A DNA stretch of 64,000 nucleotides from the NCBI RefSeq assembly GCF_001426885.1, contig NZ_LMFP01000027.1, positions 1 to 64,000 on the forward strand, given 5' to 3'. This DNA comes from Pelomonas sp. Root1444 (GTDB lineage: Bacteria > Pseudomonadota > Gammaproteobacteria > Burkholderiales > Burkholderiaceae_C). A program made the position numbers and the translations under genes. The notes beneath the pieces are model-generated. The model was not told the DNA's origin, ran no database searches, and worked only from the letters and a program-made list of their open reading frames with translations. The number at the start of each line of letters is the position of its first letter. Positions within the stretch are counted from its first letter, which is position 1. This document shows, piece after piece, positions 1-64,000 of the stretch.

Positions 1-111
1 CGGGGACTTTCTCATGGCTCCATTCTCTAGAGTTGGAGCCTCTGCGAAATCCGGGGCGGTTCATGGACACTCGAGCTCGAGGAACTGCTGTCGGCCCGTC
101 CGTTCTTCGAA

Positions 112-333
112 GTGCCTCCGGAGTCTTCAGTCGCAAAAGCACCTTCCAGCGACGGCGATATTGAAGACGCGCCCGGCCCGAGTTTGGCTCACCTAACCCG
201 CTGGCAGCTGCGGTTTGAAGTCATCAACGACGCGCTGCTCGGCATGGCGCTGTCCCAGACTATCGAAGAGGCCGTTGACCAGCACGCTGGACCGTCAGCC
301 GAGGATGGCACGCGGGAGCCGCTAGGCGGCTGA
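112..333 (+). CDS. Unidentified small open frame, possibly a 3' gene remnant
   Basis: A frame open from position 31 to the stop at 331-333 encodes about 100 residues; the first usual start in it is a GTG at 112 with no convincing ribosome-binding site. The C-terminal half (LTRWQLRFEVINDALLG) has the helical, mixed-charge look of a real protein. I do not recognise a family. It may be the tail of a gene damaged upstream, or a chance frame in GC-rich DNA. Positions 1-111 hold nothing else I can support. Confidence 0.2.
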   Translation: MPPESSVAKAPSSDGDIEDAPGPSLAHLTRWQLRFEVINDALLGMALSQTIEEAVDQHAGPSAEDGTREPLGG

Positions 334-340
334 GAACTCG

Positions 341-1471
341 CTATTTGCTGGTCGGCCTCGCGAGCATCTGACCGAATAACTGGGCGAGCGGATTTGACGG
401 CATGGTGTCAGGCGTTTTCGGAACGTCGACGTGCACAACACCGGCGTCCTCACGATAGTTGAGGCCCAAGTCCCGGAAGACGTCATCGGCTATGCGCATC
501 AAGGGCTTCAGCTCATCGAAGGAGGCCCAGGTTTCTCTGCAGCCGTCAAGCCGCCTAAGCTCCGCAAAGGCATCAAGCCAGCGCTGCCACAGCCCAGCTG
601 CTTGAAGCGCTGAAACGCTCTCTGGCGCGACCTCCTCGAGAGCTGCTTCATTGGCCGCCAACCTTCCGGCGGCATAGCCGAAGCACTGGAAGAGAAAACG
701 CACCTTCTGTTGGCACAACGATAGCAGCACGTCCAGCTGCCTGTGGGTCCGATAGGCGCGTATTGCTTCTTTGACGTCGCTGACGACATCGGGCACCACC
801 TCAGCCAGGTACTTTGGATGCATGTCTGGGCTCGAACATGACGAGTTGGAATACTTGTTGGCGAAGTACTCCGACCAAGTCGCATCTGCCGCAGTGAAGA
901 CGTGCATCTCGATGGGTGCGACGCGGCGCTTGAGAAACTCATGGCTGAGCAACCGGCGCTTGCGGCCGTAGTCATAGACGTGGCACAGCTCGTGAAGCGC
1001 AGTGTCAACGCAGAGGTCGTGCTTGGCCTGGTCGCTGCTGTCAGCGATGCCCAGAGCGACTCCTGCATCTAGCACTGCGATGCACTTGTCCTCCAGGTTT
1101 ACGACCATGGCAATGCCCACGCCGCTCGCCTCCGAGGTCGCCTCGCAAGGCCGTCCGGTGCGTTCGCCGATTTCTTTAAGGGCCAACGCGTAGTCAGAGT
1201 GGAAGACGATTGACTCCAGGCTGTCGAACGTCAGCCAGGGATGCCTTCGGCGCAGCAGGACGGTGTAAACCTTGAGCAGCGCGATGGCCTTGTTGACCGT
1301 ATCGGCATCGCCGGGTCCGCTGTACGAGATGGGGCATGTCAACGGCGAGGAGGACTCCACTTCTTCCCACAACTTCGCAGCGAATGCCTCTTCGTCCGCG
1401 ACGGGTTGCTCTTCAGTTGACTGGGCAACCGCTGAGGATTGGGAGGGGTTGGGGGCGTCGTGGTCAGACAT
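341..1471 (-). CDS. HEXXH zinc-metalloprotease-like hypothetical protein
   Basis: The 376-residue product has no signal peptide or membrane segment, so it is probably cytoplasmic. The N-terminal 35 residues are acidic and low in complexity. A zincin motif HELCH lies at residues 160-164 in a helical context, and a glutamate about 37 residues later (WSEYFAN, E201) could be the third zinc ligand. These residues suggest a metallopeptidase, but I cannot assign a named family. The gene is divergent from the short LexA-like repressor gene at 1562, with 90 bp between. In other mobile elements, HEXXH peptidases of the ImmA/IrrE type sit beside the repressor they cleave; whether that applies here is inference. 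Start chosen at the ATG at 1471. Confidence 0.6.
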   Translation of the reverse strand: MSDHDAPNPSQSSAVAQSTEEQPVADEEAFAAKLWEEVESSSPLTCPISYSGPGDADTVNKAIALLKVYTVLLRRRHPWLTFDSLESIVFHSDYALALKEIGERTGRPCEATSEASGVGIAMVVNLEDKCIAVLDAGVALGIADSSDQAKHDLCVDTALHELCHVYDYGRKRRLLSHEFLKRRVAPIEMHVFTAADATWSEYFANKYSNSSCSSPDMHPKYLAEVVPDVVSDVKEAIRAYRTHRQLDVLLSLCQQKVRFLFQCFGYAAGRLAANEAALEEVAPESVSALQAAGLWQRWLDAFAELRRLDGCRETWASFDELKPLMRIADDVFRDLGLNYREDAGVVHVDVPKTPDTMPSNPLAQLFGQMLARPTSK

Positions 1472-1561
1472 TGCGTAGTAAGGGTAGCGCAGAGGAGCGC
1501 CGTATAGAGCATGCCGCCGCGTTCACGCATCGGGGACCCAAGCAGACGCTATCCTCACTCG

Positions 1562-2035
1562 ATGCCGGTCTCCAACGAACGCCTGCTTCAAGCCAGAAAG
1601 CTGCTCTCCCAGGTCTACGCCCGCACGGGCGGCATGCCGTCAATCGCAGCTTTCGCCAAAGAGATGGGGTACTCAGCTCCGTCCTCGGCGTTCGAGCTCA
1701 CGGAGCCCTTGGTCGCAGCGGGTTTCCTGGCCAAGAGCCCCAGCGGCCGGCTGCTGCCGGGCCCGAAGTTCCAAGCGCCCAAGGCCCTGGTGCCGGATGA
1801 GATGCTTGCGTTGCTGCCGGCGGGCGTAAAGCCGACGGTCGTGCGCGTTACCGACGACTCGATGGTCGACGCTGGCATCCTCGAAGGCGATTCACTCGTC
1901 GTTATCCCCTTCGAAGACGACGCGCACGGGCTCGTCGTGCAGAAGCAGAGGGGGCGGCTTCTTGTGAGCGAGCAGCCGACCAAAGGCTGGTCCATGGTTG
2001 GCCGCCTGGTCGCGCAGTTCAGGTCCTACCGCTAG
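1562..2035 (+). CDS. LexA-like repressor paralogue lacking the self-cleavage residues
   Basis: A 157-residue protein with an N-terminal winged-helix-like segment (residues 1-65) and a C-terminal S24/LexA-UmuD-like domain. It is clearly paralogous to the 202-residue product at 2384: both carry the pattern R..MPS...A..., then GRL.PG..F. The nucleophile serine is present in DDSM (S100), followed by GILEGDSLVV. Two things differ from a working LexA. No Ala-Gly cleavage loop lies about 35 residues before the serine, and the position expected for the catalytic lysine reads LLVSEQ, with serine. The domain is also about 30 residues short. I infer a DNA-binding or dimerising partner that cannot cleave itself. 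Start chosen at the ATG at 1562; a frame continues upstream to 1511 but those residues look untranslated. Confidence 0.65.
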   Translation: MPVSNERLLQARKLLSQVYARTGGMPSIAAFAKEMGYSAPSSAFELTEPLVAAGFLAKSPSGRLLPGPKFQAPKALVPDEMLALLPAGVKPTVVRVTDDSMVDAGILEGDSLVVIPFEDDAHGLVVQKQRGRLLVSEQPTKGWSMVGRLVAQFRSYR

Positions 2036-2292
2036 GTCCTCTTCCGGGACGTTGAACTCCTGTTTTGGGAGTCACCGCCAGAGTTGTCGTCCAAGGACGT
2101 CGACCCGAACCAGTCGGGTGCAATCAAGTGCGCCAGCTCGATGTCTCCCCGAAGCGGGAAGTGCCGTAGCAGCGCCAGCGCCTGCGCTCTCAGCTCCTTC
2201 GTAGGCAACTGCGCAGCGTCGCCGTGCGCCAGCTCACGCAGGAAATCTCGGGTCCACAAGAGGGCTCTGGTGCGTTCTCGAGGCGTCGTCAT
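2032..2292 (-). CDS. BPSL0761 family protein
   Basis: An 86-residue protein beginning MTTPRERTRALLWTRDFL and continuing with ELAHG...LR.QALALLRHFP. This opening is typical of the small BPSL0761 family found through Burkholderiales and Pseudomonas, often in mobile or accessory DNA. Members have no established biochemical function. The last 20 residues are polar and low in complexity and look like a variable tail. It overlaps the stop of the short LexA-like gene by 4 nt on the opposite strand. It is divergent from the long LexA-like gene, sharing the 91-bp region that holds the palindromic operator at 2340, so it may be repressed with it. Confidence 0.75.
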   Translation of the reverse strand: MTTPRERTRALLWTRDFLRELAHGDAAQLPTKELRAQALALLRHFPLRGDIELAHLIAPDWFGSTSLDDNSGGDSQNRSSTSRKRT

Positions 2293-2322
2293 GGGGGCTA
2301 CCTTTGGCTAAGGGGGCAGGGC

Positions 2323-2351
2323 TTGACAGTGCAGGTGAACCGAATAAATAT
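2323..2351 (+). promoter_or_regulatory. Sigma-70 promoter of the LexA-like repressor
   Basis: A perfect -35 hexamer TTGACA (2323-2328) is followed 16-17 bp later by an AT-rich -10 region (TAAATA/AAATAT, 2345-2351). It lies about 35 bp upstream of the repressor ATG at 2384. The -10 region is embedded in the palindrome at 2340-2355, so bound repressor would block it. Confidence 0.6.
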
Positions 2352-2355
2352 TCGG
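2340..2355. promoter_or_regulatory. Palindromic operator, probable LexA-like autorepressor site
   Basis: CCGAATAAATATTCGG is a perfect 16-bp inverted repeat over the -10 region of the long LexA-like gene. It lies in the divergent spacer shared with the BPSL0761-family gene. A 9-bp half of the same sequence (TTTATTCGG) recurs at 3039-3047 upstream of the transposition operon. Position and symmetry suggest it is the operator for the repressor encoded at 2384; binding is inferred. Confidence 0.6.
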
Positions 2356-2383
2356 CCCACAAACACTGTATGTCCATCCAGTA

Positions 2384-2992
2384 ATGCAAGCAACAAATCC
2401 ACAACGCGTCCTGGCCGCACTGCAGGACTACTGGACCTCGCATCGGGCGATGCCATCGTTCGGCGCCGTGGCCCAGGTCGTCGGCCTGTCCGTGTCCACC
2501 GTGGCAGATGGGGTGGGCAAGCTCAAGGCGGCCAACTTCTTGAAGGCAGGGCCCACGGGCCGGCTGCAGCCTGGTCAGCGCTTCTTCGAGCGCCAGCTGC
2601 TCGGACGGGTGCAGGCCGGCTTGCCAGCGGAAGCTGGCGACATTCAGCCGGAGGGCATGGTCATCGACGAGTACCTCGTCGACACGCCGGCGCAGACTGT
2701 GCTGCTGACCATCAAAGGCGAGTCGATGCGTGACGTCGGCCTGCTGCCGGGTGACGTCGTGGTCGTCCGTCGAGAGCTGTATCCCAACGTCGGCGACATC
2801 GTTGTGGCCATGGTCGACGGCGACGAGATGACGGTCAAGCAGCTGGCGCAGGGCCCCGATGGGACGCTGTACCTGCAGGCCCGTAACCCTGACTATCCGG
2901 ACATCCGGCCGCGAGAGCAGATGCGATTCATCGGCATCGTCATCGGGCAGTTCCGCCGCTATGCGCGGACGTTCCGGCCGCTGCGCACCTGA
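2384..2992 (+). CDS. LexA-like self-cleaving transcriptional repressor (S24 family)
   Basis: A 202-residue repressor. Residues 1-65 form a winged-helix DNA-binding domain (MPSFGAVAQVVGLS.STV). Residues 75-195 form the LexA/UmuD-type peptidase domain. All autoproteolysis elements are visible: a cleavage loop GRVQAG (A78-G79), nucleophile serine in GESM (S114) and general-base lysine in EMTVKQ (K152). Their spacing (36 and 38 residues) is close to that of E. coli LexA. RecA-stimulated self-cleavage after DNA damage is therefore likely, as in known LexA family members. The gene has its own promoter with an overlapping palindrome and is followed after 155 bp by the Tn7-like transposition operon, whose leader carries half of the palindrome. 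I infer control of that operon. It is unlikely to be the host's main LexA given this context. Confidence 0.8.
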   Translation: MQATNPQRVLAALQDYWTSHRAMPSFGAVAQVVGLSVSTVADGVGKLKAANFLKAGPTGRLQPGQRFFERQLLGRVQAGLPAEAGDIQPEGMVIDEYLVDTPAQTVLLTIKGESMRDVGLLPGDVVVVRRELYPNVGDIVVAMVDGDEMTVKQLAQGPDGTLYLQARNPDYPDIRPREQMRFIGIVIGQFRRYARTFRPLRT

Positions 2993-3006
2993 CTTTTAGC
3001 GGCTGA

Positions 3007-3020
3007 AAACGACGTCGTTT
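3007..3020. promoter_or_regulatory. 14-bp perfect palindrome upstream of the tns operon
   Basis: AAACGACGTCGTTT is a perfect palindrome between the LexA-like stop (2992) and the tnsA-like start (3148). It differs from the CCGAATAAATATTCGG operator and could be a second regulator's site or a transposase-binding site. Function unknown. Confidence 0.35.
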
Positions 3021-3038
3021 CGCCAGCTCCGATTTCTA

Positions 3039-3047
3039 TTTATTCGG
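3039..3047. promoter_or_regulatory. Half-operator shared with the LexA-like promoter
   Basis: TTTATTCGG matches exactly one half of the palindrome at 2340-2355, about 100 bp upstream of the tnsA-like ATG. ATTCGG is repeated immediately afterwards (3048-3053 region). This is the only sequence link I can see between the repressor and the transposition operon. Confidence 0.45.
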
Positions 3048-3147
3048 ATTCGGAAGGTCGAGGAACGGCGGGTCGAAGACCGTTTGTTGCACCGCCGTTT
3101 TGGGCGCGGGGGCAAGCTTTATTTATCACGCCGAAAGGACCCTCGCG

Positions 3148-3789
3148 ATGGCTCAAGCCACAAAGCGCGAGCACTACAGCATTCACTTCATTTTCAGCAT
3201 CGAGCTCGGCCGCACCCTCACGCTGGACTCGACGTTGAAGACCTGGCTTGTTGCACGTGCTGACACCCACCCTAACGTTTCGACCTACGAGATGGGCGGG
3301 CCCGTCTATTCGTATGAGCCAACCAAGCCGAGCAAGACAAAGAAGACGTTGACCACGACCGTGCCCATGACGGTCTACGACCGGCAGGAGCAGCGCGGCT
3401 ACTGGGATGTCTTGGATGACCGCGGCACGCGGCCTTCTCGGCAGTTCGACATCAAGCGCGAGCATGCGGCGCTGGAGGGCGTCGGCTACCACGTGTTCAC
3501 CACCTCCTTCTTCGAAGAAGCCATCGTCGAACGGAAGAACACCATCACGGCGCATCGCTGGCTCTACAGCGCACACGGCGTCGACACCGCCACGGTGGAA
3601 TCGGGCGTGCGGCTCAAGACGGCGCAGCGGGCGATGACATTCCAGCAATTGGCCGACGAGCTGCGGTGCAATGTCATGCAGGCGCGAGTTGCCGCCTTGC
3701 GGCTCTGGAAGCAGGGAAGGGTGCGCGTGCCTGTGACACGCCTGTTGCTCTGCCACCCCAACTTCACCGTCGACGGCGGTCACCAATGA
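3148..3789 (+). CDS. TnsA-like protein of a Tn7-like transposon, catalytic residues not evident
   Basis: A 213-residue protein, first gene of the transposition operon. The identification rests on position (directly before TnsB, overlapping it by ATGA), size, and a beta-rich N-terminal half with a winged-helix-like C-terminal half (residues 130-205). In Tn7, TnsA cuts the 5' ends of the element with the triad Glu-Asp-(Gln)Lys. In a hand alignment the matching positions here read Lys31, Pro73, Asp87 and Leu89. The usual TPDF and E/Q-x-K motifs appear as VPMT and WDVL. Either the nuclease is inactive or the fold is too diverged to align by eye. Start chosen at ATG 3148 because AAAGGA lies 8 nt upstream; an ATG in frame at 3100 lacks such a site. 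Confidence 0.6.
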   Translation: MAQATKREHYSIHFIFSIELGRTLTLDSTLKTWLVARADTHPNVSTYEMGGPVYSYEPTKPSKTKKTLTTTVPMTVYDRQEQRGYWDVLDDRGTRPSRQFDIKREHAALEGVGYHVFTTSFFEEAIVERKNTITAHRWLYSAHGVDTATVESGVRLKTAQRAMTFQQLADELRCNVMQARVAALRLWKQGRVRVPVTRLLLCHPNFTVDGGHQ

Positions 3790-4361
3790 CCAAGAGCGCC
3801 GTCCTCAAGTCTTCTGCGCTCAATGCGCGTAAGGCGCTGCTGGACGGCGCGCCGGACATTGACACGTGGCCGGCGCTCCCTTTGGATTCAATCCCCGAAG
3901 AACACCAAGACGGCTACCTTGTCTTCAAGTTCGCGGTGACGCTGTGGGTCAAGCTGGTGCCCGAGCAGGTCATCCTCGACAAGCTGAAGACGCAGTACGA
4001 CGTCGTCCTGCGACAGGGGCGCATCGCCAAGCTCGTGCATCGCTGCTTGCGCAAGGACCCAGTCACCGGCGGCATCTGCGGGTTCCTTGGCTGCGTGCCT
4101 GGCCAGCACCTTCCAAACGACCGCGTGCCACTCGAAGCTCCAGTTGAAGGGCAGGCCCAGATAGACCGCACGATGGCGAGGGCGAGGGAACTGGGACGGC
4201 TCTTCGCAGCGCACCCAAAAATCGAGGCGACCATGATTCGCCTGGTCAAGACGAGGCGTCTACAGAAGGATGGTCCTCAGTTTCCGGCCCCTCAATGTCG
4301 GCGTCATTGTCGAGTGCTTCTATGCGCTGTGCCAGGACGCCGGCCTCGCCGACGCGGGTGA
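3786..4361 (+). CDS. N-terminal part of TnsB-like transposase (frameshifted)
   Basis: The frame opening at ATG 3786 overlaps the tnsA-like stop (ATGA) and reads well for about 160 residues, through ..MIRLVKTRRLQKD near 4270. It then enters an arginine/cysteine-rich stretch that looks like a wrong frame. The protein continues in the +1 frame from about 4270. Joined across one extra base, the product would be 707 residues, almost exactly the length of Tn7 TnsB (702). This segment corresponds to the DNA-binding N-terminus that recognises the transposon ends. The cause could be mutation, sequencing error, or less likely programmed frameshifting, as no slippery run is obvious. Confidence 0.6.
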   Translation: MTKSAVLKSSALNARKALLDGAPDIDTWPALPLDSIPEEHQDGYLVFKFAVTLWVKLVPEQVILDKLKTQYDVVLRQGRIAKLVHRCLRKDPVTGGICGFLGCVPGQHLPNDRVPLEAPVEGQAQIDRTMARARELGRLFAAHPKIEATMIRLVKTRRLQKDGPQFPAPQCRRHCRVLLCAVPGRRPRRRG

Positions 4362-5910
4362 ATGGCCCTTCTCAGCGGGCTGCAAGAAGAAGGGCTACGA
4401 AGCAATCCGCCGCTGGTATCACCAGAAGAAGTTCGACAACCCGTCTCAAGCGGCCGTGAATGAGTTGGGTGACGAGGTTGGCGACATCCTGGGCAAGGAC
4501 TACCGCCGCATCGGCATCCGGTCGCTCAACATCCCAATGAAGATGGCCTACGAGCGGGTGGAGATTGACGAGCACTACAGGGATGCCATGTTCTCGGCCG
4601 TCTGGCCGCGCGCGAACGGCGAGTACATAACGCTGCCGGCGTCGCGCGTGTGGGCGCTGGCGGCGATTGAGTGTGCCTGCCACGCGGTTCTCGGCACGCA
4701 TGTGGCGATGGGCGACCGCTATGACCGCAACGACGTCTCGCGCCTCATCCTGAACACGCTGAGTCCGCCGCCCCGGCCGACGAAGCTGATGTTTGATGAC
4801 CCTCAGTATCAGCTTGCTGATACTGCAAGGTATCCAGGCGAGATACCTGGGTTCGAGCGCAACAGCTATCAAACGCTGGCATGGGACGGTCACCGCACCC
4901 ACCTGAGTGCGCGGATGGTTGCTGACGCGATGGCAGTCATGCATTGCGAAGTGGCAGCTGAGCGCGTCGGCGACTCCACGGCCCGACCAAATATCGAGGG
5001 GTGGTTCAACACCATCACGCGCTTTGACCACATGCTGCCCAGTTCGACAGGCAGTCGTCCCGATAGCCCCGAGCGACGAGACCCGGAAGGAATCGCGCAA
5101 AGCCTGCGCATCTACATGCCGTTGGCCTACGAGTCGCTCGACGTAATCGGCCGGACTCACAACATCACGCCGTTGCATTGCCTTGACGGCTCTACGCCGC
5201 TCGAACGCCTGCAGGAACTGGCCAAGCAGGGGCGGGTGTTCCATAGCCCCATCGGCGAGCTGTCTGCCAGTCAGCTGCATCTGCTGCTTCCAAGAATGGA
5301 AGCGAAGCTAACGGAATATCGCGCGGTAGGTGACCGGCACGGGGTTCTGGGCGTTTATGCCGACTATGCGCGGTACACCAGTCGTGAGCTCAACGAGTGC
5401 AAGGAGCTGCGTTTTGCGACCGACAAGGGGTGCACGCTCTTCTTCAATGAGGATGCTCGAAGTGCTTGGCTAGTAACGAAGGCGCTGCCTGGCCGCCGCT
5501 TCCTTGTGACCATCGCTGGCCGCTGGTCCGAGATGCCGCACAACTACCTTTATAGGAGGTACATCTCCCGCCTTGGCGCCGTTCGCAAGGCGGAGTGGAT
5601 GGCCAGCTCGGCAAAGGTTGCCATTGGCGCAATGCGCGGGCTTGCGGCAGCAGCTACAGACGATGCAGCGGCGGCCCGAATGATGGCCGGCATCAACGCG
5701 TTTGCCGAGCGCTTTCAACGTGGGCAGGTCACGGCCGTCGATGTTTCTCAGACTGAGGTCGAAGACGCGCTTGCCTATTCACTCAGCGTTGAACCTGAGG
5801 ACGATATCGGCCCGCCGATGGCTGAAGAGCCGGTGTCGCCCACCGAAGTGGCAACTGTCTCTAGGGATGCGCTCGGCGGCGTGGACGACCCCTTCGGCCT
5901 GCGGAAATAG
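4270..5910 (+). CDS. TnsB-like DDE transposase, catalytic and C-terminal part
   Basis: A 546-residue open frame containing the retroviral-integrase-like core. Candidate catalytic acids are D100 (VEIDEHY), D206 (LAWDGHR) and E243 (RPNIEGWF), with 36 residues between the last two, as expected for a D,D-35-E enzyme. TnsB/TniA proteins bind terminal repeats and join 3' ends to target DNA together with TnsC. The ATG at 4270 is unlikely to be the natural start, since the N-terminal domain is in the overlapping frame just upstream; a stop at 4234-4236 blocks extension in this frame. The C-terminal 60 residues are acidic and proline-rich and may contact TnsC. The tnsC-like gene begins 8 nt after the stop. 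Confidence 0.8.
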   Translation: MVLSFRPLNVGVIVECFYALCQDAGLADAGEWPFSAGCKKKGYEAIRRWYHQKKFDNPSQAAVNELGDEVGDILGKDYRRIGIRSLNIPMKMAYERVEIDEHYRDAMFSAVWPRANGEYITLPASRVWALAAIECACHAVLGTHVAMGDRYDRNDVSRLILNTLSPPPRPTKLMFDDPQYQLADTARYPGEIPGFERNSYQTLAWDGHRTHLSARMVADAMAVMHCEVAAERVGDSTARPNIEGWFNTITRFDHMLPSSTGSRPDSPERRDPEGIAQSLRIYMPLAYESLDVIGRTHNITPLHCLDGSTPLERLQELAKQGRVFHSPIGELSASQLHLLLPRMEAKLTEYRAVGDRHGVLGVYADYARYTSRELNECKELRFATDKGCTLFFNEDARSAWLVTKALPGRRFLVTIAGRWSEMPHNYLYRRYISRLGAVRKAEWMASSAKVAIGAMRGLAAAATDDAAAARMMAGINAFAERFQRGQVTAVDVSQTEVEDALAYSLSVEPEDDIGPPMAEEPVSPTEVATVSRDALGGVDDPFGLRK

Positions 5911-5918
5911 AGGGGCTC

Positions 5919-6953
5919 ATGAAGGACATCCATCCCATCGAGCTCGAGCGTGGCTTCATCGCGAAGACCGTGCCTCTGACGGAGTTCGTCGAGGAGCTAC
6001 TCCAGTGCATCTCCGACCTGATGACCAGTCTCGTCGTTACCGGCGTGCAGCGCAACGGAAAGACCACGGCGATGGAGCACATCAAGGCGAAGATGGCGTC
6101 GAACCGGTCCTCCGCGTTCTTCAATGCGATGGCCTTGACTGTCGACCCGCGGAAGAGGGCTGGTAGAGAACTTGAGGCGGCCTTCTGGCGGACCTTCCTT
6201 ATCCGCACCGTGGAGGATGCCCGAATTCACTTTGAGAGCAACTACAAAGCCTTCCTGACGGCCATCAAGGTGGCCTGCGACCGGCTGGACACGCGGCACG
6301 TGGTCATCTGCGTAGACGATGCGCAGAAGCTGACGCCGCCCATGTTCGGCTACCTCAAGCAGCTGCACGAACAACTGCTCCCGGAGGGCTATCAGCCATT
6401 CTTTCTGCTGATTGCGCAGCCCGACATGCCGCTGCGCATGCATCAGCTGCAAGTCGACTCGATGCACGAGTACATCGACCGGTTCCTGACCAACGACTTC
6501 CGGTTTCGAGGCAATCGGCGCGAAGACCTGTCGTTCTTTCTGCGTCACTACGACACTGCGACCTGGCCGGCCGGCTCGGCAGTCACGTACACCCAGCATT
6601 ACGCGCCTCAACTGTGGCGCGCAGGCTGGCGGCTTGAGCATGAGGCGGGTCCGATGTGGTCTGCCTTCGAGACGCTCGCGAAACGCCTCGGGCTGAATAC
6701 CGCCGAGCTGGAAATCGGCACGAAGTTCTTGGTCAGCGCCTGCAAGGCATCACTGTTGGCTTTGCAGGGCGGGAAGGTCGAACGACTGAACCACGTGACC
6801 TGGCAGGCCGCTGCTGAGCGCAGCGGCTACTACAAGACCCGGCTGGTTGTCGGCGACCCTGAGGCCGCGGCTGAGGCTGCCCTGAAGGAGGTTCTCTGGC
6901 GCGAGCAAACCGCGAGGAACAAGGCCAGCAAGGGCAGGGCCACAGGTGCTTGA
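5919..6953 (+). CDS. TnsC/TniB-like AAA+ ATPase transposition regulator
   Basis: A 344-residue AAA+ protein. Walker A is GVQRNGKTT (residues 42-50) and Walker B is VVICVDDAQ (128-136), followed by a sensor-like ..LLIAQPD. The layout fits TnsC/TniB, the ATPase that links the target selector (TniQ/TnsD) to the transposase. A purine-rich sequence (GAGGGG) precedes the ATG at 5919. The stop overlaps the GTG start of the tniQ gene by 8 nt, so the two are probably translationally coupled. The C-terminal 25 residues are basic and alanine-rich. The gene appears intact, unlike its transposase neighbour. Confidence 0.85.
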   Translation: MKDIHPIELERGFIAKTVPLTEFVEELLQCISDLMTSLVVTGVQRNGKTTAMEHIKAKMASNRSSAFFNAMALTVDPRKRAGRELEAAFWRTFLIRTVEDARIHFESNYKAFLTAIKVACDRLDTRHVVICVDDAQKLTPPMFGYLKQLHEQLLPEGYQPFFLLIAQPDMPLRMHQLQVDSMHEYIDRFLTNDFRFRGNRREDLSFFLRHYDTATWPAGSAVTYTQHYAPQLWRAGWRLEHEAGPMWSAFETLAKRLGLNTAELEIGTKFLVSACKASLLALQGGKVERLNHVTWQAAAERSGYYKTRLVVGDPEAAAEAALKEVLWREQTARNKASKGRATGA

Positions 6954-8103
6954 CCGTTTCTGGTCACCCAAGTGGGACGCGCCTGGCGCATCTCTATGGG
7001 CGCTGGCCAACAAGCTGTCCCACGTCAGCACCATGCCGCTTAACGAGGTTCTTCGCGAGCTGGTTGATGCCGACCGCACACACCGCCTTCTTGCCTTCGC
7101 GCCCTCCCGGTCGAATGCGCGCCAGGCAGCAGAACTGTTTGGGAGGCGGAGCCCCGAGAGTCTGTTCACGGGTCTCGACGTGCAGCAGCCCGTCGACCGC
7201 AGCCGGATTCGGCTGAGTCTGGCTTGGTGCCCGACTTGCGCGGAGAGCTGGTATCACGCTCCCGTTTTCCAACTGGCGGGTCTCAGCAGGTGTCCTTGGC
7301 ATGGATGCGCTCTGAGGACCTGTTGCCCACATTGCTGGAGACCCGTGGACCCGCTCGGCACATCAGCCTGGACTTGCGATGGCTGCGGCAAGCACTTAGT
7401 CGATGCGCCGGCGGACGCCCTGAAGCAATTCCAAGCCGCACCGGGCCACGCCGGCATACCTCCAGACCTGCTGCCGGCGGACAGCTGGTTCACTTATCAG
7501 TTGACCCAGCAGGGCGACGGTTGGAAGTGCTACCGAGTCGAGGAGGGCGCTCCAGCGGAGGAGGGGAGTCGCGACCTTCTGACTTATTGGCACATGCTGC
7601 CGGCGCTCGAAGAAGCACTGACTCTTTGGGACACGGTGCTTCGAGACCATGCCCAATGCGCCCGCGAGGAGCCTAATCCCTACCCGGCGCCATACAGCGT
7701 CATTGAGTTCAAGTGCCCTGTCGCATCGGCCGCGCTGGTGGCATTCGCCAGCCTGGGTATCACTGCGACGCCGATGGGCGATTGGCAGGTGCTGCATCCG
7801 AAGGTGCGGCCGGTGGACATGAGGCCGCTCTACAAGCTGCCGCCTCGGGCCAGGGCCGCTTACGCCCGAGCATTGACGCGTTCCGCGCTTCACCAAGCGC
7901 TGCAGGTGTTCGGGCGCGTTGCGATGGTCGGTCGATGGCGCACGCGTTGGGACGAGCCCGATGCGAAGAACGCGGCGGACGTGCTGGCGTTCCAGACGCA
8001 AGACGCGGTCGGCGTGCTTTCCACGGTCTCTGTGCGCGCCATCAAAGCATCTGTCGCTATCGCCGCCGAGAGCTGCGTGCGATGTCACGACGCCGGTTTG
8101 TAA
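6946..8103 (+). CDS. tniQ: TniQ/TnsD-family target-selection protein
   Basis: A 385-residue protein with the TniQ signature: an N-terminal segment (residues 10-75) leading to a cysteine/histidine zinc-finger block. Visible ligand candidates are C95-x2-C98, C116-x2-H119, C127-x2-C130 and C144-x2-C147. TniQ/TnsD proteins choose the insertion site and recruit TnsC. At 385 residues it is longer than the short CRISPR-associated TniQ type relative to its domain and shorter than Tn7 TnsD, suggesting recognition of a fixed DNA site through the C-terminal part. No cas genes or CRISPR array are nearby. GTG start, coupled to tnsC. It is the last gene of the operon; the element end lies about 250-340 bp downstream. 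Confidence 0.8.
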   Translation: MLDRFWSPKWDAPGASLWALANKLSHVSTMPLNEVLRELVDADRTHRLLAFAPSRSNARQAAELFGRRSPESLFTGLDVQQPVDRSRIRLSLAWCPTCAESWYHAPVFQLAGLSRCPWHGCALRTCCPHCWRPVDPLGTSAWTCDGCGKHLVDAPADALKQFQAAPGHAGIPPDLLPADSWFTYQLTQQGDGWKCYRVEEGAPAEEGSRDLLTYWHMLPALEEALTLWDTVLRDHAQCAREEPNPYPAPYSVIEFKCPVASAALVAFASLGITATPMGDWQVLHPKVRPVDMRPLYKLPPRARAAYARALTRSALHQALQVFGRVAMVGRWRTRWDEPDAKNAADVLAFQTQDAVGVLSTVSVRAIKASVAIAAESCVRCHDAGL

Positions 8104-8355
8104 CGGGGTGTGTCGCGCGTTACGCCGTAAAAGCGTGACGTCTGGCTTTCAGTAAAAGGTTGGCTGCAAGGTTCAGCCGGCAGGCCACACCATCGCTAGC
8201 GGCGGATACACCGTACCAGCTGTTTGTTGGAGCGGATAGCGCATCCGCAGCGCGCAAACTGCCGGGGTGTTTTGTGCGCTCTTCATCGGCGGCCGGTTCG
8301 GCTCGACGTTAAGGCGCCCCCGTCGAATTTTCAGCGTAGGGCTCCGGAGCCCGTT

Positions 8356-8440
8356 CCACCCCAAAACGGCTTGCGCTCGCAAGCGCCACCCAAAGATGGA
8401 CTGTGTCGTTCGGCGCCACCCGATTCGGGATTGCGTCCGT
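8356..8440 (+). repeat. Three direct repeats, probable TnsB-binding sites at a Tn7-like end
   Basis: Copies start at 8356, 8386 and 8416, an exact 30-bp period. Each reads CCACCC, six variable bases, GG, one base, then YTGYG (TTGCG, CTGTG, TTGCG). Several spaced transposase sites in one orientation near the terminus are characteristic of Tn7-like elements. No matching inverted copies (GGGTGG...) were found by eye between 1 and 3150, so the other end is probably left of this window. Confidence 0.65.
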
Positions 8441-8583
8441 TTCAGCTTCCGCAGCCGGTGGGGCCCTCACAAGGAATCAAGGACTTAGGCCGGGTTCTTC
8501 TAGGTTCGTTTTTTCTGTAGTCCCAGTTCAGGGTGGTCAAGCTACAGCACTGGCTTACGTTCAGTGGCTTGTGATTTTACATA

Positions 8584-8607
8584 ATGCACATTGTCAGCAA
8601 TGTGCAT
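8584..8607 (-). terminator. Perfect inverted repeat after the TonB receptor gene
   Basis: ATGCACATTG, a 4-nt loop (TCAG), then CAATGTGCAT: a perfect 10-bp stem starting 10 nt beyond the stop of the leftward TonB-receptor gene. On the minus strand it is followed by TATGTAAAAT rather than a clean T-run, so it may be a weak terminator or an mRNA-stabilising hairpin. An attachment-site role for the nearby transposon is also possible. Confidence 0.4.
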
Positions 8608-8616
8608 CGGCCCCGC

Positions 8617-11373
8617 CTAGAATGCGACCCGCACGCCAATGTTGAAACGGCGGCCCACGTCCTCCAGGGTCAGGAACCTGGACTCGTCGAGCGCGTATTC
8701 GTGCATGCGCTCGTTGTTCAGGTTGATCGCATCGGCATACAGCGACACCGAGGGCGTGACGTTGTAGCGCACGCTGGCATCGGCCTGCCCATAGGCCGCA
8801 CGCGTGCGTGGCAGCGTGCTGCCACCGCCGCAGTCGACCGAGAAATGGTTTCTCCAGTTGTAGCTCAGGCGCGCCTGGAAGCGGCTGTTCTCATAGAACA
8901 CGGAGCCGTTGTACGACTGCTTGGACAGGCCCGGATAGCCGCAGCTCGGTGCGCCGCCTTCGCGGGTCGCGGTGGCGTCGACATAGGTGTAGTTGGCCGC
9001 CACGCCAAAGCCCTGCAGCAGGCTGCCGCTGGCATCGAAGGCATATTGACCGGCCAGCTCCAGTCCCTTGATCTTGCCTTGCTGCCCGTTGCGGACGCGC
9101 GTGTCGTGGGCGATCTCGGGGAACTGCGGCAACTGGACGTCGACCAGCCGGGTTTCCAGGAAGTCGGTGACCTTCTTGTGGAAGACGGCGGCGCTGAGGT
9201 AGTTGGTCTTGGACAGATACCACTCGAGCGACACGTCCAGGTTGGTCGAGCGCATCGGCTTGAGATACGGGTTGCCGCCGCCGGTCTGCACGTCGCCGAA
9301 GCGGCCGCCATACCAGTTGTTGACGCCCATCTGGTTCAGCGTCGGGCGCGTCAGCGTCTTGGACGCCGCCAGGCGCAGCATCAGATCGCGGGTCAAGTCC
9401 AGCTTCAAGTTGGCCGACGGCAGCAGGTTCTTGTAGCTGTTCTCGACCGTGTTCACGGTGCTCGGGCCGTAGGTAAGGATGTAGGTGGTGTCGTTGGGGC
9501 TCTTGACCGCCGACTGCAGCACCCGGCTGATGCCGATGGACGTGGAGTCCACATGCACATAGCGCACGCCCACGTTGCCGGCCCATCCCTGCCCTTCCCA
9601 TTTGCTGTCCACGAAGATGCTGGAGACCTTTTCCTTGACACCCCACATCGACGGCTTGGTGTAGTCGATCGCCATCGGCCCGTTCGGGTATTTCGTCTTG
9701 TCGCCGTACAGCGCCGGGTCATTCGATTGCGCGATCAATGCCGGCTGGTTCAGGTAAGCCATGTAGGCGTAGGGATCGAACCGCAGGAACGCCGACGGCA
9801 TGGCGCCTTCGACACCGAAGATGTTCTTCAGCGGGCTGACCGTGAACAGCGACGCCGGCAACGAGACGTGATAGCCGCTGAACGCATTCCAGGAATCGCT
9901 GTTCCACTGCGTGCGGTCCACCTCGCGGCGCGAGCTGGCCAGGCCGACCTGCAGGCCCTTGAAATACCCGATCTCGTGGTCCCACGACAGATTGACGCGG
10001 CCTTCCTTGAGGTCGTCGCCGTTGTGGATCTGGCCATACGCGACCGCATGGGCGCGGACCGCAGCGGGGTCGGTGAGGCTGTCGCCGAACTTGATCGTCG
10101 GCGTGCCGTCGAAGGTCAGCACGTCGCCGTTCTTGGGCACCATGCCGGCGACGATCCACATGTCAGGCGACTTCGAGGTCGTGCGGGAGGTTGACAGGTC
10201 GCCTTCCAGCGTCCATTCCGGCGCGACGGCCCACTTGGCATTGGCGCCGAAGGCCTTGGTGGTCGACAGGCGGTCGCCGGCCTTGACGATCATGTCGTTG
10301 GAATTCGCCTCACCCAACAGCTTGCCCGGCCCGGCGATCCCCGGGTTGTTGGCGAAGAAGGTCGAGCCCGGCCGCAGGAAACTGGTGATCTGGTCGTTGG
10401 CGTTGTACTGCACGCCGAGTTGGGTCGGGTTGTTCCAGTCGCTGACCGCAATGACGTCGTTCTTCTGGTCCAGCCGCGAATACAGCCCGTCGACGGACAG
10501 CTGCAGCGCCTTGGTGGGGTTGAATTGAACCGTGCCCGCGGCGACCAGCCGCTTTCGGCGCTCGTTTTCTTCCTGGAAGCCGAAGCTCTGCGGGATGTAC
10601 AGCTTCTTCACCGTCACGTCCGCCATCGTCAGTCCGGTGGAATTGAGGTTGCCGTTGATGAGGTTCACGTCCTTGTAGTTCCAGGCGTCGTTGACGGCCT
10701 TGGTCTGCTTGGAGGCACGGTCGGTGTACGACAGCGACCCGCTGACACCCAGCGTGCGGTCCTCGTTGGCGAACGAGTACATCGCACTCGCATTCGGCGT
10801 CTTCTTCTTGGAGTTCGAGTCGTAGGAGCCGGACAGGTTGACGACCGCCGAATGGCCTTTGCGGCCCGCCAACGGGCGCGCGGTCTGGATATCCACCGTG
10901 GAGCCGATGCCGCCTTCCGGCAGGAACGGTTGCGCCGTCTTGTAAACCAGCGCCTTGGAAATCAGGTCCGACGACAGCAGGTCGAATGAAAACTCGCGGC
11001 CGCCGGTATCGCTGGTCATGGTCCGGCCATTCACCAGGACGTTGTTGAACTCTGGCCCCAGGCCGCGGACGGAAATGTACCGGCCCTCCCCGTTGTTGCG
11101 CTGGATCTGGACGCCGGTGACGCGCTGCAGGGATTCGGCGATATTGGTGTCAGGGAATTTACCAGCGTCCTCGGCAGATACCGCATCGACGACGCCGTCC
11201 TGCATCCGCTTGGTCGCGACGGAGGATTCAAGTGACGCACGGATACCCGTGACGACGACCTTTTCCAAATCCTGCCTGGGCGCCGCCGCATCCTGCGCTG
11301 CGGCCGGTGCGGCCAACCAGATTTGGCCGATCAAGCCAGCCACCACAGTCTTGACGAAAATATCAGTCCGCAT
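8617..11373 (-). CDS. TonB-dependent outer-membrane receptor
   Basis: A 918-residue receptor. Residues 1-27 form a signal peptide ending APAAAQ. A TonB-box-like region (EKVVVTG) is followed by a plug domain with VSAEDAGKFPDTNIAESLQR and ISVRGLGPEFN, the pattern of the large oligosaccharide-type TonB receptors common in Xanthomonas and Massilia/Duganella relatives. The rest is the beta-barrel, ending with an aromatic C-terminus (VRVAF). Such receptors import oligosaccharides into the periplasm. The neighbours (GH2, GH35, MFS, LysR) point to galactose-containing substrates. The gene is separated from the upstream LysR gene by 314 bp, so it is probably a separate unit. Start chosen at ATG 11373. 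Confidence 0.9.
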   Translation of the reverse strand: MRTDIFVKTVVAGLIGQIWLAAPAAAQDAAAPRQDLEKVVVTGIRASLESSVATKRMQDGVVDAVSAEDAGKFPDTNIAESLQRVTGVQIQRNNGEGRYISVRGLGPEFNNVLVNGRTMTSDTGGREFSFDLLSSDLISKALVYKTAQPFLPEGGIGSTVDIQTARPLAGRKGHSAVVNLSGSYDSNSKKKTPNASAMYSFANEDRTLGVSGSLSYTDRASKQTKAVNDAWNYKDVNLINGNLNSTGLTMADVTVKKLYIPQSFGFQEENERRKRLVAAGTVQFNPTKALQLSVDGLYSRLDQKNDVIAVSDWNNPTQLGVQYNANDQITSFLRPGSTFFANNPGIAGPGKLLGEANSNDMIVKAGDRLSTTKAFGANAKWAVAPEWTLEGDLSTSRTTSKSPDMWIVAGMVPKNGDVLTFDGTPTIKFGDSLTDPAAVRAHAVAYGQIHNGDDLKEGRVNLSWDHEIGYFKGLQVGLASSRREVDRTQWNSDSWNAFSGYHVSLPASLFTVSPLKNIFGVEGAMPSAFLRFDPYAYMAYLNQPALIAQSNDPALYGDKTKYPNGPMAIDYTKPSMWGVKEKVSSIFVDSKWEGQGWAGNVGVRYVHVDSTSIGISRVLQSAVKSPNDTTYILTYGPSTVNTVENSYKNLLPSANLKLDLTRDLMLRLAASKTLTRPTLNQMGVNNWYGGRFGDVQTGGGNPYLKPMRSTNLDVSLEWYLSKTNYLSAAVFHKKVTDFLETRLVDVQLPQFPEIAHDTRVRNGQQGKIKGLELAGQYAFDASGSLLQGFGVAANYTYVDATATREGGAPSCGYPGLSKQSYNGSVFYENSRFQARLSYNWRNHFSVDCGGGSTLPRTRAAYGQADASVRYNVTPSVSLYADAINLNNERMHEYALDESRFLTLEDVGRRFNIGVRVAF

Positions 11374-11687
11374 AAGTCATCTCCATAATGATGGACGACG
11401 CGCAGCGCATGCCGGCAACGGCGGCGCAAACGTTCGTCTTATTGCTCACGGGGGGTTACAACTGCACTGCCTGGAAATCCTTCGAGTCGCGATGGAATCA
11501 CCATGTCTTGAAGGCTAGCAGCGGCTCGATTGCGTTTTGTATTCTGTTAAACGCTTGTGGTATGCAAAGTTCATATTGCTCGGCATAAAACATACGTCAG
11601 CAGGATTGACACGCGCATGGCAATCCACCCGCGGGCGATTTGCGGGTTTCGACGTAATCCCGAGCGACGTATGCGCCGCTCGCAAAT
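11374..11687. other. 314-bp spacer, probable TonB-receptor promoter region
   Basis: It lies between the LysR stop (11688) and the TonB-receptor start (11373). It is AT-richer than its surroundings, notably 11530-11600. It should contain the receptor's leftward promoter, but I see no convincing -35/-10 pair and no match to the LacI operator. Confidence 0.4.
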
Positions 11688-12656
11688 TCAGGAAGGCGCT
11701 ATACCGCCCGTGCCGAAGACACGGCGTCGCGCTTCGTCGCGCAGGCAGGTCAAGAGCAATTCCGCGCTGGGCGACCGCCGGTGGCCGCGGCGCATCACGA
11801 TCCCGTAGGCGTCCATGCGCAGGCCCAGGTCAAAACCGAGGACCGTCAGCACCCCGGCGTCGAGATAGGGCTGCACCAACTCTTCGGGCAGCGCGGCCAC
11901 CATGTCGGACTGCACCAGCAGGCTGGTCACCACCGGCAATGCCAATGTCTGGACGGCTTGCCGCGGCGGTGACAGACCCGCGCTGAGGAAGAGCGCCGTC
12001 AGCCGGTCGCGCAGGATGCTGCCGCTCGGTGGCAGCACCCACGCCTGCGCCGACAGTTCAGCCAGGCTCAGGTCATGCCGCGCGGCCAGCGGGTGGCCGG
12101 CGCGGGCGATGAGGCTGTGCGACTCACCGGTCAGGGGTTCGAACGACAGCTCGCCGGCGAGGCTTGCGTCGAGCACGCGCCCCAGCATCAAGTCGAGGTG
12201 CCCGCCGCGCAGCTGCTGGATCAGCGGCTTGCTGGTGTCCACCGTGATGTCCACGTCGACACCTGGCTGGCGAGCCTGCAACGCCGCCACCGCCGCCGGC
12301 AGCAGGGTGGTCGAGGGCGTCAGAATGGACCCGACGGCCACCCGGCCGGACAGGCCGGCCAGCAGTTCCATCACCTCCTGGTGGCCGGCGTCCAGTTCAG
12401 CGAGCGCGGCACCGGCGCGGCGGATCATCACCTCGCCGTACCACGTCGGGGTGACGCCGCGCGACTGGCGCTCGAACAGCTTCACGCCCAGCGCGTGCTC
12501 GGTATCCGCCAGCAGCCGCGAGGCGGCGGACTGCGTGAGGTTCGCGCCTTGGGCCGCTTGCAGGATCGACGAATGCTTGCCGAGCTCGACCAGCAGCACC
12601 AGCTGCCGGATCTTCAGGTGCGACCGGGTGAACCGGTCCGGGCGCGGATCGAGCAT
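11688..12656 (-). CDS. LysR-family transcriptional regulator
   Basis: A 322-residue LysR protein. The N-terminal helix-turn-helix (residues 12-72) includes LTQSAASRLLADTEHALGVKLFER. The effector-binding domain follows (about 95-310). The start is placed at ATG 12656, which puts the HTH at the usual distance; the long upstream frame inside the GH2 gene is an overlap artefact. It begins 14 nt after the GH2 stop, making it the last gene of the GH35-MFS-GH2-lysR unit. It plausibly regulates this unit and/or the TonB receptor downstream in response to a sugar or sugar acid. The ligand cannot be read from sequence. Confidence 0.85.
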   Translation of the reverse strand: MLDPRPDRFTRSHLKIRQLVLLVELGKHSSILQAAQGANLTQSAASRLLADTEHALGVKLFERQSRGVTPTWYGEVMIRRAGAALAELDAGHQEVMELLAGLSGRVAVGSILTPSTTLLPAAVAALQARQPGVDVDITVDTSKPLIQQLRGGHLDLMLGRVLDASLAGELSFEPLTGESHSLIARAGHPLAARHDLSLAELSAQAWVLPPSGSILRDRLTALFLSAGLSPPRQAVQTLALPVVTSLLVQSDMVAALPEELVQPYLDAGVLTVLGFDLGLRMDAYGIVMRRGHRRSPSAELLLTCLRDEARRRVFGTGGIAPS

Positions 12657-12670
12657 GGCGGCTGTTGCGG

Positions 12671-17277
<4,607 letters not shown>

Positions 17278-17290
17278 GGCTCAGCCCCGC

Positions 17291-19654
17291 TCAATCGTTC
17301 GAAACCAGCTTGTCGCCGACGAACACGCGGTAGCGGCGGATGCGACCGGTGACGCCGTCGGGCCCCTGGCGTGGCGTGTAGCGCAGCCCGGCGATGTCCA
17401 TGGGTGCGCCCAGGTCGATGATCAGGCGCGCCGGGCCGGTGGGCTGCGTCCGGCCGCTGTAGGCCGTGTGCCAGTAGTCGGTGGCCTGGCCATTGATGGC
17501 GTTCAGCGCGCCGCCGTCCTCCTTGCGCGCCTCCTCGCTGCTGGCGTAGGCGATGGTCCACGCGGTCTGGCTCAGCGGCTTGCCTTGCGCGTCGAGCAAT
17601 GCCAGTTCGGCGATGGCTGCATGGGGCTTGCCGTCGAAGGTGTCGAGCACCTCGATGCAGAGCTGGCGGCCGCGCGCCACGTCGTTGAAGCGCACGTCCT
17701 GCGTGGCCGAGCCGCTGGCGAACTGGCCGGCATGCACTGGCGTCAGGCCGGCCAGGCGCGGGCGCGCGGTGCTGGGCGGGCGCTTCAGGTCGCGCTCGGG
17801 GTGCAGCTGGTCGAGCACGGGCGTCGCGAGGCCTTCGATGCGGTTGGCGCGCGGGCCGGTCAGGTCCAGCACGACGACCTCGTTGCGGCCGGCGTTGATC
17901 CACGGCCCCGGCAGGTACATGGTCTGCGTGGGGCCGATGCTCCAGTAGCGGCCCAGGCAGCGGTCGTTGATCCAGACGATGCCCTGCCCCCAGGACGACA
18001 TGTCGAGGAAGGTGTCGGCCGGCGTGGCCGCGTCGAAGCCGCCGCGCCAGAACGCCGGGCCGGCAGCGCGCTTGGGCTGCCACTGCAATGGTGGCAGGCC
18101 ACCGTCGGCGCCGAAGTCGATGGCGCGGATCTCCCAGCCCTTGACCTCCTGGGCCTTGTCCTTGGACGTGCGCAGCATGACCGGGCCTTGCAGGCCCTTG
18201 CGATCATGCACCTCCATGCCGAAGTTCACGCGGGCGATCGTGTACAGCAGGATCTCGACGGTGGTGTCGCGCTTGCGCGCCGGGATGTCGACGCTGAAGC
18301 GACGGTGGCGCGTGTCCATCGTGCCCGCCACGCGGCCATCGACGAAGACCCACGCCAGGTCGCGCGCGTTCGCCGCTTCCAGCCTGGCCGCTGGGCCGGC
18401 GGGCAGCGTGGCGCGGTAGGCAATGAGGCCGCGGCTGATGTCGTACTGCTCGATGTTGCGCGGCGCCTCCGCCTGGATGGCGGGCGCCGGCAGGTTGGCC
18501 AGCACCGCGGCCGTCTCGGTGAGCGTGAACGCCGGGATCGTCATCACCGGCAGCTTGGGCGGCGGTGCGGGCAGCACTTCGCCGGCCTGCAGGTGCCTGG
18601 CCAGGCAGTCGCGGTAGGTGCGGAACTTCTCGCCCACCCAGCCGGCCTCGCTGATCGGCGCGTCGTAGTCGTAGCTGGTGGTGTCGGGCCGGAAGGGCCG
18701 GTCGCAGCCGCCCCACAGGCCGAAGGTGGTGCCGCCGTGGGCCATGTACAGGCTGAACGAGCCGTTCGCGTTCAGCATCGTGTCGATGTCCTGGATGGCC
18801 CGCGCGTTGTCACCACGCTTGTGCGGCGAGCCCCAGGTGTCGAACCAGCCGGAGTAGTACTCGCCGCACATCCGCGGGCCCTTCTGCAGCGCGTCCAGCG
18901 CCTTGAACCCGCCTGCCGGATCGCTGCCGAAATTGGCCACCGTGAACAGCTCCGGGATGTGAGTCTTAGCCAGCGCGGTGGTCGGGTTGCACTGGAACAG
19001 CGGCACGTCGAAGCCCCCGTCGAGCACGGCCTGGCGCATCACGCGCATGTAGTCCTTGTCGTCGCTGAGGAAGCCGTACTCGTTCTCCACCTGCACCATC
19101 AGGATGGGGCCGCCCTGCGTGACCTGCTGGCCGCCGAGCACCCGCCCGACCTCCTTCAGCCAGCGGCGGGCCGGCTGCACGAAGGCGTCGTCGCGGCTGC
19201 GCAGGAAGGCGTCGCCCGGGTGCTTCAGCAGCCACCACGGCAGGCCGCCCATCTCCCATTCGGCGCAGGCATAGGGGCCCGGGCGCAGGATGACCCACAG
19301 GCCCTCCGCCTGCGCCTGCCGGCAGAACTCGGCGGCATCACGCTGGCCTTCCCACTGGTACTGGCCTTCGCGCCATTCGTGATAGTTCCAGAACAGGTAG
19401 GCGCACACCGTGTTCATGCCCATCGCCTTGATGGCCTGCAGGCGGTGCTTCCAGTACTCGCGCGGCACGCGTGCGAAGTGCATCTCGCCACAACGGATCT
19501 GCAGCGGCTTGCCGTCCAGCAGGAAGTCGCTCTCGCCGATGGCAAAACGCGCCGCGCCCCCTCCGGCCGCGCTGGCGGACGGCGGGTTCAACAGCAGCGT
19601 GGCGCCGCTGGCGGCGGCGCCCAGGAGTCGGCGGCGAGGAAGGAGAACGGTCAT
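17291..19654 (-). CDS. Exported GH35 beta-galactosidase with C-terminal discoidin-like domain
   Basis: A 787-residue enzyme. A twin-arginine-like signal (LPRRRLLGAAASG, residues 5-17) suggests Tat export. The GH35 TIM barrel has the acid/base E192 in QVENEYG and the nucleophile E265 in CGEYYSG. A beta-sandwich region with SWGQGIVWINDRCLGRYW follows, and the last 150 residues look like an F5/8 type C (discoidin) carbohydrate-binding module. It is expected to cleave beta-1,4 or beta-1,3/1,6-galactosyl links of pectic galactan or arabinogalactan. The start at ATG 19654 is preferred over an upstream frame because it places the arginine pair correctly. First gene of the GH35-MFS-GH2-lysR unit, just after the terminator at 19689. 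Confidence 0.9.
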   Translation of the reverse strand: MTVLLPRRRLLGAAASGATLLLNPPSASAAGGGAARFAIGESDFLLDGKPLQIRCGEMHFARVPREYWKHRLQAIKAMGMNTVCAYLFWNYHEWREGQYQWEGQRDAAEFCRQAQAEGLWVILRPGPYACAEWEMGGLPWWLLKHPGDAFLRSRDDAFVQPARRWLKEVGRVLGGQQVTQGGPILMVQVENEYGFLSDDKDYMRVMRQAVLDGGFDVPLFQCNPTTALAKTHIPELFTVANFGSDPAGGFKALDALQKGPRMCGEYYSGWFDTWGSPHKRGDNARAIQDIDTMLNANGSFSLYMAHGGTTFGLWGGCDRPFRPDTTSYDYDAPISEAGWVGEKFRTYRDCLARHLQAGEVLPAPPPKLPVMTIPAFTLTETAAVLANLPAPAIQAEAPRNIEQYDISRGLIAYRATLPAGPAARLEAANARDLAWVFVDGRVAGTMDTRHRRFSVDIPARKRDTTVEILLYTIARVNFGMEVHDRKGLQGPVMLRTSKDKAQEVKGWEIRAIDFGADGGLPPLQWQPKRAAGPAFWRGGFDAATPADTFLDMSSWGQGIVWINDRCLGRYWSIGPTQTMYLPGPWINAGRNEVVVLDLTGPRANRIEGLATPVLDQLHPERDLKRPPSTARPRLAGLTPVHAGQFASGSATQDVRFNDVARGRQLCIEVLDTFDGKPHAAIAELALLDAQGKPLSQTAWTIAYASSEEARKEDGGALNAINGQATDYWHTAYSGRTQPTGPARLIIDLGAPMDIAGLRYTPRQGPDGVTGRIRRYRVFVGDKLVSND

Positions 19655-19688
19655 GGGCGGTCCAGGTTTGCGGAAAGCGGACTTTGGC

Positions 19689-19715
19689 AAAAAACCCCGC
19701 CTCGGCGGCCGAGGC
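19689..19715 (-). terminator. Rho-independent terminator between BNR and GH35 genes
   Basis: On the minus strand, GCCTCGG, a 3-nt loop (CCG), CCGAGGC, then GGGG and six T. It lies between the BNR-protein stop (19761) and the GH35 start (19654). It should end most transcripts of the TonB-BNR unit. Only 34 bp remain before the GH35 start, so that operon either depends on read-through or has its promoter overlapping the stem. Confidence 0.7.
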
Positions 19716-19760
19716 AGGGTGAAAGGCGCGCCATGCAGCGCGGCCCGGAGACTCTAGGGC

Positions 19761-21071
19761 TCATGGCCGCCATTGCAGGACGCGCACCCTGCTGGGCGGG
19801 ACGTTGGCAGTGCCTTCCCCATCGACCTGCCGCACCGCCTGCAGGAACAGGTTCAGCTCGCCGCGCGTGCGCCAAAGTTCGGTGTCGAAGCTGGGCTCCC
19901 AGGCACCGACGGCCTCGGTCGTCAGGTCGTGCACGGTCCAGCGGGCGGCGTTGAAGTCGGTGATGCGGGCCACCGACACCCTGCTGCCACGCTCTTCGTC
20001 GCGGAACACCAGCAGCGCCGTCGGCTTGTCGCCTTGCGCGTCGACCATGATCTGCGGCCGGGAGATCGGCAGGGCCTTGGTGCCGCCGCCGCTCAGCGAA
20101 AACGGTGCGCGGCGGAAGTCCAGCTCCAGCGTCTTCCATGCCCCGCCGTCGCGATACACCACCTGGTATTGCGGCACCGTGCGGCCGGCGCGCCGCCAGT
20201 AGCTGGCGATGTAGGGCTGGCCGTCCTTGTCGGCGGACATGGCCGTCTGGTTGATGAGCTCGCTGTGCTGCGGGATGCGGGCCGCGTACTCGGCGCTGGC
20301 CGCCGTGATGGGCAGCTTGTAGAGGCGGCCGTCGGCGGTCTCCCAACTGCGGCCGCCGTCGCGCGAGCGTGCATAGGCCAGGTCGTGGTTGCTGGCGACG
20401 TCGGGCGATTCGCGCCACACCCAGGAGACGTGCAGGGTGCCATGGGCGTCGAGGAAGGCCTGCCAGTAGGCGTTGCGCCGCCCTTCCCCGCTGATCAGGT
20501 TGCCGTGCAGGCGCGTCCACGCTTGGGTGGACGTGTCGTAGCGGTTGATGACCAGGTTGCCCCGGCCCGAGCCACCGTCCCGATAGAAGAACAGCAGATT
20601 GCCGTCGGGCTGGCGATGGAACTCGGGATAGGACACGGAGCGCTCGTCCAGCCCCGTCATCGGCAGCGGGTTCGTCAGAGCCAGCGCGCCGGGGCTCGCG
20701 CTGCGGGCATAGCGCAGGGCGCTGTTGTGATGGTCCCAGGCGAGATGCAGATAGCCCGCACCGTCGACCATGAGGCTGATGCTGTTGTGCGCGTCCAGCG
20801 CGTTGCCCTGGTAGGGCGTGGTCTTCAGCTCCCACGCATCGGTGCCCAGCTTGCGCTTGCCGAGCACGACGTTGGCGTCCTTGTCGTAGAAGGCGATGTA
20901 CTGCGTGTCGCCCTGCGTGACAAGCGAGTTCTTGCGGAACACGACGGCATTGACGGAATTGCGCGCCCAGCCGTCGGCCACGTCCACGACCCGCACGTCC
21001 GCGTGGTGCGGCGCAACGGCGCAACCGGCGAGCGCCGCGGCCAGGAGCACGGCAAATGCGATCGTCTTCAT
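19761..21071 (-). CDS. BNR_4 repeat lipoprotein, possible PL24/PL25-like lyase
   Basis: A 436-residue predicted lipoprotein (lipobox LAGC, cysteine at residue 17) of the BNR_4 seven-bladed propeller type. Visible elements are repeated sialidase-like turns (YARSRDGGRSW) and a pair of histidine sites, DAHNS (H95) and WDHHNS (H114/H115). Ulvan lyases of PL24 and PL25 share this fold and use two histidines about 20 residues apart, which matches. Related BNR_4 proteins are found in pectin and rhamnogalacturonan loci. I therefore infer a polysaccharide lyase or glycan hydrolase acting on uronic-acid-containing side chains. It follows the TonB receptor gene by 61 nt, in the same unit. Start chosen at ATG 21071 for the lipoprotein signal. 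Confidence 0.65.
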   Translation of the reverse strand: MKTIAFAVLLAAALAGCAVAPHHADVRVVDVADGWARNSVNAVVFRKNSLVTQGDTQYIAFYDKDANVVLGKRKLGTDAWELKTTPYQGNALDAHNSISLMVDGAGYLHLAWDHHNSALRYARSASPGALALTNPLPMTGLDERSVSYPEFHRQPDGNLLFFYRDGGSGRGNLVINRYDTSTQAWTRLHGNLISGEGRRNAYWQAFLDAHGTLHVSWVWRESPDVASNHDLAYARSRDGGRSWETADGRLYKLPITAASAEYAARIPQHSELINQTAMSADKDGQPYIASYWRRAGRTVPQYQVVYRDGGAWKTLELDFRRAPFSLSGGGTKALPISRPQIMVDAQGDKPTALLVFRDEERGSRVSVARITDFNAARWTVHDLTTEAVGAWEPSFDTELWRTRGELNLFLQAVRQVDGEGTANVPPSRVRVLQWRP

Positions 21072-21132
21072 GAGGAAGGCAAAGGGGACGAGCTTCGCAT
21101 CAAGTGCGTCCCACATTCGCTCAACGCCTTGC

Positions 21133-24000
21133 TCAGAACCTGCCGCGCAGGCCGATCTTGAAGGTGCGGCCGTCGTACTTCGCGTAGTCCATGCGGGTCC
21201 TGTCGCCCAGGCCGTACTGGCCGGTGGCGTCCTCGAAGTAGTCGTAGGCCAGCGTGTTGGACAGGTTCAGCGCTTCCAGGCGGATCTCCAGCGCGTCGTT
21301 GATCTTGTAGCTGACGTTGGCATCGAGGTAGCCGCGGCCGGCACGCCAGCGGATCAGGTCGTCGCCGTTGTTCTTCGGGGTATCGCCGTGCAGCGAACGG
21401 CCCTTGTAGTTGTACGAGGTGCGGAAGGCGAACGGCCCGTTCTCGTAGTAGAGCGTGGCGCTGTAGGCGTACTTGGGCACCTGGTTCACCTCGATGACCT
21501 TGCCCGCGTTGGTCGACCACACCTGCGTGTTGAACGGGTTGATGTGCGTGTAGCTGGCCAGCGCACCCAAGCCTTTGAACGGGTCCGGCAGGAAGGTGAA
21601 GGCCTGCTGGTACGCCAGCTCGAAGCCCTTCAACGTCTGCTTGCCGGCGTTGCTGTAGGTGCGCAGCGTCATCGGCAGGTTGGGGTCGACCTTGCCGTTG
21701 GCGTCCTGGAAGATCGCGCCGAGCGCGGTGTCCGGCAGGCCCAGCGCGCCGAAGGTGGTCTGCACGTTGTTGCCCACCGTGGCGTCGGTCAGCTCCTTCT
21801 TGAACAGAGCGGCCGACAGCATGCTGCCCTTCTGGAAGTACCACTCCAGGCTGGTGTCCAGGTTCTTGGACTTCTGCGGGCGCAGGCCGGGGTTGCCGGC
21901 CGTCGCGGTGTTGTCGAACGGGTTGGGGATGACCGTCTGCGCCGCGATGATGGACAGCGCCTGGCGGCTCAGCGTCTTACCCCAGGAGGCGCGCCAGGTC
22001 AGGCTGTCTGTCAGGTCCAGCGCGGCGCTGAAGGCCGGCAGCAGGCTGGTGTACGAGCCCTTCTCCCGGTTGGGCGCGTAGGTGAGGCTGGCACCCTGTT
22101 GCTTGTAGTTGTCGATCAGCGTTTCGGTGCGCGCGAAGCGCACGCCGGCGTTCAGGCGCAATTCCCTGTCGAACACCTGGCCCTTGAAGTCGGACTGGAC
22201 GAACGCCGTGGACACGTTCTCCTGCGCCTTGAAGCTCTGCGCCGGCGTGAAGGTGGCTTCGGAGTTGAAGGCCAGCGGGTCGAAGGTCGAGTAGGTGTAG
22301 TCGCGGGTGAAGGTGCCCCAGGCGTGCGGCCAGCCGGCGCCCATGTCCAGGTTGCCGATGGGCAGCACGGAGGTCATGCCCGAACGCAGGCCCGCCGTGC
22401 CCAGCGTGTTGAGCTTGGCGGTGGCGGCGGACGTGCCGTTGCGCTTGTTGATCTCCTTGGAGGTCTCCGAGTAGGCCAGCCCGGCTTTCAGGTGACCGGT
22501 CCAGTCGCCGGCCAGGTGGTAGTCCCAGTCGGCCACGACGCGGCCCTGGTTGCTCTTATCGGTCTCGCGGGTCCAGCCGGTACCGATGCCAAAGCCCTGG
22601 AAGTTGGCCGGGTCGGTGTAGCTGACCGGCGAGGACATCGATGGGTAGACGTGGTCGCTGCCGTAGTCGATGGTGGAGTCGACGCCGAAGATCTGGCCGG
22701 ACAGCGTGTCCTGGTAGCTCAGCGCCTTGCTGCGGTTGGTGCTCAGCTGGCTGCTCAGCACCAGCCGGTCGCTCACGGTCCAGCGGGCATTGGCGGCGAC
22801 GTAGCCGAACTGGGTCTCGTCTTCGCTGTAAGTGACGCCGCTGCTGTATGAGGTGTTGCCGAACGTGCCGGTCAGCAGGTTGGACGCCGGGTCGATCTTC
22901 ACGTTGAGCGGGATGAAGCCGTTGTTGCCGCTCTGGCCCGCCGGCTTGGTGCGGTCGGTGGTACGGCTGTTGCGGATCAACAGGCCGAAGTACATCTCGT
23001 CGCGCGAGTTCTTCAGCTTGGAGTACAGCGTGTCCAGGCTCAGGTTCAGCGTGGGCGTCTTGAATTGCAGCGAGCCCACCAGGCCGTCGCGGGTGCGGTC
23101 GTTGGAGGAGCCGTAGAAGCGGTAGATGCGCGGCAGCAGCGCGTTGTCGACCTGCTCGCGGGTGTAGCTGCCCAGACTGGCGCGCGGGCTGTCGTAGTCC
23201 AACGCGAAGGCGAAGTTGCCCTTCACGGGGTTCTGGCTGGCGCGGAAAGAGCTGTTGTAGCCGCCGGTGGCCTCGAAACCCGAGCGGTCGTTCACCGCGG
23301 CGGAATGCGACACGCCGACCAGCGCTCCCCAGTCTCCCCAGGTGTTGGAGTACAGCGCAAAGCCCATCGGGTCCGTCTTGCCGGAGGTGGTGTTGTACGA
23401 CGCGGTCACGCCATAGCGGAAAGTGCGCTTGGGATTGTCGAACGGGCGCGGCGTCTGCAGGTCCACGACGCCGCCCATGCCGCCTTCGTTCAACTCGGCC
23501 AGCGGCGATTTGTAGAAGTCCACGCGGCCGAACAGTTCGGACGCGAACACGTCATAGTTGAAACCCCGCGCCGCGCTGCCGATGGTGCTGGTAGACACGG
23601 CGTTCACGAGCGCGCCGTTCAGCGTGGTGACGGTATACACATCCGGCAGGCCGCGGATGGAAATGCGCTGGCCTTCGCCAGAGCTCTCGTCACGGTTCAG
23701 GATGACACCCGGCACGCGTTGCAGCGATTCAGCGACGTTGGCCTCGGGGAACTTGCCGATGTCCTCGGCCACGATGGAGTCGCGCACGCCGATGGCCTGC
23801 TGCTTCAACGCCATCGATTTTTCGAGGCTGGCGCGAAAACCCGTGACGACCACGGTGGACAGCTGGTTGGCGTCGGGTTTGGCCGCGGCCGCTTCCGAGG
23901 CCTTTTCGGCCGGCGGGGCCGCTGCGGCCTGGGCGTTTGCCTGGCCGTACGCGGCGGCGAGCGCCATTGACACGGCCGAATAGATCAGTTTGTGTTTCAT
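21133..24000 (-). CDS. TonB-dependent outer-membrane receptor (LacI-controlled)
   Basis: A 955-residue receptor. Signal peptide residues 1-24 (MKHKLIYSAVSMALAAAYGQ then ANAQ), TonB-box-like region STVVVTGFRASLEKS, and plug motifs VAEDIGKFPEANVAESLQR and ISIRGLPDVYT. The C-terminus ends in phenylalanine (LRGRF). It is of the large oligosaccharide-uptake class and distinct from the receptor at 8617. Three LacI-type operator sequences lie in its 645-bp upstream region, so it is probably induced with the GH105 operon by a pectic breakdown product. The BNR lipoprotein gene follows. Start at ATG 24000; an in-frame ATG at 24051 would destroy the signal peptide. Confidence 0.9.
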   Translation of the reverse strand: MKHKLIYSAVSMALAAAYGQANAQAAAAPPAEKASEAAAAKPDANQLSTVVVTGFRASLEKSMALKQQAIGVRDSIVAEDIGKFPEANVAESLQRVPGVILNRDESSGEGQRISIRGLPDVYTVTTLNGALVNAVSTSTIGSAARGFNYDVFASELFGRVDFYKSPLAELNEGGMGGVVDLQTPRPFDNPKRTFRYGVTASYNTTSGKTDPMGFALYSNTWGDWGALVGVSHSAAVNDRSGFEATGGYNSSFRASQNPVKGNFAFALDYDSPRASLGSYTREQVDNALLPRIYRFYGSSNDRTRDGLVGSLQFKTPTLNLSLDTLYSKLKNSRDEMYFGLLIRNSRTTDRTKPAGQSGNNGFIPLNVKIDPASNLLTGTFGNTSYSSGVTYSEDETQFGYVAANARWTVSDRLVLSSQLSTNRSKALSYQDTLSGQIFGVDSTIDYGSDHVYPSMSSPVSYTDPANFQGFGIGTGWTRETDKSNQGRVVADWDYHLAGDWTGHLKAGLAYSETSKEINKRNGTSAATAKLNTLGTAGLRSGMTSVLPIGNLDMGAGWPHAWGTFTRDYTYSTFDPLAFNSEATFTPAQSFKAQENVSTAFVQSDFKGQVFDRELRLNAGVRFARTETLIDNYKQQGASLTYAPNREKGSYTSLLPAFSAALDLTDSLTWRASWGKTLSRQALSIIAAQTVIPNPFDNTATAGNPGLRPQKSKNLDTSLEWYFQKGSMLSAALFKKELTDATVGNNVQTTFGALGLPDTALGAIFQDANGKVDPNLPMTLRTYSNAGKQTLKGFELAYQQAFTFLPDPFKGLGALASYTHINPFNTQVWSTNAGKVIEVNQVPKYAYSATLYYENGPFAFRTSYNYKGRSLHGDTPKNNGDDLIRWRAGRGYLDANVSYKINDALEIRLEALNLSNTLAYDYFEDATGQYGLGDRTRMDYAKYDGRTFKIGLRGRF

Positions 24001-24112
24001 TGTCTCTGCTCCATATTGCCTCAAGGGCTTTTTGTCACGTGGGCGACGCAATCATGAGCGCCGCGACTGTGTTTTGATTTTTCTAGCCTGCTTGGCGACT
24101 ACGCGCCGCATA

Positions 24113-24126
24113 TGTCAACGTTACCA
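24113..24126. promoter_or_regulatory. LacI-type operator 1
   Basis: TGTCAACGTTACCA, 12 of 14 matches to the symmetric form TGGTAACGTTACCA that I derive from the sites in this window; central CG is conserved. It lies 113 bp upstream of the TonB-receptor start. Confidence 0.6.
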
Positions 24127-24302
24127 GTGCCAAATAAACCAATCGCTGCGAATGGATCCTGCCTCGACGATCTTGTATGTCAGTGGCGACGCCACTAAAT
24201 GAAGATACGTGGAAATCAATCCCTAGGAAACAAGCGGGTCGCGTGCAGATGGATCGCGCGTGAGCCCCGAACGTATACCGTCCATCACATGCAAGGCGGA
24301 TA

Positions 24303-24316
24303 TGGTAACGTTGTCT
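24303..24316. promoter_or_regulatory. LacI-type operator 2
   Basis: TGGTAACGTTGTCT, 11 of 14 matches to TGGTAACGTTACCA. It shares the longer context GATATGGTAACGTTG with operator 3 (GGATATGG here, TGATATGG there), a near-duplicated site. Confidence 0.6.
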
Positions 24317-24404
24317 CACATAATCGAAGTTGCTTTAAGGCTACATCTTCTGAATCAATAGGCTCGCGCAGCCGATACCGCACCAACGGTTACCAAAACT
24401 GATA

Positions 24405-24418
24405 TGGTAACGTTGCCT
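24405..24418. promoter_or_regulatory. LacI-type operator 3
   Basis: TGGTAACGTTGCCT, 12 of 14 matches to TGGTAACGTTACCA, 102 bp from operator 2, a spacing close to ten helical turns. Confidence 0.6.
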
Positions 24419-24645
24419 TATCGAGGTGAAATATCGCGTTTACCCCGAGAACGCTCTCACTTCCGGTTCAAAATCCGCTACGGAGCTGCGCGCCTCTCCA
24501 CTCCAAGCGCGCCCGTTGCTCAGCAGTGAGCCTACTGTCGGTCGCTAGCAAGAAGGTATGAATAAGTCGGTCGGAAATATATGAAATTGCAAGGTGCGGC
24601 CGCTTGCCGCGCTGACTGCCCGGCCATTTCGCCATCGAACCTGCA

Positions 24646-25848
24646 CTACTCCATGCCGACGTCGACGCGGACCGGCGCAGCGATGCGCTTGCGGTAGGCC
24701 TCCACATAGGCCAACCAGGCTTGCGCGTCCGGAAATTCCCCCGACCAACTGACCGCAGCGCCCAGGTGATAGCGCAGCGGCTGGCCACTCCTGGCCCTGA
24801 CGAGGATGAGTTCGTTGTCCGGATCGGCCGCGTAACCCTCGGCGCCAGGAATGATGATCGCGGTGCCGAAGTCGCCCGCGCTGCGCTGACGCACCCACTG
24901 CATCAGCGTGTCCGGCGCACGGTAGGTGGCGACGGTCGGCGTCTGCTCAGCGTAGGCGGGTTTCTTGTTGAGGCCGAGCGCGACCGGAAGCGTCTGCGGG
25001 CTGGGGGTGTTGAAGATGCTCTCGACCGTGTCGAACAGATGCCCCGCATCTACGGTGAATCGCTTCACCTCGCTGACGGGCACGCCGTCCGCATCCCATG
25101 CCTCATAGGTGAGTTCGAAGACGGTGCGGACCGGCCCGTTCGTCACGATGCGCCAAGCCGAATAGTTGCGGCTGGTGAACAGGCGCTTGCCGTTCCAGAT
25201 GCCGGTGCCGCCTGCACCGCGCGTGCGGCCGACGGCGTACATGTCCAGCCCCTCGCCCTCGTCCTTGTGATAGTGGTCGTGCCCCTTGTTGTACCAACGG
25301 TCGATGACGAGGTAGGACGGGCGCTTGAACCAGATGTCGAGGCCACTCGTCACCAGCACTTCCTTGTCGCTGCCGGGCGGCGCGGGCTCGGCCAGCGCCG
25401 GGCCGTAGGTGCGGTGCCCGATCCTGTCGTTCTCCCAGGCGAAGTCGTCGAGGCGCTCGGGCACATAACGGGCAAATGCCTTGACGGGAAACGGCGGCGC
25501 CACGCCCGTGGTCTTCTCGACGGTGAAGCGTGCGCTCTGCTCATCCGCGGCGAAGTCGTGCTGGAAGATCAGCTCCCCGTAGGCAATGCCCTCGCCTTTC
25601 GGGTCTCGCGCCTGCGGGGCGACATTGGTGACCTGATAGGGCAGCACGTTGCCTTGGGCGTCGCGCACGGCGAGCTGGTGCATCAACGCGCCCGGAAGTC
25701 GCCGGGCCACTTCGGACCACGGGACCGTGATCGTCTCGGCAGGCCGCGCCGCCTTCAAGTCATGCCGGACCGTGACGAGCATGCGCTCCGCGGCGTCGGC
25801 GGTCAGCGTGGCCAGCGCCAGCCAGGCAGCGAGGAGCGCGCGCTTCAT
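24646..25848 (-). CDS. DUF4861-family secreted protein (pectin locus)
   Basis: A 400-residue protein with a signal peptide (MKRALLAAWLALATLTADAA). The body matches the DUF4861 pattern as I know it: a galactose-mutarotase-like beta-sandwich with DIWFKRPSYLVIDRWY and HDHYHKDEGEGLDMYAVGRTRG. The family occurs in pectin and rhamnogalacturonan utilisation loci of Bacteroidetes and Proteobacteria, usually beside GH105 and GH28 genes; no activity is firmly established to my knowledge. Its start codon overlaps the DUF2264 stop (TGATG), so translation is coupled. Last gene of the GH105-DUF2264-DUF4861 unit. Confidence 0.75.
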   Translation of the reverse strand: MKRALLAAWLALATLTADAAERMLVTVRHDLKAARPAETITVPWSEVARRLPGALMHQLAVRDAQGNVLPYQVTNVAPQARDPKGEGIAYGELIFQHDFAADEQSARFTVEKTTGVAPPFPVKAFARYVPERLDDFAWENDRIGHRTYGPALAEPAPPGSDKEVLVTSGLDIWFKRPSYLVIDRWYNKGHDHYHKDEGEGLDMYAVGRTRGAGGTGIWNGKRLFTSRNYSAWRIVTNGPVRTVFELTYEAWDADGVPVSEVKRFTVDAGHLFDTVESIFNTPSPQTLPVALGLNKKPAYAEQTPTVATYRAPDTLMQWVRQRSAGDFGTAIIIPGAEGYAADPDNELILVRARSGQPLRYHLGAAVSWSGEFPDAQAWLAYVEAYRKRIAAPVRVDVGME

Positions 25849-27110
25849 CAGTAGCTCACCGGGTAGTCCTTCGGGAACCTCTGGCTGCTGAACGCCTTCT
25901 TCTGCGTCCAGTCCTGGGCGGGCGACGTCCAGTACGAATCGGTGGCGGGCAGGCCCAGTGCCAGCAGGCCCGCCGCGGCGATGTACATGCTGCCGTTGTT
26001 GGAGTACCAGTCCCCGAGTTCCGGCTGTCGGCCGCGGAAGCCGATGGTCAGGAACCCGTCCTGGGTGAAGTTGCTCGGCCCGTCCCAGATCGCGACATGC
26101 GCGGCATGCAAGGCGGCGCGCACCTGGCCTTCGGGCAGCGACGCGGGCAATTGCTTGCGCCAGGCCAGCAGGGCCAGCGGCTGGAACACCGCGGTGCGGT
26201 AGGTGAGCGAGCGGCCGATCGGCGGATAGCTGCCTTCCGGCCCGATGAAGCGTTCCAGATGCTCGCCATAGCGCTGCGCGCGCTTCGTCGCCTGCGCCAG
26301 CAGCTCTTCGGGCTTGGCGTTCCAGAACGGCGCCTTCCTCGCCACCAGCACCTCGAGGATCTCGACGAGCATGGGGTGCATGACGTAGGCACCGTAATAG
26401 TCGAAATGGAAGTCCTGGCCGTCCTTGATCCAACCGTCGCCCACATACCACTCGTTGATCTTGCGGATCGCGCCGTTCATGCGCATCGGGTCCGATTCCT
26501 CGCCGATGGACAGCAGCCAGGCTTCGTTCATCGCCGCGAACAGCAGCCAGTTGATGTACGGCACCTCGATGCGGCGCAGGCCCTTGATCGCCGCCACGAT
26601 GCGGCCTTTCGTGGTCGCGTCGAGGGGATCCCACAGCACCTTGGGCGCTCGCATCAGGGCATTGGTGAAATAGGCCGAATCCACCAGCGCCTGGCCGTGC
26701 CCCTTCCACGTCAGCAAGTCCGGGCTCTTCGGGTCCACGGCATTGGCGTAGCTCTGCAGCGCCTGCTGCTGCAGGCGCTGGCGCAGCTGGCCTTCGGGCG
26801 TGCCATCCGCCGGCAATGCAAGCCACGGTGCGATGCCCGCGATCAGGCGGCCGAAGCATTCGAGATACGCCACGGACGGGTCGCGCCCATCCCAGGTCGG
26901 ACTCAGTTCCAGCGTGAATTTCTTCTTCAGTTCGCCCTTGGACATCAGGCCCAGCACGGGCTCGGCCATCTGCCGCAGCAGGTTGAGCATGTGGGCGCGC
27001 TCCTGCCCTGGCGTGCCGGCCGATGCGGCAGCGGCCGCCTGGCCGGCGGCCAACAAGCCCGACGCGGCCGGGCCCAGCGCCGCGGCGCGCATGAAATTTC
27101 GACGTTGCAT
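25848..27110 (-). CDS. DUF2264-family protein, probable alpha/alpha-barrel glycan enzyme
   Basis: A 420-residue protein beginning MQRRNFMRAAALG, a Tat-like signal followed by an alanine-rich hydrophobic stretch. The mature part is helical and carries DUF2264 features (PYINWLLFAAMNEAWLL, WYVGDGWIKDGQDFHFDYYG, YRTAVFQPLALLAW). DUF2264 proteins have an (alpha/alpha)6-barrel-like build similar to unsaturated-glucuronyl hydrolases and sit in pectin loci. Recent family work places some relatives among glycoside hydrolases, but I would not name a reaction here. The gene is 20 nt downstream of the GH105 gene and coupled to DUF4861. Confidence 0.75.
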   Translation of the reverse strand: MQRRNFMRAAALGPAASGLLAAGQAAAAASAGTPGQERAHMLNLLRQMAEPVLGLMSKGELKKKFTLELSPTWDGRDPSVAYLECFGRLIAGIAPWLALPADGTPEGQLRQRLQQQALQSYANAVDPKSPDLLTWKGHGQALVDSAYFTNALMRAPKVLWDPLDATTKGRIVAAIKGLRRIEVPYINWLLFAAMNEAWLLSIGEESDPMRMNGAIRKINEWYVGDGWIKDGQDFHFDYYGAYVMHPMLVEILEVLVARKAPFWNAKPEELLAQATKRAQRYGEHLERFIGPEGSYPPIGRSLTYRTAVFQPLALLAWRKQLPASLPEGQVRAALHAAHVAIWDGPSNFTQDGFLTIGFRGRQPELGDWYSNNGSMYIAAAGLLALGLPATDSYWTSPAQDWTQKKAFSSQRFPKDYPVSY

Positions 27111-27130
27111 GGTGGGTCCTCGAGGCGGCG

Positions 27131-28273
27131 TCATTGGCCGAGCAGGCGCGCCATCTCGGCGCCGGCGAGCAGGAAGGCCCCGACGCCGAAATGCGAGGTG
27201 GAGTTCTGGTCCACCACCTGGCCGGGAATCGCGCGGTCGCCGATCGGCTGGACGTAGCCCAACTTGCCGTCGGGCTGCATGGCCACGGTCGTCAGGTAGC
27301 GCCAGCCCCGCTGCGCCGCGGGCAGGTAGCGGTCGCGCGGCAGCAGGCCATTGTTGATGCCCCACAGCAGGCCGTAGGTGAAGAACGCCGTCCCGCTGGT
27401 TTCCGGGCCGGGTGCATGGGCCGGGTCGATCAGGCTGCGCGTCCAGTAACCCGCGGGCTGCTGCAGCGGCAGCAACGCGGCGGCCATGTCCTGCAGCCGG
27501 GCGACGTATTCGCCGCGGTGAGTATCGTCCTGGGGCAGGTCCGACAGCACACGGGCCAGGGCCGCGAACGCCCAGCCGTCGCCGCGCGACCAGAAATCCT
27601 TCTTCCCGTTGACGCTCTTGTGGCGCGGATAGACATAGCGCGCGTCCCGGTAGTACAGCCTTTCCTGCGGGTCGTACATGATGCTGTTGGCATGGCTGTA
27701 GTACTCGTACATCTTGTCGAGATACCGGCGATTGCCGGTGGCCTTGTACAACTTGGTCATGACCGGCATGACCATATAAAGCCCGTCCACCCACCACCAA
27801 TAATCCTTGTTGGGGGTGCTCATCTGATATTCCATCACCTCGCGAGCCCGCGCGATCTTGCGCGGGTCCTTGTCGAGCTGATACAGGTCGGCATAGACCT
27901 GGAAGCAGATCTGCCAGTCACCGAAAAGGACATGATCGGCGGTTTCGCCGTAGCTGTATTTCCAGTTCGCCTTGTCCGTCGACTTCGCGCCCATCCACTG
28001 GTTGTATTCCGCCCAGGTTTCGGAATAGCGGCGATAGTTCTCATTGCCGGTAACCCGGTACGCCTCGATATTGCCGGTATGGTAGGCCGCAACATTCCAG
28101 AACGGGCTTTCCTGCGCCGGTGTGCGGGCCGTCCAATACCCATTCACCTTGTCGATCGCGGCGATCACCGCGGCCCGGCTGCTGCCCTCGTTGGAGGGCG
28201 ACGTTGCACATCCACCGAGGGCAAGGCCCACCGTCATCAGCAGGCCTGTCACGCAATTCTTCAGTTTCATCAT
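27131..28273 (-). CDS. GH105 unsaturated rhamnogalacturonyl hydrolase lipoprotein
   Basis: A 380-residue YteR/YesR-like (alpha/alpha)6-barrel enzyme. The N-terminus has a lipoprotein signal (MTVGLALGGCATS). The GH88/GH105 catalytic region appears as WWWVDGLYMVMPVM, whose aspartate matches the catalytic Asp of YteR. Other family blocks are FWSRGDGWAFAALARVL and GTAFFTYGLLWGINNG. It removes the 4,5-unsaturated uronic acid left by pectate or rhamnogalacturonan lyases. It is the first gene of a three-gene unit; the LacI-type operator at 28333 lies about 60 bp upstream. Either of two adjacent ATGs (28273 or 28270) could start translation. Confidence 0.85.
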   Translation of the reverse strand: MMKLKNCVTGLLMTVGLALGGCATSPSNEGSSRAAVIAAIDKVNGYWTARTPAQESPFWNVAAYHTGNIEAYRVTGNENYRRYSETWAEYNQWMGAKSTDKANWKYSYGETADHVLFGDWQICFQVYADLYQLDKDPRKIARAREVMEYQMSTPNKDYWWWVDGLYMVMPVMTKLYKATGNRRYLDKMYEYYSHANSIMYDPQERLYYRDARYVYPRHKSVNGKKDFWSRGDGWAFAALARVLSDLPQDDTHRGEYVARLQDMAAALLPLQQPAGYWTRSLIDPAHAPGPETSGTAFFTYGLLWGINNGLLPRDRYLPAAQRGWRYLTTVAMQPDGKLGYVQPIGDRAIPGQVVDQNSTSHFGVGAFLLAGAEMARLLGQ

Positions 28274-28332
28274 TGGAAGTCGGTTGGGTGCGGTGGCGCC
28301 AGCCCACGTCTTCCGCGACGGTGGGAGGAGTA

Positions 28333-28346
28333 TGGTCACGTTAGCA
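28333..28346. promoter_or_regulatory. LacI-type operator 4 (GH105 operon)
   Basis: TGGTCACGTTAGCA, 12 of 14 matches to TGGTAACGTTACCA, in the divergent region between the GH105 operon and lacI, about 60 bp from the GH105 start. A further similar half (CGGTTAACGCTGG) follows at about 28350. Confidence 0.6.
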
Positions 28347-28430
28347 TATCGGTTAACGCTGGCGAAGCCGTTTTTCCCCGTACGGGCCAGCGGGCGGCGA
28401 TCGCTCGGCCGTATGAGCGATACATATGTG

Positions 28431-28444
28431 TGGTATCGTCACCA
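28431..28444. promoter_or_regulatory. LacI-type operator 5 (autoregulatory)
   Basis: TGGTATCGTCACCA, 12 of 14 matches to TGGTAACGTTACCA and nearly symmetric, 31 bp before the lacI start codon. It would give autorepression and, with operator 4 about 98 bp away, a possible loop. Confidence 0.6.
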
Positions 28445-28475
28445 CATTCTTTGTATCTTGTCGCCGTCACGACCC

Positions 28476-29495
28476 ATGCGCAAACCCAGCAAGCTCAGTG
28501 AGGTGGCGAAACTGGCCGGCGTCGCCCCCATCACGGCATCGCGCGCCATACGCGGCGAGGGCTATGTTTCCGAGGACGCCCGCGCCCGCATCATGGAGGC
28601 GGCGGCCAAGCTCAACTACTCGCCCGACATGGTGGCGCGGCGCATGCGCGGCGAAAAGAGCCGGCTCATCGGCATCTTCGTTAACAACTTCGGCTCGCTG
28701 GTGCTGCACGAGATCACCAAGGAAATCAGCCGGGAAGCCCGCGCGCGCGGCTACGACATCGTGCTGTTCAACGCCGAACGCTTCGACGGCGTGGATCGCA
28801 CCGGCACGCGCGACATGCTGGCCAACCTGTGCGCCGGCCTGATATTGCCTATGCCCAACGTGGAAGACGGCTATCTCGCCGAACTGGAACGCCGTCAACT
28901 GCCGTGCGTCTTCGTGAACTTCGATGCGCGCGCCGTGGCGCTGCCCGTCGTCGCCATCGAGAACCGCAGGGGCGCACGCACGGCGGTCCAGCACCTGCTG
29001 TCCCTCGGGCACCGCCGCATCGCCTTCGTGGCCGGCTCCCACAAGACCGGCCAGAGCGCCGAGCGGCAGGCCGGCTATGTCGAGGCATTGAACGACGCCG
29101 GCATCCCGGCCGACACCGCGTTGATCGTGCCGGGCTTTTTCATCCAGACCGGCGGCCATGCGGCCACCCAGCAGTTGCTGGCCCTGCCCAGCCCGCCGAC
29201 CGCCATCTTCGCGGCCAACGACGAGATGGCCTTCGGCGCCATCGATGCGATCCACAGCAAGGGCCTGCGCGTACCCGACGACATCTCAGTCGTCGGCTTC
29301 GACGACATCGCGACGTCCAGCCACGTCCACCCTCCCCTCACGACGATGCGCCAGCCGCTGGGCGAACTCAGTGCCTGCACGGTGAGGGAGCTGGTGGCGC
29401 TGATCGAGGGCAAGGGCGCCGGCGCGACCAAGACCGCCCTGCCGCTCGAACTCATCGTTCGCCAATCGACCGGCCCCGTGGCGCAGAGCCGCTGA
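28476..29495 (+). CDS. LacI-family transcriptional regulator of pectin utilisation
   Basis: A 339-residue repressor. The N-terminal HTH and hinge occupy residues 5-60 (KLSEVAKLAGVAPITASRAI, then YSPDMVARRMRGEKS). The periplasmic-binding-protein-like effector domain follows, with AIFAANDEMAFGAIDA and the family signature SVVGFDDIATSS. Start chosen at ATG 28476 because it puts the HTH at residue 5; the much longer upstream frame is non-coding spacer. It is divergent from GH105-DUF2264-DUF4861 and followed after 2 nt by an MFS gene. Five matching 14-bp palindromes near this gene, the GH105 operon and the second TonB gene are its likely targets. The inducer is probably an unsaturated galacturonide or derived sugar acid. 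Confidence 0.9.
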   Translation: MRKPSKLSEVAKLAGVAPITASRAIRGEGYVSEDARARIMEAAAKLNYSPDMVARRMRGEKSRLIGIFVNNFGSLVLHEITKEISREARARGYDIVLFNAERFDGVDRTGTRDMLANLCAGLILPMPNVEDGYLAELERRQLPCVFVNFDARAVALPVVAIENRRGARTAVQHLLSLGHRRIAFVAGSHKTGQSAERQAGYVEALNDAGIPADTALIVPGFFIQTGGHAATQQLLALPSPPTAIFAANDEMAFGAIDAIHSKGLRVPDDISVVGFDDIATSSHVHPPLTTMRQPLGELSACTVRELVALIEGKGAGATKTALPLELIVRQSTGPVAQSR

Positions 29496-29497
29496 GG

Positions 29498-30821
29498 ATG
29501 GACCGCGCGCGGGCCAGCGCCCTGGCGGTCGCGCCGCTCAGCCTCGCGGGGGTGGGTGCGCTGCTGCTGTGGCTGCTGTGCGGCGACCTCGGCGTCACGA
29601 TCCGCGAGCGCGCCGCCCTGCCGACGGCGCTGGAACTGCTGCGCCGGTACGCGGCATCCGACACCACCATTTCGCTGCTGCTGTCCACCGTACCCGCGGC
29701 GTTGAGCATGCTGCTCGTCCCCCTGGCCGGCTACCACTCCGACCGCTGCCGCAGCCGCCTGGGCCGGCGCAAGCCCTTCCTGCTGGTGGCCGCGCCCGTC
29801 GGCTGCCTGGCAATGCTGGGCCTGGCGGCATCACCCACGTGGGCCGGCGCGCTGGACACCGCGCTCGGGTCCTGGTCGCCCGGCCTGGCGCAGTGCCGCC
29901 TTGCGCTGTTCTGCCTCTTCTGGGCCGTCTTCGACTGCGCCGCCATCAGCGCGCTCTCGCTGTTCAACGGGCTGGTCAGCGACCTCGTCCCCGTTCGGCT
30001 GCTGGGGCGCTTCTTTGCCGTGTTCCGCATCGTCGGCCTGAGCGTCGGCATCGCGTACCACAACTGGATCTTCGCGCTCACCGACCACCACCTGCGCGAG
30101 GTGCTGATCGGTGCGGGGCTGTTCTTCTGCCTCCCTGTTTTCGCGATGGCCCTGGGCGTCAAGGAAACACCGCTGCCGCCGGATGCCGCCGCGCCGGTGA
30201 AGCCGCTGCGCCGGCTGCGGTTCCCGTTCGAGCATGTGCTGGAGTGCTTCAGCTACCGGCCCTATGGCTGGGCAGTCGCCGCCTTCGTGCTGGCCAGCGT
30301 CACCTTCGGGCCCTTCAACACCTTCTATCTGCACTATGCGCACGCCACCGGCATCGTGAAGTCGACGCTCGGCGCGCTGACGGCCGCAGGCTACGCGGTC
30401 TCCATCGTGTCGGCCTTCGCCATCGGTTGGCTGGCCGACCGTTACGGCCCGATGCGGGTCTCCCTGGTCATCATGGCGGTGTACTGCGCCGTCTCGGCAG
30501 TGGGCTTCGCCAGCGTGTCCGACGCCGCCAGCTTCCGGGCCTTCTATCTGGCGCATGTGGTCATCTCGGGCGCCTGGTTCACCGCAGCCGCCTCGATGCC
30601 CATGGCGCTTTTTCCCCGCGCCAGGTTCGTGCAGTTCAACTCCACCAAGGACTTGATGGTGGTGTTCGGCACCATCGTCGTCAGCGGCCTGCAGGGGCCG
30701 GTGCTGGACCTGTCCGGCCACGACTACCGCTTCACGCTGCTGGCGGGCGCGGTGTTCTCGCTGCTGTGCGTCGTGTGCCTCGTGCGGCTGCAGTCGGGCG
30801 CGCTGGCGGCACAGGTGGCCG

Positions 30822-30829
<8 letters not shown>
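29498..30829 (+). CDS. MFS sugar transporter (GPH/SLC45-like)
   Basis: A 443-residue membrane protein with about twelve hydrophobic segments. The loop between segments 2 and 3 reads GYHSDRCRSRLGRRKPFLL, the D-x5-GRR-type motif of GPH/SLC45-like MFS sugar carriers. A second related motif, GWLADRYGPMR, lies in the C-terminal half, as expected for the duplicated fold. It starts 2 nt after lacI and is presumably cotranscribed with it. It probably takes the oligosaccharide or monosaccharide product of the GH105 system across the inner membrane. Its end overlaps the convergent AraC-family gene by 8 nt. Confidence 0.8.
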
Positions 30830-33881
<3,052 letters not shown>

Positions 33882-34000
33882 GCCGGCATCTTGGCAGAGC
33901 CCATGCCGCATTGCTATAGCTGTTAGCCCCAGCCAGACCTAGCATGATAGAGCTGCACTGCGAAGAATCGCGCCCATGCCAACAGGCCTGAAAGACCGAA

Positions 34001-34939
34001 GTGGAACCCATCGTTAAAACTCCCGGCTGGCTGGACTGGCACCCCGCCCCGAGCAAGCCGCGCCTGCAGCTGCCGCCCGGCGCCGTGGACGCGCATTGCC
34101 ATGTGTTCGGCCCCGGCGCGCAGTTCCCGTTTGCGCCCGAGCGCAAGTACACGCCCTGCGACGCCAGCAAGGCGCAGCTGTTCGCGCTGCGCGACCACCT
34201 CGGCTTCGCGCGCAACGTCATCGTGCAGGCCACCTGCCATGGCGCCGACAACAGCGCGCTGCTGGATGCACTGCAAAGCTCGGGCGGCAAGGCGCGTGGC
34301 GTCGTCACCATCAAGCGCGGCATCAGCGACGAAGCACTGTGGCGCATGCACGAGGCCGGCGTGCGCGGCGTGCGCTTCAACTTCGTCAAGCGGCTGGTGG
34401 ACTTCACACCCAAGGACGAGCTGCAGGAGATCGCCGCGCGCATCGCCAGGCTGGGCTGGCATGTCGTCATCTACTTCGAGGCGGCCGACCTGCCGGAGCT
34501 GTGGGACTTCTTCACCGCGCTGCCGACCACGGTCGTCGTCGACCACATGGGCCGGCCGGATGTGGGCAAGCCCGTCGACGGCCCGGAGTTCGCGTTGTTC
34601 CTGAAGTTCATGCGCGAGCACGGCAACGTGTGGAGCAAGGTCAGCTGCCCCGAGCGGCTGTCGCTGACCGGCCCGCGCGCGCTCGATGGCGAGCAGAACG
34701 CCTACCGCGACGTCGTGCCCTTCGCCCGCCGCGTCGTCGAGGAATTCCCCGACCGCGTGCTGTGGGGCACCGACTGGCCGCACCCCAACCTCAAGGACCA
34801 CATGCCCGACGACGGCCTGCTGGTCGACTTCATCCCGCACATCGCGCCGACGCCCGAGCTGCAGCGCAAACTGCTGGTGGACAACCCGATGCGGCTGTAC
34901 TGGCCCGAAGAGGCCGCGGCCGCGGCAGCACCGCAATGA
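34001..34939 (+). CDS. ligI: 2-pyrone-4,6-dicarboxylate lactonase
   Basis: A 312-residue amidohydrolase-superfamily protein. The metal or substrate motif VDAHCHVFG (H32, H34) and the C-terminal GTDWPHPN are the LigI/PmdD hallmarks. It hydrolyses the lactone 2-pyrone-4,6-dicarboxylate to 4-oxalomesaconate, the step after LigC in protocatechuate 4,5-cleavage. The GTG start at 34001 is preceded by a GAAAGA-type ribosome-binding site. The stop overlaps the next start (ATGA). First gene of the operon. The last 15 residues are an alanine-rich tail. Confidence 0.9.
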   Translation: MEPIVKTPGWLDWHPAPSKPRLQLPPGAVDAHCHVFGPGAQFPFAPERKYTPCDASKAQLFALRDHLGFARNVIVQATCHGADNSALLDALQSSGGKARGVVTIKRGISDEALWRMHEAGVRGVRFNFVKRLVDFTPKDELQEIAARIARLGWHVVIYFEAADLPELWDFFTALPTTVVVDHMGRPDVGKPVDGPEFALFLKFMREHGNVWSKVSCPERLSLTGPRALDGEQNAYRDVVPFARRVVEEFPDRVLWGTDWPHPNLKDHMPDDGLLVDFIPHIAPTPELQRKLLVDNPMRLYWPEEAAAAAAPQ

Positions 34940-36609
34940 CACCCCTTCATCCCACCCGGCTGGTCCTGCTGGCCGCACTGTTCTCGGCCGGTTGCAGCAG
35001 CCCCCGCGCGCCGGCCCCGGACATCGGCATGCCGGTTGCCTGTGCTGAACTTTCTGTCGCGATGCCCGGCGTGCGCATCACCTCGGCCGAGGCAATGGCC
35101 GCCGGCCAGGGCCAGCCGGCGCACTGCCTGGTGCGCGGCCGCGCCGACGAACGCCAGGGGCTGGACGGCCGGCCCTATGCGATCGGCTTCGAAATGCGCC
35201 TGCCGGTGGACTGGAACCGCCGCTTCCTGCACCAGGTCAACGGCGGCAACGACGGCGCCGTGGTGCCCGCCAACGGCGGGCTGGGCATCTGGCCGACGAC
35301 GCCGCTGGCCCGCGGCTTCGCGGTCATCAGCTCGGACTCCGGCCACAACGCCGACGACCCTGCCACGGCAGCGGCCGGCCTCGCCCGCGGCAACGTCTTC
35401 GGGCTGGACCCGCAGGCCCGCCGCGACTACGGCTACGCCGCCGACGGCCGCATCTACGACATCGCCCAGGCCTTGCTGCGCCGCCACTACGGCCGCGCGC
35501 CGGAGCGCAACTACATGGCCGGCTGTTCCAACGGCGGCCGCCATGCGCTGGTGGCGGCCACGCGCTACGGCGACCGCTACGACGGCATCCTGGCCGGCGC
35601 CCCCGGCTTCAACCTGCCCAAGGCTGCGGTGCAGCATGCCTGGGACGTGCAGAGCTGGCAGCGTGCCGCCACCGACATCCGCCAGGCCTTCAGCCCGGCC
35701 GACATACAGCTGGTGGCCAGCCACGTGCTGGCGCGCTGCGACGCGCTGGACGGCCTGGCCGACGGCGTCGTCGGCGACCTGGCGGCCTGCCAATCGAAGG
35801 TGGACCTGAAGGCCTTGCAGTGCAGCGGTGCCAAGAACGCGGCCTGCCTGACGGCGCCTCAGGTCGGCGCGCTGCAGCGCTCGTTCGCCGGGCCGCGCGA
35901 CAGCGCCGGCCGCCAGCTCTACAGCGACTGGCCCTGGGATGCGGGCGTCGGTTCCGGCGACTGGCGTTTCTGGAAGCTGGAAAGCACGGTACCGCCGTGG
36001 GACCGGCTGCCGCTGATCGCCGTCATGGGCGCCGGCTCGCTGAGCTATCTGTTCACGACGCCGCCCACCGCCACGCCAGGCACGCCCGCCGACCTGCTGG
36101 CCTTTTTGACGCGCTTCGACTTCGACCGCGACGCGCCCAAGATTTACGCCACCAGCGGGCCGTTCAGCGAATCGGCCATGCAGTTCATGGCGCCGCCCGA
36201 TGTCGACGACCCGCAGCTGACCACCTTGCGCGCCCGCGGCGGCAAGCTCATCGTCTACCACGGCCACAGCGACCCGGTGTTCTCGGTCAACGACACGCGT
36301 CGCTGGGCCGACAAGCTGCAGGCCAATGGCGGCGGCGACACGCTGCGCTACTACGGCGTGCCGGGCATGGCGCATTGCCAGGGCGGGCCGGCCACCGACC
36401 AGTTCGACGCGCTGGGCGCGCTGATGGCCTGGGTCGAACAGGGCCGCGCGCCGGCCGGGCTGACTGCGCGCATCAACCCTGCCAACCCGGAAATCCCGGC
36501 CGGCTGGCACCGCGAGCGCAGCCGGCTGCTGTGCCCGCATCCGCAGGTGGCCCGCTACATGGGCGGCCCGGCCGAAGCGGCCGAAAGCTTCCGCTGCGCC
36601 GCCCCTTGA
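34936..36609 (+). CDS. Tannase/feruloyl-esterase family lipoprotein
   Basis: A 557-residue alpha/beta hydrolase of the tannase family. A lipoprotein signal ends in FSAGC (cysteine 20), placing it on a membrane facing the periplasm. The characteristic CS-D-HC arrangement is visible: nucleophile serine in AGCSNGG (C197-S198), acid in HGHSDPV, and the histidine-cysteine pair in GMAHCQGG. It cleaves aromatic esters such as gallate, protocatechuate or ferulate esters; which one is unknown. Its place between ligI and ligA, with an ATGA overlap to ligI, suggests that the released acid is protocatechuate or something quickly converted to it. Confidence 0.85.
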   Translation: MTPLHPTRLVLLAALFSAGCSSPRAPAPDIGMPVACAELSVAMPGVRITSAEAMAAGQGQPAHCLVRGRADERQGLDGRPYAIGFEMRLPVDWNRRFLHQVNGGNDGAVVPANGGLGIWPTTPLARGFAVISSDSGHNADDPATAAAGLARGNVFGLDPQARRDYGYAADGRIYDIAQALLRRHYGRAPERNYMAGCSNGGRHALVAATRYGDRYDGILAGAPGFNLPKAAVQHAWDVQSWQRAATDIRQAFSPADIQLVASHVLARCDALDGLADGVVGDLAACQSKVDLKALQCSGAKNAACLTAPQVGALQRSFAGPRDSAGRQLYSDWPWDAGVGSGDWRFWKLESTVPPWDRLPLIAVMGAGSLSYLFTTPPTATPGTPADLLAFLTRFDFDRDAPKIYATSGPFSESAMQFMAPPDVDDPQLTTLRARGGKLIVYHGHSDPVFSVNDTRRWADKLQANGGGDTLRYYGVPGMAHCQGGPATDQFDALGALMAWVEQGRAPAGLTARINPANPEIPAGWHRERSRLLCPHPQVARYMGGPAEAAESFRCAAP

Positions 36610-36632
36610 ACGCCTTCACACAAGGACCGCCG

Positions 36633-38875
<2,243 letters not shown>

Positions 38876-38879
<4 letters not shown>

Positions 38880-39030
38880 AGGCGCGCCGCATCGGCCCTT
38901 TCGAAGTCTCGGCTATCGGCCTGGGCTGCATGAACTTGAGCCATGCCTATGGCACGCCACCGCCACGTGAGGTCGCGGCGGCCGTGTTGAACGGCGCGCT
39001 GGATGGCGGCATCACGCTGTTCGACACGGC
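38876..39030 (+). pseudogene. Aldo/keto reductase, 5' fragment split by insertion
   Basis: Residues 1-52 read as a normal aldo/keto reductase N-terminus: GPFEVSAIGLGCMNLSHAYG and DGGITLFDTAA. The frame then runs into the inserted element at 39031 and stops at 39094. Removing the insertion and one copy of the 5-bp duplication joins this piece to 42102 in frame, giving LFDTAALYGFGANE, the expected family sequence. The gene was therefore the translationally coupled fifth gene of the lig operon. Its role there, perhaps reducing an aromatic or ring-cleavage aldehyde, is unknown. Confidence 0.9.
39026..39030. repeat. Target-site duplication, left copy (ACGGC)
   Basis: ACGGC immediately precedes the left TGCAT end of the inserted element and is repeated at 42097-42101 after the right end. 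Keeping one copy restores the aldo/keto reductase frame. Confidence 0.8.
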
Positions 39031-39094
39031 TGCATATTCCAGCGAACGTGAGCAGCCAGTTCAGCACGATGAGCACGCGATCCAGCGTGCATGA
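39031..39094. repeat. Left terminal repeats of the inserted element
   Basis: The outer segment begins TGCATATTCCAGCG and contains ACGTGAGCA at about 39046-39054. Units starting GAGCA/GATCA follow about every 21-22 bp (GAGCAGCCAGTTCAGC, GAGCACGCGATCCAGC, then GATCACCGGCACGC). Confidence 0.65.
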
Positions 39095-39151
39095 TCACCG
39101 GCACGCGCCAGCGCGCGGCCAAGTCCGCGCCGGCTCCCGCAAGGCCAAGCC

Positions 39152-39346
39152 GTGACGCCACGCTGCGGCACCCTGTCGGCGCAGCCGACACACTGGACGC
39201 CCGCGCAGGCGTTGGCACTCTTCGAGTGCCTGCAGCCCCTGAGCGAGCAGCACTGGACCGTTTACGGATCCTCGGATCCAGCCCGACGGTTCACCGGGTC
39301 TCAATCTCCAGGACGCCCACCGAGTAGGCGGGTAGCGTCAGCGTGA
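39152..39346 (+). CDS. Short unidentified frame inside the element
   Basis: A GTG-initiated frame whose early part reads WTPAQALALFECLQPLSEQHW, resembling small helical proteins that accompany some IS operons. From 39291 it runs antisense through the end of the GH51 gene, so its C-terminus is probably not genuine. Most likely a remnant of the element's original gene content. Low confidence. Confidence 0.25.
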   Translation: MTPRCGTLSAQPTHWTPAQALALFECLQPLSEQHWTVYGSSDPARRFTGSQSPGRPPSRRVASA

Positions 39347-41288
39347 ATTCGCGCGCAATGCCCTTGAGGGGCTGGGTCTTCGGCGCGACGCGGGTCGGCT
39401 CGTCCAGCGAGTTGGCTGCATCGGGGTTGGCCGAGCTCATCACGGTCAGCTGGGCCGTGGGTGCAAGCTTGTTCACGCCGGTCAGCTTCACGCGCACCGG
39501 CTGATCGGTGGCGGCGCGGCTGGCGAACTTGATCTGGATGCGGCCCGGCTTGCCGGCCTCGTCCTTGCGCGTCACCACCCAGTGCAGGGCCGGGAAGGTC
39601 TTGCCGTTGTCACTGGTCCAGTTCGGGATGTCGCGCCCGGAGGACTCCAGCACCACGTCGCCCAGGTGGCTGGAGAACATGGTCTGCACGTAGTACGACG
39701 GCGTGCCATAGGACTTCAGCGCGTCGTAGCCGATCAGGTTGGTGGCCCATTGCAGGGACCGGTCGCGGCTGTGTCCCGACACCCGGCTGAGATTGGCCAG
39801 CAGCGGTGCGTAGGCCGCCATCTGTACCACGTCGGCATTGCGCTCCAGGCTGGCCAGGTAGGCGGCGTCGGCAATGGCGGCCCTCATGTTCGGCATGGGC
39901 CAGCCCTGGTGGGTGGCCCACTCGCCGACGAACACCTTCGGGTCGGTACGCGGGCGCTTGTCGTAGTCGGTCAGGTGCTCGTACATCTGCGCCTCGCCCC
40001 AGGCGTAGGTGTGGTCGTCTATCATCTCGGGGCGCTGTGAAGGCGTCGCGCTGGCCGCCATCGTCGAAATGAGCGTCAGTTGCGGGTACCTGGCCTTGAT
40101 CGCCTTGTGGAAGATCGAGAAGCGCTTGTCGTAGGAGCCCGACTTGTCGAAGACGTCCTCGTTGCCGATCTCGACGTGACTCATCTTGAAGGGCTCGGGG
40201 TGGCCGTCCCTGGCGCGTTGCGCGCCCCATTTGGTGTCAGCGCCGCCGATGATGTATTCGATCTGGTCCAAGGCTTCCTGCACGAAGGGCGCCAGGTCTT
40301 CTTCAGAGGACAGCCGCTCGCCATTGAGGGCGTAGCCCGCGAACACATCGAGCAGGGGCTCCATGCCGAGGTCTTCGCACCACAGCAGGAATTCCAACAT
40401 GCCCATGCCGTCGGTGGACCAATAGTTCCAGGGGCTGCGGTGGCCGGGCCGCTGCGCCGGGTCGCCGATGGTCTTCTTCCACTCGAAGCGCTGCCCGAAG
40501 GTGTCGCCCTCGACGTAGTTGCCGCCAGGAAAGCGCAGGAACTTCGGCTTCAGGCCCGCCATCAGCTCCATCAGGTCCGGGCGCAGCCCGTTCGGGCGGT
40601 TCTTGTAGGTGGGACCGAACACCGACACCTGTTGCAGCCAGAGCTTGCCCGGCCGGCTGGCGGTGAGCGTGAAGACGTTGTCCTTGGACGGCACCAGCTC
40701 ACTGCCGGTGCGCAGCGTGATCTGGAACTTCTTCCAGTCGCGCCCGACGCCGTCCACCTTGCCGGAGACGAGCGAGGCGCCACCAGCCTTGACGAGCGAG
40801 GCCAGCAGTGGGCCGATTTCGCCTTCAGCCTTGGCATAGAAGGACACGGTGTAGCTGGTGTCGGGTTTGAGGCCGATGCCCCAGTAGCCACCGTTGCGGA
40901 TGCCCGCCGGCTGCTCGGGCGATGCGCTTTTGAGAGTCAGCGCCAGGCTCAAGTCCAGCGCGTCGTTGAGCTTGTTGTTCCTGTCCAGGGCCAGCTCGGC
41001 CGCACCGACGGCGTTCCAGTACACCGGCTCCTCAGCCTGGTAGGCGTAACCCGCTTCGCCCTTGAAGCTGCGGTTGCGGATCAGTTCACCGTAAAGGCCG
41101 CCTTCGTAGGCAAAGTTGATCTCTTCGGTCATGAGACCGTACATGCGGGGGTTGATGCGGGTCTTGACCCGGTCGGCCGTGATATGGATCTCGGGCTGCG
41201 ATGCAACCCCGGTCGACTGAGCATTCGCCGGCAGTGCAAGGAACGCACTGGCCAGCGTGCACAGGGACGTCAGATTGATGTTTCTCAT
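39291..41288 (-). CDS. Secreted GH51 alpha-L-arabinofuranosidase
   Basis: A 665-residue enzyme. Signal peptide residues 1-24 (ALPANAQ). A carbohydrate-binding-like sandwich follows (about 70-225), then the GH51 TIM barrel with acid/base E377 in VEIGNEDVF and nucleophile E456 in VFVGEWATHQG, and a C-terminal beta-sandwich. It removes arabinofuranosyl side groups from arabinan, arabinoxylan or arabinogalactan. The gene lies wholly within the inserted element and looks intact. Start chosen at ATG 41288 for the signal peptide; the open frame extends 29 codons upstream without one. The gene is antisense to the interrupted lig operon. Confidence 0.9.
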   Translation of the reverse strand: MRNINLTSLCTLASAFLALPANAQSTGVASQPEIHITADRVKTRINPRMYGLMTEEINFAYEGGLYGELIRNRSFKGEAGYAYQAEEPVYWNAVGAAELALDRNNKLNDALDLSLALTLKSASPEQPAGIRNGGYWGIGLKPDTSYTVSFYAKAEGEIGPLLASLVKAGGASLVSGKVDGVGRDWKKFQITLRTGSELVPSKDNVFTLTASRPGKLWLQQVSVFGPTYKNRPNGLRPDLMELMAGLKPKFLRFPGGNYVEGDTFGQRFEWKKTIGDPAQRPGHRSPWNYWSTDGMGMLEFLLWCEDLGMEPLLDVFAGYALNGERLSSEEDLAPFVQEALDQIEYIIGGADTKWGAQRARDGHPEPFKMSHVEIGNEDVFDKSGSYDKRFSIFHKAIKARYPQLTLISTMAASATPSQRPEMIDDHTYAWGEAQMYEHLTDYDKRPRTDPKVFVGEWATHQGWPMPNMRAAIADAAYLASLERNADVVQMAAYAPLLANLSRVSGHSRDRSLQWATNLIGYDALKSYGTPSYYVQTMFSSHLGDVVLESSGRDIPNWTSDNGKTFPALHWVVTRKDEAGKPGRIQIKFASRAATDQPVRVKLTGVNKLAPTAQLTVMSSANPDAANSLDEPTRVAPKTQPLKGIAREFTLTLPAYSVGVLEIETR

Positions 41289-41618
41289 GGAAGTAGTCAA
41301 ACAAGGAATCGGCGTTACGACAGGTGGCATGGAGGTACAAGAGGCGGACCGCGGCGGGCTAGGTCCGCAGCCCAACGACGGCTAAGCGCCCGAGCGCTTC
41401 GGCACACGCCGGCATCGTCGGATGCAGCAGCGTGCGGCCGAACCAGAAGTCTTCGCCAAGCGTTTACAGGCGCCAATGCAGGCGCAGCGTTGCATGTTGG
41501 GTGGGCAGATGAAGGAGGACACTGCTGCGGATTGACCAAATTGCGGTCTTGCCACTTTGCCACATAGCAACGTTGGTATTACCACATTGTGGTCCCGCAG
41601 CCGGTCCGACGGCACCAC
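41289..41618. other. 330-bp spacer upstream of the GH51 gene
   Basis: No gene is supported. It presumably holds the leftward GH51 promoter. Near its end, TGGTATTACCA (41574-41584) is a short palindrome of the type bound by GntR/FadR-like regulators, and ACCAAATTGCGGT lies at about 41535. Neither matches the LacI operators of the pectin region closely. Confidence 0.4.
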
Positions 41619-41759
41619 AACTGCGTCATCGTGATGACGGGCTACTCCGAGCAGATCCGGCTGGCCATGGCTCAAGGCTTCACGGTGCTGGCCAAGCCGA
41701 CCTCCGCGGAGCGCTTGGCCAGCGTGCTGCAGGATGCGCTCTCCACAAAAAAACGCTGA
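41619..41759 (+). pseudogene. C-terminal fragment of a response-regulator receiver domain
   Basis: The frame reads NCVIVMTGYSEQIRLAMAQG, then FTVLAKPTSAERLASVLQDA and a stop at 41757-41759. This is the end of a receiver (REC) domain: the TGY strand, then the invariant lysine-proline in LAKP and the last helix. Short spacing to the stop suggests the tail of a hybrid histidine kinase. Nothing upstream encodes the rest, so it is a relic trapped in the element. Confidence 0.75.
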
Positions 41760-42029
41760 GCGGCTGTAATTTCCTCCGGACGCTGCACACGGTGGACGAT
41801 GGCGCCAGGCCTCAGAGGCCAGTCAAGGAGCGCCGGAGCTCGAAGGCAAAGCGGTCATAGGCGCCGGCACACCGCGGGCGACCGCTTGCCGCTGCAGCCG
41901 ACGTTCAACTGACGAACTGTGAATGGCTCTCGCCAGCCTGAAGCAGCCAGCATCTCCGCACCCGGCGCTGGACCGAGTGGTCAAGTCACCGGACACGCTG
42001 CCCTGCGCGACACCTCCGGACAAGGTGCT

Positions 42030-42096
42030 CGTCAGGCGCCGGATTCCGTGCTCAGAAGACGCTGGACCTGGTGCTCACGTCGCGTCGAAAAATGCA
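42030..42096. repeat. Right terminal repeats of the inserted element
   Basis: Read on the minus strand from 42096: TGCATTTTTCGACGCG, then ACGTGAGCACCAGGTCCAGC. Further units start GAGCACGGAATCCGGC and GAGCACCTTGTCCGGA at 23-bp steps. It is inverted relative to the left-end series. Confidence 0.65.
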
Positions 42097-42101
42097 ACGG
42101 C
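42097..42101. repeat. Target-site duplication, right copy (ACGGC)
   Basis: Second copy of ACGGC, directly after the ATGCA right end of the inserted element. It restores the reductase frame when joined to 39030. Confidence 0.8.
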
Positions 42102-42423
42102 GGCCCTGTACGGCTTCGGTGCCAACGAGGCGCTGCTGGGCGACGTGCTGGTGCACCACCGCGAAGAACGCATCGTGCTGACGAGCAAATGCGGCATGCA
42201 CGGCGTGAACGGCCAGCGCGTCATGCTGCACAGGGGCGAGCACATCATTCCGATTCCGGGCACGTCCAAACCCGAGCACTTGCGGGAACTGATCGCTGCA
42301 CCTCAACTCGAACTGGATACGCCGACGTTGAAGCGGCTCGACGCGCTGATCAACCGCCACACCGTCAGCGGCGCACGCTACGGCGCGGCCACGCAGGCCG
42401 AGATCGACACCGAGGAGTTCTGA
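42102..42423 (+). pseudogene. Aldo/keto reductase, 3' fragment with internal deletion
   Basis: It continues the reductase with AALYGFGANEALLG and TSKCGMHGVNGQRV (up to about 42222). It then jumps directly to LHRGEHIIPIPGTSKPEHLR and the C-terminus ending EIDTEEF. In intact family members about 170 residues lie between these blocks, so the barrel centre is missing, in frame. The gene thus has two independent lesions: the insertion and this deletion. An ATG at 41923 opens a longer frame through the element end but cannot make a functional enzyme. Confidence 0.85.
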
Positions 42424-42464
42424 CCACCGCGGCGGACAGCAGGCCATGGTTATCCTGCGCACCC

Positions 42465-42917
42465 ATGAGCTCGACCCGCGAGAAGTCCCCTCCCCTCGAC
42501 CAGTCCCGCCTGGCCCACACGCTGGGCTATGCCATCGCGCGCGCGGCCGTCACCACCAACCAGCTGTTCAGCCAGGGCGTGGGCGAGCCGCTGGGCGTGC
42601 GGCCGGTGGAGTTCACGCTGCTGCAGCTGATCTTCTCGAACCGCAACACCACGCAGAAGCGCCTGTGCGACCTGCTGCGCGTGCCGGCGCCGCAGATGAC
42701 GCTCATCCTCGACCGCCTGCAGGAGCGCGGCTGGGTCGAGCGCGAACGCGACGCCAACGACCGGCGTGCGCTGCACCTGCGGCTCACGGCCGAAGGCGAG
42801 CGCCTGGCCGAGGAAAGCCTCGTGGCGCTGCAGGTGGCCGAGCAGGCGCTGGACCGCGTGCTGTCCAGCGGCGAGCGGCTGCTGCTGCAGGAGCTGCTCG
42901 CCAAGGTCGCACGCTGA
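42465..42917 (+). CDS. MarR-family transcriptional regulator
   Basis: A 150-residue winged-helix regulator. The core reads VRPVEFTLLQLIF, TQKRLCDLLRVPAPQMTLIL and the wing ERDANDRRALHLRLTAEGE, with the DxR motif. MarR proteins such as CouR and FerC respond to hydroxycinnamoyl-CoA thioesters, so a link to the ferulate genes at 56.7-63 kb is possible; the gene lies 14 kb away and no site was identified. It follows the reductase remnant by 41 bp. The 156 bp after it, up to the convergent GH27 gene, hold a GTCCCCCGAGGGGAC inverted repeat but no clear terminator. Confidence 0.85.
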   Translation: MSSTREKSPPLDQSRLAHTLGYAIARAAVTTNQLFSQGVGEPLGVRPVEFTLLQLIFSNRNTTQKRLCDLLRVPAPQMTLILDRLQERGWVERERDANDRRALHLRLTAEGERLAEESLVALQVAEQALDRVLSSGERLLLQELLAKVAR

Positions 42918-43073
42918 GATAGAGCTGCCCCTCGCCCAGTCCCGCACCGCTGAACGCGGGCGCGCCTGGTCGGTCCCCCGAGGGGACGGCGATGCTTGCG
43001 GCAATTGAGCCGCTCGCAAATCGCCAGTGCGGGCCGGCTTGGGAGCGGCCCGGCGCTCGGCCCGCTGACCCCG

Positions 43074-44423
43074 TCAGCTGAGCCGGTAGAGCCCCGCACC
43101 ATGCGACGGCAGCTGCTGGGCAAAGCGGCCCGACGCCGTGTCGAGAGGCTTGCGCGCCCACAGGTCGCGCACCTGGCGAACACCGTCCAGCCCCAGGTCG
43201 CGCAGCGCGATGCCGACCTCGCGGGCCTTGTCCGTCGGGTTGAACAGCGCGACATAGCGGCCCTTGCCGTCGGCTGGCTTCGCCGACCAGATGCGCACGA
43301 AGTCCTCGACGAAATGCGGCCGGTTGTCCGAGCTCGCCTGGTCCACCGCCAGCACCTCGGGGTTGGTCAGCAGCGCCAGCGTCGGCTCGTCCAGGTGGCG
43401 CAGGTCGCCGCCCATGATCAGCGGCGAGCGCGTGATGGCCCACAGCGTCATCAGCGTGCGCTGCTCGTCGGGGGTGAAGCGGGTGTTGCGCTCACCCAGC
43501 GCCAGGCGGCCCAGCGGCAGCATGTCCGGGTCCGGCCAGGCGCCCGGCTTGCGCCAGGGGTTCCAGTTCTCCAGCCGCGTGAACTGGGCGTCCAGCATGG
43601 GCCATTCGTCCCAGAAGTCGTCGGAGATGCGCCACATCTGCGCGAACTGGCGCACATGCTCGGCGCGGCTGACGGGCGTCTCGCCCGGCGACAGGCTGAG
43701 CGCCATCGGCCGCTTGGTGCGCTGGATGGCGCGGTGGGCGGCCTCGATCTCCGGCGCGTGGGCGTCGTAGGGCCGGCTCATGTCGTCCATCTTGATGAAA
43801 TCGACGCCCCAGGAGGCGTAAAGCGCGAACACGCTGTCGTAGTAGGCCTGCGCGCCGGGCTTGCGCATGTCAACGCCGTACATGTCGGGGTTCCAAGTGC
43901 AGACGCTGGTGGTGTCGGCAATGTCGGCGGCGCGATAGGGCGTGCCCAGGATGGGCAGATTGCGCTTCACAGCCAGGCGCGGGATGCCGCGCATCAGGTG
44001 GATGCCGAACTTCAGGCCCATCGCATGCACGTCGGCTGCCAACGGCGCGAAGCCCTTGCCGCCGGCGCTGGACGGGAAACGGTTCTCGGCCGGGATCAGC
44101 CGGCCGTAGCCGTCCATTGCCGGCTCGGGGTTGGCGGCGTAGGTGTAGCTCGACGCCCCGGGCTCGTACCACTGGATGTCGATGGTGAAGATGTTGTAGC
44201 CGGCCGGCAGCAGCTTGTCGGCCATGATGCGTGCCGTCTCGCGCGCCTGGGCCTCGTTGATGGTGGTGGCGAAGCTGTTCCAGCTGTTCCAGCCCATCGG
44301 CGGCGTGGGGGCCAACAGGCCCTTGGCGGGCGCTGTGGCGACGGTAGTCGCCTGGGCAGGCAGCGTGGACGCGGCGATGCCGGTGAGGCCGGCGCCGATC
44401 AGGCCCCTTCGATTCAATGCCAT
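43074..44423 (-). CDS. Exported GH27 alpha-galactosidase
   Basis: A 449-residue enzyme. The N-terminus ALNRRGLIGAGLTGIAAS has a twin-arginine-like signal, so export by Tat or Sec is likely. The GH27 barrel begins PPMGWNSWNSF. The nucleophile is in VDFIKMDDM (D213) and the acid/base in WRISDDFWDEW (D268/D269). A C-terminal beta-sandwich follows. It releases alpha-galactose from galactomannan or raffinose-type sugars, or other alpha-linked caps on plant glycans. Start chosen at ATG 44423. It is 120 nt downstream of the esterase gene on the same strand, and could be separately transcribed. Confidence 0.9.
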   Translation of the reverse strand: MALNRRGLIGAGLTGIAASTLPAQATTVATAPAKGLLAPTPPMGWNSWNSFATTINEAQARETARIMADKLLPAGYNIFTIDIQWYEPGASSYTYAANPEPAMDGYGRLIPAENRFPSSAGGKGFAPLAADVHAMGLKFGIHLMRGIPRLAVKRNLPILGTPYRAADIADTTSVCTWNPDMYGVDMRKPGAQAYYDSVFALYASWGVDFIKMDDMSRPYDAHAPEIEAAHRAIQRTKRPMALSLSPGETPVSRAEHVRQFAQMWRISDDFWDEWPMLDAQFTRLENWNPWRKPGAWPDPDMLPLGRLALGERNTRFTPDEQRTLMTLWAITRSPLIMGGDLRHLDEPTLALLTNPEVLAVDQASSDNRPHFVEDFVRIWSAKPADGKGRYVALFNPTDKAREVGIALRDLGLDGVRQVRDLWARKPLDTASGRFAQQLPSHGAGLYRLS

Positions 44424-44543
44424 GGATGCTCTCTGGTCTCGTTTGTCGTGGCGCGGGGTGTACGGCATTCCACGAGAACAATCCAATGGCGATTTCCTCT
44501 CAAGTCATACCGGTTTCGACATGGCTTGGGCGGCGCCAGCCGG

Positions 44544-45476
44544 TCACGGCTGCAAAACCTGCTGCAATGCGCTCGCCATTTGCCCCAGCGCCAGCCGCGC
44601 TGCCGGCACGGCGCCCGCCATGCTGATGAAGCCGTGCGCCAGGCCGTGGTACTCGACGACGGTGACGGCGTTGCCGGCCGCGGCCAGCGCCTCGCCGTAG
44701 GCCATGCCCTCGTCGCGGAGCGCGTCGTGGGCCGCCAGCACCAGCAGCGTGGGCGGCAGGCCGGCGAGGCTGGGCGCCAGCAGCGGTGCGCCGCGCCAGT
44801 CGGGCGCCTTACCCGCCGGGCCGTAGTAATGACGGTTGAAGTAGTCCATGGTCCGCAGTGTTAGCGTCGGGCCGGCGGCGTGCCGCTGGCGGGACGGGTA
44901 GTCGCCGTCATGGCCACCGGCGGCCGCCGGGTAGACGAGGAGCTGGAAGGCGATGGCCGGCCCACCCGCATCACGCGCCAGCAAGGCAGTGGTGGTGGCC
45001 AGCGTGGCGCCGGCGCTGTCCCCGGCCACAGCCAGGCGGTTCGGGTCGCCGCCGAAGCTGCGGATGCTCTCGGCCACCCAGCCCAGTGCGGCGTGGCAAT
45101 CGTCGATGGCCGCCGGATAGGGATGCTCGGGCGCCAGGCGATAGGCGGCGCTGACGATCATCACGCCGCTGTCGGCGCAGAGCTGGCGGCAGACGGCGTC
45201 GTAGCCTTCGAGGTCGCCGAGCACGAAGCCGCCACCGTGGAAATACAGCGTCACGGGTAGAGCCGCAGTCGCGCCGTGGGGTTTGTAGATGCGCACGTTC
45301 ACGGCCTGGCCGGCGAAGCTGGTTTCGTGCGGCGTCACGCTGACATCGGCGGGCGGCGCGGTCGCGGCCGTGCAGATCATGTGGTACAGGCCACGGCAGG
45401 CCTCGGGCGGCAGGTCGCTGAGGTCGGGGGCGCCAGCCGCTTGGGCAAGTACGTGCTTCAGGTGCAGGTCGAGCAT
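44544..45476 (-). CDS. HSL-family alpha/beta hydrolase (carboxylesterase)
   Basis: A 310-residue esterase of the hormone-sensitive-lipase family. The oxyanion motif is LYFHGGGFVLGD and the nucleophile elbow AGDSAGATLA. The C-terminal Asp and His are in AAHDALRDEG and YHGLAHGF. No signal peptide, so cytoplasmic. It is the last gene of the leftward aromatic operon (22 nt after the transporter). It may hydrolyse an ester of the imported phenolic, or a lactone or thioester intermediate; the substrate is unknown. Confidence 0.85.
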   Translation of the reverse strand: MLDLHLKHVLAQAAGAPDLSDLPPEACRGLYHMICTAATAPPADVSVTPHETSFAGQAVNVRIYKPHGATAALPVTLYFHGGGFVLGDLEGYDAVCRQLCADSGVMIVSAAYRLAPEHPYPAAIDDCHAALGWVAESIRSFGGDPNRLAVAGDSAGATLATTTALLARDAGGPAIAFQLLVYPAAAGGHDGDYPSRQRHAAGPTLTLRTMDYFNRHYYGPAGKAPDWRGAPLLAPSLAGLPPTLLVLAAHDALRDEGMAYGEALAAAGNAVTVVEYHGLAHGFISMAGAVPAARLALGQMASALQQVLQP

Positions 45477-45498
45477 GGGAGTCTCCTCGGGAACGGGG

Positions 45499-47943
45499 TC
45501 AAAGGGAGGCCGGCTGCGCGGCGGTGTCGTGGGCGTGCCGCTGCTGCGGCAGCTCGGCCGCGCGGGCGGGCTTCAGCAGCCAATGCGCCAGCGCCGGCAC
45601 CAGCACCAAGGCGCCCACCATGTTCCACACGAACATGAAGGCCAGCAGGATGCCCATGTCGGCCTGGAACTTGATCGGCGACAGCGCCCAGGTGCCCACG
45701 GCGAGTGCCAGCGTGACGCCGGTCAGCATCACCACGCGGCCGGTGAACTGCAGCGCATGCAGATAGGCCGCCGACAGGCTCTCGCCCGCGCGCAGCCTGG
45801 CCAGCATGACGCTGAGCACGTAGAGCGCGTAGTCGACGCCGATGCCCACGCCCAGCGCGATGACGGGCAGCGTGGCCACCTTGACGCCCATGCCCAGGCC
45901 CACCATCAGCGCTTCGCACAGGATGGAGGTCAGCACCAGCGGCAGCACGGCGACGACGACGGCGCGCCAGGAGCGGAAGGTCACCCAGCACAGCACGACG
46001 ACGGCGCCATAGACCCACCACAGCATCTCGTTCATGGCCTGCTTGACGACGATGTTGGTCGCCGCGGCGATGCCGGCCGAACCGGCGGCGAGCATGAAGC
46101 GCTCGTCCTTCGTCGAGTTCTTCGCGATGAAGTCCTCCACCGTCGCGACGACCGTGCCCAGCGTCTCGGCCTTGTGGTCCTTCAGGTAGACGTAGAGCGA
46201 CAGGAAGGAGCAGCCCTGGTTGAACAGCTCGCGCGGTGCGCGGGTCTGCACACCGCCCAGCGCGCTGTCGTTGGGGATCAGCTCATACCACTTCAGCTGG
46301 CCCTCGTTGTAGCCCACCATCGCGAGCTTGGAGAGGGCCGCCATGGAGTTGGTGGACTCGACGCCGGGCAGTTGCTCCAGCCGCCAGGCGAGCTGGTCGA
46401 CCTTGGCCAGCGTGCCGTAGCGCGTGCACTGGTCTTCCGGCGTGGAGACCATGACGACGAGGATGTCGCTGGACGCGGCGTAGTGCTGGGTGACGTAGTC
46501 GTTGTCGCGGTTGTAGCGCGAGTCGGCGCGCAGCTCGGGGGCGCCCGGGTCGAGGTCGCCGACGTGCAGCCGCGTGCTGACCGCGTAGCCAGCGATGGCC
46601 AGCACGGCCGACACGCCCAGGGCCAGCAGCGCCGGGCCGCGCTGCGTGAAGCGGTCGAGCAATCGCCACATCCGCGAGCTGCCGGCGGCGGGGTTGAACT
46701 CGGGATCGTCACGCAGGCTGCGCCTGGCCGCCGCCGGGCTCACGCCGACATAGGACAGCAGGATGGGCAGCAGCACGAGGTTGGTGAAGATCAGCACGGC
46801 CACGCCGATGCTGGCCACCAGCGCCAGGTCCTGGATGGCCTGGATCTTGATCAGCGCCAGCACCGCGAAGCCGACGGCGTCGCACAGCAGCGCCGTCAGG
46901 CCGGCGACGAAGAGCCGGCGGAAGGTGTAGCGCGCCGCGACGACGCGATGCGTGCCGCGGCCCACGTCCTGCATGATGCCGTTCATCTTCTGCGCGCCAT
47001 GGCTCATGCCGATGGCGAAGACGAGGAAGGGCACCAGCACGGAGTACGGGTCCAGCGCATAGCCGAGCAGCGCCAGCAGGCCGAACTGCCAGACGACGGC
47101 GATCAGCGAGCAGGCCACGACGAGGGCGGTGCTGCGCGCGCAGCGCGTGTAGGCCCACAGCACGCCGGCGCAGATGACCAGCGCCACGCCGAAGAACACC
47201 AGCACCTGGCGCAGGCCCTCGATGAGGTCGCCAATGACCTTGGCGAAGCCGGTCACGTGCAGCGCGATGGCGTCGCTGTCGTACTTGGCGCGCAGCGCCT
47301 CGACCTGGCGGCCGAGCTCGCCGTAGTCCAGCGCCTGGCCGGTCTTGGGGTTCACGTCGAGCAGCGGCACGAAGACGATGCTGGACTTGGCGTCACCGGC
47401 GACGATCTGGCCGATCTCGCCGGAGCGCTCGACATTGGCGCGCACCTCGGCCAGCGCGGCGGGCGAGCCGTCGTAGCTGTCGCCCATGACGGTGTTGCCG
47501 TCCAGCCCGTCCTCGGTCACGGCGACCCAGCGGGTGTTGGCCGTCCACAGCGACTTCATGAAGGGCCGGTCCACGCCGGGCATCAGGTAGATCTCGTCGC
47601 TGATCTTCTGCAGCGTGTCGAGGTAGTGCTTGTCGTAGATCGTGCCCTTCCTGGCCTCGACGACGATGCGCAGCGCATTGCCCTGGCCGCCGAGGTCGCC
47701 CTTGTGCGCCAGGTAGTTGGCGATGTAGGGGTGGGACGTCGGGATGGTCTTCTCGAAGCTGGCGTTGAGCGTCAGCTTGAAGGCCTGCTGGCCCAGCCAC
47801 AGCGTGGCCAGCAGGCACAGCAGCATGACCCAGGGCCGGTGGTTGAAGAGCAGCCGCTCGGCCCAGGAGCCGGAGCGAGTGTCGAAGTCGTCGAGCTGGG
47901 TGATGACCGGTGGGGCGCCCAGCGTGTCGGTGGCGGCGTGCAT
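45499..47943 (-). CDS. MMPL/RND-family transporter
   Basis: An 814-residue inner-membrane protein of the MMPL (hydrophobe/patched-like RND) type. One N-terminal membrane segment, a periplasmic loop (about 60-230), a five-segment cluster, a second loop (about 440-600) and a second five-segment cluster show the duplicated RND build. VFAIGMSHGAQKM and ALGVGIGVDYALYVLSVML are typical membrane motifs. No adaptor protein is adjacent. It sits with YCF48-like, DUF1329 and DUF1302 genes, a set that recurs in gene clusters for hydrophobic or aromatic substrates. Direction of transport is not visible from sequence. Confidence 0.85.
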   Translation of the reverse strand: MHAATDTLGAPPVITQLDDFDTRSGSWAERLLFNHRPWVMLLCLLATLWLGQQAFKLTLNASFEKTIPTSHPYIANYLAHKGDLGGQGNALRIVVEARKGTIYDKHYLDTLQKISDEIYLMPGVDRPFMKSLWTANTRWVAVTEDGLDGNTVMGDSYDGSPAALAEVRANVERSGEIGQIVAGDAKSSIVFVPLLDVNPKTGQALDYGELGRQVEALRAKYDSDAIALHVTGFAKVIGDLIEGLRQVLVFFGVALVICAGVLWAYTRCARSTALVVACSLIAVVWQFGLLALLGYALDPYSVLVPFLVFAIGMSHGAQKMNGIMQDVGRGTHRVVAARYTFRRLFVAGLTALLCDAVGFAVLALIKIQAIQDLALVASIGVAVLIFTNLVLLPILLSYVGVSPAAARRSLRDDPEFNPAAGSSRMWRLLDRFTQRGPALLALGVSAVLAIAGYAVSTRLHVGDLDPGAPELRADSRYNRDNDYVTQHYAASSDILVVMVSTPEDQCTRYGTLAKVDQLAWRLEQLPGVESTNSMAALSKLAMVGYNEGQLKWYELIPNDSALGGVQTRAPRELFNQGCSFLSLYVYLKDHKAETLGTVVATVEDFIAKNSTKDERFMLAAGSAGIAAATNIVVKQAMNEMLWWVYGAVVVLCWVTFRSWRAVVVAVLPLVLTSILCEALMVGLGMGVKVATLPVIALGVGIGVDYALYVLSVMLARLRAGESLSAAYLHALQFTGRVVMLTGVTLALAVGTWALSPIKFQADMGILLAFMFVWNMVGALVLVPALAHWLLKPARAAELPQQRHAHDTAAQPASL

Positions 47944-47960
47944 CGTCGTGTCGGAAAAGT

Positions 47961-48983
47961 TCAGGGCTGGGCGCGGCGGGTGCCGCGCAGGCTGGCGATG
48001 ACCCAGGCGCCATCGGGTGCAGCGGCCAGGCCGGCAGCGGGCAAGGGCCCGCCGGGCGAAGGCTGCCGCATGAACGTGCGGCCGTCATCGCTGCTGGTGA
48101 AGGCGTCGCCGTTCTGGGCCAGCAGCGTCAGCTCGCCGCGCCGCTCGATGCCGGCCTGCAAGGTCAGCGGCGTACCGAGTTCGACCTTGTCCCAGTTCGC
48201 GCCGGCATCGCCCGAGCGGAAGACGCTGCCGCGCAGGCCGTAGGCCAGCAGCGCGCCGGTGTGCGAGGCCAGCAGGCCGAAGAAGCTGCCCTTGTAGGGC
48301 GAGGCCAACGGCGTGAACGTGACGCCGCCGTCGCTGGAGCGCAGCAGCAGGCCTTGCTCACCGGCGATGAACCACTGGCCGGCGACGACGCGAACGCCGT
48401 ACAGGTGCAGGCCACGCGGGTTGGCGGCGCGCGTCGGCAGCGGCTGCCAGCTGGCGCCGCCATCGCGCGTGGCCATGGCCAGACCGTAGGCCCCGACGGC
48501 GACGGCCTGGCGGGCGTCGATCACGTCCAGGTCGAACCAGGGCTTGTCGGCGCCCTCGTCCACGAAGCGCTGGGCGACGCGTCGGCCGGCATCGTCGGTG
48601 GCGGCGGCCAGCATCGCCCGGGCAGCCTGCAGGCCGTCGAGCTGCTTGGTCCATGTCTTGCCGCCGTCGCTGGTCTTCAGGATGACGCCGAGATGGCCGG
48701 CGGCCCAGCCGTTCTGCGCATCGACGAAGCGCAGCGTCGTGAGTCCGGCGCGCACCGGCACGGCGGCCTGCTGCCAGGCCTTGCCGCTGTCGTCGGACCA
48801 CAGCACCGTGCCGCGTTCTCCCGCCGCCACCAGGCGGTCACCGGCGCGGGCCACGGCCAGCGTGGCCGCGCCCAGCGCCTTGGGGCTGACCAGTGCCGGC
48901 TCGGCCAGCGCGGCCGGCGCCGGTGCGGCGGCCTGGGCCGCCACAGCAGCGCAGGCCAGCGCAAGGAGCGCCAGCCTTTTCAT
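47961..48983 (-). CDS. YCF48/BNR-type beta-propeller protein, exported
   Basis: A 340-residue protein with a signal peptide (LALLALACAAVAAQAAA) and repeated propeller turns: SDDSGKAWQ, TSDGGKTWT, TRDGGASWQ, SSDGGVTFT, SGDAGANWD and SSDDGRTF. This resembles the Ycf48/BNR fold used as an assembly or scaffold factor rather than an enzyme. It lies between the MMPL and DUF1329 genes; the start (ATG 48983) overlaps the DUF1329 stop, so the two are coupled. A periplasmic partner of the transporter is the natural guess. Confidence 0.8.
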   Translation of the reverse strand: MKRLALLALACAAVAAQAAAPAPAALAEPALVSPKALGAATLAVARAGDRLVAAGERGTVLWSDDSGKAWQQAAVPVRAGLTTLRFVDAQNGWAAGHLGVILKTSDGGKTWTKQLDGLQAARAMLAAATDDAGRRVAQRFVDEGADKPWFDLDVIDARQAVAVGAYGLAMATRDGGASWQPLPTRAANPRGLHLYGVRVVAGQWFIAGEQGLLLRSSDGGVTFTPLASPYKGSFFGLLASHTGALLAYGLRGSVFRSGDAGANWDKVELGTPLTLQAGIERRGELTLLAQNGDAFTSSDDGRTFMRQPSPGGPLPAAGLAAAPDGAWVIASLRGTRRAQP

Positions 48984-50329
48984 CAACGTGCTCCCTCGTT
49001 GGCCAGCTCTTCAGGACTGAAGAAGCTGCGTGGCAGCGGTGCGACGACCTTGTACTGGCTGGCCAGCTCGTTGCTCGCCATGTTCAGGTAGTAGGCGCCG
49101 GTCTGCAGGTCGTAGCCGCCCCACAGCATGTTGCCGACGACGGCCGGGATGTCGGGCGCCGTCAGCGTCAGCGTGTAGTTGGTGCGCCAGAGGTCGCCCT
49201 TGGCGTCCCAGCCGTCGAACAGCATGATCTGCCAGCTGTCCTCGTCGATGTAGTACTTGCGCTTCGGGACCACATGGCGCTTGCCCTCGGCCAGCGTCGC
49301 CTCGACCTCCCAGACGCGGTGCAGCTCCCAGCGCACGACGCCGGGGTTCAGCGTGTTGGGCGTGACGAGGTCGGCCACCTTGGTCGCCGCCGCCTTGTTG
49401 TTGTTGTAGGGGATGTAGAGCTCGCGCTTGCCGACCAGCTTGAGGTTGTGCTTGTCGATGGGGCCGAACAACATGAAGGCTTCGTCGAACAGGCCGATGC
49501 CCGAGGTCACCGAGTCCGGCGTGTCGTAGGCCACCGACGGCGCCTTGCGCACGCGGCGCTGGCCCACCAGGTATTGCCACAGCCCGCGCGGGTTGCTGGC
49601 GTTGAGGTTGTCATGCGCCAGGATGGCCTCACCCGCCTTGGAGCCCGGCTCGCTGACGACGAACTTGCCCAGGCCCGCATAGCCGTCGAACTTCTCGAGG
49701 CTGCCCTCGGGGTCGTAGTACTGCTTGCGAAAGCTCTGCGTGCCGCCCGAGGCCATGGCGCGCTTGCCGTCGGCCGTCACGACCCAGACGCGCACCGGCG
49801 CCTGCACATAGGTGCCGACCCAGGCGAGGCGGTGGTTCTGGAACACCTCATAGCCGTCCTTCGGAATCGGGAACGGCGTGCCGCCATAGGCGCCTTCGGT
49901 GCCCTGGCCGTTGTCGACGAGCTTGGCGCGCGTGGCGTTCTTGAAGGTGTTGTCGTAGACCCATTGCGGCGCGGCGGCCGTGCGGTGGGTCGGGTAGACG
50001 TCGATGCGGAAGTCGGCGTGCTTCTTCATCAGCGCCTTCACGCCGTCGCTCAACTTGGCGTCGTACTGCGCCATGTTCTTGGCGTTGATGGAGTACAGCG
50101 GCTTCTCGGCGGCGAAGGGGTCGGGCCGTGCGTCACCGGCCTTGAAGCCGGCGGGCGCCTTGGTGAGGCCGCCGTCCCAGGCCGGGATGCTGCCGTCCTT
50201 GTTGGCGGCGCGCTCGGCGCCCAGCGGGGTCAGCGTGGTCTTGAGCTTGGCAGCTTCCTCGGCCGACACGGCGGCGAGGGCTTGCACGGCGAGGGCCAGC
50301 AGGCTGGCGGTCAAAAGCAGTTTCTTCAT
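48983..50329 (-). CDS. DUF1329 (LolA-like fold) periplasmic protein
   Basis: A 448-residue exported protein (signal peptide MKKLLLTASLLALAVQALAA). DUF1329 features seen by eye: PLGAERAANKDGSIPAWDGG near the N-terminus and YYIDEDSWQIMLFDGWDAKG near residue 375. The family has a LolA/LolB-like half-barrel suited to carrying a hydrophobic ligand between membranes. It almost always accompanies a DUF1302 outer-membrane protein, as here (17 nt upstream). I infer shuttling of a hydrophobic aromatic or lipid across the periplasm. Confidence 0.85.
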   Translation of the reverse strand: MKKLLLTASLLALAVQALAAVSAEEAAKLKTTLTPLGAERAANKDGSIPAWDGGLTKAPAGFKAGDARPDPFAAEKPLYSINAKNMAQYDAKLSDGVKALMKKHADFRIDVYPTHRTAAAPQWVYDNTFKNATRAKLVDNGQGTEGAYGGTPFPIPKDGYEVFQNHRLAWVGTYVQAPVRVWVVTADGKRAMASGGTQSFRKQYYDPEGSLEKFDGYAGLGKFVVSEPGSKAGEAILAHDNLNASNPRGLWQYLVGQRRVRKAPSVAYDTPDSVTSGIGLFDEAFMLFGPIDKHNLKLVGKRELYIPYNNNKAAATKVADLVTPNTLNPGVVRWELHRVWEVEATLAEGKRHVVPKRKYYIDEDSWQIMLFDGWDAKGDLWRTNYTLTLTAPDIPAVVGNMLWGGYDLQTGAYYLNMASNELASQYKVVAPLPRSFFSPEELANEGAR

Positions 50330-50346
50330 GCGAGTCTCCGGAGTTC

Positions 50347-52086
50347 TTAGAAGGTGCGCGAGACGGTGAAGCTCAGGTTGGCGCGGTCGCGCAGCGACTG
50401 GCCGAAGGTGAGCTGGCGCGGCGAGCCGCTGCCGGGCACGAGGGTCTCGGTGAAGGTCTTGGCGGTGCCGAAGAAGTCGCTGTAGGTCAGCGCGAAGTTC
50501 CAGGCGTTCTGGTACTTGCCCTTCAGGCCGATGCTGAAGTCGCCCGCGCTGGACGCGCCGCCGGCGAAGTTGGCGATGGCCGACGAGCGGCCGCCAAAGT
50601 TGTAGCCCAGGCCGATGGGCACGGAGAGGTCCAGCCCCGCCAGCACCTGGAAGTACTGCGGCTCGAACAGCATGCGGAAGGCGAAGGCGCCCTTGGTGGT
50701 GTGCGGGTCCAGGCCGCCGATGCCGACGCTCGTTCCGCCCGGCCCGATCGCAAAGATGTCCTTGGTGATGCTGAGCCGGCGGTTGTAGGCCAGCTCGGCC
50801 ACCACGGCGCCGCCCTGCCACAGCGCATTGGGCTGCAGCACGTAGATGCCCGAGGCCTGCAGATGGGCCGTGCGGCCGACGGCGAAACAGGGGTTGGTGC
50901 TGCCACCGCAGCTCAGCACGGGGCCCAGGCCCAGCACGGCGGGGTCGCTGTTCAGCGGTGCGTTCCAGCGCACCGAGCCCTCGACGGCCCAGTTGAGTTG
51001 ACCCACAGACGACGTGACGCTGGCGCCGACCGTCTTGATGTCGTCGGCATAGGCCAGATGGACATTGCCGTTGACGAAGTCGAACACCGGCACGGCCGGC
51101 GTCTTGTCGTGGTACTGCGCCGCGTAGAGGCCGAACTCGTAGTCGCCGCCCGTCGGGCTCAGGCGCAGCTGCAGGCCGCCCTGCCCCGAGTTGCGCGGCC
51201 GCAGGTCCTTGCTCTTGTCGTAGCTCAGCAGGATGGGCGCGCCCTGCGGCGTCACGCCGAAGTTGACGGTGCCGGTGCCGACGTAGTCCTGGTTGGAGAA
51301 GAAGCTGCCGACGCCGGGGATCTTGCTCGGCCGCCACTTGAGCTGGTAGTAAGCCCCCAGCGAGATGCCTTCGGCGATCTGCAGCGAGGCCGACACCTGC
51401 TCCACCGGCAGCAGCACTTCCTTGAACTGCCAGCCGGGCACGGAGACGATCTTGGCGACGTCGACCGGCCCCTGCGCATTGGCGATACCGTTCTGGCCGA
51501 AGAACAGGCTCTCGCCCCACTGCAGCGTGTGGCGGCCGATGCGCACGGTGCTCTTCATGCCGCCGAGGTCGCCCTTGAAATAGACGAAGGCGTCCAGGAA
51601 CTCGCCGCTCTGGCCGTGCTGGCGGCGCGTGTCGGGCAGGAAGTCGTTGGGGGCCTGGCCGGCGTAGGTGTTGGACGTCGGGATGACGGGGCCGAGGGCA
51701 TTGCCGCCGGCATACAGCGGCGTGCCGGCGTAGCTGTTCTTGCGCAGATAGACCGAGTCGCGCCAGGCGTTGCCGCTCAGGCGCGCGCCCCAGCCGGGGC
51801 CGGCCAGGTCGATCTCGGCCAGCAGGTCGAAGCGGTTGGAGATCTGGCCGCGCTTGAAATTGTGGTCGCCATCGTCCTCGTTGACGGTGCCAGGGTCCTT
51901 GGCCACGTCCAGCCGCGTCAGCGCGTCGGACGGACTCTTGGTCCGCACGGCGGTGCTGTACTTGGGCGTCAGGTCCAGGCGCAGCTTGTAGTCGCTGCCG
52001 GGCAGCTCGATGTCGAAGGCGTGTGCAGCGGCCGGCAGGGCGAGCGCTGCCGCCACCGCCAGCGCATGGCGGGTATGTCTTGTCAT
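50347..52086 (-). CDS. DUF1302 outer-membrane protein
   Basis: A 579-residue predicted beta-barrel. Signal peptide [20 protein letters not shown] then AHAF. The mature protein starts with [20 protein letters not shown] and shows [17 protein letters not shown], hallmarks of DUF1302, and ends in phenylalanine (VSRTF). A paired NDFLP...[10 protein letters not shown] stretch is also typical. DUF1302 proteins are thought to be channels for hydrophobic substrates. It lies in the sigma-54-controlled operon with coniferyl-alcohol-type dehydrogenases, consistent with uptake of lignin-derived phenolics. Confidence 0.85.
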
Positions 52087-52136
52087 GTCGTCTCCTCGGT
52101 TGTGAAAGTTGCGGGCTCAGCGGCCCGCTTGGGGGT

Positions 52137-52904
52137 TCAGTAGTAGGTCGAGGCCAAGCCGCCATCCACGGGCAGGTTGACGCCGCTGATCCAGCGCGAC
52201 TCGTCGGCGCACAGGAAGGCGACGACCGGCGCGACCTCGTCGGCCAGCGCGGGGCGCTTGATGCGGTGCGAGTCCTTCTGCACGCGCTCCTCGCCGAGCA
52301 TCTGCACGAAGTCGCCCAGGATGGGCGTCAGCACCGGGCCGGGCGCCACGCAGTTCATGCGCACGCCGTTGCCCAGGAACCACTTCTGCGACTGCGTCAG
52401 GGTCCAGACGATCAGCGCCTCCTTGAAGTACTGGTAGCAGGTCTCCTGCGGCACCGGCTTCTTCGCGAGGAAGGCCAGGCCGGCCTCGAAGTTGGGCGTT
52501 TCGGCCAGGGCCTTGTGGACATCCAGCCGCGCCGGCCATTCGGCGCCCAGGATGGAGGCGATGTTGACGATGGCGCCGCCTTGCGGAAGCCGCTCGATGG
52601 CGCGCGTGCAGAGGTGGCGCAGGCCCAGGTAGTTGACGCGGGCCACCAGGTCGACCGGCGCCGTGCCGGGCACGCCGGCGATGTTGCACAGCGCGTCGAA
52701 GCGCTCGGGCAGCCGCTTGAAGGCCGCGTCGACGGCCGACTGCTCGGACAGGTCGGCCTTGACGAAGCCGTCCAGCGTCAGCAGCGGATCGTTGCGGTCC
52801 ACGCCGATGACGCGCGCGCCCTTGAGGCGCAGGAAGCGCGCGGTCTCGGCGCCGATGCCGGAGCTGGCGCCGGTGATGACGATGGTCTTGCCTTGGAAGT
52901 TCAT
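52137..52904 (-). CDS. calA: Coniferyl-alcohol dehydrogenase-like SDR
   Basis: A 255-residue short-chain dehydrogenase. The cofactor motif is TGASSGIG (residues 11-18); the catalytic residues are S117 and Y157-x3-K161 in CYQYFKEAL. The unusual active-site text CYQYFKEALIVW, IASILGAEWPARL and the end VDGGLASTYY closely recall CalA, the NAD-dependent coniferyl-alcohol dehydrogenase of Pseudomonas HR199, also about 255 residues. That comparison is from memory. It would oxidise coniferyl or a related alcohol to the aldehyde. Start chosen at ATG 52904. It lies 29 nt after the aldehyde dehydrogenase, which could oxidise the product. Confidence 0.75.
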   Translation of the reverse strand: MNFQGKTIVITGASSGIGAETARFLRLKGARVIGVDRNDPLLTLDGFVKADLSEQSAVDAAFKRLPERFDALCNIAGVPGTAPVDLVARVNYLGLRHLCTRAIERLPQGGAIVNIASILGAEWPARLDVHKALAETPNFEAGLAFLAKKPVPQETCYQYFKEALIVWTLTQSQKWFLGNGVRMNCVAPGPVLTPILGDFVQMLGEERVQKDSHRIKRPALADEVAPVVAFLCADESRWISGVNLPVDGGLASTYY

Positions 52905-52933
52905 GGCTTGTCTCCTGATGGTTTGTTGTCGGT

Positions 52934-54400
52934 TCAGAAGGGGAACTGGGGCGGCGTGTCTTTCACCGTCAGCCACTGCCACGTGCTGAACTGCTCCCAG
53001 TCGCCGGGGCCGCCGTGGGAGTTGCCGTTGCCGGCGATGCCGGGGCCGCCGAAGGGGTTGACCGCGTCGTCGTTGACGGTCTGGTCGTTGATGTGGACCA
53101 TGCCGGCGCGCAGCTGGTTGCCCACCGCCAGCGCACGGCCCACCGAGCGGGAGATGACGCCGGCCGACAGGCCGCCATGGCTGTCGTTGGCCAGGGCGAC
53201 GGCCTCGGCGTCGGTCTTGAAGGTGACGAGGTTGACGACCGGGCCGAAGGTCTCGTCGTCGAAGGTCGGCATGCCGGGCTTGACGCCGGCCAGCACGGTG
53301 GGCTTGTAGAACAGGCGGTCGTAAGTGCCGCCGGCCAGCAGTTGCGCACCGGCCTTGACGCTGGCCTGCACGGCGGCATGCACGCGGTCGCGCTGGCGCT
53401 CGTCGATCAGCGGCCCCAAGGCCACCTGGCCGGTGGCGCCGTCGCCCACCGGCAGGTGCTGGGCCTTGGCGACGAGGCGCTCTGTGATGGCCGGGGCGAT
53501 GTCTTCATGCACGAGCACGCGGTTGCTGGCCATGCAGATCTGGCCCTGGTGCAGCCAGGCGCCCCAGGCGATGTTGCTGGCGGCGAGGTCCAGGTCGGCG
53601 TCGTCCAGCACGACGAGGGCGTTGCTGCCGCCGAGTTCCAGAGACACCTTCTTCAGGTGCCGGCCCGCCAGCTCGCCGATGTGGCGGCCCACGCCGGCCG
53701 AGCCGGTGAAGGAGATCATCGCGACGGCCGGGTCGCTGACGAGTGCCTGGCCCACGTCCGCGCCGCCCGGCAGCACGTGCAGCAGGCCGGCGGGCAGGCC
53801 GGCCGCCTCGAAGACCTGGGCGATCATGAAACCGCCGCTGACCGGCGTGCGCGGGTCGGGCTTGATGATGACGGCGTTGCCCGCGGCCAGCGCCGGGGCG
53901 ACGACGCGCAGCGTCAGGATCAGCGGGAAGTTGAAGGGCGAGATGACGCCCACGACGCCGAGCGGCACGCGCCGGGCGATGGACATGCGGCCCGGCGTGC
54001 TGGGCAAGACCTGGCCCTGCGCCTGCAGCGGCATCGCTGCGGCGATCTGGCAGAAGGCGACGGCCTCGCGCAGCTCGTGCTGGCCCTTGGGCAGGATGCC
54101 GCCGGTCTCGCGGGTCACGAACAGCGCCAGCTCATCGAAATGCTGCTGGAACAACTGAGCCGCGCGCAGGAACACGGCGGCGCGCTCGCGCGGCGGCATG
54201 GCGGCCCAGGCGGCCTGGGCGGCAGTGGCGGCTTGGGTGGCGGGCGCCACGTCGGCAGCCACTGCGCGGCCGGTGCACGCCAGCACGGTGCCCGTCGCCG
54301 GCTCGATCACGTCGGCGGCCTGCGACGCGGCGCGCCAGCCGCTGCTGTACAGGTGTTCGCGCCACAGCGCGGGGTCGAGTAGGGGCTGAGGAGTCGTCAT
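52934..54400 (-). CDS. Aromatic aldehyde dehydrogenase (benzaldehyde/vanillin type)
   Basis: A 488-residue NAD(P)-dependent aldehyde dehydrogenase. Catalytic cysteine C289 (GQICMASNR) and general base E255 (LELGGSN) are present, as is PFNFPLILTLRVVAPALAAG. The opening LLDPALWREHLYSSGW is typical of XylC-like benzaldehyde dehydrogenases. It probably converts vanillin, coniferaldehyde or benzaldehyde-type compounds to acids. First gene of the leftward operon, with the sigma-54 promoter about 65 nt upstream. Whether it is a Vdh or a coniferyl-aldehyde enzyme cannot be settled by eye. Confidence 0.85.
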   Translation of the reverse strand: MTTPQPLLDPALWREHLYSSGWRAASQAADVIEPATGTVLACTGRAVAADVAPATQAATAAQAAWAAMPPRERAAVFLRAAQLFQQHFDELALFVTRETGGILPKGQHELREAVAFCQIAAAMPLQAQGQVLPSTPGRMSIARRVPLGVVGVISPFNFPLILTLRVVAPALAAGNAVIIKPDPRTPVSGGFMIAQVFEAAGLPAGLLHVLPGGADVGQALVSDPAVAMISFTGSAGVGRHIGELAGRHLKKVSLELGGSNALVVLDDADLDLAASNIAWGAWLHQGQICMASNRVLVHEDIAPAITERLVAKAQHLPVGDGATGQVALGPLIDERQRDRVHAAVQASVKAGAQLLAGGTYDRLFYKPTVLAGVKPGMPTFDDETFGPVVNLVTFKTDAEAVALANDSHGGLSAGVISRSVGRALAVGNQLRAGMVHINDQTVNDDAVNPFGGPGIAGNGNSHGGPGDWEQFSTWQWLTVKDTPPQFPF

Positions 54401-54462
54401 GGCGGGGCTGCTGGGGTGGGTTGCGGAAAGCGCGAACTCGGTGCTCGCTCGCCCAGTTCCAG

Positions 54463-54478
54463 TGCAACCCCCATGCCT
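54463..54478 (-). promoter_or_regulatory. Sigma-54 promoter of the leftward aromatic operon
   Basis: On the minus strand AGGCATGGGGGTTGCA: GG and GC elements exactly 10 nt apart, with GGCA and a full TTGCA, close to the TGGCAC-N5-TTGCA consensus. Predicted transcription start near 54451, about 50 nt before the aldehyde dehydrogenase ATG. Confidence 0.65.
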
Positions 54479-54526
54479 CGCCGTGCCAGCCCGGTGCGCG
54501 GGCGTGGTTGGGGAGTGCGTCGCGAA

Positions 54527-54556
54527 CGATCGTTTTCAGAGTGAAAACATCGATCG
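54527..54556. promoter_or_regulatory. Upstream activator site (inverted repeat) for the leftward promoter
   Basis: CGATCGTTTTCA and TGAAAACATCGATCG are inverted repeats separated by 3 nt, the second arm carrying a 2-nt insertion. It lies roughly 75-105 bp upstream of the predicted start, the range used by XylR/DmpR-type activators. Confidence 0.55.
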
Positions 54557-54683
54557 ACCCTGGGACTTTCCCTGGCTCTCGTAAAGAGCCCTGGAACACG
54601 GGTTAGCCCTCAATCCAGATATTTATCAAATGAAAACAATTCGCCGACGCGACCCGTCGCCAACCTTCTGAATTCATCAACCC

Positions 54684-56483
<1,800 letters not shown>

Positions 56484-56510
56484 GCCCAGGCGAGCGCGAG
56501 GCGTGCCAAA

Positions 56511-56532
56511 CAGTTGTTTCTGCAAAACGATT
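56511..56532. promoter_or_regulatory. Candidate activator site for the rightward operon
   Basis: CAGTTGTTTCTGCAAAACGATT contains an imperfect inverted repeat (TTGTTT...AAAACGA) resembling the GTTTTCA/TGAAAAC arms at 54527. It is 80-100 bp before the predicted sigma-54 start, directly after the regulator's stop codon. Confidence 0.45.
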
Positions 56533-56583
56533 CCGCCAAGCGGCCGAGCTCGCGACCCGCAGTGAACGCGCCGTCACCACGGC

Positions 56584-56599
56584 GGGACACCTCTTGCAG
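56584..56599 (+). promoter_or_regulatory. Sigma-54 promoter of the rightward ferulate-type operon
   Basis: CGGGACACCTCTTGCA has GG and GC 10 nt apart and a full TTGCA at -12; the -24 part is less perfect than on the other arm. Predicted start near 56611, about 115 nt before the thiolase ATG at 56725. Confidence 0.55.
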
Positions 56600-56724
56600 A
56601 TTTCAAGGATTCCCGCCATTTCAAGAACACATGGATTCGCGCAAACCCTAGATGACGAGCCGATGATTTAGTTAATACTGTTAATCATAAAAGCCATGAA
56701 GCTGGCCCGCCGCCAGCCGGATCC

Positions 56725-57966
56725 ATGCCCGATTTCTCTGCCCGATTCGACGACCACTGGCTGCTCGGTGGCGCGCGCACACCCTGGGTCGACTATTGCG
56801 GCGCCCTCGCCGACGTGTCGCCCATCGACCTGGGCATCAAGGCGGCCCGCGCCGCGCTGGCGCGCACCGATGTGCCAGGCAGCGCGGTTGACTCCGTCGT
56901 CACCGCCTCCATGGCCCAGGCCTCGTTCGACGCCTACATGCTGCCCCGCCACATCGGCCTGTATGCCGGCGTGCCCGTCGAGGTGCCGGCCATCGGGGTG
57001 CAGCGCATCTGCGGCAGCGGCTTCGAGATCATTCGCCAGGCGGCCGACCAGATCACGCTGGGCTATGCGAGCCTCGCGCTCGTCGTCGGCGCCGAGTCGA
57101 TGTCGCGCAACCCCATCTGCGCCTACACGCACCGGGGCGGCTTCAAGCTGGGTGCACCGGTCGAGTTCAAGGATTTCCTCTGGGAAGCTCTCGACGACCC
57201 CGCGGCCAAGGTCTCGATGATCCAGACTGCCGAGAACCTGGCGAAGAAATACGGCATCACCCGCGCCGAGGTGGACACCTATGCCGCCGCCTCCTTCGAG
57301 CGCGCGTTGCGCGCCCAGGCCGAGGGCTTCTTCGAGGCCGAGATCGTGCCGGTGACCAGCGAGCGCTTCGACCTCGAAGGCTACGAGCCGCGCGGCATCA
57401 AGCTGCCGCGCAAGGTGGCCGCGGCCGACCGCGACACCCATCCACGCCCCTCTTCGTTCGAGGCGCTGTCCTCACTGCGCACCGTCTATGAAGGCGGCGT
57501 GCAGACGGCCGGCAACTCCTCGGCGCTGGTCGACGGCGCGGCGGCCGTCGTCGTCGCCTCGGGCGCCCAGGTGCGCGACCGCGGGTTGAAGCCCCTCGCC
57601 CGGCTGCGCGGCGCGGCGGCCGCCGGCGTGCCGCCCGAGATCATGGGCATAGGCTCGGCGCCAGCCATTCGCGCGCTGCTCAAGCGCTGCGAGCTCAAGC
57701 TGTCCGACATCGACCTCTTGGAGATCAACGAGGCCCAGGGCGCCCAGACCCTGGCCTGCGTGAAGGAGCTTGGCCTGGACCCGGCCAGGCTCAACGTCAA
57801 CGGCGGCTCCATCGCCCTCGGCCACCCGCTCGCCGCCACCGGCGTGCGCCTCACCCTCACCGCTGCGCGCGAACTGCAGCGCCGCGGCGGCCGTTACGCC
57901 GTCGTCGCCGCCTGCATCGGCGGCGGCCAGGGCATGGCCCTGCTCATCGAGAACACCCAAGCATGA
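56725..57966 (+). CDS. Acetyl-CoA acetyltransferase family thiolase
   Basis: A 413-residue thiolase. The acyl-accepting cysteine is C96 (RICGSGF), the histidine H367 is in GGSIALGHPLAATG, and the second cysteine C397 is in AACIGGGQG; all three are needed for catalysis. In this operon it probably cleaves the 3-keto thioester made from a hydroxycinnamoyl-CoA, giving an aromatic acyl-CoA plus acetyl-CoA. The stop overlaps the next start (ATGA). A frame opening at 56696 is not this gene. Confidence 0.88.
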   Translation: MPDFSARFDDHWLLGGARTPWVDYCGALADVSPIDLGIKAARAALARTDVPGSAVDSVVTASMAQASFDAYMLPRHIGLYAGVPVEVPAIGVQRICGSGFEIIRQAADQITLGYASLALVVGAESMSRNPICAYTHRGGFKLGAPVEFKDFLWEALDDPAAKVSMIQTAENLAKKYGITRAEVDTYAAASFERALRAQAEGFFEAEIVPVTSERFDLEGYEPRGIKLPRKVAAADRDTHPRPSSFEALSSLRTVYEGGVQTAGNSSALVDGAAAVVVASGAQVRDRGLKPLARLRGAAAAGVPPEIMGIGSAPAIRALLKRCELKLSDIDLLEINEAQGAQTLACVKELGLDPARLNVNGGSIALGHPLAATGVRLTLTAARELQRRGGRYAVVAACIGGGQGMALLIENTQA

Positions 57967-59531
57967 AGATCATCACCGCCGACCAGGTCGGCCCCCTCGT
58001 CAAGGACGGCGCCACCCTCTTCCTCGGCGGCCTGGCCATGATGGGCCTGGCCGAGGAGGCCCTGCAGGGGCTGGAGCGCCACTTCCTCGCCACCGGCCAT
58101 CCACGCCAGCTCACCACCTGGGCCTGCGGCGCCATCGGCAACGCCGGCAGCGGCGGCATGGCGCACTTCGCCCACGCGGGCATGGTCAAGCGCGTCGTCG
58201 CCGGGCACTTCGGCCAGACCGGCAAGGCCATGATGGCCATGGTGCACGCTGGCGAGGTCGAGGCCTACAACTTCCCGCAGGGGTCCCTCTCCAGCCTCAC
58301 GCGCCACATCGCCAGCCGCTCGCCGGGCCTGCTGACCAAGGTGGGCCTGGGCACCTTCGTGGACCCACGGCTGGAAGGCGGCAAGCTCAACGCCGCAGCC
58401 AAGGAAGACCTGGTGCGCCTGGTCGAGTTCGAGGGCGAGGAATGGCTCTTCCACCCTTCGCCGCGCATCGACGTCGCCTTCATCCGCGCCACCTATGCCG
58501 ACGAGCGCGGCAACCTCAGCCTGGACAAGGAAGGCATCCTGCTGGAGCAGCTGTCCATCGCCCAGGCCGCGCGCGCCTGCGGCGGCATCGTCATCGCCCA
58601 GGTCGAAGCCGTCGTCGCCGCCGGCAGCCTGCATCCCAAGAGCGTCAAGGTGCCCGGCCTGGTGGTGGACTACGTCGTCGTCGCCAAGCCCGAGAACCAC
58701 CTGCAGACCATCACGACCGCCTTCAACCCCGCCTTCAGCGGCGACGTGCGCGTGCCGCTGGGCAGCATGCCCGCCATGCCGCTGGACGAGCGAAAGGTCA
58801 TCGCCCGCCGCGCGGCGCTGGAGCTGCGCCCCGGCGCCGTCACCAACCTAGGCATCGGCATCCCGGCGGGCGTGCCGTCCGTCGCCGCCGAGGAAGGCGT
58901 GGCCGACCTGCTCAGCCTCAGCGTCGAGTGCGGCGTCAACGGCGGCGTGCCGGCCCAGGGCGGCGACTTCGGCATGGCCTGGAACCCCGAGTCCATCATC
59001 GAGCAGTCCTCGCAGTTCGACTTCTACGACGGCGGCGGCCTGGACTGCAGCTTCCTGGGCCTGGCCCAGGCCGATCGCCACGGCAACGTCAACGTCAGCA
59101 AGTTCAACGGCCGGCCCGTGGGCTGCGGTGGCTTCATCAACATCACCGCGTCCACGCCGCGCCTCGTGTTCTGCGGCAGCTTCACGGCCGGCGGCGTGGG
59201 CCTGGCCGTTGCCGACGGCCGGCTGCACATCCGCCAGGAAGGCCGCTCGCGCAAGTTCGTCGAGCAGGTCGAGCAGATCACCTTCAACGGCCGCGACGCC
59301 GCCAAGCGCGGCCAGGAGGTGCTGTTCGTCACCGAACGCGCTGTGTTCGCGCTGCGGCCCGACGGCCTGGAGCTGACCGAGATCGCGCCCGGCGTCGACC
59401 TCGAACGCGACGTGCTGGCCCACATGGAGTTCCGCCCGCTGATGCGCAACGTGAAGACCATGGATGCCGGCCTCTTCCGCGATCACTGGGGCGGCCTGGC
59501 CGCCGCTCTCTCGAAACTGGACAACGCATGA
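57963..59531 (+). CDS. Acyl-CoA:acetate/3-ketoacid-type CoA-transferase (fused subunits)
   Basis: A 522-residue protein combining alpha and beta CoA-transferase domains. The catalytic-glutamate region is SLSVECGVNGGVPAQGGDFG (E near residue 322). The N-terminal half carries GGLAMMGLAEEAL and a CoA-binding glycine pattern. It moves CoA between an acid and an acyl-CoA. Here it could release vanillate or 4-hydroxybenzoate from its CoA ester while activating another acid, saving ATP. This use is inferred. It is coupled by ATGA overlaps on both sides. Confidence 0.85.
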   Translation: MKIITADQVGPLVKDGATLFLGGLAMMGLAEEALQGLERHFLATGHPRQLTTWACGAIGNAGSGGMAHFAHAGMVKRVVAGHFGQTGKAMMAMVHAGEVEAYNFPQGSLSSLTRHIASRSPGLLTKVGLGTFVDPRLEGGKLNAAAKEDLVRLVEFEGEEWLFHPSPRIDVAFIRATYADERGNLSLDKEGILLEQLSIAQAARACGGIVIAQVEAVVAAGSLHPKSVKVPGLVVDYVVVAKPENHLQTITTAFNPAFSGDVRVPLGSMPAMPLDERKVIARRAALELRPGAVTNLGIGIPAGVPSVAAEEGVADLLSLSVECGVNGGVPAQGGDFGMAWNPESIIEQSSQFDFYDGGGLDCSFLGLAQADRHGNVNVSKFNGRPVGCGGFINITASTPRLVFCGSFTAGGVGLAVADGRLHIRQEGRSRKFVEQVEQITFNGRDAAKRGQEVLFVTERAVFALRPDGLELTEIAPGVDLERDVLAHMEFRPLMRNVKTMDAGLFRDHWGGLAAALSKLDNA

Positions 59532-60343
59532 ACGCCGCCACCGACTTCCTCCCCGCTGGCGGCCTGCTGGCCCAGCTGGACCTGCTGCGGATCGAGCATG
59601 CCGCCGCCGTCACCCACCTGTGCCTGAACCGCCCGGCCAAGCGCAATGCCATCAACGAGGAGTTGATGCGCCAGCTGCACACCGCCCTGCTCAACCTGCC
59701 GGCGTCGACCAAGGCGCTGGTCATCAGCGGCGAGGGGGAGCACTTCTGCGCCGGCCTGGACCTGTCGGACCTCAGCGAGCGCAGCGTCGCCGAGGGCGTG
59801 CTGCACTCGCGCGGCTGGCATGTGGTCATGGACGCCATCCAGTTCTGCCGCGTGCCGGTCGTCGCTGCGCTGCACGGCGCCGTCGTGGGCGGCGGCCTGG
59901 AGCTGGCTGCCGCCGCGCACATCCGCGTGGCCGACGACACCACCTACTTCGCCCTGCCCGAGGGCCAGCGCGGCATCTTCGTCGGCGGCGGCGGCTCGGC
60001 GCGCATCCCGCGCCTGGCCGGCGTGGCCTGCATGACCGACATGATGCTGACCGGCCGCGTGCTTGATGCCGCCGAGGGCGAGCGCCGCGGCCTGGCCCAG
60101 TACGTCGTACCAGCCGGCCAGGCCGTCGCCAAGGCCGTCGAGCTGGCCGGGCGCATCGCGCAGAACGCGCCGCTGTCCAACTTCGCCGTCACGCAGGCGC
60201 TGCCGCGCATCGCCGACCTGCCGCAGGCCGACGGCCTTTTCGTGGAGTCGCTGATGGCGGCCATCGCCCAGGGCGACGAGGCGGCCAAGGAGCGGCTGCA
60301 GGACTTCCTGCAGAAGCGCACGCCCAAGGTCGTCAAGTCATGA
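59528..60343 (+). CDS. Enoyl-CoA hydratase/isomerase family protein
   Basis: A 271-residue crotonase. The oxyanion-hole segments are HFCAGLDLSDL and GAVVGGGLELAAAAHIRVAD, and a glutamate appears in LPEGQRGIFVGGG. It is not obviously the classic feruloyl-CoA hydratase-lyase (Ech): it lacks the WQWKLLRMY-type segment I associate with that enzyme. With a dehydrogenase and thiolase in the same operon, hydration of feruloyl- or coumaroyl-CoA in a beta-oxidative route is more likely. A lyase activity remains possible. Confidence 0.85.
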   Translation: MNAATDFLPAGGLLAQLDLLRIEHAAAVTHLCLNRPAKRNAINEELMRQLHTALLNLPASTKALVISGEGEHFCAGLDLSDLSERSVAEGVLHSRGWHVVMDAIQFCRVPVVAALHGAVVGGGLELAAAAHIRVADDTTYFALPEGQRGIFVGGGGSARIPRLAGVACMTDMMLTGRVLDAAEGERRGLAQYVVPAGQAVAKAVELAGRIAQNAPLSNFAVTQALPRIADLPQADGLFVESLMAAIAQGDEAAKERLQDFLQKRTPKVVKS

Positions 60344-62190
60344 AGCCGCGCTACCGCCCGGTCGCCATCGGCGGCTGCCTGGACAACGTCAGCGTCGAGC
60401 CCCTTGCCGACGGCGGCTTCGTGCTGCGCTCGACCGAGCCGCTAGGCGCCTACCCGGCGCACATGGGCGAGCGCCTGCGGCACTGGGCACAGGTGGCGCC
60501 GGACCGGCTGCTGGCCGCGCAGCGCGGGGCGGATGGCGGCTGGCGGCGCGTCAGCTATGGCGGCATGGTCGAGCGGGCGCGCTCCCTTGGCCAGGCGCTG
60601 CTGGACAGGGGTTTGAGCGTCGAGCGGCCGCTGGTCGTCCTGTCGGACAACGACCTGGAGCACCTCAGCCTGATGCTGGGCGCCATGTGGGCGGGCATCC
60701 CCTGCGTCAGCGTCTCGCCGGCCTATTCGCTGGTCTCGACCGACCACGGCCGCCTGCGCCACATCCTTGCCAAGGCGACGCCGGGCGCGGTCTATGCGGC
60801 GGACCTGAGCTATGTCAGGGCGATCGCAGCCGCCGTCCCGGCGGACGCCTTCGTTATCCTCGGCCAGGGGCAACTCGACGGCCGCACCACCGAGCGCTTC
60901 GCCGACCTGCTCGACACGCCGCCCGGCCCCGCGCTGGATGCCGCCCACGCCCGGGTCGGCCCCGACACCATCGCCAAGCTGATGTTCACGTCCGGCTCCA
61001 CCAAGGCGCCCAAGGGTGTGGTCATGACGCAGCGCATGTGGTGCGCCAACCAGCAGATGACGCTGCAGGCCATGCCTTTCCTCGCCGAGCAGCCGCCGGT
61101 GGTGCTGGACTGGCTGCCCTGGAACCACACCTTCGGCGGCAACCACAACCTCGGCATCGTGCTTTACAACGGCGGCAGCCTGCACATCGACGAGGGCCGG
61201 CCCTTGCCCGGGCGCTTCGACGCCACGCTGCGCAATCTGCGCGAGGTGGCGCCGACGATCTTCTTCAACGTGCCCAAGGGCCTTGACGAACTCATCTCGG
61301 CGCTGCAGGCCGACAAGGCGCTGCGCGACCACTTCTTCAGCCGGCTGCAGCTGGTGGAGTGCGGCGGCGCCGGGCTGCCGCAGAAAGCGCTGGACGCCTT
61401 CAACGAGCTGGCCGAGGCCGCCATCGGCGAGCGCGTTCGCCTCGCGGCCGGGCTGGGCATGACCGAGACCGCACCCACCTGCACCTTCGCCATCCCCGAA
61501 GAGGCCCGCGCCGGCTTCATCGGTTTGCCCGTACCCGGCGTGGACGTCAAGCTGGTACCCATGGGTGACAAGGCCGAGGTGCGCTTTCGCGGTGCCAATG
61601 TCATGCCCGGCTACTGGCGCGAGCCCGAGCTGACGCAGGACGCCTTCGACGACGAGGGCTACTACCGCACCGGCGATGCCGCCCGGCCTTGCAACCCCAC
61701 CGACCCCACGCAGGGCCTGATGTTCGACGGCCGCATCGCCGAGGACTTCAAGCTCTCCACCGGCACCTTCGTCAGCGTCGGCCCGCTGCGCGCCCGCGTC
61801 ATCGCCTTGGGCTTCCCGTGCGTGCACGACGCCGTCGTCACGGGCCTGGGGCGCGACGAGATCGGCCTGCTGATCGTGCCGCGCATCAACGAAGCGCGAC
61901 GCCTGGCCGGGCTGCCCGACAGCGCCGCCACCGCCGACGTGCTGAACCACGCGGCCGTGCGCGGCTTCTTCCAGGCGCTGGCCAACCAGCTGTGGGTCGA
62001 GGGCACGGGCAGCGCCACCCGCCCGGCCCGCCTGCTGCTGCTGGCCGAGCCGCCGTCCATCGACGGCTGCGAGATCACCGACAAGGGCTCGATCAACCAG
62101 CGCGCCGTGCTGAGCCGCCGCGCCGCCCTCGTCGAGCTGCTGCACGAGGCCCCCGCGGGCCACCCTGACGTCATCACCCCGAACCGCTGA
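60340..62190 (+). CDS. Feruloyl-CoA synthase-like acyl-CoA ligase
   Basis: A 616-residue adenylate-forming enzyme. The P-loop motif is FTSGSTKAPKGV and the next block TQRMWCANQQM is typical of proteobacterial feruloyl-CoA synthases. A later motif GLGMTETAPT and GYYRTGDAA are also present. The C-terminal lysine region (ITDKGSINQRAVL) is retained. It activates a hydroxycinnamate with ATP and CoA. Ferulate is the most likely substrate given the downstream vanA-like gene. It overlaps the hydratase gene by 4 nt (ATGA). Confidence 0.85.
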   Translation: MKPRYRPVAIGGCLDNVSVEPLADGGFVLRSTEPLGAYPAHMGERLRHWAQVAPDRLLAAQRGADGGWRRVSYGGMVERARSLGQALLDRGLSVERPLVVLSDNDLEHLSLMLGAMWAGIPCVSVSPAYSLVSTDHGRLRHILAKATPGAVYAADLSYVRAIAAAVPADAFVILGQGQLDGRTTERFADLLDTPPGPALDAAHARVGPDTIAKLMFTSGSTKAPKGVVMTQRMWCANQQMTLQAMPFLAEQPPVVLDWLPWNHTFGGNHNLGIVLYNGGSLHIDEGRPLPGRFDATLRNLREVAPTIFFNVPKGLDELISALQADKALRDHFFSRLQLVECGGAGLPQKALDAFNELAEAAIGERVRLAAGLGMTETAPTCTFAIPEEARAGFIGLPVPGVDVKLVPMGDKAEVRFRGANVMPGYWREPELTQDAFDDEGYYRTGDAARPCNPTDPTQGLMFDGRIAEDFKLSTGTFVSVGPLRARVIALGFPCVHDAVVTGLGRDEIGLLIVPRINEARRLAGLPDSAATADVLNHAAVRGFFQALANQLWVEGTGSATRPARLLLLAEPPSIDGCEITDKGSINQRAVLSRRAALVELLHEAPAGHPDVITPNR

Positions 62191-62195
62191 ACACC

Positions 62196-62969
62196 ATGAA
62201 CATCTCTGGACAAGCTGCCCTCGTCACCGGTGCCGGCTCCGGCCTCGGCGAAGCCGTGGCCCGCGCCCTCGCCGCCCAGAGCGCCCGCGTCGCCCTGCTC
62301 GACATCAACGAAGCCGGCGCCCAGCGCGTGGCCGCCGACATAGGCGCCGACCGTGCGCTGGCGCTGCGCTGCGACATCACCGACGCGGCGTCAGTCACCG
62401 CCGCGCTGGACGCCGCCGAGGCCGCCTTCGGCCCGGCCCGCATCCTGATGAACATTGCCGGCATCGGCACCGCCAAGCGCATCGTGCAGCGCGACGGCTT
62501 GCCCGCACCGCTGGAGGACTTCGAGCGCGTCGTGCGCATCAACCTCATCGGCACGTACAACGTCACGCGCCTGGCGGCCGCCCGCATCGTGGCGTTGGAG
62601 CCCCTGGCCGACGGCGAGCGCGGCGTCATCGTCAACACCGCCTCGGTCGCGGCCTTCGACGGCCAGGTCGGCCAGGAGGCCTACTCGGCGTCCAAGGGCG
62701 GCATCGTCGGCATGACGCTGCCACTGGCCCGCGACCTCGCGCAGTTCGGCGTGCGCGTCTGCACCATTGCGCCGGGCCTGTTCGCCACGCCGCTGATGAA
62801 GGAACTGCCGGAGGAGGTGCAGCAAAACCTCGCCGCGTCCATCCCCTTTCCCAAGCGCCTGGGCCAGCCCGAGGAGTTCGCCGCGCTGGCTCTGCACATC
62901 GCCAGCAACGGCCACTTGAACGGCGAAGTCATCCGGCTCGACGGTGCGCTGCGCATGGCCCCGCGCTGA
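62196..62969 (+). CDS. SDR 3-hydroxyacyl-CoA dehydrogenase (HSD10-like)
   Basis: A 257-residue short-chain dehydrogenase. Cofactor motif TGAGSGLG (11-18), catalytic S150 and Y163-x3-K167 (YSASK). The substrate loop GLFATPLMKELPEEVQQNLA and SIPFPKRLGQPEEFA resemble type II (HSD10-like) 3-hydroxyacyl-CoA dehydrogenases. It would oxidise the 3-hydroxy thioester made by the hydratase to the 3-keto form for the thiolase. It starts 5 nt after the ligase stop. Confidence 0.85.
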   Translation: MNISGQAALVTGAGSGLGEAVARALAAQSARVALLDINEAGAQRVAADIGADRALALRCDITDAASVTAALDAAEAAFGPARILMNIAGIGTAKRIVQRDGLPAPLEDFERVVRINLIGTYNVTRLAAARIVALEPLADGERGVIVNTASVAAFDGQVGQEAYSASKGGIVGMTLPLARDLAQFGVRVCTIAPGLFATPLMKELPEEVQQNLAASIPFPKRLGQPEEFAALALHIASNGHLNGEVIRLDGALRMAPR

Positions 62970-62979
62970 AGGAGACCTC

Positions 62980-64000
62980 ATGTTCATCACCAACACCTGG
63001 TACGTGGCCGCCCGAAGCGACGAGGTCGGCACCGGCAAGCCGCTGGGCCGCAACGTCTGCAACCATGCGATGGCCTTCTTCCGCAACAGCGCCGGACAGG
63101 TCAACGCCGTGGAGGACTTCTGCCCCCACCGCGGCGCGCCGCTTTCGCTGGGCAGCGTGCACGGCGACACCCTCGTCTGCGGCTACCACGGCTTGGCCAT
63201 GGGCGGCGACGGCAAGGTCGTTTCCATGCCCTGCCAGCGCGTGCGGGGCTTTCCGGCCATCCGCAGTTTTCCCGTGCATGAGGCGCATGGCTTCATCTGG
63301 GTCTGGCCGGGCGACGCCGCCCAGGCCGACGCGGCATTGCTGCCGGCCTTCGAGTGGCTAGGCAACCCGGCCTTCGGCTATGGCGGCGGGCTGTACCGCA
63401 TTGCCTGCGACTACCGGCTGATGATCGACAACCTGATGGACCTGACGCACGAGACCTATGTGCACGCCACCAGCATCGGCCAGAAGGAGATCGACGAGAT
63501 CCCCTGCACGACGCGCGTCGAGGGCGACCACGTTGTCACCGAGCGCCACATGCAGGGCATCGAGGCGCCGCCGTTCTGGAAGATGGCGCTGCGCATGAAT
63601 GGCCTGCCCGACGACCAGCCGGTGGACCGCTGGCAGATCTGCCACTTCACGCCGCCCAGCCACATCATGATCGAGGTGGGCGTGGCGCTGGCCGGCCAGG
63701 GCGGCTACAACGCCCCGGACGAAGTGAAGGCCGCGAGCTGGGTGGTGGACTTCATCACCCCCGAGACCGACACGTCCATCCACTACTTCTGGGGCATGGC
63801 GCGCAAGTTCAAGCCGCAGGACGAGACGCTCACCGCGCAGATCCGCGAGGGCCAGGGCAAGATCTTCGCGGAGGACCAGGAGATGCTGGAGCGCCAGCAG
63901 CTCAACCTGCTGGCCTGGCCGCAGCGCCAGCTGCTGATGCTCAACATCGACGGCGGCGGCGTGCAATCGCGCAAGGTCATCGAGCGGCTGCTGGCGGCAC
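62980..64000 (+). CDS. vanA: Vanillate O-demethylase oxygenase subunit (partial, runs off window)
   Basis: 340 codons are present and no stop is reached by 64000; VanA proteins are about 350-360 residues, so only the tail is missing. The Rieske [2Fe-2S] ligands are C48-x-H50 and C67-x2-H70 (FCPHRG, CGYHG). The mononuclear iron site is NLMDLTHETYVH (D154, H157, H162). It demethylates vanillate to protocatechuate plus formaldehyde with a VanB reductase, presumably encoded just beyond the window. A strong AAGGAG site precedes the ATG. The product feeds ligAB. Confidence 0.88.
   Translation, partial: MFITNTWYVAARSDEVGTGKPLGRNVCNHAMAFFRNSAGQVNAVEDFCPHRGAPLSLGSVHGDTLVCGYHGLAMGGDGKVVSMPCQRVRGFPAIRSFPVHEAHGFIWVWPGDAAQADAALLPAFEWLGNPAFGYGGGLYRIACDYRLMIDNLMDLTHETYVHATSIGQKEIDEIPCTTRVEGDHVVTERHMQGIEAPPFWKMALRMNGLPDDQPVDRWQICHFTPPSHIMIEVGVALAGQGGYNAPDEVKAASWVVDFITPETDTSIHYFWGMARKFKPQDETLTAQIREGQGKIFAEDQEMLERQQLNLLAWPQRQLLMLNIDGGGVQSRKVIERLLAA

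Follow-up and report, generated by a model that had tools for sequence, protein, structure and literature searches.

A GH51 arabinofuranosidase gene between IS21-type ends in Pelomonas sp. Root1444: a probable mobile insertion cassette without a detected transposase

IS21-family elements duplicate 4–8 bp of their target on insertion. Transporter IS (tIS), by common usage, retain a transposase of their own. The part of the IS21 structural paper cited here states that the ends need at least two repeats (PMC10122671), and tIS are defined, in the cited excerpt, as IS derivatives carrying passenger genes (PMC9330008). Mobile insertion cassettes (MICs) are already known: the cited passages describe transposon-like units that lack a transposase and are moved in trans by an IS, with examples in Bacillus cereus and in the qnrS2 mic of Aeromonas plasmids (PMC3281130, PMC4444841). 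MITEs, according to the cited portion of a further source, are non-autonomous and thought to be moved in trans, and MITEPye1 is attributed to IS1182-family transposition (PMC11578231). We found no MIC of IS21 type in the literature searched. The unit described here lies in a 64,000-nucleotide stretch of Pelomonas sp. Root1444 (the window), and we consider it, at close to nine chances in ten, a non-autonomous IS21-type mobile insertion cassette around a GH51 gene, moved in trans by IstA/IstB.

The element, its cargo and the interrupted gene

The tips of the element (Table 1) are TG...CA, reading TGCATATT at the start and AATGCA at the finish, and each end carries three GAGCA/GATCA boxes spaced 21–23 bp apart. 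The original prediction, made from the window alone, had named the ACGGC duplication, the TG...CA tips, the inverted ends and three GAGCA-type repeats per end, and all of these are present in the sequence. ACGTGAGCA occurs at 39046-39054 on the plus strand and at 42072-42080 on the minus strand; alone it is not significant (2 found against 0.74 expected, with 16 of 100 shuffles reaching 2), and the ends stand beyond chance because the same ends recur elsewhere, not because of this shared stretch. The left end scores 80.5 bits with a left-end profile to which the window itself contributed.

Table 1. Features of the element and of the host genes around it (positions in the window)
Feature	Position	Strand	Details
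GFO/IDH/MocA oxidoreductase, upstream, host operon	37926..38879	+	Pfam
Aldo/keto reductase, 5′ part, one duplication copy included	38876..39030	+	PF00248 E 7.1e-4, below Pfam cut-off; orthologues
Target duplication ACGGC, left copy	39026..39030	.	5 bp
Whole element, IS21-type ends, transposase not detected	39031..42096	.	3,066 bp; second site in Pelomonas sp. Root1217
Left end	39031..39134	+	Boxes GAGCA 39050-39054, GAGCA 39071-39075, GATCA 39093-39097
GH51 alpha-L-arabinofuranosidase	39291..41288	-	665 aa, ATG at 41288; PF06964 and PF22848 above cut-off
Gene debris, resembling the last part of a response-regulator receiver domain	41625..41759	+	By eye
Right end, 164-bp dispersed repeat	41933..42096	+	Boxes (as TGCTC) 42026-42030, 42049-42053, 42072-42076
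Target duplication ACGGC, right copy	42097..42101	.	5 bp
Aldo/keto reductase, 3′ part	42102..42423	+	PF00248 above cut-off

The GH51 gene is intact, as had been claimed, with a full-length frame and Pfam matches. Its product aligns with the solved MgGH51 at E 5.3e-99, including the GNED and GEW/GEY stretches, which we take to be catalytic in GH51, and it is probably secreted, its N-terminus resembling a secretion signal when judged by eye. At the cut-off used, this cargo copy is the sole GH51 gene found in the Root1444 genome. The debris beside it has no Pfam match.

The element splits an aldo/keto reductase gene. Joined without it, the flanks read FDT-AALYG, the same as the reading frames of four relatives, and the target site is empty in all seven relatives aligned (the DNA alignments cross the site); as anticipated, the reductase is uninterrupted in relatives that lack the insert. 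The Root1444 gene is doubly broken, being also ~0.5 kb short in its middle against four orthologues, and excision would therefore mend the reductase junction, not the whole gene. The idea that excision restores the reductase frame exactly thus holds for the junction and fails for the gene.

A second site and related ends within the genus

The whole element exists a second time, in Pelomonas sp. Root1217, at another, unrelated site and with its own duplication, ACGATC. This copy is split over two contigs and was joined by inference. It differs from the window element at 3 positions in 2,910 bp (99.9% identity), has an identical right end and encodes a GH51 protein 100% identical to that of the window, against 88% identity in the orthologous flank of the two genomes. 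Near-identity of the element beside such a flank, at two sites with their own duplications, argues for recent movement as a unit. Its presence in a second species supports the predicted spread of a carbohydrate-active gene.

The right end gave 18 matches (itself counted); of the 60 genomes searched, 11 contain one or more, every one of them belonging to the genus. Related ends bracket other contents there, namely arsenic genes, a GNAT gene and an unknown ORF, so that further copies of the ends flanking different cargo, which the prediction had proposed to look for, do occur. Four elements besides the window unit have both tips and duplications: three contain different genes, and the remaining one is a MITE-like 501-bp short version (locus L039/L041). 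All six sites with both tips carry duplications of 5–7 bp (5, 6, 6, 6, 7 and 5 bp); among 30 mismatched end pairs taken as a control, none reached a 5 bp duplication and one reached 4. Several solo or eroded ends are also found within the genus, and for 10 of the 18 right-end matches the profile search found no left end nearby. A hunt for left ends by duplication covered nine right ends lacking one on the same stretch, Root1217's among them, and gave a single plausible candidate, L038 (507 bp, CCAGC), which is left out of the duplication count because it was picked by the duplication criterion itself. One related locus, L033, holds a frame that looks IS110-like by eye and has no meaningful PADLOC match.

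Beyond these loci, a tip pattern matched two of 349 family genomes, the window's and G298; the latter has a left end, and its right end was searched for and not found. A tandem-box pattern matched none of 399 genomes of the order, a result that bears only on tightly repeated ATTCC-type ends because the pattern misses the window's own ends too. A pattern scan of the genome contigs returned seven stretches, among them two true ends, L120 and L123. The remaining five (L117, L118, L119, L121 and L122) have weak profile scores (best E 0.0049) or none, lack IstA/IstB and were taken as chance. Three further matches were set aside: a left-end match (C8) lying within what by eye is an ABC-transporter-like coding sequence and absent from the profile matches; a right-end match (G015, E 6.7e-4) that stops short of the tip, with a profile E of 0.14, or 0.0092 in a smaller set; and a left-end match (G008) limited to query bases 75-120, with no profile match.

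Relation to IS21 and source of the transposase

Both the tips and the boxes resemble those of IS21 istAB elements, a known transposable-element type, in agreement with the original prediction. The left tip shares 24 of 28 bases with the tip of an istAB element of Bradyrhizobium (L141), and the right tip shares 20 of 28 with the other end of that element; among 20,000 random 28-mers of the window compared with four IS21 tips, the best match was 18. The Bradyrhizobium element, chosen after fetching 8 of the 40 plasmid matches listed, has GTGAGCA boxes in both ends and is flanked by GTGTG on each side. The plasmid IS21 relatives are annotated as ISBmu3, ISRme9 and ISPsy14 families. An istAB element of the same genus as the window has TGCGTATTCCA in common with the left ends found in relatives, plus repeats of ~22 bp.

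No istA or istB was detected by tblastn (E <= 0.01) with seven IstA and seven IstB queries in seven elements (the window element, L032, L033, L034, L037, L039 and the candidate L038), while the control L086 was found; in agreement with the predicted lack of both genes, not even a remnant was detected in the window element. Within the genus, 25 IS21 matches over the cut-off, 23 of them fetched as regions and 18 with upstream regions displayed, some of which end at contig ends, yielded no istAB element bearing GTGAGCA boxes, and 30 loci from the family search yielded none either. The end profiles, run against loci L078-L113, matched only L088 and L101, at E 0.34 and 0.55. Most of the genomes are drafts, from which repeated IS may be missing. 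We infer movement in trans by an IS21 transposase, and the cognate transposase is hypothetical because no GTGAGCA-box istAB element was found in the genus. IstA, with its helper IstB, would come from a separate IS21 element present in the cell; it would recognise the terminal repeats and draw the two ends close to each other, and the unit would then be pasted into a new site, giving the 5–7 bp duplications, with the GH51 cargo carried passively.

It is improbable, in our judgement, that another TG...CA family with repeated sites (Tn7/TnsB, Tn5053/TniA or Mu-like) owns and moves these ends. Several transposase sites per end are also found in Tn7 and Mu, but these produce fixed 5 bp target duplications against the 5 to 7 bp seen here, and the tip and box match istAB elements base by base. 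In its cited part, the IS21 structural paper draws a parallel between IstA and both Tn7 and Mu (PMC10122671). A shade less credible is a one-off relic without cassette behaviour, left by the decay of an IS21 through loss of istAB and chance gain of the GH51 gene: the debris adjoining the gene and the solo or eroded ends fit such a relic, whereas the recent movement as a unit, the three elements with other cargo and the 501-bp version speak against it. Arrival by homologous recombination or within a larger mobile element, instead of transposition by its own ends, is very improbable indeed, since the segment shared by Root1444 and Root1217 ends at both tips (barring 1 and 3 flanking bases) with its own duplication at each site, even if the step between species needs some vehicle and neither end matched any of 72,556 plasmid records. 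The preferred reading, a passenger-carrying non-autonomous element as first proposed, draws on the lack of istA/istB, the intact cargo, the second site and the other cargo between related ends.

More tentatively, and clearly short of even odds, IS21-type ends might be portable cargo brackets throughout Pelomonas/Roseateles: a genus-wide cassette system, without integrase or resident transposase, that has repeatedly taken up niche genes (for hemicellulose and arsenic, and perhaps for other metals and anti-phage defence) and depends on a roaming IstA/IstB that hosts mostly do not keep. The element shows how an enzyme acting on plant polymers can travel between related bacteria as one mobile gene, on a unit that transposase-based annotation would overlook. 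Should it be general for IS21 ends to carry cargo in trans, scans for paired ends would reveal hidden mobile metabolic or resistance genes. The element also offers a test case for how IstA handles multi-repeat ends around foreign DNA.

Comparison with known systems

With the IS21 family the element has in common TG...CA tips and repeated end boxes, the GTGAGCA box being shared with the Bradyrhizobium element, as well as short target duplications. Its three boxes per end and TG...CA tips agree with the repeat requirement of IS21 ends, and the six duplicated sites fall within the family range. IS21 elements have istA and istB, whereas this one lacks both and carries an unrelated gene. A tIS likewise carries a passenger, but here no transposase was detected by the IstA/IstB tblastn, in the ORF list or by Pfam of chosen frames. 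MITEs are similarly non-autonomous; the element, in contrast, is 3,066 bp long with an intact 665-aa gene, not short and non-coding. The likeness is with MICs, in the IS-type ends, the coding cargo, the lack of a detected transposase and more than one genomic location. The MIC examples are not tied to IS21 in the cited text, whereas the ends here are multi-repeat and of IS21 type, and the cargo differs from that of known MICs in being a glycoside hydrolase gene or, between related ends, arsenic or other genes.

Anatomy of the cassette and its insertion site

The element is a genuine cassette that has moved recently; its ends are of IS21 type, and no transposase was detected in it. It begins with TGCATATT and ends in AATGCA, a copy of ACGGC lies on either side, and the short repeats at its ends (boxes) are spaced 21-23 bp apart. 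Reading of window positions 38400-42700 bore out the original prediction of a TG..CA-type element with an ACGGC duplication, boxes and an intact GH51 gene. The GH51 protein matches the solved MgGH51 at E 5.3e-99, and the element outside this gene is noncoding or debris. The motif ACGTGAGCA by itself is too common to carry much meaning. The predicted lack of istA and istB also held: seven IstA (transposase) and seven IstB (helper) protein queries, which detected a control locus, found no match in the window element. The same 14 queries found neither protein in the end-bearing loci L032, L033, L034, L037 and L039 or in the candidate L038.

Features of the element and its surroundings (window positions)
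Feature	Position	Size	Strand	Basis
Element	39031-42096	3,066 bp		direct reading of the sequence
Left boxes, GAGCA/GATCA	starts at 39050, 39071, 39093			
GH51 arabinofuranosidase, intact	39291-41288		minus	PF06964 and PF22848, well over cut-off
Debris, reads like a receiver-domain tail	41625-41759			reading of the frame; no Pfam match
Right boxes, GAGCA/GATCA	starts at 42026, 42049, 42072		opposite to left boxes	
Reductase, 3′ part	42102-42423			
GH27 alpha-galactosidase-type gene	43077-44486		minus	PF16499

The flanks of the element are two parts of an aldo/keto reductase gene, downstream of a GFO/IDH/MocA oxidoreductase. The upstream flank was matched in 18 of the 20 genus (Pelomonas/Roseateles) genomes at E ≤ 0.001, many by short pieces only. 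In all seven relatives with a substantial flank match (loci L125-L131; the match of G010 is partial) the target site is empty and the alignment crosses it without an insert. The reductase is uninterrupted at this site in these relatives, contrary to the refuting condition of a split shared by genomes without the ends. Frames printed for G012, G016, Root1217 (G002) and G003 run through the target site as FDTAALYG. Judged from these sequences, the element interrupted a pre-existing reductase gene. The window reductase has undergone more decay, which may have preceded or followed the insertion: about 0.5 kb is gone from its middle relative to the same four orthologues. The GH27-type gene lies close by, outside the element, so that the GH51 gene landed near a second plant-sugar gene; coincidence and selection are both possible.

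Copies of the element and of its ends

Pelomonas sp. Root1217 carries a copy of the element that differs by 3 mismatches over 2,910 bp and matches the right end exactly; it lies in different surroundings and has its own duplication, ACGATC. The two GH51 proteins are 100% identical over 665 aa; an orthologous flank shows 88% identity between the genomes. The Root1217 copy is broken at about window position 41940, and we infer the union of its halves because they sit on two contigs. Beyond the break, these contigs continue into a tyrosine recombinase (L074 4003-4800) and an IS91-type transposase (L028 272-1450) adjoining the contig ends, which may be one inserted element. The element moved as one unit, and recently. 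GH51 matches at E ≤ 1e-20 occur in 5 of the 20 genus genomes, with no other in the window's genome. Root1217 has two further matches (77% and 47% identity), and no element-type ends were found within the 18 kb surrounding the former.

The expectation that the ends recur elsewhere, around different cargo, was confirmed. The 164-bp right end gave 18 matches, including the window's own, in 11 of 60 genomes: 11/20 in the genus (counting G015, weak and doubtful) and 0/40 outside it. Fifteen of the 18 extend to the terminal base. The left end of L033 was matched in 10 of the 20 genus genomes, including the doubtful G008; an end-sequence profile brings one more, in G012, and one left end was found in another genus of the same family. 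Besides the ends of the element, the window's own genome holds another right end, C11 (91%), as well as part of a left end, C25. A left partner is present for eight of the 18 right ends: those of the window, Root1217, L032 (1.9 kb), L033 (4.1 kb), L034 (5.5 kb), L037 (~6 kb, lacking its right tip) and the 501-bp L039 and L041, the last two being one insertion found in two genomes. For the other ten, no left partner was found. All six distinct sites with both tips carry a duplication (ACGGC, ACGATC, CCCATC, AACGGG, GAGAACG, AGCGA); among 30 mismatched flank pairs, none reached 5 bp and one reached 4 bp. L040 and L042 (G004, G013) have an identical placement of the right end, sharing 30 bp of the flank to its right, and are probably an old inherited insertion. 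A further repeat of ~150-220 bp lies inside the ends in inward orientation, common to left- and right-hand sides (L116 7193-7413; L031; L006).

In place of GH51, L034 encloses ArsA, ArsD, two LMWPc proteins, a MIP channel and an FMN reductase; we read the LMWPc proteins as ArsC-like and the FMN reductase as ArsH-like. L033 carries a GNAT gene and, by eye, an IS110-like frame, and L032 a 378-aa frame with no Pfam or PADLOC match. L037 spans SMR, LysE, GST, FMN-binding, GntR-aminotransferase and LysR genes; its extent is uncertain because, with the right tip missing, it has no testable duplication. Near solo right ends, genes are reported as adjacent, with no cargo status implied: by eye, YnfA- and MerR-like genes at L031 and L035 and a metal-ATPase-like gene also at L031; and an MkoA-like (Mokosh) gene directly inside the end at L030 3986-9149 (G012), where no left end was found in the 9 kb covered. 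The window's own genome has another solo right end (L006 4621-7998), ~0.2 kb past a WD40/caspase-like gene (by eye); its left end was not found.

Relationship to IS21 and candidate drivers

Eight plasmid IS21 elements, taken from 40 listed matches of 1,869 matching records, carry repeated boxes close to their ends, and the sequence of the box varies among them (printed flanks, by eye). The Bradyrhizobium barranii IS21 element has GTGAGCA boxes; its right tip agrees with the window left tip in 24/28 bases and its left tip with the window right tip in 20/28. Among 20,000 28-mers drawn at random from the window and compared with four IS21 tips, the highest agreement was 18/28. In the family, the IS21 tips at L164 and L173 (and L169, with one change) read TGCGTATTCCGGCGAACGTGACCG, near the window's TGCATATTCCAGCGAACGTGAGCA. 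According to the IS21 structural work (PMC10122671), IstA requires two complete direct repeats per end, and the layout of the window element's ends agrees with this need.

Most likely, IstA/IstB of an IS21 with GTGAGCA boxes would act on the element in trans, and we infer that they would bind, cut and paste its ends. At E ≤ 0.001 the IS21 transposase model matched 19 of the 20 genus genomes; its cut-off was exceeded in 11 of them, and the window's genome has no match over cut-off. The IS21 loci examined in the genus (23 of the 25 matches over cut-off, with upstream regions printed for 18) contained no istAB element with GTGAGCA boxes, nor did the 30 loci of the family search; such a driver would therefore be absent from the sample, lost, or masked by draft assembly. 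It is also possible that a less specific driver moves the element, for example an IS21 of the GCGGACA type found in the genus, although this would need to disregard box sequence. One such IS21, in G001, contains istA and istB frames, and its tips read TGCGTATTCCA followed by repeats with the GCGGACA box.

Place among known mobile elements

The nearest described kinds are mobile insertion cassettes (MICs; PMC3281130, PMC4444841), transporter ISs (PMC9330008) and MITEs (PMC11578231). The open-access literature searched yielded no IS21-type cassette of this sort. With an unusual cargo and a hypothetical driver, the element is a variation on the known MIC idea.
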